A DNA stretch of 34,211 nucleotides, taken from the NCBI GenBank assembly GCA_028823105.1, contig JAPKCC010000028.1:1-34211 (forward strand), read 5' to 3'. Below, piece by piece: positions 1 through 34,211 of the stretch. The position numbers were made by a program, and so were the translations under genes. The stretch comes from Phycisphaerales bacterium. Its GTDB lineage: Bacteria > Planctomycetota > Phycisphaerae > Phycisphaerales > SM1A02. Each line of letters begins with the position of its first letter. The stretch's first letter is position 1. The notes beneath the pieces are model-generated. The model did not search any database, was not told where the DNA came from, and worked only from the letters and a program-made list of their open reading frames with translations.

Positions 1-17
1 AGAGATGAGATATCGGG

Positions 18-52
18 AGACCCCGCTGGAGGAGCGGGGTCTTTCGTTTTTT
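18..52 (+). terminator. Rho-independent terminator of a gene left of the window
   Basis: A perfect 10-bp stem (AGACCCCGCT at 18-27 with AGCGGGGTCT at 33-42) encloses a GGAGG loop. It is followed by a T-rich run, TTCGTTTTTT. The U-tract lies on the plus strand, so it would end transcription entering from the left edge. No part of that upstream gene is readable here. Confidence 0.85.
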
Positions 53-97
53 GGATTCTTCGGCTTCTTCGGCTTCTTCGGCTTCTCTGGCTTCTCG
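53..97. repeat. 9-bp tandem repeat, five units
   Basis: Five consecutive 9-mers: GGATTCTTC, GGCTTCTTC, GGCTTCTTC, GGCTTCTCT, GGCTTCTCG. The array starts directly after the terminator and lies between genes. Read in one frame it would encode Phe-Gly repeats, but no gene is evident. It belongs to a set of 9-bp arrays seen elsewhere in the window (7081-7125, 8995-9039, 19588-19632). Confidence 0.85.
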
Positions 98-215
98 TGG
101 CTCCCAGCCTCGTACGGAGGCTCACCCAACTCCACAATGAGAGGCCGCCGACCGATCCTGGACGGTGCCAACCCTTGTTTTCCATGACCGTCCCCCCGGA
201 AACGACCTTCACGTC

Positions 216-244
216 TTGACGCTTGGGGGCGAGACTGTTCTACT
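216..244 (+). promoter_or_regulatory. Promoter of rpsD
   Basis: TTGACG (216-221) and TCTACT (239-244) are separated by exactly 17 bp, a good sigma70-type match. Transcription would start near 251, giving rpsD a leader of about 130 nt. That leader contains a hairpin at 254-276. Confidence 0.65.
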
Positions 245-253
245 ACGCGACTC

Positions 254-276
254 GCCGGATGCACTCCCGATCCGGC
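254..276 (+). promoter_or_regulatory. Hairpin in the rpsD leader
   Basis: GCCGGAT (254-260) and ATCCGGC (270-276) form a perfect 7-bp stem with a 9-nt loop. TTCGTTT follows immediately. It lies just after the predicted start of the rpsD transcript. In other bacteria S4 controls translation of its own mRNA by binding structured leaders. A regulatory role here is inference, and an attenuator is equally possible. Confidence 0.45.
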
Positions 277-381
277 TTCGTTTCGGCGTTCCTCACTCAC
301 TGGTGGGCCGCGCCGGTTCAAATTCGACCCGCTCCGAGGCCTACGGGCATGGACCGGGGTCCCATTCAGTCGGATGCTCGA

Positions 382-981
382 ATGGCCCGTTATCTCGGCC
401 CCAAGGTGAAACTCTCCCGTCGCGTCGGTGTTCCGATCGCGGATATCCCGAAGCACACCTCCAAGCGGCAGCTGAACCCGCCGGGCCAGCACGGTTTCCG
501 TGGTCGTCGCCCGAAGGATTACGGCATCCGCAAGGATGAGAAGCAGAAGCTTCGTTACCACTACAACGTGATGGAAAAGCAGTTCCGTCGCTACGTCGAT
601 GAGGCCACGCGTCGCCCGGGCAACACCGGCGAGCTGCTTCTTCAGCTTCTCGAATGCCGTCTGGACAACGTTCTCCGTCGTTCGGGTCTTACCCGCACCG
701 TGTGGGCGGCTCGTCAGATGGTGGTTCACGGCCACGTGCTCGTGAACGGTAAAAAGGTCGACCGGCCGAGTTACGCCATCAAGGTCGGTGACGAGATCAC
801 GCTGCGAGAGAGGATCCATTCACTCGCTCGCGACAACATGGAATCACTTGCAGGCCACATGGTCCCCGGTTGGCTTTCGATGAACCCCGCGGAACTGACC
901 GTCAAGGTCGTCGCCAATCCAACCTCAGACCAGATCCCGTTCGATGTGAACACCAACCTGATCGTCGAATTCTACCGTTGA
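382..981 (+). CDS. rpsD: 30S ribosomal protein S4
   Basis: Primary 16S rRNA-binding protein that nucleates small-subunit assembly. The 199-residue product begins MARYLGPKVKLSRR, the usual S4 N-terminus. It continues with the conserved KHTSKRQLNPPGQHG stretch and an S4 RNA-binding domain in the C-terminal half (LDNVLRRSGL, then VNGKKVDRPSYAIKVGD). Length is typical. I chose the ATG at 382 because the protein then starts exactly like its family. An in-frame ATG at 349 has a better SD (GAGG at 336-339) and would add 11 residues, so the real start may be there. The gene stands alone behind its own promoter, not in the usual rpsK-rpoA cluster. Confidence 0.97.
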   Translation: MARYLGPKVKLSRRVGVPIADIPKHTSKRQLNPPGQHGFRGRRPKDYGIRKDEKQKLRYHYNVMEKQFRRYVDEATRRPGNTGELLLQLLECRLDNVLRRSGLTRTVWAARQMVVHGHVLVNGKKVDRPSYAIKVGDEITLRERIHSLARDNMESLAGHMVPGWLSMNPAELTVKVVANPTSDQIPFDVNTNLIVEFYR

Positions 982-1224
982 CCCCAATGGGCATTCGGCC
1001 TCGACGTGTCGGTCCGCTTGACGGTCTGCGCACCAAAACGGGCCGTCGCGTCCGGATCTCTTCGAGGCCCTCAGTGGCATCGATGGACCGACGCGACGGT
1101 CCTTTCGCTTGAAACGTCCCTCAGCGTTCGTACCATCCGTAGAACGCTCGTCGCAACTCACGGAGTCGTCCCAAGACGGACGAATCAACTCCCCTCCCGC
1201 TCGTCGCCGTATCCGGAAGCCCCC

Positions 1225-3153
1225 ATGTTCCAGTTCCTCCGCAAGTACGACAAGTGGATCCTCGCCGTGGGCGGTTCGCTGCTGATGATCGCCTTCCTGG
1301 TGCCTCAGGCAATCCAGGGACTTTCTGAACACAGCGCCCAGACCGGCGCCACTTGGGCGACGGTCGGTGCTGCAAACGAGTCAGTTTCAGCCGGTGAGGC
1401 TGACCTGCTTCGTCGGCAGACTCGCTTGATCGATCTGCTGGGCACCACCACCCCGCTGGGCCAGTTGGGCGTGGGAAACAATCCTGCTCATTGGTACCTT
1501 CTGGTTCGAGAGGCTGCGGCCGCCGGATTGATCGCGGGAGCGACTTCGGGATATGAAGTCGCACAATCCATCGCCGCCAACCGGCCTGCCGAGGAAGGCG
1601 TCACGCCCGAGATGGTGATCGGGAGCTTCGCAGGACAGGCAGGACTGAGCCCCCAGCAGACCATTGAGACCTTCGCAGAGGTTCGAGGCGTCACCCAACT
1701 CCTGGCCCTGCTGGGAACCGCGGGTCGCTTCAGCGATACCCGCCTCCGCAGCGCTGCCGCCCGGAAGTCGCTTGGCGTCGCGGCCGACGTCATGGTGATC
1801 GACGCCCGGACCAACACCACGCTGACCGCCCCCGCGGTGGACGAAGCAAACCTGACCGAGCAGCTCACGGCTCATCGCGAGGTGCTCGCCGGCGACGGTG
1901 ACAACACGCAGAGTTTCGGCTATCGGATCCCTGATCGATTCAAAATCGAGTGGCTGATGATTCCGAAGTCCGCGGTCCGCGCCTCGCTCGAGGACAGTTC
2001 GGAACTCGGACCGATCGAACTCCGCAAGTCGTTCATGAAGGATCCCACCCGATTTGGAGCCCTCACGAACTCCAGTGATTTCAGCAGCCGCGCAACGCAG
2101 GTCCGGACCGCAGTCCTCGATGAACTCACCGACGAGCGGATGAAGTCCATCGCAAAGTTCCTCTCCGACCAACTCCAGTTTCCGCGACGTGGGATCAACC
2201 GCATCGGTCTCCACTACGATCTTCCGGCGAACTGGGCGGAGCGGAGGCAGAGTCTCACCACCCTCGCAGACGAGGCCGCCAAGGAATTCGATCTCCCCCT
2301 TCCCGCCTACCGTTCGAGCGGCCAGGACTGGCTCAAGATCACCGACCTCGACGATCAGGATCGTTTCGGCGACCTCTCGAAGAGCGGCAGTGATCTCTTC
2401 GGACGGAATCGAATGCCCCTTCCCCAGATCATTCCGGCGATCAAGGAATTCGGCGGCAGCGACACGGTTGCGGTGCAGGCAGGCGTCGGTTTCCCGCCGA
2501 TGACCACTCCCGACGGGGACCTCTTCCTCGCCCGGATCATCGCCACGGATCCCTCACGCCCTCCCGTCGACCTCGACGAGGTCCGGTCCGCGGTCCGCAA
2601 CGACGTCGAGGCAATCTTCAAGTACGAATCGCTGGCAGCCCGACTCGGCGAGATTGAATCGGCGGCTCGAACCAGCGGACTTCGACCTCTTGCCGTGAAG
2701 TACGGCGTTCCGATCGAATTCGCGCCGGACATCCGAGAGGCAAACCTCCAGTTCCTGCTTCAGTACGGAATCCAGCTCGCCTCTTCGATTCCCGGACTCG
2801 GCACCGATGCGACCGCGATCTCGGAAGTGATCGAACGAGCCATGAAGCTCGATCCGACCACGCCAGTCGCTGACCAGCCCGTCGACCAGCGAATCTTTGC
2901 GATCGCCCTTCCCGACAAGTTGTCGATCCTTGTGGTCTCGATCGACAAACTGGCGCCGCTCACCGAAGAACAATGGACGGGACTCGCCGCGAACCAGGCA
3001 CCTCTTCAGGCCGCAATCTCTGAAGATCTCGCCGCGTTCGATGCCGAGGCGGTCTTCGGGTTCGACGCGATGAAGGATCGTCACCAGTTTGAAAAAACCC
3101 GTGAGGATACCAACGACGACGACGAATTCGCAGACGCGGCTCCGGCGGCTTGA
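1225..3153 (+). CDS. PpiD/SurA-like membrane-anchored periplasmic chaperone
   Basis: A 642-residue protein with one N-terminal membrane anchor (about residues 9-30, after the basic FLRKYDKW) and a large extracytoplasmic part. The layout resembles PpiD: an anchor, a SurA-N-like helical segment (the VGAANESVSAGEADLLRRQT stretch), a central region opening with PDRFKIEWLMIPKS where PpiD proteins begin the parvulin module, and a C-terminal helical part (RPPVDLDEVRSAVRNDVEA). I cannot identify a complete parvulin active site, so PPIase activity is uncertain and a pure chaperone role is possible. It ends in an acidic tail. The ATG at 1225 is chosen because it directly precedes the anchor. No strong SD is present; TATCCG lies 9 nt before the start. 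A tRNA-binding protein gene follows 61 bp downstream. Confidence 0.65.
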   Translation: MFQFLRKYDKWILAVGGSLLMIAFLVPQAIQGLSEHSAQTGATWATVGAANESVSAGEADLLRRQTRLIDLLGTTTPLGQLGVGNNPAHWYLLVREAAAAGLIAGATSGYEVAQSIAANRPAEEGVTPEMVIGSFAGQAGLSPQQTIETFAEVRGVTQLLALLGTAGRFSDTRLRSAAARKSLGVAADVMVIDARTNTTLTAPAVDEANLTEQLTAHREVLAGDGDNTQSFGYRIPDRFKIEWLMIPKSAVRASLEDSSELGPIELRKSFMKDPTRFGALTNSSDFSSRATQVRTAVLDELTDERMKSIAKFLSDQLQFPRRGINRIGLHYDLPANWAERRQSLTTLADEAAKEFDLPLPAYRSSGQDWLKITDLDDQDRFGDLSKSGSDLFGRNRMPLPQIIPAIKEFGGSDTVAVQAGVGFPPMTTPDGDLFLARIIATDPSRPPVDLDEVRSAVRNDVEAIFKYESLAARLGEIESAARTSGLRPLAVKYGVPIEFAPDIREANLQFLLQYGIQLASSIPGLGTDATAISEVIERAMKLDPTTPVADQPVDQRIFAIALPDKLSILVVSIDKLAPLTEEQWTGLAANQAPLQAAISEDLAAFDAEAVFGFDAMKDRHQFEKTREDTNDDDEFADAAPAA

Positions 3154-3214
3154 GGCGCCCGGTCGACTCCGTCCGTTCACCCCTCCTCCACCCACCTCTC
3201 TCCCGGATCGAACC

Positions 3215-3619
3215 GTGAGCAACATCGAACCACTCCCGAACATCGACTTCGAACTCTTCTCGAAACTCGACCTCCGCGTCGCCACCGTGACCGCCTGCGA
3301 AGCCCACTCCAATGCGGACAAGCTCCTCAAGGTCACGCTCGACGATGGCACCGCAGAGGGCCGTCAGGTCTGCGCGGGCGTGAAGGCGTGGTACGAGCCG
3401 GAAGAGCTTGTCGGCAAGCAGGTCGTGATCGTGGCAAATCTCGAGCCCCGGAAGCTTCGAGGGGAGATCAGCCAGGGCATGATCCTCGCCGCCAGCGATC
3501 TCAAGGACCTCGCCGATTCAGACGAGACCACGGACGGTGGAAAGCCGGGTCCCGACGAGCGAAACGTGGTCATGGTGACCATCGACAAGCCCGTCAAGCC
3601 GGGTTCCCGGGTCAGCTGA
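3215..3619 (+). CDS. Free-standing tRNA-binding domain protein (Trbp111 / MetRS C-terminal type)
   Basis: A 134-residue OB-fold protein matching the tRNA-binding domain found at the C-terminus of many methionyl-tRNA synthetases and as the stand-alone protein Trbp111. Diagnostic stretches are FSKLDLRVATVTACEAHSNA, the KLLKVTLDDG strand, VCAGVKAWYEPEELVGKQVV and ANLEPRKLRGEISQGMILAA. The family binds the outer corner of tRNA. There is no catalytic domain. The start is a GTG at 3215, just before the conserved domain; upstream in-frame sequence looks non-coding. It probably shares a transcript with the PpiD-like gene. It might act in trans with a MetRS lacking this appendage, which is inference. 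Confidence 0.88.
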   Translation: MSNIEPLPNIDFELFSKLDLRVATVTACEAHSNADKLLKVTLDDGTAEGRQVCAGVKAWYEPEELVGKQVVIVANLEPRKLRGEISQGMILAASDLKDLADSDETTDGGKPGPDERNVVMVTIDKPVKPGSRVS

Positions 3620-3753
3620 GGATCTCGAGACCTTCTATTCGTTGCTCGCCGTTCCTACCGGCGCGGGCGCCTCATCGCGCGGACCGATCCAGCCGCCGCA
3701 TGGACGCATGATCCGTTGAACCCACGAACAGTTGATCCAACCGAGGCATCACG

Positions 3754-6606
3754 TCACTTGGTGGTATCGAGACCGATCGCCGCCGCGTCGCGATCCGACA
3801 ACATGCTCCCATCGGAACGCTCGCAGACCGTGCCATCCCGCTTGCGGCTTCGATCGCATCTGGGCTGCTCCCGCAGGTCCTCAATCGTCACTTCGCCGAT
3901 CGCGGTCTCGAATCTCACTCGGCTCACGCCGCAGACGTCCGCGAGATCGTCACCGAATCGAGCGAAGGTCCCCTCGGGATCGGGGATGACGACTCCCGCA
4001 TCGAGGGGATTGTCAATTCCGTCCGCCTTGGCCACTTCGAGCGCCTTGAGCACGGCCTCACGAAGATTCATCACTGCGGACCATTCGTGATCACATCGTC
4101 CGGAGAGATTGAGCGGCCCGCAGAGGTGGACGTTGGCGTCTTCTGATCGTTCCAGCGCTCGGAACGCTTCGTCGGCCGTGTGCGGGACGACGGGCTCGAG
4201 CAGACGACAGAGCAGGCTGGAGATCGCGTGCATGACGGTCTGTGTTCGTCGACGCCGAGGCGATGCTGCCGTGTCGCAGTAGAGCCGATCCTTGGTGGCC
4301 ACGAGGTAGATGGCGCTGAGCGTCTCGTTGCAGAAGTCATAGATGACCTGATGGGCATCCCGGAACGCATAGGTCGAATAGGCATGGCGAACCCGCTGTT
4401 CGACGCGAATGGTTTCAGTCAACGCCCAAGCATCGATCGATTCGGGTTCGATGGAATCAAGTGGCACGCCGTCGCGATCCACCTCGAAGTCCGCGAGATT
4501 GCCCAGCAGGAACCGGAGCGTGTTGCGAATCTTGCGATAGCTCTCTCCGGCGACCTTGAAGAAGTCGAGATCGACCTTGATATCGTTCTCGAAGGGAAGT
4601 GAGCAGACCCACCATCGACAGACATCGGCACCGAAGTCCTTGAGAAGTTCGTCAACGGTCAGGGCATTTCCAGAGGACTTGGACATCTTCCGTCCGTCCT
4701 TGTCCACCATGAAGCCATGCGTGAGGAGGGTTCGATACGGCGCCTCACCGGTCGCGCCGAGCGCGGGAAGCAGGGAGAGCTGGAACCATCCACGGTGCTG
4801 GTCACTTCCCTCAAGATAGAGATCCGCGGGGAACCCCTGCCCCCGGGCCTGCATGACCGCCGCCCAACTCGAGCCGGACTCGAACCAGACGTCGAAGATG
4901 TCCTGCATCTTCTCCAGCGTTGCAACGTCCACGCCTTCGGGGGCGTCGGGATCCGAGCTCGGATCCCAGCCGGCCAGCAGTTCGGCGGGGCTTTCAGCAA
5001 ACCAGGCGTCCGAACCACGGGCCTCGAAGGCGACCGCGACCGCGCGGATGGAGGCGGGCGTCAGCAGCACCTGTTCATCGGGCATCCGGAAGGCCGGGAT
5101 CGGCAGTCCCCAGGCCCGCTGCCTGGAAAGACACCAGTCCGGCCGGGACTCGATCATGCCCTGCATGCGTTTGCGTCCCCACGCGGGGATGAAATTGACC
5201 TTTTCACCGGTCGCGGTCATCGCCATCTCACGCAGACTCTTCGCGTCTCGCGTGGTCGGCCGATCAACCGCGACGAACCACTGCTCCGTGGATCGGAAGA
5301 TCACCGGCGTCTTCGATCGCCAGTCATGCGGATAACTGTGCCTGAAAAGTTCGTGATGAACCAGGTGTCCACTCTCCCGCAGCCGTGCGGAGATGAGTTC
5401 ATTGCCTTCCCAGATCGATTTGCCCTGCAACCAGTCCGGCGCCGTCTCGTCGTAGGTCCCGTCTCCCAGGACGGGACAATAGACCTCGAGCCCCTCTCGT
5501 TGACCGGTTCGATAGTCCTCCTGCCCGTGCCCCGGTGCGGTATGGACGAGTCCGGTGCCGTCTTCCAGCGTCACGTAATCGGCTTCGACGATTCGACCGA
5601 TCCGTTCCAACAGCGGATGGCGGTACTCCAGTCCGAGCAGGTCGCTACCGGCGCACTCCGCGAGTACCTCGACCTCCTCGATGCCGCATTGCTCGACCAC
5701 CGCTTCCAGCAGTTCGCGTGCGACCACTGACTCCTGCCCGTCCAGACGCGCGAGCACGTACCGATATTTCTGCCCCACCGCGATCGCGAGATTCGCGGGG
5801 AGAGTCCAAGGCGTGGTGGTCCAGATCATGAAGCTCGGCGTGGTCTCGATCTCGATCTCGAAGGCTTTTCCGACCGCTTCTCGATCCGTGGCTTCAAAGT
5901 CGACGAAGACCTGTGGGTCCTCACGATCCTCGTACTCGAGTTCTGCTTCGGCCAGCGCGGTCTGATTCTCGATCGACCAGTGCACGGGCTTCAAATCGCG
6001 ATACACGACTCCTTGCTCGACGAGCTGGGCAAACACTTCGATCGCCTGCGCTTCGTACTGCGGATTCATCGTGAGATATGGGTTGTCGTAGTCGGCAAGC
6101 GTGAGCAGCCGTCGCATCTGCCCCGCCTGCAGTTTGATGAACTTCTCCGCGTAACTCGCGCACGCTCGCCGGATCGCGATTCGCCGCGAGTCCTCAGGAA
6201 GCGTTGCGAGTTTGGCCGTCTTGCCCTTCTCGTGGAGTTCGGTCATCACCCGATGTTCGATGGGCAGACCGTGACAGTCCCAGCCCGGCGTATAGGGGCA
6301 TCGCATGCCTTCCATCAGACGCGAACGAACCACGATGTCCTTCAGAACCTTGTTGAGCAAATGCCCGACGTGGATGGATCCATTCGCATACGGCGGGCCA
6401 TCATGAAATCGGAAGGTCGGGGCGCCCGCCTCCCGGCGAGCGTCGTCGATGCGGGCATACATGGAAGCCGCCTCCCAGCGAGCCACGGTCTGCGGCTCGT
6501 TCTGGGCGAGGTTGGCCCGCATCGCGAACGGAGTCGCGGGGAGATTCAGGGTGTCCTTGAATCCTCGGGGCTTTTTCGAAGTCTGATTGGTGGACTGGTC
6601 GGACAT
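3754..6606 (-). CDS. ileS: Isoleucyl-tRNA synthetase
   Basis: Charges tRNA-Ile with isoleucine; class Ia synthetase of 950 residues. The nucleotide-binding signatures are present: HVGH at about residues 79-82 (GSIHVGH) and KMSKS near 638 (DGRKMSKSSGN). GWDCHGLPIE and WTTTPWTLPANLAIA, from the catalytic and editing regions, are also clear. The start is the ATG at 6606 (MSDQSTNQ); a longer reading adds 21 residues of atypical sequence. A possible -10 TATCCT lies about 37 nt upstream. The C-terminal end (about 905-940) sits where most bacterial enzymes have a four-cysteine zinc ribbon. Here only the first cysteine of that pattern is clearly kept (CDRS, then LSDRDAAAI), so zinc binding is unlikely. 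It converges on the Trbp111-type gene. Confidence 0.97.
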   Translation of the reverse strand: MSDQSTNQTSKKPRGFKDTLNLPATPFAMRANLAQNEPQTVARWEAASMYARIDDARREAGAPTFRFHDGPPYANGSIHVGHLLNKVLKDIVVRSRLMEGMRCPYTPGWDCHGLPIEHRVMTELHEKGKTAKLATLPEDSRRIAIRRACASYAEKFIKLQAGQMRRLLTLADYDNPYLTMNPQYEAQAIEVFAQLVEQGVVYRDLKPVHWSIENQTALAEAELEYEDREDPQVFVDFEATDREAVGKAFEIEIETTPSFMIWTTTPWTLPANLAIAVGQKYRYVLARLDGQESVVARELLEAVVEQCGIEEVEVLAECAGSDLLGLEYRHPLLERIGRIVEADYVTLEDGTGLVHTAPGHGQEDYRTGQREGLEVYCPVLGDGTYDETAPDWLQGKSIWEGNELISARLRESGHLVHHELFRHSYPHDWRSKTPVIFRSTEQWFVAVDRPTTRDAKSLREMAMTATGEKVNFIPAWGRKRMQGMIESRPDWCLSRQRAWGLPIPAFRMPDEQVLLTPASIRAVAVAFEARGSDAWFAESPAELLAGWDPSSDPDAPEGVDVATLEKMQDIFDVWFESGSSWAAVMQARGQGFPADLYLEGSDQHRGWFQLSLLPALGATGEAPYRTLLTHGFMVDKDGRKMSKSSGNALTVDELLKDFGADVCRWWVCSLPFENDIKVDLDFFKVAGESYRKIRNTLRFLLGNLADFEVDRDGVPLDSIEPESIDAWALTETIRVEQRVRHAYSTYAFRDAHQVIYDFCNETLSAIYLVATKDRLYCDTAASPRRRRTQTVMHAISSLLCRLLEPVVPHTADEAFRALERSEDANVHLCGPLNLSGRCDHEWSAVMNLREAVLKALEVAKADGIDNPLDAGVVIPDPEGTFARFGDDLADVCGVSRVRFETAIGEVTIEDLREQPRCDRSRKRDGTVCERSDGSMLSDRDAAAIGLDTTK

Positions 6607-6831
6607 GGGAAATGGAGATCCGGGGATGCGTGGGAGACGCCACAGGATACCGAAAGCCCTTGTCGGCACAGTTCCCGGGAGCCGCCTCAGGGTCTCCGGC
6701 CACTGGGCTCGGACGGACCTCGAGGGCGAGCGTCTGTGACGGGCCTGGACCCGCCCCAGAAACAGGGAACTCCGGCCGGACCCACAGGCCCGGACCGATC
6801 AGGCCGGGTTCAGCTCACCGGCCAACGCCAT

Positions 6832-7014
6832 TCAGTCCTCAGGGACCTCGTCTCCGGGCTTGATGACCTCGTCCAGGTATTTCTGGAAAGGCCCCTGCTG
6901 GTAACTGATGAAGCAGAAGACGTGATGCAGCGTGAACCACTCGATGTCGGATGGATCCTTGTCCAAATCGGCCCGGATTCGGTTCAGCTCAGCGAGTAGT
7001 TTTTCAGATTTCAT
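6832..7014 (-). CDS. Small protein of unknown function (60 aa)
   Basis: Starts at the ATG at 7014 (MKSEKLLAEL) and ends at 6832. The N-terminal half is a charged helix (KLLAELNRIRADLDKD). A distinctive aromatic segment follows, EWFTLHHVFCFISYQQ, then a short polar tail ending GDEVPED. There is no signal peptide. I do not recognise the family. Its coding character rests on the compact, well-composed sequence and on a TACGCT hexamer 8 nt before the ATG. No SD is visible. It lies 225 bp upstream of ileS on the same strand, and a functional link is not evident. Confidence 0.6.
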   Translation of the reverse strand: MKSEKLLAELNRIRADLDKDPSDIEWFTLHHVFCFISYQQGPFQKYLDEVIKPGDEVPED

Positions 7015-7022
7015 AGTACGAA

Positions 7023-7028
7023 AGCGTA
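7023..7028 (-). promoter_or_regulatory. -10-like TACGCT before the 60-aa gene (possible leaderless start)
   Basis: Read on the minus strand, TACGCT ends 8 nt before the ATG at 7014, and no SD is present. It fits the TANNNT pattern seen before several other starts in this window. No convincing -35 was found. Confidence 0.35.
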
Positions 7029-7080
7029 GCACGGCCGCGCTCGCGGCAATGCCCGGTTGACCTTACTTTGGGTTGGACCA

Positions 7081-7125
7081 TGGATCTTCTGGATCTTCTG
7101 GATCATCCGGATCTTCTGAATCATC
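7081..7125. repeat. 9-bp tandem repeat, five units
   Basis: Five 9-mers: TGGATCTTC, TGGATCTTC, TGGATCATC, CGGATCTTC, TGAATCATC. The array sits in the 441-bp gap (7015-7455) between the 60-aa gene and the ZIP gene. Apart from this array and the terminator at 7235-7277, I see nothing convincing in that gap. Confidence 0.85.
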
Positions 7126-7234
7126 CAGTGGGCCAGGCACCGATCCCAATTGTTCGATTCCACGCGGATGGCGTCCGAGGCCTGTCCGAGATCTCGCCGA
7201 ACCCGATCTGAAGACTAGAAATGCACCAGCCTCA

Positions 7235-7277
7235 AAAAGAAAAATCCGACCTGCCGAAGCGTGTTCAGCAGGCCGAA
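7235..7277 (-). terminator. Rho-independent terminator downstream of the ZIP transporter gene
   Basis: On the minus strand, GGCCTGC and GCAGGTC pair (one G-U), extendable outward by three weaker pairs, around a 13-nt loop. The stem is followed by ATTTTTCTTTTT. It lies about 180 bp beyond the stop codon at 7456 and is oriented to end that transcript. Confidence 0.75.
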
Positions 7278-7455
7278 TCCGTGTGAACTGGGCGACTCTC
7301 CTCCAAGGCCACACAACTCAACGCTTGGGTTTTCCAGACGGTCAAGGTAGACGGCTTCCAAACGCGTCGCAACCGACGGAACTCGAATTCTTGTGAATCT
7401 CCGATCGGCATCCTAAATTCGTCCCAACCCACCAAAGGTCCCGGGGAAAACGCCG

Positions 7456-8421
7456 CTAATCAATCGTTTGGCTTTCCGGCGGGCTTGGAGTCTCTCGCTC
7501 GGTCGTGACGTTCGATCGATCGTGATCGTGGCCCCCCTCCTCGAGAAGCCCACTCCCCCACGCGATCGCGAGTCCGAGCACGAGCATCGCGGTCATCGCG
7601 ACTCGATCGTGTTCGTGGAACTGCAACTCCGGTAGCACGTCGCTCGCCGCGATGCAGATGAACGTGCCCGCGCTGAACGCCAACGCATAGATCGTGAAGA
7701 GCTGGGCATCGGACGCAAGATCCGCGCCCAGTCGGAAGAGGACAACACCGAGCGGGATCATCAATGCGAAGCCGATGTTCACGAGATGCATTGCCGCACG
7801 GCTTCGCCCGGACCGCTGCATGAGCGCCACGATCGTGAAGGCATCGAAGGGTTTGTGAAGAACGATGCCGAGGAACACCGTGAATCCAAGTAATCCGAAG
7901 ACCATCCCGTCCGCGGACACGGGCGCCGGCCCGACGGGCGCGAATTGTGCCTCGCCACTCGCCACGGCCGCTCCGAGGGCAATTCCCGCAAGGAGGGTGT
8001 GAATCGTCAGGCCGACCAGCGCCCCGATCCAACCGAGCCGATGCTCGGTGACCGGTGCATCTTCGACGCAATGGACTTTCGACCCGTGATCGTGGCCGCA
8101 GGTGTGGCCATGTTCGTCCGGTGTTTCGTGATGATGGAAGCAGAAGAACCGCTCGAGCAGAAACATGGCCAGAAAGCCGGCAACCGCGGCGAGCATCACC
8201 TCATGCATCGACGGTCCCGAGCCATGCGCGTGCACTACTGCTTCGGCGGCGTGCCCGAGCATGTGGAGCATTCCCACGCCCAGCATGACGCCCGAGACGA
8301 GACAGAGGGCCAACTGCATCCGACGGTGCGTCAGCGTGAGCCAACCCGGAACGAGCCCGCCGAGCACCGAGACGAAAAGAATAACCCCGCAGTAGAGGAC
8401 GAGAGTTGCAAACGCAGACAT
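7456..8421 (-). CDS. ZIP-family divalent metal transporter
   Basis: An integral membrane protein of 321 residues with about eight hydrophobic helices. Helices 1-3 fall before residue 95. A cytosolic-type histidine-rich loop follows (HHHETPDEHGHTCGHDHG, about 96-113), then helices 4-8 and a short His-rich tail (GGHDHDR). ZIP proteins move Zn(II), Fe(II) or similar ions into the cytosol. The helix IV and V metal-site motifs are divergent: HTLLAG at 141-146 and HKPFD at 189-193, where classical members have HxxxEG and HExPH-like sequences. Metal choice is therefore open. The start at 8421 is supported by GAGGAGG ending 8-9 nt upstream and by the hydrophobic helix that follows. tRNA-Ala lies divergently upstream. 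Confidence 0.85.
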   Translation of the reverse strand: MSAFATLVLYCGVILFVSVLGGLVPGWLTLTHRRMQLALCLVSGVMLGVGMLHMLGHAAEAVVHAHGSGPSMHEVMLAAVAGFLAMFLLERFFCFHHHETPDEHGHTCGHDHGSKVHCVEDAPVTEHRLGWIGALVGLTIHTLLAGIALGAAVASGEAQFAPVGPAPVSADGMVFGLLGFTVFLGIVLHKPFDAFTIVALMQRSGRSRAAMHLVNIGFALMIPLGVVLFRLGADLASDAQLFTIYALAFSAGTFICIAASDVLPELQFHEHDRVAMTAMLVLGLAIAWGSGLLEEGGHDHDRSNVTTERETPSPPESQTID

Positions 8422-8523
8422 GGAAGGAGCCTCCTCGACGAAAGATACCGTGGAAAGCGTTACCGGGCCGAGCTTGATGGCATCAGCGGTTGAACCCGGC
8501 TGGATGGCCGGTTGCGAGCTGGA

Positions 8524-8529
8524 TATACT
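8524..8529 (+). promoter_or_regulatory. Possible -10 element of tRNA-Ala
   Basis: TATACT, a near-consensus -10 hexamer, ends 36 bp before the mature tRNA 5' end. A start near 8536 would leave a 30-nt 5' leader for RNase P. No good -35 lies at 17 bp spacing. Confidence 0.45.
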
Positions 8530-8565
8530 GGGCCCCCCACCGACGACCGCCAAGTCGGTATCTGC

Positions 8566-8638
8566 GGGGCCGTAGCTCAATTGGGAGAGCGCCTCGGTCG
8601 CATCGAGGAGGTTGTCGGTTCGATCCCGATCGGCTCCA
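8566..8638 (+). tRNA. tRNA-Ala, anticodon CGC
   Basis: A full cloverleaf of 73 nt. Acceptor GGGGCCG pairs with CGGCTCC (one G-U). The D arm is GCTC/GAGC. The anticodon stem CCTCG/CGAGG holds loop GTCGCAT with CGC at 8599-8601. The variable loop is AGGTT, the T arm GTCGG-TTCGATC-CCGAT, and the discriminator base is A. CCA is not encoded. It reads GCG codons, which are common in these genes. Confidence 0.96.
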
Positions 8639-8650
8639 TTCACCCGCACG

Positions 8651-8689
8651 CCCTCTTCACCCGTTTCCGGGCGAAGAGGGTTTTCTTTT
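8651..8689 (+). terminator. Rho-independent terminator of tRNA-Ala
   Basis: CCCTCTTC (8651-8658) pairs with GAAGAGGG (8673-8680), and an inner CCCG/CGGG continues the stem after one mismatch. TTTTCTTTT follows. It begins 12 nt after the tRNA. Confidence 0.92.
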
Positions 8690-8700
8690 ATGCCACCCGC

Positions 8701-8768
8701 TGAACGATGCATTGACGTGAACGATGCATTGACGTGAACGATGCATTGACGTGAACGATCAATTGACG
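8701..8768. repeat. 17-bp tandem repeat, four units
   Basis: Three perfect copies of TGAACGATGCATTGACG (8701-8717, 8718-8734, 8735-8751) and a fourth with two changes (8752-8768). Each perfect unit contains the palindrome ATGCAT. The units abut without spacers, so this is not a CRISPR array. It starts shortly after the terminator of tRNA-Ala. Confidence 0.93.
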
Positions 8769-8994
8769 AACGCGATTGGCGAGGTCCGCCGACGACTCGT
8801 CATCTTGAACTTCTTGGAGCGCCGATCGGTCCCTCAGGAGAATCTTAAATATCTCTTGAATCTTCGGTTGGATTTCAATACCTTTGCGCGATTGCCTCGG
8901 GTTGACGGCTTGGTCCACAATCACAGAGAGAGACAGATGGCTGCGTACTTTCAAGATCCCGAACGAGAGAGATCGGGGAGAATCGTGAACTGGT

Positions 8995-9039
8995 GATTCA
9001 TGCGAATCATGCGAATCATGTGATTCATGCGATTCGCGA
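8995..9039. repeat. 9-bp tandem repeat, five units
   Basis: Units GATTCATGC, GAATCATGC, GAATCATGT, GATTCATGC and the decayed GATTCGCGA. Members are near-palindromic (GATTCATG / GAATCATG). The array closes the AT-richer island on its right side. Confidence 0.85.
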
Positions 9040-9061
9040 TGGACGATCGAAATCTCCCTGA

Positions 9062-9095
9062 ATGACGCCCGGTGCTCGCACCGGGCGTCATTTTC
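9062..9095 (+). terminator. Strong Rho-independent terminator
   Basis: A perfect 13-bp stem, ATGACGCCCGGTG (9062-9074) with CACCGGGCGTCAT (9079-9091), carries a CTCG tetraloop and is followed by TTTTC. The U-tract is on the plus strand. No established plus-strand gene lies directly upstream, so it marks either an unrecognised transcript in 8690-9061 or a fail-safe after the tRNA. Confidence 0.85.
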
Positions 9096-9150
9096 TACTC
9101 AGACGCTCGGTCACGATGAAGGACGGCCTTGCCTCCCAGACTCGACGCAG

Positions 9151-9156
9151 TAGCAT
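9151..9156 (+). promoter_or_regulatory. -10 TAGCAT before the ThuA gene
   Basis: TAGCAT ends 7 nt before the ATG at 9164. TTGCCT (9129-9134) lies 16 bp upstream as a fair -35. If used, the transcript would begin at or next to the start codon. Confidence 0.45.
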
Positions 9157-9163
9157 CCACTCC

Positions 9164-10045
9164 ATGAACACCACTTTCTCAATCCGCTCGTGGTTCCATC
9201 GCTCCTCGCGAGCGATCACCCCGATTCTGGCATGTCTCACGTCGGCGGCCTTGCTGCTGGCCTTCGCGGAGTCGGTGGGACAGGATCCACCGACCCCTCC
9301 GACGCCGCTGGACTCACCGCCGAGGAAGGCCGCCGAGCGACCTCGCGTGCTCGTCTTCTCGAAGACCGCCGGATTCCGACACGGCTCGATCCCAACCGGC
9401 ATCAAGACCATGGTCGAACTGGGAAAGGAACATGGATTCGACGTCGTCACGACCGAGGACGCTGCACGTTTCAACGAAAAAGACCTCCGGCCGCTCTCGT
9501 GCGTCGTCTTTCTGAACACCACCGGCGACGTTCTCAATGATGCTCAGCAGAAGCACTTCGAGACGTTCATTCGAAACGGCGGCGGATATGTGGGCGTCCA
9601 TAGTGCCGCCGACACGGAGTACGACTGGCCCTGGTACGGCCAACTGGTCGGGGCGTGGTTCAAGACGCATCCACGCATCCAGCCCGCCAAGATCAACGTC
9701 GAGGATCGAACGTTTCCCGCGACGAGCATGCTTCCGCCGGTCTGGGATCGCACCGACGAGTGGTACGTCTACCGCGACAACCCACGACCGAACGTCAAGG
9801 TTCTGATGAGTCTCGACGAGACCAGTTATGAGGGCGGTGGAATGAACGGCGACCACCCCACGAGCTGGTATCACGACTTCGATGGAGGGCGGGCGTTCTA
9901 CACGGGTGGTGGACATACCAACGAGTCGTACGCCGAGCCGCTCTTCCGGAAGCACCTCACCGGGGCCATCATGTGGGCGTCGGGGAAGGTGGCCGCCCCG
10001 ACGAAGCCGGAATCGACCCGTCCAACGAAGACCGAAAACCCTTGA
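9164..10045 (+). CDS. Secreted ThuA-domain protein
   Basis: A 293-residue protein with an N-terminal export signal (basic start, hydrophobic core ILACLTSAALLLAFA at about residues 21-35) followed by a ThuA-like domain, which has the class I glutamine-amidotransferase-like fold. Characteristic stretches are VLVFSKTAGFRHGSI, GGGYVGVHSAADTEYDWPWY, LVGAWFKTHP and the C-terminal FYTGGGHTNESYAEPLFRKH. ThuA proteins are linked to sugar utilisation. Planctomycete secreted members are numerous and mostly uncharacterised, so the substrate is unknown. The start at 9164 is preferred because it gives a normal signal peptide; an ATG at 9116 is possible. No SD. A 3D-domain secreted protein gene lies 62 bp downstream. 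Confidence 0.88.
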   Translation: MNTTFSIRSWFHRSSRAITPILACLTSAALLLAFAESVGQDPPTPPTPLDSPPRKAAERPRVLVFSKTAGFRHGSIPTGIKTMVELGKEHGFDVVTTEDAARFNEKDLRPLSCVVFLNTTGDVLNDAQQKHFETFIRNGGGYVGVHSAADTEYDWPWYGQLVGAWFKTHPRIQPAKINVEDRTFPATSMLPPVWDRTDEWYVYRDNPRPNVKVLMSLDETSYEGGGMNGDHPTSWYHDFDGGRAFYTGGGHTNESYAEPLFRKHLTGAIMWASGKVAAPTKPESTRPTKTENP

Positions 10046-10085
10046 TCCTCTGAACCCAGTGAACCCATGCTCTCCTTGAACCCCT
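10043..10085. repeat. Decayed 9-bp repeat (TGAACCC units)
   Basis: TGATCCTCT overlapping the ThuA stop, then TGAACCCAG, TGAACCCAT, an 8-bp spacer and TGAACCCCT. It fills much of the 62-bp gap before the next gene and looks like a degenerate relative of the other 9-bp arrays. A similar trace (TTGAACCCA, TTGATCCAA) lies at about 3717-3740. Confidence 0.5.
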
Positions 10086-10107
10086 GCACCGACGGATCCA
10101 GAACACC

Positions 10108-10620
10108 ATGAAACACCTTCCACTCACCGTCCTGTCCGGAGTCGTGGTCACCGCCGTGGTGCTCGGGTTCATCTTCCTCGGTAGCCCCGGATCGACCGAA
10201 GCGGCGGCCAACGAGAATCATCCCAACACCGGCCCGGCCACTCGAACCATCGAAAAACACGCCGAGCATGGTGATCGACACTCGATGTGGGTGACCGCGA
10301 CCGCCTACTGCAGCCGCCCCGAAGAGACGGATGGCGATCCCTTCATCGCCGCCTGGAGCGACCGTCTGAACCCGAAGGTGAAATCGATCGCGGTCAGCCG
10401 AGACCTGCTCGACGAGGGCCTCCAACACCGCACCAAGGTCTGGATCGAAGACGATGGCGTCGAGACAGGCCCCTACCTCGTGCTCGACAAGATGAACAAG
10501 CGATGGAAGCATCGGATCGACGTGTATTTCGGCCTCAACCTAAAAGGGGCTCTCCAGTTCGGAAAGAAGCGAGTTCGAATCTTCTGGAAGACCGAATCGA
10601 CTTCGAAGCCCTCGTCCTGA
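10108..10620 (+). CDS. Secreted 3D-domain protein (double-psi beta-barrel type)
   Basis: A 170-residue protein with an N-terminal hydrophobic signal or anchor (about residues 5-25). The C-terminal half (about 60-160) matches the 3D (Asp-Asp-Asp) domain found in cell-wall lytic enzymes. Supporting stretches are WVTATAYCSR, SIAVSRDLL, and LVLDKMNKRWKHRIDVYF with its paired aspartates, then GKKRVRIFW. In related proteins (MltA, YabE-like) this barrel handles peptidoglycan. Activity here is inferred from fold only. There is no SD and no TANNNT near the ATG at 10108, so it is probably co-transcribed with the ThuA gene. mutS starts 68 bp downstream. Confidence 0.72.
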   Translation: MKHLPLTVLSGVVVTAVVLGFIFLGSPGSTEAAANENHPNTGPATRTIEKHAEHGDRHSMWVTATAYCSRPEETDGDPFIAAWSDRLNPKVKSIAVSRDLLDEGLQHRTKVWIEDDGVETGPYLVLDKMNKRWKHRIDVYFGLNLKGALQFGKKRVRIFWKTESTSKPSS

Positions 10621-10676
10621 GCATCCAATCATGTCGGTCCGACAGGTTGTCCACGATCGATGAGGAACCCTCCGCA

Positions 10677-10682
10677 TAGACT
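10677..10682 (+). promoter_or_regulatory. -10 TAGACT before mutS
   Basis: TAGACT ends 6 nt before the GTG at 10689, and there is no SD. It matches the TANNNT-near-start pattern and suggests a leaderless mutS transcript. No -35 is apparent at 17 bp. Confidence 0.4.
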
Positions 10683-10688
10683 CCTTGG

Positions 10689-13379
10689 GTGACTTCCACA
10701 CCCGTCCAAGACAGCCCGGGACTCCCGGACGCCTATCGTGGCTCCCAATGGGAAACCCCCGCGATGCGTCAGTTCACGCGCTTCAAGACGGCGCATCCGG
10801 ACTGCCTGCTGTTCTTTCGAATGGGCGACTTCTATGAGCTCTTCGGTCCCGACGCAGAGGCGGCGCACCGACTGCTCGGCATCACCCTGACGCAACGGAC
10901 CAAGGGCATGCCCATGGCCGGGGTTCCGCACCATGCCGCGGAGAATTATCTTCGAAGACTTGTCGAGCAGGGCGTTCGAGTCGCGGTCTGCGATCAGGTC
11001 CAAGATCCCAAGGATGCGAAGGGGGTGGTCGATCGAGCGGTCACCCGCGTCCTCACGCCGGGCACGCTGGTCGATGAGACGCTGCTCGAAGCCGGCCGCG
11101 AAAATTTGGTGGCCGCAGTGGCACCGGGACCAGATGATCGGATGGCCATCGCGATCGCGGAACTCTCGACCGGGGCGTTCACGTTGCAGAGTTGCGACCG
11201 GGGCGATCTCGCCGACGCCCTCGCGAGATACGCGCCGAGCGAACTCCTGATTCCGGATCCAGGTGATCTGTCCGAGGACGACGCCGTCGACCCGGGACTC
11301 GCCGAGATGATCGGCGCGGTGGTCACCCATCGTCCCGGCTGGAACTTCGCGATCGACGAAGGCGAAAGAGTGCTGCGGGAGCACTACCGAGTTGCGAGTC
11401 TCGAGGCCTTCGGACTGCCGCCCGGCGATCTTGCCTGCGCCGCCGCGGGAGGCCTTCTTCGATACCTCCTGGAGACGCAGGCTGCCGAGGGAGTCGAACG
11501 ACCGCTTCCCCACCTGCGACCACCCCGCCACCGCGATGAAGATCGAAGCATGCGCCTCGACCTCGCGACGCTTCGAAGTCTTGAGATCGAGCGTACCAGT
11601 CGCAGCGGGGAAATCGCTGGCTCGTTGCTCTCGGTCTTCCCCCACTGCCGGACTGCCATGGGCCGACGCTCCCTGCGACGTCGACTCTGCTGGCCGCTGC
11701 TTGATGCCGACGAGATTCGAATCCGGCACCGCGCCGTCGGCGGGCTGATCGAGGATCGTGATGCCGCCGAGAAGGTCCGGCACGCGATCACCGGCGTCAA
11801 TGACGTGGCGCGGATCGCCGGCCGCATCGCGGTCGGACGAGCCACCCCTCGCGACGTCGTCGCACTCGGCGGAAGCGTCATCGCCGCCGGACCGCTGATC
11901 GATCTGCTGGCCGCTCGTCCCGCATTCGCCGCTGCCCATGAACAACTCGATGCGGCGGTGGCCCGACTCTCCCCCCTTGCGGAACGGATCGACCGAACCT
12001 GCATCGAACACGCCCCGACTCATCTTCGCGATGGCGGCCTCATTCGCGATGGTCTTGATCCGGTCCTCGACGAAGCCCGCTCCCTCGAGCGTGACGCGAA
12101 CGAGTGGCTCGCGATCTATCAGGCGAAGATCATCGAGGAGACCGGAATCGGGGCCCTGAAGGTCGGATTCAATCGCGTGTTCGGGTACTACATCGAGGTC
12201 AGCAAGGCCAACGACGCGAAGATGCCGGCGAACTTTGTCCGAAAGCAGACGCTCAAAAACGCCGAACGCTACATCACCGACGAGTTGAAGACCTTCGAGG
12301 ACAAGGTGCTCACCGCAGGCGCCCGGGCCATCGAACGAGAGAAACGGATCTTCGCCGAACTCTGTCTCGCCATCTCGGAAGCCGTCGAACCGATCGCGGC
12401 CTTTGGTGACGCGATCGCGGAGATCGACTGCACCGCTTGCCTCGCGGAGACGGCCTACCGCCTCGGCTGGGTCCTGCCGGAGATGGAAAACTCCGCGGTG
12501 CTCGAGTTGACCGAAGCACGCCACCCGGTGCTCGACTCCTCGATGCGGGATCGCTTCGTCCCGAACGACTGCGCCCTGGGAACCCCCGAGCAGACATCGA
12601 CGCTTGCACTCATCACCGGTCCCAATATGGCCGGCAAGAGCACCTACATCCGTCAGACCGCACTGGTGGTGCTCCTCGCGCAGGCTGGGTCGTTTGTTCC
12701 CGCCACCCGCGCCCGGATCGGGGTGGTGGATCGAATCTTCACTCGGATCGGCGCCAGTGACGAACTGCATGCCGGGCGATCGACGTTCATGGTCGAGATG
12801 ACCGAGACCGCGAACATCCTGCACCATGCCACGGATCGAAGCCTCGTGGTGCTCGACGAGATTGGTCGAGGCACCAGCACCCTCGACGGACTGAGCCTCG
12901 CTTGGGCGATTACCGAGCATCTCGCGGAACGCGGCGCCCGGACCCTCTTCGCGACCCACTACCACGAACTGACGTCGATTCCCGATCGGTTGCCGACGGT
13001 CACCAACCTTCACGTCTCGGTTCGAGAGTGGCAGGACAGCATCGTGTTTCTGCATCGAATCCAACCCGGCCGCACCAATCAGAGCTACGGGATCCACGTC
13101 GCCGAACTCGCCGGCCTGCCGGTCGCGGCGATCGAACGGGCCAGAGAACTGCTTGCCACGCTCGAGGTCCGCGAAGGCGACACTGCCGCGAAGGCTGCGG
13201 CAATCTCCTCCGCGCCCGTCATCCCGCCCTCCGAACAGATGTCGTTGTTCACCGAGTTCCTGCCCCATCCCGCGATCGAGGAACTTCAATCGCTTGATCT
13301 CGATGCCATGACGCCGCTCGAGGCCTTCGATCGACTCCGGGCACTCGCGGCGAAGACGCGTGGTGCCAGCGATGCCTGA
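10689..13379 (+). CDS. mutS: DNA mismatch repair ATPase MutS
   Basis: Recognises mispaired and unpaired bases and recruits the repair machinery; 896 residues, full length. The mismatch-binding Phe-X-Glu context is present at the N-terminus (FFRMGDFYELF), followed by connector, core and clamp domains. The ATPase has Walker A near 642 (GPNMAGKST) and Walker B near 718 (LVVLDEIGRGTST), then FATHYHELT. The C-terminal region carries the SYGIHVAELAGLP helix-turn-helix part. I use the GTG at 10689; the next in-frame ATG lies well inside the conserved start. Its stop overlaps the start of a TlpA-like gene by 8 bp, so the two are probably co-transcribed. No mutL is in the window. Confidence 0.98.
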   Translation: MTSTPVQDSPGLPDAYRGSQWETPAMRQFTRFKTAHPDCLLFFRMGDFYELFGPDAEAAHRLLGITLTQRTKGMPMAGVPHHAAENYLRRLVEQGVRVAVCDQVQDPKDAKGVVDRAVTRVLTPGTLVDETLLEAGRENLVAAVAPGPDDRMAIAIAELSTGAFTLQSCDRGDLADALARYAPSELLIPDPGDLSEDDAVDPGLAEMIGAVVTHRPGWNFAIDEGERVLREHYRVASLEAFGLPPGDLACAAAGGLLRYLLETQAAEGVERPLPHLRPPRHRDEDRSMRLDLATLRSLEIERTSRSGEIAGSLLSVFPHCRTAMGRRSLRRRLCWPLLDADEIRIRHRAVGGLIEDRDAAEKVRHAITGVNDVARIAGRIAVGRATPRDVVALGGSVIAAGPLIDLLAARPAFAAAHEQLDAAVARLSPLAERIDRTCIEHAPTHLRDGGLIRDGLDPVLDEARSLERDANEWLAIYQAKIIEETGIGALKVGFNRVFGYYIEVSKANDAKMPANFVRKQTLKNAERYITDELKTFEDKVLTAGARAIEREKRIFAELCLAISEAVEPIAAFGDAIAEIDCTACLAETAYRLGWVLPEMENSAVLELTEARHPVLDSSMRDRFVPNDCALGTPEQTSTLALITGPNMAGKSTYIRQTALVVLLAQAGSFVPATRARIGVVDRIFTRIGASDELHAGRSTFMVEMTETANILHHATDRSLVVLDEIGRGTSTLDGLSLAWAITEHLAERGARTLFATHYHELTSIPDRLPTVTNLHVSVREWQDSIVFLHRIQPGRTNQSYGIHVAELAGLPVAAIERARELLATLEVREGDTAAKAAAISSAPVIPPSEQMSLFTEFLPHPAIEELQSLDLDAMTPLEAFDRLRALAAKTRGASDA

Positions 13380-14136
13380 TCCAGCCCCCCCGATCGCAAC
13401 GGACGCCCGACCACCCAAAGCAAGTCCCGCGGGCCGATTCGCGGCGATGCTGGCACTGTTCTCGTTGCCACTTTCGCTCTTTGGAATCGGCGGCATCCTT
13501 GGCTTGATCGCCATCGCCATCGCGAGCCGAGCCAACGTCCGAGACGCCAACCAGAAACAAGCATTCGCCACCGTCATCATCGGTTTCTTTGCGGTCCTTC
13601 TCGGCGGCATCGTCGCGAGTAGTTGGCTCATTGGACCGGGTCGCTACGAACCACCATCGGTGATCGGTATGACTCAGACCGGCCGAGTGACCACCCTCGA
13701 TGATGGTCCCTTCGAACTCGCCAGCGGCGACGGACGCGTGACCCTCGTCGATGTCTGGGCGACCTGGTGCGCCCCCTGCATCGCGTCGATCCCCATGCTT
13801 GAAGCGATCCATCGCGACCTCGGGGACGAAGTTCGGGTCATCGGAATCTCCAGCGAATCGGAACGGACCGTCCGCGGCTGGCTGGAGCGACGACACACGG
13901 AAGTTCGTTCCGGCACCCTGGCCGCCTCGGCCCTTCCGACGTACCCAATGGCCACCGGAGGCCAAACCCTCCCGGATCTGGTCCGCGCGACCCAGGCGTA
14001 TCCAACCATGTACCTGCTCGGCCCCGACGGAAACGTTCGACAGCAGCTGGTCGGCATGCACGATCTCCCGACGATCCTCGCGGCGATTCGTGCCTCATCA
14101 CTCGAACCGGGCGACGCGGCAGCAGAAGGCCGCTGA
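13372..14136 (+). CDS. Membrane-anchored TlpA/ResA-like thioredoxin
   Basis: A 254-residue protein with two N-terminal membrane helices (about 23-52 and 65-88) and an extracytoplasmic thioredoxin-fold domain. The redox motif is WATWCAPC, with cysteines at 133 and 136. The cis-proline region (ALPTYPMAT) and a later YPTMYLL strand fit the family. Such proteins reduce or exchange disulfides outside the cytoplasm, for example in cytochrome c maturation, but no target is encoded nearby. The two-helix module (GGILGLIAIAIASRA) resembles DUF4190-type anchors. The ATG at 13372 lies inside the end of mutS. The next gene downstream encodes a paralogue without the active-site cysteines. Confidence 0.87.
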   Translation: MPDPAPPIATDARPPKASPAGRFAAMLALFSLPLSLFGIGGILGLIAIAIASRANVRDANQKQAFATVIIGFFAVLLGGIVASSWLIGPGRYEPPSVIGMTQTGRVTTLDDGPFELASGDGRVTLVDVWATWCAPCIASIPMLEAIHRDLGDEVRVIGISSESERTVRGWLERRHTEVRSGTLAASALPTYPMATGGQTLPDLVRATQAYPTMYLLGPDGNVRQQLVGMHDLPTILAAIRASSLEPGDAAAEGR

Positions 14137-14240
14137 GGTCCGAACCGCGAACGCCCGTGCGATCTTCGAGGACCGAGGACTCAGAAACCCGCTGAGGCGT
14201 GCCCAAGGGCCGCTCCACCACCGGATCCGCCCCGCATGTT

Positions 14241-14246
14241 TAAGAT
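14241..14246 (+). promoter_or_regulatory. -10 TAAGAT before the cysteine-less thioredoxin-like gene
   Basis: TAAGAT ends 6 nt before the ATG at 14253, and no SD is present. This is consistent with a leaderless transcript. No -35 match was seen. Confidence 0.4.
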
Positions 14247-14252
14247 CGAAAC

Positions 14253-15650
14253 ATGCACCTTCTTCGAATCGTGACGCTCGGCGTGCTCATTCTCGCCTTC
14301 CTCCCGACCGGCTGTGGGTACGGAGGAAGCGGAGTGGCGCCGACGCCTCCGCGCCTCCTCGGAACCATCCAGACCGCGACGCTGAAGGCCACCGACCAAG
14401 GGGAAGTCGAGCTGGCGTCCGGCGATGATCGAATCACTCTTCTTCTGGTCTGGGCGACGTATGCGCCGGACTCAGTTTCGATGCTCTCGACGCTCGAAGC
14501 GCTGCACCGGGACCACCCCGGGAAGATCCGGGCCGTCGCCGCGTCGATCCAGTGGGCGCAGACGGTGATTCCGTGGCTCGAGAGTCGGCGCCAGGCGGTC
14601 GAAGCCGGCGACCTGACATCGATCGAGGCACCGACCTATCCGGTGGTGACCTCGGAGGGCGCGTCGGTCGAACTCATCGACTGGGCGGATCGGCCGACGC
14701 TGTGGTTTCTCTCGGGAGACGGTCTCGTGCTCGATCGCCTCGACGGACTTCAGGACGCGGCGACGATTCTCGCGAGGGTCGAAGCGCTTCGCGCCGCATC
14801 CGACGCGTCCGCGGACGCGATCGAAAAAGTCGACTCGGTACCTTCCCCCCTCGGCGGTTGCGTGATCGAACGGCGGGATGGAGAGGTGCCGTCAGATCTC
14901 CGACTTCACACCGAAATCCTCCGCGATGATCGCTACGCGCCATTCACAAAACACCTGATCTCGGGTGGGGTCATCTTCATCGCGACCGACGACGTCGAGG
15001 ATTCCTTCCTGACCGCGGTCGGCGATCTGCACGCGGCGATGTTCGATCCCATGGCGCCCGGGATCGATCGCGGCCTGCAGGATGCCGTGCTGACATCAAT
15101 GTTCCAGGCACGAACCGCAATTCCGATGTGGAAAGGTGAAGAGCCTGACTTCCCGCGGGAAGAAGACTGGGAGATCTTCGATCGCCTTACGGATCGCCTC
15201 TCAATCTGCGATGCGATCTTCGAACTGGACCCCCGCGATCGCGACGGCCAGCCGATGGAGGTCGTCGAACATCTGCTCCACCATCTCAATATGGTCGGAC
15301 TCCACGAGGTGTTCCCGGATGAGTGGGGAATCACCACCGAGTCGACCCTGCATCGTTCGATGCAGCAGGCACTCGACGAAGCGTGGTACGTCGTCGATTA
15401 TCTCGACGAATTCGACGACGAGGAGGAGGCCCAGCGGGTGCTTCTCCAAGAGTATTCCTACTGGGTCATCTCGACCGAATGGGATCTCCAACGCCCGTTC
15501 GGCCCCGATGCGGAGAACGGCGAATGGAATCTCTCGAACCCCGAACGGTTCCGGACGCTGCAACCCGAACTCCACGAGGCATTCGATCGAACGATCCCGA
15601 GCGTACTCACGCCGCCGAACCGTGCCGCACTCGCCGCCTTCGCCGAGTGA
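14253..15650 (+). CDS. Secreted protein: redox-dead thioredoxin-like domain plus unknown C-terminal domain
   Basis: 465 residues. The N-terminal signal (about 1-20) ends in PTGC, so it may be a lipoprotein, though the lipobox is weak. Residues about 36-195 align clearly with the TlpA-like protein encoded just upstream: LVWATYAPDSVSMLSTLEALHRD against DVWATWCAPCIASIPMLEAIHRD, then a shared WLESRR/WLERRH and APTYPVVT/LPTYPMAT. Both active-site cysteines are replaced (Ala71, Ser74), so disulfide chemistry is excluded. Residues about 205-465 form a second domain that I cannot assign. It is acidic and rich in aromatic residues, and includes EHLLHHLNMVGLHEVFPDEW, a cluster of Glu and His that could bind metal. 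The pair looks like a local duplication followed by fusion and neofunctionalisation. Confidence 0.75.
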   Translation: MHLLRIVTLGVLILAFLPTGCGYGGSGVAPTPPRLLGTIQTATLKATDQGEVELASGDDRITLLLVWATYAPDSVSMLSTLEALHRDHPGKIRAVAASIQWAQTVIPWLESRRQAVEAGDLTSIEAPTYPVVTSEGASVELIDWADRPTLWFLSGDGLVLDRLDGLQDAATILARVEALRAASDASADAIEKVDSVPSPLGGCVIERRDGEVPSDLRLHTEILRDDRYAPFTKHLISGGVIFIATDDVEDSFLTAVGDLHAAMFDPMAPGIDRGLQDAVLTSMFQARTAIPMWKGEEPDFPREEDWEIFDRLTDRLSICDAIFELDPRDRDGQPMEVVEHLLHHLNMVGLHEVFPDEWGITTESTLHRSMQQALDEAWYVVDYLDEFDDEEEAQRVLLQEYSYWVISTEWDLQRPFGPDAENGEWNLSNPERFRTLQPELHEAFDRTIPSVLTPPNRAALAAFAE

Positions 15651-15663
15651 GCGCCGACAAACG

Positions 15664-17682
15664 TCATTCCCTCCCGGCCGCCCAGACCACGATGTCACCG
15701 TCGGGTTCGGCATTCCCCGGCGCTCGAACCAACCCCCATTGCTTGGACGATCCCGCCAGGCCGCCTCGTCGGAGATCTCTCCATCCGCCGGAACCGGGGC
15801 CCACCGACCCCATCCCACGGCCGTCATCGTCATCTCGATCGGGCCCGAGAATGTAGATCAGCGGACGACCATCCCGACGGAGGTATCGCACGGCCGAGCC
15901 ATCGAAAGGATCCCGAACCGGTTCACCGCCCGCCGCGAACTCGAGTTCGTCGAGGGTGTCTGGCCATCCTCCAATTCGACGACGAGTCATCTCGAGTTCA
16001 AGCACGGTCAACACGAGATCACGCTCGAGACGGACGGCCCCGCTCGTAAAGACCAGGCTCTCGGTCGCGGGAACCAACAGGTTGATCGGGAAGTACCGGA
16101 TCATGTGCGTGAATTCATCGTTCATGGCCTGCCGCGGGATCTCGTCGATCAGGCCCAGCGGGGCGGTATCGATCTCCCACGGGGACTTCGACGCCTGCTC
16201 CTCGGCGGAGTCCATGAGGTTCATCCAGATTCGAGTCGCTTCCGCCCGTCCGAGCGTGAGTTCGGCGACGATCGGACCGAGCAGAAACGCCCCGGTCCCT
16301 GACGTGAGCTGCTCCGGTCCGAGATTCCCGGACGGCGTGCCGAGCATGTCGACCACCGACGATCCGATCGAAAGCGATCCATCCCCCTCGCCGTCATCGC
16401 TGTAGATTCTCTGGGCGATGTCCAGGAAGAACCATCGCTCACCGGCCATTTCCAGACCGAGCCGTTCATCATCCAGTCCGCGAATCATCTCCGCGAGGGC
16501 GAGCATGGATCGATCGTCGATGTTCTCGGGGAGCGCGGCGATCAAGTCCAATACCACGGTGAACGCCAGACGCTCCATCGACATGCCGACGAGCTGGGCG
16601 ATCATGATCGAAGGCTGCCGGGTCTGCTCGGCGAGCTCGAGCATCGCGCCGATGTCCGCGACCATCCGGGCATCATCTCCCTCGACCACGGCACGCCGGG
16701 CATCGGCGGCCAGCAGACGAGCCGCGAGCCGTACGCTTCCGAAGTATGGGAAGTCCAATGTGAGAATCGAGTCGTGGAACTCACCCGCATCTCCTTCGGA
16801 ACCGGTTGAAGAGTCGACACCAGGGGCCGCGCCATCCATGCCAAAGAATGCGCGGTCCGCGGGATCCTTCGAGCCGCCGGCGGCCAGCGGAAATCCGAGC
16901 AGCGGCCGAGCTGCTGCCGAGCGAAGCCGTTCGAGTGCGGGCTGAGCCGCCTCGAAGAATCGATCCACCCTCGCCGCTTCGACATCGTCGTCATCGGAGC
17001 GCTGCGCCGGGGGCCCCAGCTCCGCGTCGATCCACGGCGCCGGCGCTTCCGACAAGGAAGCCGAAACGATCTTCGATATCTCCCGGTCGACGTGCATCAG
17101 TTCGTCGGGGAGAGGTCCGGCGAGCCCACGCAATGTGGTGATCGCCTCACGGATCTCCGGCCAGGACCGATCCGAGGGATCGGATGCCTCCGTCGGCGCA
17201 TTCAACATCGCCACATAGTCGACCTCGATCCTGACCTCGCGATTCCGATGCTTGATGGCGAGCATGAGATAGAGCACGACCACCACCCCGACGCACAGCA
17301 CCCCCGCCCGGACGGTCTGCCGGACACCCCGAGCGAAGACGGAACGCTTTCGCTGCATCGACCGACGAATCAACTTCGCGGCGACGCGCTCGTCGCCGAA
17401 CGCTTCGATGAGTCCCGAGGCGGAGACGCCCTCGGCCATCCCGTCCATAAAATGGTCCACCAGTTCGTGGGCGACCTCGACCCGCTCGACCCGGCTCAAT
17501 CGAGTGCCGACCACCACACGGCGAACGACCAGATTCAGCTCCTCGGGAAGACCGGCCTCCGCGACGACCGCCTTCGTATCGAGACATCCCGAGAACCGGC
17601 CCCGAACCAGATCCCCCAGGGGAGTGTTCAGAAGACGTCGAAGAAACGACGGCGTGGTGTTCATGCTTGATTCATCGGACAT
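15664..17682 (-). CDS. PadR-linked membrane protein with an N-terminal HAAS-like domain
   Basis: 672 residues. An N-terminal cytoplasmic helical region (about 55-115) contains LSRVERVEVAHELVDHFMDG and EAFGDERVAAKLIRRSMQRK, which match the HAAS/DUF1700 type of short domain that accompanies PadR regulators. One membrane helix follows (about 122-142). A long extracytoplasmic part of about 525 residues has no recognisable enzyme motif. Its C-terminus (GGWPDTLDELEFAAGGEPVRDPFDG, then LIYILGPDRDDDDG) resembles the ending seen in pseudopilin-like and other planctomycete secreted proteins. The ATG at 17682 has GGAG about 9 nt upstream. The gene follows padR by 76 bp and is probably in its operon. The two may form a regulator-membrane sensor pair, which is inference. 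Confidence 0.7.
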   Translation of the reverse strand: MSDESSMNTTPSFLRRLLNTPLGDLVRGRFSGCLDTKAVVAEAGLPEELNLVVRRVVVGTRLSRVERVEVAHELVDHFMDGMAEGVSASGLIEAFGDERVAAKLIRRSMQRKRSVFARGVRQTVRAGVLCVGVVVVLYLMLAIKHRNREVRIEVDYVAMLNAPTEASDPSDRSWPEIREAITTLRGLAGPLPDELMHVDREISKIVSASLSEAPAPWIDAELGPPAQRSDDDDVEAARVDRFFEAAQPALERLRSAAARPLLGFPLAAGGSKDPADRAFFGMDGAAPGVDSSTGSEGDAGEFHDSILTLDFPYFGSVRLAARLLAADARRAVVEGDDARMVADIGAMLELAEQTRQPSIMIAQLVGMSMERLAFTVVLDLIAALPENIDDRSMLALAEMIRGLDDERLGLEMAGERWFFLDIAQRIYSDDGEGDGSLSIGSSVVDMLGTPSGNLGPEQLTSGTGAFLLGPIVAELTLGRAEATRIWMNLMDSAEEQASKSPWEIDTAPLGLIDEIPRQAMNDEFTHMIRYFPINLLVPATESLVFTSGAVRLERDLVLTVLELEMTRRRIGGWPDTLDELEFAAGGEPVRDPFDGSAVRYLRRDGRPLIYILGPDRDDDDGRGMGSVGPGSGGWRDLRRGGLAGSSKQWGLVRAPGNAEPDGDIVVWAAGRE

Positions 17683-17758
17683 GGAATGGCCTCCACAGAC
17701 TTCGAGACGGATCGATCCCCCAACGAGATCCCTCAGGATTCACGACTCGACCGAGCCT

Positions 17759-18121
17759 TCAGGCGATCGCGAGACCGGGCGTCATGAGTTTTCCGGAAAC
17801 GACCCCGAGCGTCTGCATGGCGTCCGTCACGGCCTGCCACTGCTTCTGGTCCGTCGCGAGCCTCGTCTCGCCCTTGCCCGTGATCGCGTAGTACTTGCGA
17901 GTTCGCCCGTTCTCCGCGACGCGTCGTTCACTCCGAACCAACCCCTTGGCCTCCAGGTTGTAGAGCAAGGGATACAAGGTGGACTGGCCCATCTCGAGGG
18001 TGCCCTCGGTCCGCTCGGTGAGCGTTTCGACCAGTTGATACCCGTACATCTCTGAGTGCGAGAGGAGGCTCAACACGGCCACAGGCCCGGCTCCCCGCAT
18101 CAACTCTCGTTCGATTCGCAT
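17759..18121 (-). CDS. PadR-family transcriptional regulator
   Basis: A 120-residue winged-helix protein. Hallmarks are GPVAVLSLLSHSEMYGYQLVE, the recognition-helix region MGQSTLYPLLYNLEAKGLVRS and the wing with RKYYAITGKG. PadR proteins usually repress their own operon and respond to a small molecule or to membrane stress. The ATG at 18121 has CTGGAG about 10 nt upstream. A perfect inverted repeat of the ATGT...ACAT type lies 62-80 bp upstream and is the likely operator. The HAAS-domain membrane protein follows in the same direction. Confidence 0.93.
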   Translation of the reverse strand: MRIERELMRGAGPVAVLSLLSHSEMYGYQLVETLTERTEGTLEMGQSTLYPLLYNLEAKGLVRSERRVAENGRTRKYYAITGKGETRLATDQKQWQAVTDAMQTLGVVSGKLMTPGLAIA

Positions 18122-18157
18122 GACGTGTTCTCCAGTGCTTCAAGGATAAAGGCCAGA

Positions 18158-18186
18158 TTGGCACGACCTTATACGGCAAGCATACT
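18158..18186 (+). promoter_or_regulatory. Possible divergent promoter towards the VWA gene
   Basis: TTGGCA (18158-18163) and CATACT (18181-18186) are separated by 17 bp. The -10 overlaps the left arm of the inverted repeat at 18183-18201, so PadR bound there would block it. It competes as a start site with TACACT at 18256-18261. Confidence 0.35.
18168..18173 (-). promoter_or_regulatory. -10 TATAAG of padR
   Basis: TATAAG on the minus strand, 47 bp before the padR ATG. At 17 bp spacing the -35 position (TGTGAT, 18191-18196) is poor and lies inside the inverted repeat, as expected for an autoregulated PadR promoter. Confidence 0.4.
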
Positions 18187-18201
18187 ATGTATCACATAGT
18201 A
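18183..18201. promoter_or_regulatory. Inverted repeat, likely PadR operator
   Basis: TACTATGT (18183-18190) and ACATAGTA (18194-18201) are perfect inverted copies separated by ATC. Known PadR operators commonly contain ATGT and ACAT half-sites. The site lies between padR and the divergent VWA gene and overlaps the putative promoters of both. Confidence 0.75.
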
Positions 18202-18255
18202 CGCGGCGGCCGCGGGATGGGTTTCCTGAAACTGTGAGATTTCCTCCTCCCGGAC

Positions 18256-18261
18256 TACACT
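18256..18261 (+). promoter_or_regulatory. -10 TACACT before the VWA gene
   Basis: TACACT ends 6 nt before the ATG at 18268, with no SD present. It suggests a leaderless transcript for this gene. Confidence 0.4.
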
Positions 18262-18267
18262 CAAGCC

Positions 18268-19932
18268 ATGCGATCGCACTCGGGCAACATGCTTCGGCTC
18301 CTTCTCATGGCCATCGTGTCCATCGGCGCTGGAACCGCGTTCGTGGTGCCTGCGGCGGCCCAGGATGGCCGAGGTTCCGCCTCCGCGCCCGGCGATCACG
18401 GGTCCGATTCGGCCCCGAAGACGCCCTTGAGCAAGGCCCCCGCCGCCGAGCGGACCACCATTCGCAATCTCCTCGGGGCACTCGCCTGGCCTCGACGGAT
18501 CATCGCCGTACTCCGCCTGCAACGATTCGATTGCCCCGAATCCGCGGCGATGGTGATCGACGCCCTTCACGACCGCCATGTCGCGGTGAGGTCTTTCGCA
18601 CTTCTGGTGCTCGCACACCGGAACGTTCCACAGGACGAAGATTGGCTGACCCATGAAGCCAATCCGACGGTGATCCGAACCGCCCTGCGGGTCGGCTACC
18701 GCGTGGATCCCGATCGCCTCGCCCGAGGCGCTGCAGCACTCTCTAGAAGTTCGAGGCTCGATGACAAGTTGATGGCCGCCGAACTCGGACTGCTCTCGGC
18801 GGATGAAGATCTTCAGGAGCTTGCCATCGAGCTCATTCGCACCGTGATCCTGCGAATGAACAAGCAGGAAGCAGGAAGCCTCAGCCCAAGGCTCGCGCGA
18901 CTCACCGGCGGAGACGACCTGCGACGCGACTACAAGTGGCGTCTCTGGTACCAGAAGAACCGAGGGCTTCGAAGCGTCGACGCGGCCCGAATGCTCTCGC
19001 CGCGCTCGATCGCGATCCCACCCGTGGAAGGTGCGGAGGTCCCCCGCGTCGCGACAGTTTCCAATCCCGCCGACCTGAGTGAAATCGCGTTGCTCCCCTT
19101 CGAGAAATTCACCGCGCTGAGCGATCATCTCGAAGCACTCGCGCTCCAACCACTCGATCTGGCCATCGTGCTCGACTGCACCGCGAGCATGTCCGGGGAG
19201 ATCGCCGAGGCGCAGGGAGGCGTCGACGACCTCATGCGTTTCGTGGGGGACGTTTCAGGCGGGATCCGGGTGGGGATCGCCGGATATCGCGATCGTCGCG
19301 AACTCTTCGAAAAGATCGGGTGGGACCTCACCGGATCCATCGATATGGCTCGCGCCAACCTCTGGCGATTGAGCGCTGAAGGCGGCGGCGATCGACCCGA
19401 ACTGGTCGATCAAGGACTCGCGCTGGCGTACACCACATTCTCCTGGAATCCTCGAAATCGAGGCGTTCTGATCCTCGTCGGCGATGCGCCGCCTCATCCC
19501 GGACACGGTGAGGGCTGCATCAAACTGGCGAAGTTTGCTCGAGCGCGGGGCGTGACGACACACGTCATCGGTTGTGATCCAAGGATCGTGGATAGCGTGG
19601 ATAGCGTGGATAGCGTGGATAGCGTGGACGATCCATCCAACGAGAAAATCGAGGATGAACTCGAGGACGTCGACGACAGTGACGCCGTCAACCCTTTCGA
19701 CATAGAACGAGGCGAAGACGCCATCAGCCGACCAACCAAGCGACGGCGTTGGAGTCGAAATCGCGATGCGATCGAGTTCTTCCCTGAGATCGCCGAGGCC
19801 GGTGGCGGTCGCGTGGTCAATCTAGACCGCGACGAGCGACTCGTTCCGGAGATCGCGGGACTCATCGTCGGCGTCGCCTTCGAGGAACCGATGGTCGAAT
19901 TCTTCGAGGTCTACATGGAACTCTGCCGCTGA
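18268..19932 (+). CDS. Secreted HEAT-repeat and VWA-domain protein
   Basis: 554 residues. The signal peptide (about 1-32) ends at AAAQ. An alpha-helical HEAT-like region follows (about 60-200; AVRSFALLVLAHRNV and similar). A von Willebrand A domain begins near 293 with LDLAIVLDCTASMSGEI, carrying the MIDAS D-x-T-x-S at about residue 302, and continues with GIRVGIAGYRDR and GVLILVGDAPPHPGHG. VWA domains bind protein or metal ligands; no partner is known. Residues 441-452 are four exact Val-Asp-Ser repeats encoded by a 9-bp tandem array, followed by an acidic stretch, inserted within the VWA fold just after THVIGCDPRI. The gene is divergent from padR and may share its operator. Confidence 0.82.
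   Translation: MRSHSGNMLRLLLMAIVSIGAGTAFVVPAAAQDGRGSASAPGDHGSDSAPKTPLSKAPAAERTTIRNLLGALAWPRRIIAVLRLQRFDCPESAAMVIDALHDRHVAVRSFALLVLAHRNVPQDEDWLTHEANPTVIRTALRVGYRVDPDRLARGAAALSRSSRLDDKLMAAELGLLSADEDLQELAIELIRTVILRMNKQEAGSLSPRLARLTGGDDLRRDYKWRLWYQKNRGLRSVDAARMLSPRSIAIPPVEGAEVPRVATVSNPADLSEIALLPFEKFTALSDHLEALALQPLDLAIVLDCTASMSGEIAEAQGGVDDLMRFVGDVSGGIRVGIAGYRDRRELFEKIGWDLTGSIDMARANLWRLSAEGGGDRPELVDQGLALAYTTFSWNPRNRGVLILVGDAPPHPGHGEGCIKLAKFARARGVTTHVIGCDPRIVDSVDSVDSVDSVDDPSNEKIEDELEDVDDSDAVNPFDIERGEDAISRPTKRRRWSRNRDAIEFFPEIAEAGGGRVVNLDRDERLVPEIAGLIVGVAFEEPMVEFFEVYMELCR
19588..19632. repeat. In-frame 9-bp tandem repeat inside the VWA gene
   Basis: Four perfect GTGGATAGC units (19588-19623) and a fifth, GTGGACGAT. 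They encode Val-Asp-Ser repeats. Because the unit is 9 bp, copy-number change would keep the reading frame. Confidence 0.95.
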
Positions 19933-19965
19933 GTCATGCGATCAGCGGGGCGAACCGACGGGGAC

Positions 19966-21153
<1,188 letters not shown>

Positions 21154-21447
21154 TCAGTTCGAGGCGGCGATCGCTCGATCGATCACCTCGTAACGGGGGG
21201 TCTCGGAATCGGCTGGAACGATGTCGATGAAACGGCCGCGAAATCGCACCGTACCCTCGACCCGAGCCATGAGGGTGTCATCCTTGCATCGCTGGACGAG
21301 ATAGCCGGGCTTGAATCGAGTCCCACACTGGCGAACGATGATCGCGCCAGCCTTGGCGAGCTGCCCGCCGTAGAGCTTGATGCCACGGTACTGGGGGTTT
21401 GAGTCACGGCCGTTCTTGGACGAACCCTGTCCCTTTTTATGTGCCAC
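21154..21447 (-). CDS. rpmA: 50S ribosomal protein L27
   Basis: 97 residues, starting [20 protein letters not shown] and continuing [20 protein letters not shown], diagnostic of L27, whose N-terminal tail reaches the peptidyl-transferase centre. No Firmicutes-type N-terminal cleavage extension is present. It is a little longer than usual at the C-terminus. GGAG lies about 10 nt before the ATG. A promoter at 21558-21586 and a leader hairpin at 21522-21540 precede it. rplU, its common neighbour, is absent. Confidence 0.97.
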
Positions 21448-21521
21448 GGTGAGCTCCGATCGATTCTCGCATGGTCGATGGCGGCGTGGCCATCATCGCG
21501 AGCGGTGTACTTAAGGTTGGC

Positions 21522-21540
21522 GGAATACAAGACGTATTCC
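21522..21540 (-). promoter_or_regulatory. Hairpin in the rpmA leader
   Basis: GGAATAC (21522-21528) and GTATTCC (21534-21540) form a perfect 7-bp inverted repeat with a 5-nt loop. It lies about 10 nt into the predicted rpmA-obg transcript. It could act as an RNA stem at the 5' end or as a protein-binding site just after the promoter. Confidence 0.5.
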
Positions 21541-21557
21541 AGACTGCCGAATGGACC

Positions 21558-21586
21558 ATGATAGCGAGAACCTGCGCGGTCGCCAA
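21558..21586 (-). promoter_or_regulatory. Promoter of rpmA-obg
   Basis: On the minus strand, TTGGCG (21586-21581) and TATCAT (21563-21558) are separated by exactly 17 bp, one of the best matches in the window. Transcription would start near 21551, about 100 nt before rpmA. Confidence 0.7.
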
Positions 21587-21613
21587 TCCCCTCAGGGGGT
21601 CAGGCCCCCGGAA

Positions 21614-22330
21614 TCAGCGATAGATCCAACAACCAGCGGACTTGCCACCGATTTGGAACTCCAATTCGCACATCGGTCCGCGACGATTCTTCGGCGTGTC
21701 GAGGGCCAGCGGGGCCGATCCACGCTTTTCGGGATCGCCGGGGACCACGTACTCCCGCCGGAGCGTCCGATACAACGAGACCGGCTCGTTGGTCTTGGGA
21801 TGCTTGACGACCTTCCGGTCGCTGGAGAGCCCTTGGAAGAACAAGGTCACCTCGGTGATGTCCTGGTCTTCGGCCGGCCAGACCGCGATGCCGGTACGGG
21901 CGTTTTCCTTGCCCACTCGGAGATCGCCGATGATGCGATTCTGATCCTCGAGCAGCGGATTTCCCAGCAGTTTCTTGAGCTGTCCGATCACCCGACTCGG
22001 GACGCCGCGTCCTGAGCGAAGGACCTCTCCGCTATCCATGAAGAGCTCGATTCGAGGTGCGAACACGAGGTCACGTTCCGTCTGGTTGGTCACCGTATAC
22101 GTGAAGTACCAGTACCGCCGTCCATCAACCGGATCGACGTAGAGCCGAAGATCGCCCGGGGCGAAGTCCAACTGCCAGTCGAGGGAGGCTGGTGTGGCCG
22201 CCGCCGGAGCCAGACTCGAAGCCGAGGCCGCGGTCATTCCAGTCACCACCGCCATCGCGGTGGCGATCAAGAGGACACCGGCCGGGCCGATCGTCGATCG
22301 AAAAAATCGGATTTGACGCATCTGAACCAT
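21614..22330 (-). CDS. Secreted protein of unknown function (238 aa)
   Basis: An N-terminal signal peptide (MVQMRQIRFF, hydrophobic core about 15-32, then Ala-rich) precedes a beta-rich exported domain. Notable stretches are LRLYVDPVDGRRYWYFTYTV, NQTERDLVFAPRIELF and ITEVTLFFQGLS. This resembles the NEAT/CARDB-like habit of comparing bound and free strands, but I recognise no functional family. I believe similar sequences are common in planctomycete genomes. Two cysteines occur near the C-terminus. The ATG at 22330 is fixed by AGGAG 8 nt upstream. It is divergent from the GNAT gene. Confidence 0.78.
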   Translation of the reverse strand: MVQMRQIRFFRSTIGPAGVLLIATAMAVVTGMTAASASSLAPAAATPASLDWQLDFAPGDLRLYVDPVDGRRYWYFTYTVTNQTERDLVFAPRIELFMDSGEVLRSGRGVPSRVIGQLKKLLGNPLLEDQNRIIGDLRVGKENARTGIAVWPAEDQDITEVTLFFQGLSSDRKVVKHPKTNEPVSLYRTLRREYVVPGDPEKRGSAPLALDTPKNRRGPMCELEFQIGGKSAGCWIYR

Positions 22331-22416
22331 GTCATAAGCTCCTGAAAAGCAGTTTGGAAGTGTATCACGATCGGTTCCCGAAGGATCCGGCCAGCCCCCG
22401 GAGAACCCACGGGTGG

Positions 22417-22422
22417 TAGGTT
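22417..22422 (+). promoter_or_regulatory. Extended -10 TGGTAGGTT before the GNAT gene
   Basis: TAGGTT, preceded by TGG (extended -10 form), ends 9 nt before the ATG at 22432. It would give a leader of only a few nucleotides. Confidence 0.35.
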
Positions 22423-22431
22423 TTCCGGAGA

Positions 22432-23370
22432 ATGTCGATCTCACCAGACAATCCACCCCTCTCCTTCGGAAGTCCCGAGCGGATCAAGCCCGGGGAGATC
22501 GAGGAGGCGATCCGCGTCCTGGTCCAAGGGGATCGAGCAGCCGCGGTAAGGTTCCTGGCGTATGCCAGAGATTCCAAACTGGCACTCGATCAGACCTGGG
22601 TTCTCAGGAATCCATCTGGCCAGATCGAAATGACCGCGTTGGCGGCTCCCGGCGCCGGCCGGACGGCCATGATCTTCGCGCCAAAGCCGAAGGACCGGCC
22701 GGCCACGCTTCGAGCCGGAGCACTGATCGACGCCACCGCGGCTGGATGCGCGAACATCGGTATCGACCTCGCACAGGCCCTCATCGATCCCGTCGATCCG
22801 CTGGAAGAGGCGATGTTCGTGGCGGGCGGCTTCCACCGCCTGGCGCAGTTGGACTATCTCGAACGGCCCGTACCCCGATTCGGCGCGGTCCAGACGCCCA
22901 TCCTGGATGCCTGCGTCGAGATCCGAAAATGGAATCAGAACGATCGAGCGGGCCTGATCGAACTTCTCGAACGAACCTACGAAGACACGCTGGATTGTCC
23001 CGGCCTTGCTGGCCTGCGACGAACGGAAGACATTCTGACTGGCCACCTTGCCTCAGGCACCTTCCACCCGGATTGGTGGCACATCCTGCACGTGGGTGGC
23101 AAGGCCGAAGGCGTCCTCCTCTTCAATCGCGGCAATGACGGTGCATCCATCGAACTCGTGTACCTGGGATTGACCCCCGCAATTCGCGGACGTGGATTCG
23201 GACAGACCCTCTTGACATTTGGACTTTCTCATGTCGATGGTGATGACGCACGCACCGTCATCCTCGCCGTCGATCGCGCAAACCTCCCTGCAGTCAGGCT
23301 CTACCGTCGCGCAGGATTCCGTCACTCGGTCCGGCGCACCGCCATGGTGCGAACCTTGATCGAGCCTTGA
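22432..23370 (+). CDS. Double-GNAT-fold N-acetyltransferase
   Basis: 312 residues. The C-terminal half (about 165-312) is a complete GNAT domain: VYLGLTPAIRGRGFGQTLL holds the acetyl-CoA pyrophosphate loop (R/Q-x-x-G-x-G/A type), and VDRANLPAVRLYRRAGF is motif B. The N-terminal half (about 20-150) looks like a degenerate second GNAT lobe, an arrangement known from mycothiol synthase-like enzymes. Substrate unknown; amine or protein N-terminus are both possible. GGAGA abuts the ATG too closely for a normal SD. dnaA lies 557 bp downstream. Confidence 0.85.
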   Translation: MSISPDNPPLSFGSPERIKPGEIEEAIRVLVQGDRAAAVRFLAYARDSKLALDQTWVLRNPSGQIEMTALAAPGAGRTAMIFAPKPKDRPATLRAGALIDATAAGCANIGIDLAQALIDPVDPLEEAMFVAGGFHRLAQLDYLERPVPRFGAVQTPILDACVEIRKWNQNDRAGLIELLERTYEDTLDCPGLAGLRRTEDILTGHLASGTFHPDWWHILHVGGKAEGVLLFNRGNDGASIELVYLGLTPAIRGRGFGQTLLTFGLSHVDGDDARTVILAVDRANLPAVRLYRRAGFRHSVRRTAMVRTLIEP

Positions 23371-23927
23371 CCCGGTCTTGCACTCTTTTTCCACAACGAA
23401 ACGCGAACTCGACCCCAACTCGGTGGATTACTTTTTTTCGCGCGGGCAGAAGTCATACCCGGCAAGGGATTTGGTGCCGAGTGGTGAGGTGAAAGGCCCG
23501 TTCGCTCGTCGCAGAGTCTCGCCATGCGGGTAGATTTTACGTTCGCCCAAGGATGGGCGGCTCGCCCGATCGGCGGGGCTTCGAAGGGTCCAAATGACCG
23601 GAACGACTTTGAGTCGATTCGGAAGCGGGCCCGGAACGGTTCCGCTCCATTTCCGATCGAGCGACGGGATCCCGGAGTTCCTTCCGAGATCTCGTGAAAT
23701 TTCGAACTTCGGACTCCTCGTCGGCGTTGCCGGCCTCGAACCGGACTCGGAATTGGGACGGATTCCAATCATCAGCTCAGGATCGCCTTGAACCCGGCCA
23801 GCCAGGCCGGAGCGCGATCGTTGCGGCCACGAGACCTGACACGTGACCGATTGAGAACCGTCAAAGAACCGCCAAGAAGTTCGGCGTGGTGATCTCTGTG
23901 ATGCCCTTGAATTGGAGCAAGTTCGCG
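23371..23927. other. 557-bp gap upstream of dnaA
   Basis: No gene is convincing on either strand, although long open frames cross it because of the GC content. It holds one DnaA-box-like 9-mer (TTTTCCACA, 23387-23395), a T-run at 23432-23438, and short palindromes such as GGAACGGTTCC. rpmH and dnaN, common dnaA neighbours, are absent. With one box only, it is a weak candidate for oriC. Confidence 0.4.
23387..23395 (+). promoter_or_regulatory. DnaA-box-like sequence
   Basis: TTTTCCACA matches the relaxed box TTWTNCACA. It lies 17 bp past the GNAT stop and about 530 bp before dnaA. I found no second clear box in the gap, so autoregulation or chance are both possible. Confidence 0.35.
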
Positions 23928-25379
23928 ATGACCAGCCTGACCAACAACTCCGACACACTCGTCCAGGGCAACGCTCGCCCAGGTGATTCCACCGAACGAA
24001 TCGGTCGTGAAGTCGCTCGCCAGGTCGGCTCCCGAAAATGGGACATGTGGTTCGATCGAACCACCGACTTCGTCGTCGAGGACGGCCGACTCCGGGTCGA
24101 GGCCGACAGTCGGTTCGTCGCCGACTGGATCGAGCGACACTTCCGCGAGGCTATTCAGATCGCGGCCCGGGCCGAACTCGGCAACGACATCAAGGTTCAG
24201 ATGGGTGTTCGATCGCATCCGGGTGCTCCGGCCGCGGAGTCCGTCGAGGCCGCTCCTCCGCCGGCCCCCGATCGCTCCTCCGCACGACGAGGGAGGCGGA
24301 CCGGAACACGCGATCGACGCGACGCCGAACCCAAACTCGATCACTTCGAGATCGGTGATTCGAATCGACTCGCCTTCGACGCCGCATCCAGGCTCGGCGA
24401 GGATCTCGACGGAGCCACCAGCGTCCTGTTCATCCACGGAGACTGCGGCATCGGCAAGACGCATCTTCTTCGCGGGATCTGCGCCCGACGCAAGCAGCGC
24501 GATCGACGAGCGAAGGTCCGCTACCTGACCGGCGAACAATTCACCAATGAGTACATCCAGGCGGTCCGCAGCAGCGATCTCGATAATTTTCGCCGGACGC
24601 TCCGCCGGCTCGACCTTCTCGCGATCGACGACGTTCACTTCCTGTCGAACAAGAACGCGACCCAGAGCGAGTTTCTCCACACCATCGACGCCATCGCGAT
24701 GAGCGGAGGCGCGGTCGCGGTTGTCTGCGATGATCATCCGCGCACGATCAATCGATTCAGCGGGCCGCTGGTGAGCCGGTTCCTCTCGGGCATGGTCGTC
24801 CGCGTCGACCGACCGGATCGGGAACTCCGAGTGCGACTCGTCAAGAGACTCGCCTGTGATCGAGGAATCCGACTCGGCGAGTCCGCAATGGAGACCCTCG
24901 CATCGCGCTGCGTGGGCTCGGTACGAGAGCTCCTTGGCGGACTGACCCGCATCGATGCGCTCGCCAGACTCGATTCCAATGCAGGTGAGCAGGGCGAGAT
25001 CGGGTCCATCGCGGTCCAGCGGGCCCTCGGCGACGAATCGATGTCCACCGGCGGGAAGCCGATCCGGCTATCTCGGATCCTCGAAGTCGTCTGCAAGGAG
25101 GTCGGCGTGGATCGAGATGAACTCCTCTCGAGCGGTCGACATCGCCGGGTCGTGCTGGCCCGTGGCCTCTGCGCCTACCTTGCCCGGGAACTGACCAACG
25201 CGTGCTTCCCGGAAATCGCCTCCGCCCTCGGTCGGACTACCCATTCCACCGTCCATACCGCGGATCGGCGAATTCGTCGGCAGTTGGAGGCTGATGAGCG
25301 CGTTTCTGGCCATGCCGAAGAGGTCATTCGACTTCGAGACCTCGTCGATGAGATTCGGCAGTCACTTCGTCGAGGCTGA
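23928..25379 (+). CDS. dnaA: Chromosomal replication initiator DnaA
   Basis: 483 residues. Domain I is at about 20-90 (WDMWFDRTTDF to VADWIERHF), followed by a linker rich in Pro, Ala and Arg. The AAA+ domain has Walker A GDCGIGKTH (about 170-178), Walker B LLAIDDVHF (near 230) and the SRFLSGMVV segment. Domain IV ends with the DNA-binding signature ACFPEIASALGRTTHSTV (about 424-441). That motif reads THST where E. coli has DHTT, and the arginine of the basic loop (LARGLCAYLA) is kept, so box binding is expected. The ATG at 23928 has GGAG 10 nt upstream. It is not followed by dnaN; a secreted HEAT-like protein comes next. Confidence 0.95.
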   Translation: MTSLTNNSDTLVQGNARPGDSTERIGREVARQVGSRKWDMWFDRTTDFVVEDGRLRVEADSRFVADWIERHFREAIQIAARAELGNDIKVQMGVRSHPGAPAAESVEAAPPPAPDRSSARRGRRTGTRDRRDAEPKLDHFEIGDSNRLAFDAASRLGEDLDGATSVLFIHGDCGIGKTHLLRGICARRKQRDRRAKVRYLTGEQFTNEYIQAVRSSDLDNFRRTLRRLDLLAIDDVHFLSNKNATQSEFLHTIDAIAMSGGAVAVVCDDHPRTINRFSGPLVSRFLSGMVVRVDRPDRELRVRLVKRLACDRGIRLGESAMETLASRCVGSVRELLGGLTRIDALARLDSNAGEQGEIGSIAVQRALGDESMSTGGKPIRLSRILEVVCKEVGVDRDELLSSGRHRRVVLARGLCAYLARELTNACFPEIASALGRTTHSTVHTADRRIRRQLEADERVSGHAEEVIRLRDLVDEIRQSLRRG

Positions 25380-25429
25380 CGTCTCCCTGGAACGACGCAC
25401 CGACGCCACGTCCGAAAGGCGTTGGTCGG

Positions 25430-25435
25430 TACACT
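25430..25435 (+). promoter_or_regulatory. -10 TACACT before the HEAT-like gene
   Basis: TACACT ends 7 nt before the ATG at 25443, and no SD is present. The same hexamer stands before the VWA gene. Confidence 0.4.
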
Positions 25436-25442
25436 CCCCCGG

Positions 25443-26906
25443 ATGCCCCGCCGTCTCTCCTTTCTCTCGTCGTCCATGCTGGTCGTGTTCGCCACGCTCG
25501 CCGTCCTCTCCGATGCCGCGGTCGCCCAATCGGACCCCTACGGACGGGTCGACCCGCTCGAAGCGAGCGTGTCGGTGCTCCGCCGGAGCATCGGCGGCGC
25601 CGGATCCCCCGCGAACGTCAATGAACTCGCCGACTTTGATCTCCCCGGTTTCGTCTCGATCCTTCAAGCCGGCGTGACCAACCCGAGCCCGCCGATACGG
25701 GTTCGAGCGGCGATCGGTCTCGCGGCGGCCGGTGAGCCGATTCCCCTTCTCCTCTCCAGGCTCGATTCAACCGACGAACGCAGCGCGCTCATCATCGCGG
25801 CCTTCAGCAACGGACTCCTCGCTCCTTCAATCGCAGGGACCATCGCCGACCACGACGACGCGAACGATGTCGCGCTCGCGATTCTGCTGGCAGTCGCGGA
25901 TCGAGCGGCGGACGCCGAGAGGCTCTCGCGACTGGCGGCGGATCCGGACACCGCATGGCTCACCAGGGGCATCGCCGCCGCGACGCTGGAGCAACGAGGA
26001 ACCTCGGCGCTCGAGGGTTGGTTCGAGGCCATCTCGAACCTCACGCCCGCTGAACATGATCGAAACGTCTTCGAGATGCTTGCCACTGTGGACCGGCTCG
26101 GCTTTGACATCGCGATCGAGCGAATGCCCCCGCTGATTGGCCCGAGGCCGTCCAATGACGCGATCCGTGCGGCACTCGTCGAATCACTGCTTGAGCTCGC
26201 CCCCGAAGCCGGCATTCCCGCCTGGAACTCGATGCTGGCCGATTGCCCCGAGGATGGGCTGATCACACCGATCGGCATGCTTCTGGTCTCCGCCGGGCAA
26301 CCCGCGCCGATAGAGGCGAAGGACCGATTTCCCTCTGAAGACCGAATGTCTAAGGCGGTCCGCGAATTGATCTTTGCCGCCCCGGACCAGCGGGCTCAAG
26401 CATCGATCGCCGCCATCGAACTCGGTCATCGACCAACCATGATTTGGGCCATGGAGAAAGCCGAGGAGAGCGGCGAAATCGCCTTGCTGGAAGCGATCTT
26501 CGATGCTGCAGCCCGATCAACGCGAACCGGCATCGAAACCTTCGCGATTCGAGCCTCCGAAGCGCTCGGTACCGCAGCCCCGTCCGTCCTCGGCAGACGA
26601 CTCGTTGATCAAGAAGACCGGGCGATCATCGAATTCGTCTTTCGCGGCCTGATCGCTGCCGGAACCCCGGAAGCCGCCGCGGAAGCCAGACCGTATCTCG
26701 AAGCTTCCGATCGAACCACCAGATCACTCGCGCTGCTGACGGTTGCCAGAGCAGGTGATCTGGACGACGCCCAGAGACGACTCTTGGGACGAGCTGCCGC
26801 GGGCGGCGGAGGACTGCCGCAGGATCTTCGACCATTGGCCGCCTGGCTCTTCCTCGACGCCAGCGGTGAACTCAAGAATTCGATTCCACGCATCGTCGAG
26901 CCCTGA
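25443..26906 (+). CDS. Secreted alpha-helical HEAT-like repeat protein
   Basis: 487 residues. The signal peptide (about 1-29; MPRRLSFLSSSMLVVFATLA) has a clear AVA|Q cleavage site. The rest is a succession of helix pairs rich in Ala, Leu and Glu, such as PPIRVRAAIGLAAAGEPIPL, ALAILLAVADRAADAERLSR and TRSLALLTVARAGDLDDAQR, typical of HEAT/ARM solenoids. These act as binding scaffolds. No enzyme motif is visible. I choose the ATG at 25443 over an upstream frame start at 25422 because it gives the normal signal peptide and sits 7 nt after TACACT. Its position after dnaA does not imply a replication role, since it is exported. Confidence 0.75.
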   Translation: MPRRLSFLSSSMLVVFATLAVLSDAAVAQSDPYGRVDPLEASVSVLRRSIGGAGSPANVNELADFDLPGFVSILQAGVTNPSPPIRVRAAIGLAAAGEPIPLLLSRLDSTDERSALIIAAFSNGLLAPSIAGTIADHDDANDVALAILLAVADRAADAERLSRLAADPDTAWLTRGIAAATLEQRGTSALEGWFEAISNLTPAEHDRNVFEMLATVDRLGFDIAIERMPPLIGPRPSNDAIRAALVESLLELAPEAGIPAWNSMLADCPEDGLITPIGMLLVSAGQPAPIEAKDRFPSEDRMSKAVRELIFAAPDQRAQASIAAIELGHRPTMIWAMEKAEESGEIALLEAIFDAAARSTRTGIETFAIRASEALGTAAPSVLGRRLVDQEDRAIIEFVFRGLIAAGTPEAAAEARPYLEASDRTTRSLALLTVARAGDLDDAQRRLLGRAAAGGGGLPQDLRPLAAWLFLDASGELKNSIPRIVEP

Positions 26907-26973
26907 CCTCCCCGTCCACCTCTTGAACGACGGGGACCACTTCAATCCGATACACCGCGAAGGCTGACCTTCC

Positions 26974-28137
26974 ATGAACTTCATTCCGCTCAATCGACCC
27001 GACATCCGCAACCATGACTTCGCGGCACTGGAAGCCGCGCTTCAGGCGCTGGCCGAGGAAGACTCCTCGCCAATCCGCGAACTGGAACGACTTGCGTCCA
27101 GAATCACGGATCGACCCCATGCGGTGGCAGCCACCACCGCCGGCGTGGCGCTGGAAGCAGCCATGCTTTCCGTCGGCCTGCATGTCGGTGATGAGGTCAT
27201 CTGCCCGGCGTTCGCCCCGGCCCGCCTCGTCGCCGCCATCGTTCGATCCGGAGGAATCCCTCGATTCGTGGATGTGGATTCGCGGACCGGCGGGATGCGA
27301 TCGGAGGCGGTCGAAGCGGCCATCACGGATCGGACCCGTGCGCTGGCGGTGATCGCCCCTTGGACGGCTCCATCAGTGCTTGAGGAGCTCGCCGCGCTCA
27401 GCCGAAAGTACGAAGTCCCGCTCATCGAGGATGCCATCGAAAGCCTGGGGACGAGCATGCCTTCCGATTCGGCCGCTCGCTTCGGCGTTCTGGCGGTGAT
27501 CGGACTCGGACGAGAGAGCCCCGCGACCGCCGCCGGCGGCGGGGTGATCGTCACGCATAACGAACGGATGGCCGCCATGTGCCGCGAGATCCTCATGGAG
27601 GGCCGAGCGACCCCGGAGGACACCAATGAGGACGACGACTCTCAGGAGGGCTGGTGCCACGTCAGGGCCGGTCTTGATGGACGCCTCGACGTACTCCGGG
27701 CCGCCGTCGGAATCGGCGCGCTCGAGCGAATCGAGGAGACCCTCGCCGCCCGCCGCGAGGTGGCGGATCGATACATCGCCAGGCTCGGCGGCGAAGCCGA
27801 TCTGATGATCTCCTCACCGCCCCCGGGCGTACTGCCGAGTTGGACGGCGTTTCCCGTCAGGCTCGACGAACGATTCGTGATGGAGGATCGCGACTCCATC
27901 ATTCGCGGCATGCGTCGCCACGACATCGGCGTCACGGCGGGCTGGGCCCTCGGCCCCGCCCTTCCGATCGCCCGTCACGGTGGAGACCCGGAGGATCGGT
28001 GGCCATTCGCGGCCCGCCTCGCGGCGAGAACGATGCTTCTCCCCTGCCACTCGTTCGTCACGCCAGCCGATGTCGACATCATCTGTCAGACACTGGTTTT
28101 GATGATGAAACAAACGGGCTTCAGTCGCGGCAGCTAG
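26974..28137 (+). CDS. DegT/DnrJ/EryC1-family protein lacking the PLP lysine
   Basis: 387 residues with the fold of sugar aminotransferases. It opens IPLNRPDI and has AATTAGVALEAAMLSVGLHV, GDEVICPAF and LIEDAIESLG with Asp153, which normally holds the pyridine nitrogen. Where active members have the Schiff-base lysine before GEGG, this protein reads IGLGRESPATAAGGG; the aligned residue is Ser182 and no lysine is nearby. Transamination by the usual route is excluded. A few relatives are non-aminating (ColD uses histidine) or regulatory. There are no other sugar genes nearby. No SD is seen. It converges on guaA with a 10-bp gap. Confidence 0.82.
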   Translation: MNFIPLNRPDIRNHDFAALEAALQALAEEDSSPIRELERLASRITDRPHAVAATTAGVALEAAMLSVGLHVGDEVICPAFAPARLVAAIVRSGGIPRFVDVDSRTGGMRSEAVEAAITDRTRALAVIAPWTAPSVLEELAALSRKYEVPLIEDAIESLGTSMPSDSAARFGVLAVIGLGRESPATAAGGGVIVTHNERMAAMCREILMEGRATPEDTNEDDDSQEGWCHVRAGLDGRLDVLRAAVGIGALERIEETLAARREVADRYIARLGGEADLMISSPPPGVLPSWTAFPVRLDERFVMEDRDSIIRGMRRHDIGVTAGWALGPALPIARHGGDPEDRWPFAARLAARTMLLPCHSFVTPADVDIICQTLVLMMKQTGFSRGS

Positions 28138-28147
28138 TGCGACGAAC

Positions 28148-29737
28148 TCACTCCCACTCGATCGTGGCGGGCGGCTTCGAACTGATGTCGTAGACGACTC
28201 GATTCACGCCGGTCACCTCGTTGATGATCCGATTCGAGATCGATGCGAGAACCTCGTACGGAAGCCTCGCCCAGTCTGCGGTCATGAAGTCTTGGGTCTC
28301 GACCGCCCGCACCGCGACCACGCTTTCATAGGTTCGCCCGTCACCCATGACCCCGACCGAACGAACCGGCAGCAGCACCGCGAAGACTTGATTCGTCGAC
28401 CGATAGAGCTCGTTGGCGACGATCTCCTCGAGGAGAATCTCATCACACTCTCGGAGAAGATCGAGCTTCTCGATGGTGATGTCGCCCAGCACCCGGACAG
28501 CCAGACCGGGACCCGGGAAGGGATGTCGCCAGACGATGGCTGGCGGGAGACCGAGGACCTCGCCGAGGGTCCGAACCTCGTCCTTGAAGAGATCCCGGAG
28601 CGGCTCGACAAGTTCGAAGCCGAGTTCCTCGGGAAGGCCGCCGACGTTGTGATGAAGTTTGATGTTCGCGGCGGTTCCCGCCAGGGAGTGGCCGCTCTCG
28701 ATCACGTCGGGGTAGAGCGTCCCCTGAGCCAGGAATCTTGGCTTCCCGTAACGGGACGGCTCGGACTCGATCTTCCGCGCCTCATCCTGGAAGACGGTGA
28801 TAAATTGATGCCCGATCAGACGACGCTTTTCCTGCGGATCGTCGATCCCCTTGAGATCGTTGAGAAATGCGTCCGCGGCATCGACCACACGGAGATCGAT
28901 GTCGAAGTGACCGCGGAACGTCGTCTCGACGAGTTCGCGTTCGTTCTTTCGAAGCAGTCCGTTATCCACGAAGATGCAGGTGAGCCGGTCTCCGATGGCG
29001 CGTTGGAGGAGTGCCGCAACCACGGAACTATCTACTCCACCGGAGAGTCCGCAGATCACTCGGTCATCGCCGACCTGCTCCTTGACCCGTGCGCACTCCG
29101 CATCGAGGTACTCGCTCATCCGCCAGTTGCCGCTGCAACTGCAGATGCCGAAGAGGAAGTTCCGAAGGATGTCGATGCCGTGCGGCGTGTGCGTCACTTC
29201 CGGATGAAACTGAACGCCCCAGAACGGTCGATCCCGATGGCGGACCGCCGCGAACTCACAGGTGGAAGTCGAGGCCACCGATTCAAACATTTCCGAGAGC
29301 CCGCTCACCTGATCGCCGTGACTCATCCATACGGAGGTACGGGTGGGAATGCCCGCAAGTAGCCCGTTGGAGTCGCCGATCTCAAGTTGGGCCCGACCGT
29401 ATTCATGCGTGCTCGAACTCTCCACCGTACCGCCGAGGATCTCGCATCCGAGTTGCATGCCGTAACAGATGCCCAGCACCGGAACTCCGAGATCGAGAAT
29501 TCCCGGATCGCACGTCGGCGCCCCGGATTCACGCACGCTCGACGGCCCGCCGGAAAGGATGATCCCCTTCGGATTCAGCCCGCGGATGGTCTCTAGATCG
29601 GTATCCGGCGCCACCAGAAGGCTGAAGGCGCCCAACTCCCGGACGCGGCGAGCGATGAGCTGCGTGTACTGGCTCCCGAAGTCGAGAATCGGAATGGTCT
29701 CGGTGGCGGGAACGCCGCTGACGGTCACGTTGCTCAT
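28148..29737 (-). CDS. guaA: GMP synthase (glutamine-hydrolysing)
   Basis: Converts XMP to GMP with ATP and glutamine. 529 residues, normal length. The class I amidotransferase domain has the catalytic Cys91 (GICYGMQ) and the HPE pair at 178-180 ([12 protein letters not shown]). The ATP-pyrophosphatase domain has the P-loop SGGVDSS (232-238). The C-terminal dimerisation domain ends [16 protein letters not shown], as in the family. The start at 29737 (MSNVTVSG) places the amidotransferase strand [12 protein letters not shown] at its normal position. The gene is divergent from the lipoprotein-led operon. Confidence 0.97.
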
Positions 29738-29877
29738 GAGGTATCCGGATCCGATGCCAGAGGGAGTCGTTCCCTCAGTGGGGAAGGCGGAGAGGCTACC
29801 GCGCCCTTGATCCTCCGGGGGGCCGTCGACGAAATCTCCCCCATCTGCTGGCATCAATGGAGAACGTGTCGGGGTGG

Positions 29878-29883
29878 TATCCT
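29878..29883 (+). promoter_or_regulatory. Extended -10 TGGTATCCT before the lipoprotein-led operon
   Basis: TATCCT with an upstream TGG (extended -10) ends 7 nt before the ATG at 29891. No SD is present. This is the likely promoter of the four-gene operon 29891-31973, giving a leaderless first gene. Confidence 0.5.
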
Positions 29884-29890
29884 CCGGGCC

Positions 29891-30304
29891 ATGGATGCGG
29901 CGATCAAATTTCAAGGAATACGGCTCGGCGGAGCTGCCCTGCTGCTTCTTCTGCTGACTGGATGCGCCCCGCCCATCCCCGATGGTGGATTCGACGCCCC
30001 GGATCCGGCCTCGAGGATCTATGCCGCCGTCCGTGTGGCCGACAAGTGGTCTTCGATCACGCCGCCCCAGGATCGAAGCCGGCCGTCGATCGCCACCCTC
30101 CAACAACTCGTGGTGATGCTCGAGTCGAGCGACCCGGCGGAACGGCTGGTCGCCTCCGAGACACTCCGAATGGTCACGGGCGAGGACTTCGACTACGAGG
30201 CTTCCGCGCCTCTGCCGGAACGATTTCTCGCGGTAAACCGCTGGCGAGCATGGGTCGATTCGCTTGCCCCGCCTCCTTCGTCCGGCCGGGGGATCGAATC
30301 TTGA
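29891..30304 (+). CDS. Small lipoprotein
   Basis: 137 residues. A short basic start, hydrophobic core ([10 protein letters not shown]) and lipobox LTGC place the lipidated cysteine near residue 24. The mature part is helical, with [20 protein letters not shown] and [18 protein letters not shown], and resembles a single HEAT-like unit followed by a short RWRAWVDSL motif seen in planctomycete secreted proteins. Function unknown. It is the first gene of a tight operon: its stop overlaps the TTG start of the RsbW-like kinase gene. Confidence 0.75.
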
Positions 30305-30789
30305 AACCTCTCCCACCACCAGCCATTCGAATGGAGATCCTCAGCCAAGCAGGCCTGTTGGCCCCGGTTCGTGCCATGCTCACATCGTTCTCGGAACGCT
30401 CCGGATTCGACGACATCGAGACCGGACACCTCGCACTCGCGGTGGACGAGGCACTCGCCAACGTGATCCGACATGGGTACGACTCACGGCCCGACGGGCG
30501 GATCTGGATCTCCGCCTATCTGATCGAAGAACCTCATCGCCGGATCAGAATCGAGATCGAAGACGAAGGTCGCCAGACCGATCCAGACCAGATCGTCTCC
30601 AGAGATCTCGAGGAGATACGCCCGGGTGGGCTGGGCGTGCACATCATGCGGGAAGTCACGGACACCTGCGAATTCGAACGCCGCAAGCCGGGGGGAATGC
30701 GGCTCATCCTCGAGAAGACACCTCGCGGAGAACACGAGAACCCCTCGGACCAGAATCACGCCGGCACGCCGGAGAATGGACACAAATGA
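30301..30789 (+). CDS. RsbW/SpoIIAB-type anti-sigma ATPase (serine kinase)
   Basis: 162 residues of the GHKL fold. The N-box is [11 protein letters not shown] (Asp49, Glu50, Asn54), the G1 box is IEIEDEG (Asp88, Gly90), and the G2 box is [10 protein letters not shown] (109-112). Proteins of this class bind a sigma factor or other partner and phosphorylate a STAS-domain antagonist. The next gene encodes exactly such an antagonist. The start is taken as TTG 30301, with a GGGGGA SD 7 nt upstream, because an ATG at 30331 would cut the first beta strand (AIRMEILSQ). It overlaps the genes on both sides by 4 bp. No sigma-factor gene is in the window. The C-terminal 20 residues are polar and probably flexible. 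Confidence 0.88.
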
Positions 30790-31133
30790 GCAGCGGGAAT
30801 GAAATGGAAATCAACGTTGAAAATCGGGACGACTCGGTGCTCGTGACCCCGATCGGCGATGTTGACCTCGCTCGAAGCCCCTCGCTTCGAAGTAGGCTCG
30901 GAAAAATCCTCGGCGAATCGCCCACCCGGCTCGTGGTTGATTTGAGCCAGGTCCCCTATATGGACAGTTCCGGGGTGGCCACGCTGGTCGAAGCCTTGCA
31001 GCAATGTCGAGCCCGCAACTGCACCCTGTTTCTCGCGGGGATGCAGGATCGCGTGCGATCCGTGTTCGAGATCGCCCGACTCGATACCGTGTTCACCATC
31101 ACTGCCGACACGAATTCCGCGCTGGACGCCTGA
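30786..31133 (+). CDS. STAS-domain anti-anti-sigma factor-like protein
   Basis: 115 residues matching SpoIIAA/RsbV and the Mla component MlaB. It has VLVTPIGDVDLARSPSLRSR, VVDLSQVPYMDSSGVATLVE and the later RVRSVFEIARLDTVF. The DSSG serines (61-62) are at the site phosphorylated in SpoIIAA and RsbV, so it is a plausible substrate of the kinase encoded just upstream. The ATG overlaps the kinase stop (ATGA). The MlaE permease gene starts 7 bp downstream, so the protein may also be the STAS subunit of that transporter. The context does not separate the two roles. Confidence 0.9.
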   Translation: MSSGNEMEINVENRDDSVLVTPIGDVDLARSPSLRSRLGKILGESPTRLVVDLSQVPYMDSSGVATLVEALQQCRARNCTLFLAGMQDRVRSVFEIARLDTVFTITADTNSALDA

Positions 31134-31139
31134 GCCACG

Positions 31140-31973
31140 ATGCCCAACACCGTCACCCAACCCGGCCCGATCACACGCGTCCTCGAAGGCGTCGGTGGTT
31201 TCGTGCTTGGGCTCTTCGAATTCGTCGGCGGCCTGTACTGGCTTCTCTACGAGGTCATCGGATGGGTCTGGCGATCCACCGTTCGACACCAATTCAGATT
31301 CGGGCGGACAGCCTTTATCTCGCAGATGGTGAGAGTCGGGGTCCGGTCGATCAGCATCGTGGTGCTGGTATCGGGAAGCATCGGGCTCATTCTCGCCTTA
31401 CAGACGGCCCCGAGCCTCGCGCAGTTCGGGCAGGTCGACAAGGTCGCCAACCTGGTAGGCGTTGCCGTCTTCCGCGAACTCGGCCCGCTCATCGCCGCGA
31501 TCGTCCTCACCGGATTCGCCGGCGCATCCATTGCCGCCGAGCTCGGGACCATGGTCGTCGGCGAGGAGATCGAGGCGCTCGAATCGATGGGCCTTAACCC
31601 AGTGCGTTTCCTGGTCGTGCCGCGCGTGATCGCGAGCGCCATCAGCCTCGTCCTGCTCTCGGTGATCGCCGACCTCTCGGCGGTCTTTGCCGGCGGTGCG
31701 ATCGGAATCCTTCAACTCGGGATCCCCTACGAGGTGTACAAGAACAACACGATCGATCAGCTCAACAGCGCCGACTTCCTGACCGGGTTGTTCAAGGCCG
31801 GCATCTTCGGGACGATCCTCGGATTGATCGCGTGCCGCAACGGACTGCGAGTCTCGGGTGGCGCTGCCGGGGTCGGCAAAGCGACGACCGACACCGTGGT
31901 TCAGACGGTGGTCACCGTGATCTTCGCCGACCTCTTCTTCACATCGCTCTTCTTCACCCTCGGCCTCGGTTGA
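31140..31973 (+). CDS. mlaE: MlaE/YrbE-family lipid ABC transporter permease
   Basis: 277 residues with five or six membrane helices. The signature FRELGPLIAAIVLTGFAGAS, then IAAELGTMVVGEEIEALESM and GLNPVRFLVVPRVIA, is diagnostic of MlaE permeases, which move phospholipids between membranes together with the ATPase MlaF, the MCE protein MlaD and the STAS protein MlaB. Here the STAS gene lies directly upstream, but no mlaF or mlaD follows: the next gene is on the other strand 10 bp away. Those partners must be elsewhere or absent. The ATG at 31140 follows the STAS stop by 6 nt. Confidence 0.93.
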   Translation: MPNTVTQPGPITRVLEGVGGFVLGLFEFVGGLYWLLYEVIGWVWRSTVRHQFRFGRTAFISQMVRVGVRSISIVVLVSGSIGLILALQTAPSLAQFGQVDKVANLVGVAVFRELGPLIAAIVLTGFAGASIAAELGTMVVGEEIEALESMGLNPVRFLVVPRVIASAISLVLLSVIADLSAVFAGGAIGILQLGIPYEVYKNNTIDQLNSADFLTGLFKAGIFGTILGLIACRNGLRVSGGAAGVGKATTDTVVQTVVTVIFADLFFTSLFFTLGLG

Positions 31974-31983
31974 TCCGAAGCGA

Positions 31984-32739
31984 TCACGCTCCGAGGGCGA
32001 GTCGTTCCGCGACTCGGGCCGGAAGCCCTGACGCGATGGCTCTGGACTGCGCCGACGAAATGTCATACCCGGCCCGATACCATTCGATCTCACCCGCTTC
32101 TAGGTCGAGAATCGCGTAGGACGCACGGGGATCGCCATCTCGTGGCTGCCCGACCGAACCGGGATTCACGATGCAACGTCCGTCGAAGTCGACGTCGATC
32201 GACTTGGACGAGACATGCCGATGACTCTCAACGATCGAAGTCTCGCCATCTTCCAGCAGCCGAAAGCACGCCGGGAGATGGGTGTGACCCACGAGGCAGA
32301 TCGGCACATCGACACCACGAAAGGCAGGTTCGGCAGCGACGCCGTCGAGGATGTATCGAGCCCCGCCAGGGATCGGCGAGTCATGAACGATCATCACCTT
32401 CGATTCAAAGTAGATCATGCCCGGGAGTCGCCCGATCGCGTCGAGCAGATCCGGCCGGGTGCTGGCGACCCGGCGTCGAGTCCAGTCGATCGCTTCCCGA
32501 GCAACCTCGCGGAACTTCTTGCCGAGCTCCGGATGAAGCAGTGCGTCCTCATGGTTTCCGGCGACCATCAGCGGGTCACGTTCGAGAATCAGATCGAGAC
32601 ACTCGATCGGGTCGGGGCCGTAGCCCACGACGTCTCCAAGACAGATCAGTCGATCGATTCCTGCGGCGTCGAGCTCTGCAAGGACGGATCTCAGCGCCAG
32701 TAGGTTTCCGTGAACGTCGGAAATGATTCCAAGCCGCAT
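31984..32739 (-). CDS. Calcineurin-like metallophosphoesterase (YfcE/MJ0936 type)
   Basis: 251 residues with all metal-binding motifs: SDVHGN (8-13), GDVVGYGPDP, GNHED, VHDSP and GHTH. The fold is a dinuclear metal phosphodiesterase. Relatives act on cyclic nucleotides, diadenosine polyphosphates or model phosphodiesters, so the substrate here is open. The N-terminus MRLGIISDVHGN fixes the start at 32739, with AAGGGTGG upstream as a weak SD. It converges on mlaE and lies between it and dprA. The 167 bp upstream (32740-32906) hold nothing I can support. Confidence 0.9.
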   Translation of the reverse strand: MRLGIISDVHGNLLALRSVLAELDAAGIDRLICLGDVVGYGPDPIECLDLILERDPLMVAGNHEDALLHPELGKKFREVAREAIDWTRRRVASTRPDLLDAIGRLPGMIYFESKVMIVHDSPIPGGARYILDGVAAEPAFRGVDVPICLVGHTHLPACFRLLEDGETSIVESHRHVSSKSIDVDFDGRCIVNPGSVGQPRDGDPRASYAILDLEAGEIEWYRAGYDISSAQSRAIASGLPARVAERLALGA

Positions 32740-32906
32740 GGGGCCACCCTTCACAGTTCTTCCGATGCGGCATGCGTGCATGGCGCCCGGTTCGACGGAT
32801 CTTCCTCCCCACCGACGACTCTCCGTCAGGTGTCATCGGATATTCGCCGTCGGTTCGCCAGCCAAGTCGATCGATCTCGAGATTTCAGGCTCGATCCAGG
32901 CGCGGG

Positions 32907-33863
32907 TTATCGATCAGTCGAGTCCGATCTGGACGATGCTCTGGCTGAAGCACGGTGCAATTCGAGAAGGCCGGCCTGTTCCTGAATCCGCTCGACGATC
33001 TGATCCGGGTGATCGACCAGACAGGCCCATCCCTCACGAATGGCCCGATGGCACCCCGCACTCGCCCCCGTGTCGACCCGACCGGGGACCGCGAGTACCT
33101 CGCGGCCATAGTCTTCGGCGGCGAGACGAGCCGTGATCATCGCACCGCTGCGGACGCCAGCTTCGAAGACGACCACCCCAAGTGAGAGGCCTGCAATGAT
33201 TCGATTTCGTTCCGGAAACCGCCCGGGGCGCGGCCCCACGTTGCACGGATATTCACTCAGCACGGCGCCCCCATTCGCGGCGATCGCGTTGAAGAGCGAT
33301 TCGTTCTCCGGCGGATAGAGATACTCCAATCCCGAACCAAGCACCGCGAGCGTCGGGCTCCCGGCTCGAAGTGCCGCACGATGGGCCGCCGCATCGATGC
33401 CAAGGGCACCGCCGGAGCAGATCGAGAATCCTGCTTCACAGAGTGCGGTAGAAAATCGTGTCGCGAGATCGATCCCGATCGCGGAACATCGCCGAGCTCC
33501 GACGACGGAAACGATCGGATGCTGATCGACGGCCGAACGCGACCCCAACATCCGGAGCACCACCGGCGGATCATCGATTCCCCTCAGCGCCGCGGGATAA
33601 TCGTCATCGAAGACCGTCAGCATCGATCCGCCGAGACCTTCGAGCCGACGAAAATCCGCGCGAGCGTTCTTGCGATCGAGCGTTCGCAGCCTCGCTGCCA
33701 CGACCATCTCGCACTCTCCGGTCACCGCTGCGACGGCCGAAACCGACGCGGCCAGAATGCGGTCGATCGTTCCGAACGACTCCCGCAACCGTGACACGGT
33801 TCGCGGCCCCCACCCTCGGACTTGCTGAAGCGCCAGCGTCTCGATCAATCGATGTTCTTGCAT
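32907..33863 (-). CDS. dprA: DNA-processing protein DprA
   Basis: Binds incoming single-stranded DNA and loads RecA during natural transformation. 318 residues. An N-terminal helix-hairpin-helix/SAM-like part is present (ALQQVRGWGPRTVSRLRESF). The extended Rossmann fold has VSVVGARRCSAIG, SGGALGIDAAAHRAAL, GRFPERNRIIAGLS and SGAMITARLAAEDYG. The C-terminal winged helix seen in many members is missing; the protein ends in a short Ser/Arg-rich tail. The ATG at 33863 lies about 29 nt after a TACCCT -10-like hexamer. The next gene upstream on the same strand is the incomplete acidic one. Confidence 0.93.
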   Translation of the reverse strand: MQEHRLIETLALQQVRGWGPRTVSRLRESFGTIDRILAASVSAVAAVTGECEMVVAARLRTLDRKNARADFRRLEGLGGSMLTVFDDDYPAALRGIDDPPVVLRMLGSRSAVDQHPIVSVVGARRCSAIGIDLATRFSTALCEAGFSICSGGALGIDAAAHRAALRAGSPTLAVLGSGLEYLYPPENESLFNAIAANGGAVLSEYPCNVGPRPGRFPERNRIIAGLSLGVVVFEAGVRSGAMITARLAAEDYGREVLAVPGRVDTGASAGCHRAIREGWACLVDHPDQIVERIQEQAGLLELHRASARASSRSDSTDR

Positions 33864-33960
33864 CTACTGCCAACCCCGCCCACCTCTCGGAAAGGGTACG
33901 CGGTGACCAGGGGTCTTTTAGACATCGCCGACTTTTTTCGAATGAACCATCGGAACGCGT

Positions 33961-34211
33961 TCAGACGTTCCGGCCCTCATCTTCCAGATCAGCCCAGAGC
34001 GACCCTTCGTCCGAAACCGGCTCGTAGGTCAACTCGGCGGAGGGACGTTCGGTGCTGGGGCTCTTGACGGTAGAAACGCCAGCATTTTCTTCTTTTTCAG
34101 TCTCACCATCACGCTCTTCTTCGTCGTCGTTGTCAGCTTCGTCCTCTTCTTCCTCGTCTTCGTCGCCGTCTTCCTCATCCTCTTCTTCGTCGCCGTCTTC
34201 CTCATCCTCGT
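33961..34211 (-). CDS. Acidic C-terminal tail of a gene cut by the right edge
   Basis: Open on the minus strand from the window edge to a TGA at 33961-33963, giving the last 82 residues. The first 45 or so are almost only Glu and Asp with a few Gly (EDEEDGDEEEDEEDGDEDEE), then a short mixed segment and the ending ELTYEPVSDEGSLWADLEDE. A unit encoding EDEEDGDE is repeated twice (about 34159-34210). Strong bias to Glu/Asp codons in one frame and the normal stop support coding. The family cannot be told from the tail. It precedes dprA by about 97 bp. Confidence 0.65.
   Translation of the reverse strand, partial: EDEEDGDEEEDEEDGDEDEEEEDEADNDDEEERDGETEKEENAGVSTVKSPSTERPSAELTYEPVSDEGSLWADLEDEGRNV

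Follow-up and report, generated by a model that had tools for sequence, protein, structure and literature searches.

The locus and its components

A stretch of 34,211 nucleotides from a Phycisphaerales bacterium (assembly GCA_028823105.1, contig JAPKCC010000028.1; hereafter the window) raises the question of why a serine kinase of the type found in Bacillus partner switches should be encoded next to the permease of a lipid transporter, with a single STAS protein between them. A sequence-only reading of the window had proposed a phosphorylation-controlled lipid transporter in which the two partners share that STAS protein. The core of this proposal is well supported by the comparative evidence presented here, with two corrections: the absence of mlaF and mlaD reflects a split operon and the lipoprotein of the locus is not a specific kinase sensor. 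We propose that the locus probably encodes one half of an MlaFEDB-type lipid ABC transporter, namely its permease and regulatory part, and that the MlaB subunit is controlled by its own kinase.

Genes for a lipoprotein, an RsbW-type kinase, a STAS protein and MlaE are all present at 29891-31973 on the forward strand, on which all features given below lie, and their coordinates bear out the originally described run of genes with overlapping or nearly abutting ends. The kinase and STAS genes share a 4-nt ATGA overlap and a 6-nt gap separates STAS from MlaE. For the kinase either TTG 30301 or ATG 30331 can serve as start codon. The former would overlap the lipoprotein stop by 4 nt, which is plausible in view of three relatives (L248, L249 and L250) that show the same 4-nt overlap of lipoprotein and kinase ORFs at a position away from mlaE.

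The kinase (30301..30789, or from 30331 with the alternative start) matches the HATPase_c_2 model (E 1.5e-23), and the top solved-structure match of its family profile is RsbW (6m36, E 1.4e-19). It possesses the N-box Glu and Asn, the G1 Asp and the G2 glycines of the GHKL kinases, and across 91 kinase loci the N-box Glu, the N-box Asn and the G2 glycines are each conserved in 91/91 and the G1 Asp in 90/91. Its scores stay below those of the curated RsbW equivalogs (NF003144, 49.1 against 145 bits; TIGR01924, 43.1 against 155.05). Two further residues are invariant in all 91 kinases, namely Arg24 (codon 30370..30372, numbering from TTG 30301), which aligns to RsbW Arg23, and Glu50 (30448..30450), which aligns to RsbW Glu49. 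In the crystal structure Arg23 of RsbW contacts Asp23 of RsbV, and Glu49 touches the phosphorylated Ser of RsbV (PMC7340262). These residues and matches mark the window kinase as intact and RsbW-like.

The STAS protein (30786..31133; STAS model E 1.8e-23), our candidate for a phospho-switchable MlaB, clears the cut-off of the anti-sigma antagonist superfamily TIGR00377 (83.3 against 53.45 bits). Its D-S-S-G motif (residues 60-63) is intact, as previously noted, and contains the predicted phosphorylation site Ser61 (codon 30966..30968), which lines up with RsbV Ser56 and the site of SpoIIAA. Asp27 (codon 30864..30866), in a GDVD motif aligned to GEID of RsbV, is the equivalent of the contact residue RsbV Asp23. 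With both the D-S-[ST]-G site and the Asp23-type contact in place, the protein by alignment carries the RsbV/SpoIIAA phosphosite. It aligns to SpoIIAA up to its end, in contrast to E. coli MlaB, which is without this C-terminal part (PMC7367683). Its match to the STAS subunit of the P. aeruginosa Mla entry (7ch8_K) is weak (E 4e-4), and it remains below the cut-off of the MlaB equivalog NF033618 (28.4 against 90 bits); hence, the proposal that it works like MlaB is founded instead on gene context.

The permease (31140..31973; PF02405, E 5.7e-66) has the 7ch8 permease as its best solved-structure match (E 1.9e-29), followed by MlaE of 6xbd (E 4.1e-27), and narrowly misses the cut-off of the NCBIfam subfamily TIGR00056 (199.2 against 212.2). 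It thus belongs to the MlaE family of permeases, as expected of an MlaFEDB-type MCE transporter.

The lipoprotein (29891..30304; 137 aa), usually the first gene of the operon, combines a signal peptide and lipobox Cys with a HEAT-like helical domain and a conserved C-terminal R...W motif. In an alignment of 25 rows, including that of the window, the lipobox Cys is invariant (25/25), as are an Asp, two Arg and a Trp. No match was recovered in Pfam or NCBIfam. Its AlphaFold2 model is all helical (mean pLDDT 89.6), and a Foldseek search of this model against the PDB returned mostly HEAT, alphaRep and TOG folds as top matches, none of them significant (best E 0.5).

Phyletic spread of the gene order

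The lipoprotein-kinase-STAS-MlaE order is found in 51 of the 86 sampled genomes of the class that encode this MlaE, a count from which a contig-edge MlaE fragment (G019, E 1.2e-44) was left out. Outside the class we listed 71 MlaE matches (E at most 1e-45) and examined 60 of them (20 automatic and 40 fetched; 11 left out); kinase-STAS-MlaE is present at 11 of these 60 loci, which belong to other classes of the phylum. We accordingly reject the notion that the order is unique to this genome; its recurrence within the class and beyond it in the phylum indicates that the arrangement is more than chance. Among 34 distant MlaE loci from phyla other than Planctomycetota (L165-L198) these models detected no kinase or STAS. 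In assembling the set, L109-L112 superseded L024, L026, L032 and L039, as they cover the same places at greater length, and L113 was dropped as a repeat of L069; for the tree, removal of L147, L151 and L153, which have identical MlaE, reduced 141 rows to 138.

In many relatives the cluster extends further. It is followed by mlaF and mlaD in 29 of the 51 class loci, and in 2 more by mlaF up to the contig end; among the 11 loci of other classes, 8 have both mlaF and mlaD and 3 have mlaD. The genes for kinase, STAS, MlaE, MlaF and MlaD thus stand together as a single cluster in many of the relatives. The earlier statement that mlaF and mlaD are missing holds for the locus itself but not for the genome, where they occur as an adjacent pair on another contig (C67). 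The top solved-structure match of this MlaF is in 7ch8, the P. aeruginosa Mla entry, and the pair presumably serves the MlaE of the window. Comparison with the relatives, many of which have the longer operon intact, indicates that it has been split here. No STAS gene accompanies the C67 pair: the genome's six STAS matches fall on C127, C120, C107, C52, C181 and C10. Hence, neither of the two outcomes named beforehand as counting against the proposal, namely an order unique to this genome and a second MlaB beside mlaF-mlaD, was encountered.

The remaining class genomes show how the parts may separate. STAS-MlaE is kept and the kinase missing in 29 of the 86, with the lipoprotein present in 28 of these 29. 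In a further 5 genomes STAS is not beside mlaE; a sixth locus (L038) gives no information, as the contig end leaves it just 84 nt of upstream sequence. Of the five that are informative, which lack both STAS and kinase next to MlaE, three encode lipoprotein, kinase and STAS as a group elsewhere. One could accordingly see in kinase and STAS a conventional partner switch whose target, a sigma factor or other regulator, is encoded elsewhere, with the proximity to MlaE being historical or reflecting expression coupling only, particularly as both proteins are RsbW/RsbV-like by profile and such pairs classically target sigma factors. We consider this unlikely. It does not predict that STAS should stay with MlaE in the 29 kinase-less class genomes, and the cluster continues into mlaF and mlaD in over half of the class loci with the full order. 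Furthermore, Pfam searches of 22 window proteins, which represent part of the ORFs in the window, recovered zero matches to sigma families, in keeping with the original remark that no sigma factor is encoded nearby; thus, no cognate sigma factor was seen in the gene cluster among these proteins. The lack of any STAS match on the mlaF-mlaD contig likewise speaks against this alternative.

A looser association may also be envisaged, in which kinase and STAS act on another envelope target (lipid synthesis or the lipoprotein, for example) rather than on the transporter. In its favor, the lipoprotein accompanies STAS with or without the kinase, and searches for the customary partners of an Mla system, the shuttle MlaC (PF05494) and the outer-membrane protein MlaA (PF04333), found neither in any of 10 genomes, with the E. 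coli and Caulobacter controls being positive; this last result implies a pathway other than that of E. coli. However, STAS and MlaE are fused in one reading frame at 17 of the 60 other-class loci, with the kinase beside none of the 17, and MlaFEDB is known to contain a STAS subunit (PMC7367683). We hence regard the looser association as very improbable, and return to the STAS protein as the shared subunit of transporter and switch.

Kinase-less relatives as a natural experiment

The class genomes that keep STAS-MlaE without a kinase allow the dependence of STAS residues on the kinase to be examined. The explanation that the kinase was overlooked by the ORF search can be rejected: the spacing between lipoprotein and STAS domain is 71-413 nt in 30 kinase-less loci with a lipoprotein, as against 487-764 nt in 88 kinase loci, leaving gaps that are too short, and tblastn recovered no kinase remnant in any of the 30. 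Relocation of the kinase within these genomes is similarly rejected, as none of the 29 contains a Mla-type kinase elsewhere; their best matches reach at most 63.3 bits, comparable to the best other RsbW-like matches in 8 kinase-bearing controls (41.6-67.4 bits), in which the Mla kinases themselves score 146.7-185.2 bits. Paralogous RsbW proteins remain in 27 of the 29 and could still act. The fitted rate of kinase gain is approximately 0, a value from a model fit as opposed to a formal loss/gain reconstruction.

Retention of both the contact Asp and DSS[GA] closely follows the presence of the kinase: among non-redundant loci both are kept in 87/89 kinase-linked STAS proteins, against 4/32 separate kinase-less ones and 0/17 fused ones. 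For this combined signature, independent pairs among separate STAS proteins (n=10) gave 6.5 for, 0 against and 3.5 tied (median p 0.016, range 0.016-0.125). DSS[GA] is present at 90/91 kinase-linked loci, against 14/33 separate and 1/17 fused STAS without a kinase, and its retention is associated with the kinase in a Pagel test (p 5e-4). The equivalent of Asp27 is Asp in 98% of proteins with a kinase against 22% of separate STAS without one, and gave the strongest association among 20 conserved columns (Pagel LR 36.7, p 2e-7); 6 of the 17 fused STAS domains keep it. Taken singly, the sign tests gave median p values of 0.06 and 0.13 for DSS[GA] and of 0.03 and 0.06 for Asp27. By alignment, the most kinase-dependent STAS residue is thus the counterpart of RsbV Asp23, the contact of RsbW Arg23, and STAS proteins without a kinase mostly lack the residues that would face it. 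DSS[GA] is nevertheless kept by 14/32 separate kinase-less proteins, and four (L066, L074, L081 and L115) keep the full signature, which implies either that retention does not depend on the kinase alone or that another kinase acts on them. Among separate STAS proteins the Ser-to-Gly change at the phosphosite is confined to a single family (f8), in which the motif reads GGAG. Two kinase-bearing loci depart from the pattern, L161 with the motif GTPG and L163 with Glu in place of Asp27.

That a binding contact and not the phosphosite should be the most kinase-dependent column raises the alternative that STAS is a structural MlaB which the kinase regulates by stable binding on the MlaF-binding face, with phosphorylation being minor or serving release only. 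Consistent with such sequestration, loss of the strict D[ST] phosphosite does not reach significance when the tree is taken into account (Pagel p 0.29 for separate STAS, 0.05 for all). Against it, the N-box Glu and Asn are preserved throughout the kinases and 99% of STAS proteins with a kinase retain the phosphosite Ser, versus 22/32 without, by which catalysis seems to have been kept; we therefore view sequestration, too, as an unlikely principal mode. The co-inheritance of the pump with the kinase, combined with the absence from most kinase-less relatives of the residues to be gripped and phosphorylated, suggests switching by phosphorylation.

The lipoprotein had been put forward as a possible envelope sensor. 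As a specific sensor for the kinase it can be rejected, given that it still stands next to STAS-MlaE at 28 of the 29 class loci without a kinase. A role with both kinase and STAS is possible because the three loci away from mlaE hold all three together.

A proposed partner switch with MlaF as output

We propose that the STAS protein is most likely a phospho-switchable MlaB, phosphorylation of which would block MlaF binding and turn the transporter off. In the unphosphorylated state it would bind MlaF in the manner of E. coli MlaB, through the helical face, thereby seating the ATPase on MlaE and turning the transporter on. The kinase would phosphorylate Ser61, at the center of the MlaF-binding face, and/or hold STAS on the same face; in either case MlaF could not bind and the transporter would be off. 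RsbU/SpoIIE-type PP2C phosphatases encoded elsewhere in the genome might reset STAS. MlaF would thus take the place of the sigma factor in the partner switch, and on balance the evidence favors a replacement of this kind, in which the ATPase would lose its coupling to the lipid permease once MlaB has been phosphorylated by a dedicated RsbW-type kinase. Phosphorylation, MlaF binding and the lipid cargo are all predictions from sequence comparison.

The window's genome has 5 SpoIIE-type phosphatase domains, each without an assigned link to the kinase-STAS-MlaE system. The ten f8 genomes, which have Gly at the phosphosite and represent a single family, contain 1-4 SpoIIE matches each (18 in total), the 8 kinase-bearing controls 4-11 (55 in total) and the other 19 kinase-less genomes 3-11 (116 in total).

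Studies on E. coli bear on this model: MlaB is required for MlaF to join the complex, and T52E weakens MlaB-MlaF binding (PMC7367683). The T52A mutant of MlaB is non-functional yet still MlaF-bound, which fits poorly with simple phosphoregulation. The same text treats the regulation of active MlaB as an open question, calling phosphorylation an “intriguing possibility”, with no experimental evidence at Thr52 (PMC7367683). As the present kinase is encoded with its STAS protein, and the contact residues are mostly missing without it, MlaB phosphoregulation here becomes a question open to direct test, for which two small, soluble proteins and ATP would suffice. If correct, the proposal would supply the kind of MlaB kinase speculated about in the E. 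coli work, imply rapid post-translational control of inter-membrane lipid traffic in Planctomycetota, and join the fields of partner switching and envelope lipid transport.

Comparison with known systems

Among the papers listed from the open-access literature, with preprints and most subscription papers outside its coverage, none was a report of a kinase-switched Mla transporter. If the proposal holds, we know of no earlier example of a transporter whose gating depends directly on a Bacillus-type Ser-kinase/STAS switch. Like MlaFEDB of E. coli and P. aeruginosa, the system has an MlaE permease, an MlaF ATPase, an MlaD MCE protein and a STAS protein with Ser/Thr at the phosphosite position. 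Unlike it, the cluster is headed by a HEAT-like lipoprotein and a dedicated RsbW-type kinase, its STAS protein is closer to RsbV/SpoIIAA than to MlaB, MlaA and MlaC were not found in the ten genomes searched, and mlaF-mlaD of the window's genome are on another contig. With RsbW-RsbV-SigB and SpoIIAB-SpoIIAA-SigF of Bacillus it shares a GHKL kinase and a STAS protein with a D-S-[ST]-G site, the conserved Arg23- and Glu49-type kinase residues and Asp23-type STAS residue, and SpoIIE-type phosphatase domains in the genome; it differs in that no sigma factor was seen in the cluster, the presumed output is the neighboring ABC transporter, and STAS persists without the kinase. The STAS-MlaE fusions of other classes display the same coupling of STAS with MlaE, in their case within one reading frame, but unlike this locus they have neither an adjacent kinase nor the combined kinase signature (0/17 for each). 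Partner switches of a STAS protein and a GHKL kinase with non-sigma outputs are known in V. fischeri SypA/SypE and Pseudomonas HsbA, where the outputs are biofilm or motility regulators; in the system proposed here, the presumed output is instead a transporter subunit.

Organization and conservation of the gene order

In the window, genes for a small lipoprotein, a GHKL kinase of the RsbW type, a STAS protein and the permease MlaE form a single run (29891-31973, + strand) joined by 4-nt overlaps or a 6-nt gap, just as the sequence-only reading had described. The kinase starts either at TTG 30301, which gives a 4-nt overlap, or at ATG 30331; the STAS start codon lies within the kinase stop (ATGA), and 6 nt separate the STAS gene from mlaE. 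The window corresponds to contig C127 in a 3.35-Mb genome of 194 contigs. Among named relatives, Phycisphaera sp. MAGs encode the MlaE most similar to the window's (94% identity), which points to a Phycisphaera-like planctomycete as the source. Elsewhere in the window, an ORF for a ZIP transporter (7456-8712, - strand) overlaps at its called start with a tRNA-Ala gene (anticodon cgc; 8566-8638, + strand), so the true start of the ORF probably lies further inside.

The conservation of kinase-STAS-mlaE order across Planctomycetota, which the earlier reading had proposed to check, was borne out both within and outside the class. In a class-wide sample of 120 genomes, MlaE was found in 119, and a window-type copy (a match with E at most 1e-60) in 86, leaving 33 MlaE-bearing genomes without a full copy of this type. 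Among these 86 loci, all of which were examined, 51 show the lipoprotein-kinase-STAS-MlaE order, 29 retain STAS-MlaE without the kinase and six have neither STAS nor kinase beside MlaE. Outside the class, 60 of the 71 MlaE matches listed were examined: 11 are kinase-STAS-MlaE loci, three are STAS-MlaE loci without the kinase, 17 encode STAS fused in frame with MlaE, and in 29 STAS was not detected. The pairwise distances of kinase, STAS and MlaE correlate (Mantel r 0.68-0.76; none of 2000 permutations as high), which fits their joint inheritance.

The fused versions come from other classes of the phylum (L116, L118, L119, L122, L124, L125, L129, L131, L133, L200, L201, L203, L205, L210, L216, L226 and L233), and no kinase was found beside any of the 17, L203 having little upstream sequence. 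Separately, five MlaE matches contain one internal in-frame stop (TAA in G220:C33; TAG in G159:C4 and G284:C188; TGA in G275:C3 and G232:C185).

Distribution of the remaining transporter components

Downstream of MlaE, mlaF and mlaD are present in 29 of the 51 kinase loci and mlaF, up to the contig end, in a further two; in the other 20 neither gene was found in the stretch examined. These 20 comprise 11 from the window's taxonomic order, which are the kinase-bearing loci of that order, eight that belong to other orders of this class and one that a contig end truncates (L083). As a kinase-less locus of the window's order (L097) keeps mlaF and mlaD downstream, the split is not universal in that order.

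The absence of mlaF and mlaD from the window's locus was confirmed: one adjacent mlaF-mlaD pair of the genome lies on contig C67, and its MlaF has a P. aeruginosa MlaF entry as best match among solved structures. A dedicated second MlaB beside this pair, considered earlier as a refuting case, was not found, since the six STAS matches in this genome all fall on contigs other than C67. Besides the window's MlaE there is one further, divergent MlaE match in the genome (L003:6785-7606, contig C47), which adjoins a transglutaminase-domain protein; neither STAS nor MCE was matched on that contig. Further MCE-domain proteins (L018:6285-7706 on C30; L016:7275-8681 on C20) lie on contigs without an MlaE match, and MlaA and MlaC were found in none of ten genomes. 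The genome encodes five SpoIIE-type phosphatase domains and has two RsbW-like (HATPase_c_2) matches, the window kinase and one on C107. The latter (L019:7505-8362) adjoins a STAS gene with LSSA replacing DSSG and, as named by eye, a ksgA-like gene; no sigma factor gene was recognized by eye nearby, and the pair is possibly a second orphan partner switch.

Natural absence of the kinase

The MlaE tree requires at least 16 changes between presence and absence of the kinase, and because the fitted gain rate is about zero, loss is the simpler reading. The lipoprotein and STAS domains lie 71-413 nt apart in 30 kinase-less loci, none of which showed a kinase remnant, versus 487-764 nt in 88 loci with the kinase. 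A profile built from 15 Mla kinases was used to search the 29 kinase-less class genomes for a relocated copy, and none was found in any (best matches at most 63.3 bits; zero matches in two genomes); in eight kinase-bearing controls the Mla kinase scored 146.7-185.2 bits and the best other match 41.6-67.4 bits. Where neither gene adjoins mlaE, three genomes (G052, G006, G119) have lipoprotein, kinase and STAS grouped elsewhere; G062 has lipoprotein and kinase, with no STAS in the stretch examined; in G068 no Mla-type kinase was found; and the sixth locus (L038) is cut by a contig end.

The lipoprotein is confidently predicted (mean pLDDT 89.6) to carry, after its lipobox, a small HEAT-like domain of helices, for which structure searches returned no significant match. 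As it is kept in 28 of the 29 kinase-less class loci, and adjoins kinase and STAS in the three genomes where these sit away from mlaE, we take it to be part of the STAS module rather than of the kinase alone.

STAS residues that track the kinase

A DSS[GA] phosphosite occurs in 90 of 91 loci with a kinase, in 14 of 33 separate STAS proteins without one and in one of 17 fused versions (88/89, 14/32 and 1/17 upon removal of three identical rows). When a model of correlated evolution was fitted on the MlaE tree to 20 conserved STAS columns, the position most strongly linked to the kinase was Asp27, in the GDVD motif (98% with kinase versus 22% without; LR 36.7, p 2e-7), followed by Val at column 39 (p 4e-4) and the DSSG motif's second Ser (p 5e-4); in this model the phosphosite Ser alone (p 0.69) and its Asp alone (p 0.29) were not significant. 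Asp27 combined with DSS[GA] marks 87/89 STAS proteins with a kinase versus 4/32 separate ones without. Across 10 independent lineage pairs this signature went with the kinase in 6.5, against it in 0 and showed no difference in 3.5 (median p 0.016, range 0.016-0.125), the more careful figure, as correlated-evolution tests can overstate one-off events.

Ten genomes of the kinase-less f8 family (L065, L076, L085-L088, L090-L092, L094) have Gly in place of the phosphosite Ser. SpoIIE-type phosphatase matches number 1-4 in f8 genomes versus 4-11 in kinase-bearing controls, and this lineage may have shed partner switching. The sole kinase-linked STAS with GTPG for DSSG (L161) accompanies a kinase with its catalytic motifs kept, possibly reflecting Thr phosphorylation or a decaying system.

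Comparison with known partner switches and MlaB

In the RsbV-RsbW crystal structure, RsbW Arg23 and Glu49 hydrogen-bond RsbV Asp23 and Ser56 (PMC7340262); Ser56 of RsbV and Ser58 of SpoIIAA are given as the phosphosites in a phosphatase-STAS docking study (PMC11418112). In HMMER alignments, Asp27 and Ser61 of the window STAS fall on RsbV Asp23 and Ser56, and Arg24 and Glu50 of the kinase, each invariant in 91/91 kinases, on RsbW Arg23 and Glu49. Because Asp27 aligns with the Asp23 contact, the conserved residue most often absent without the kinase is predicted to touch it.

Among the papers listed by searches of the open-access literature, with preprints and most subscription papers outside its scope, there was no report of a kinase for MlaB or of this four-gene order, and a word search of the main text of a review on STAS-only proteins (PMC8256260) gave neither Mla nor MlaB. 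E. coli MlaB contacts MlaF through a helical face with Thr52 near its center, and T52E weakens this contact; the study reporting this gives no experimental evidence for phosphorylation and terms the regulation of MlaB an open question (PMC7367683). Since the RsbV phosphosite region doubles as the kinase contact (PMC7340262), we infer a partner switch in which MlaF would take the place of the sigma factor. As T52A MlaB is non-functional though still bound (PMC7367683), such a switch may act on transporter activity besides assembly.
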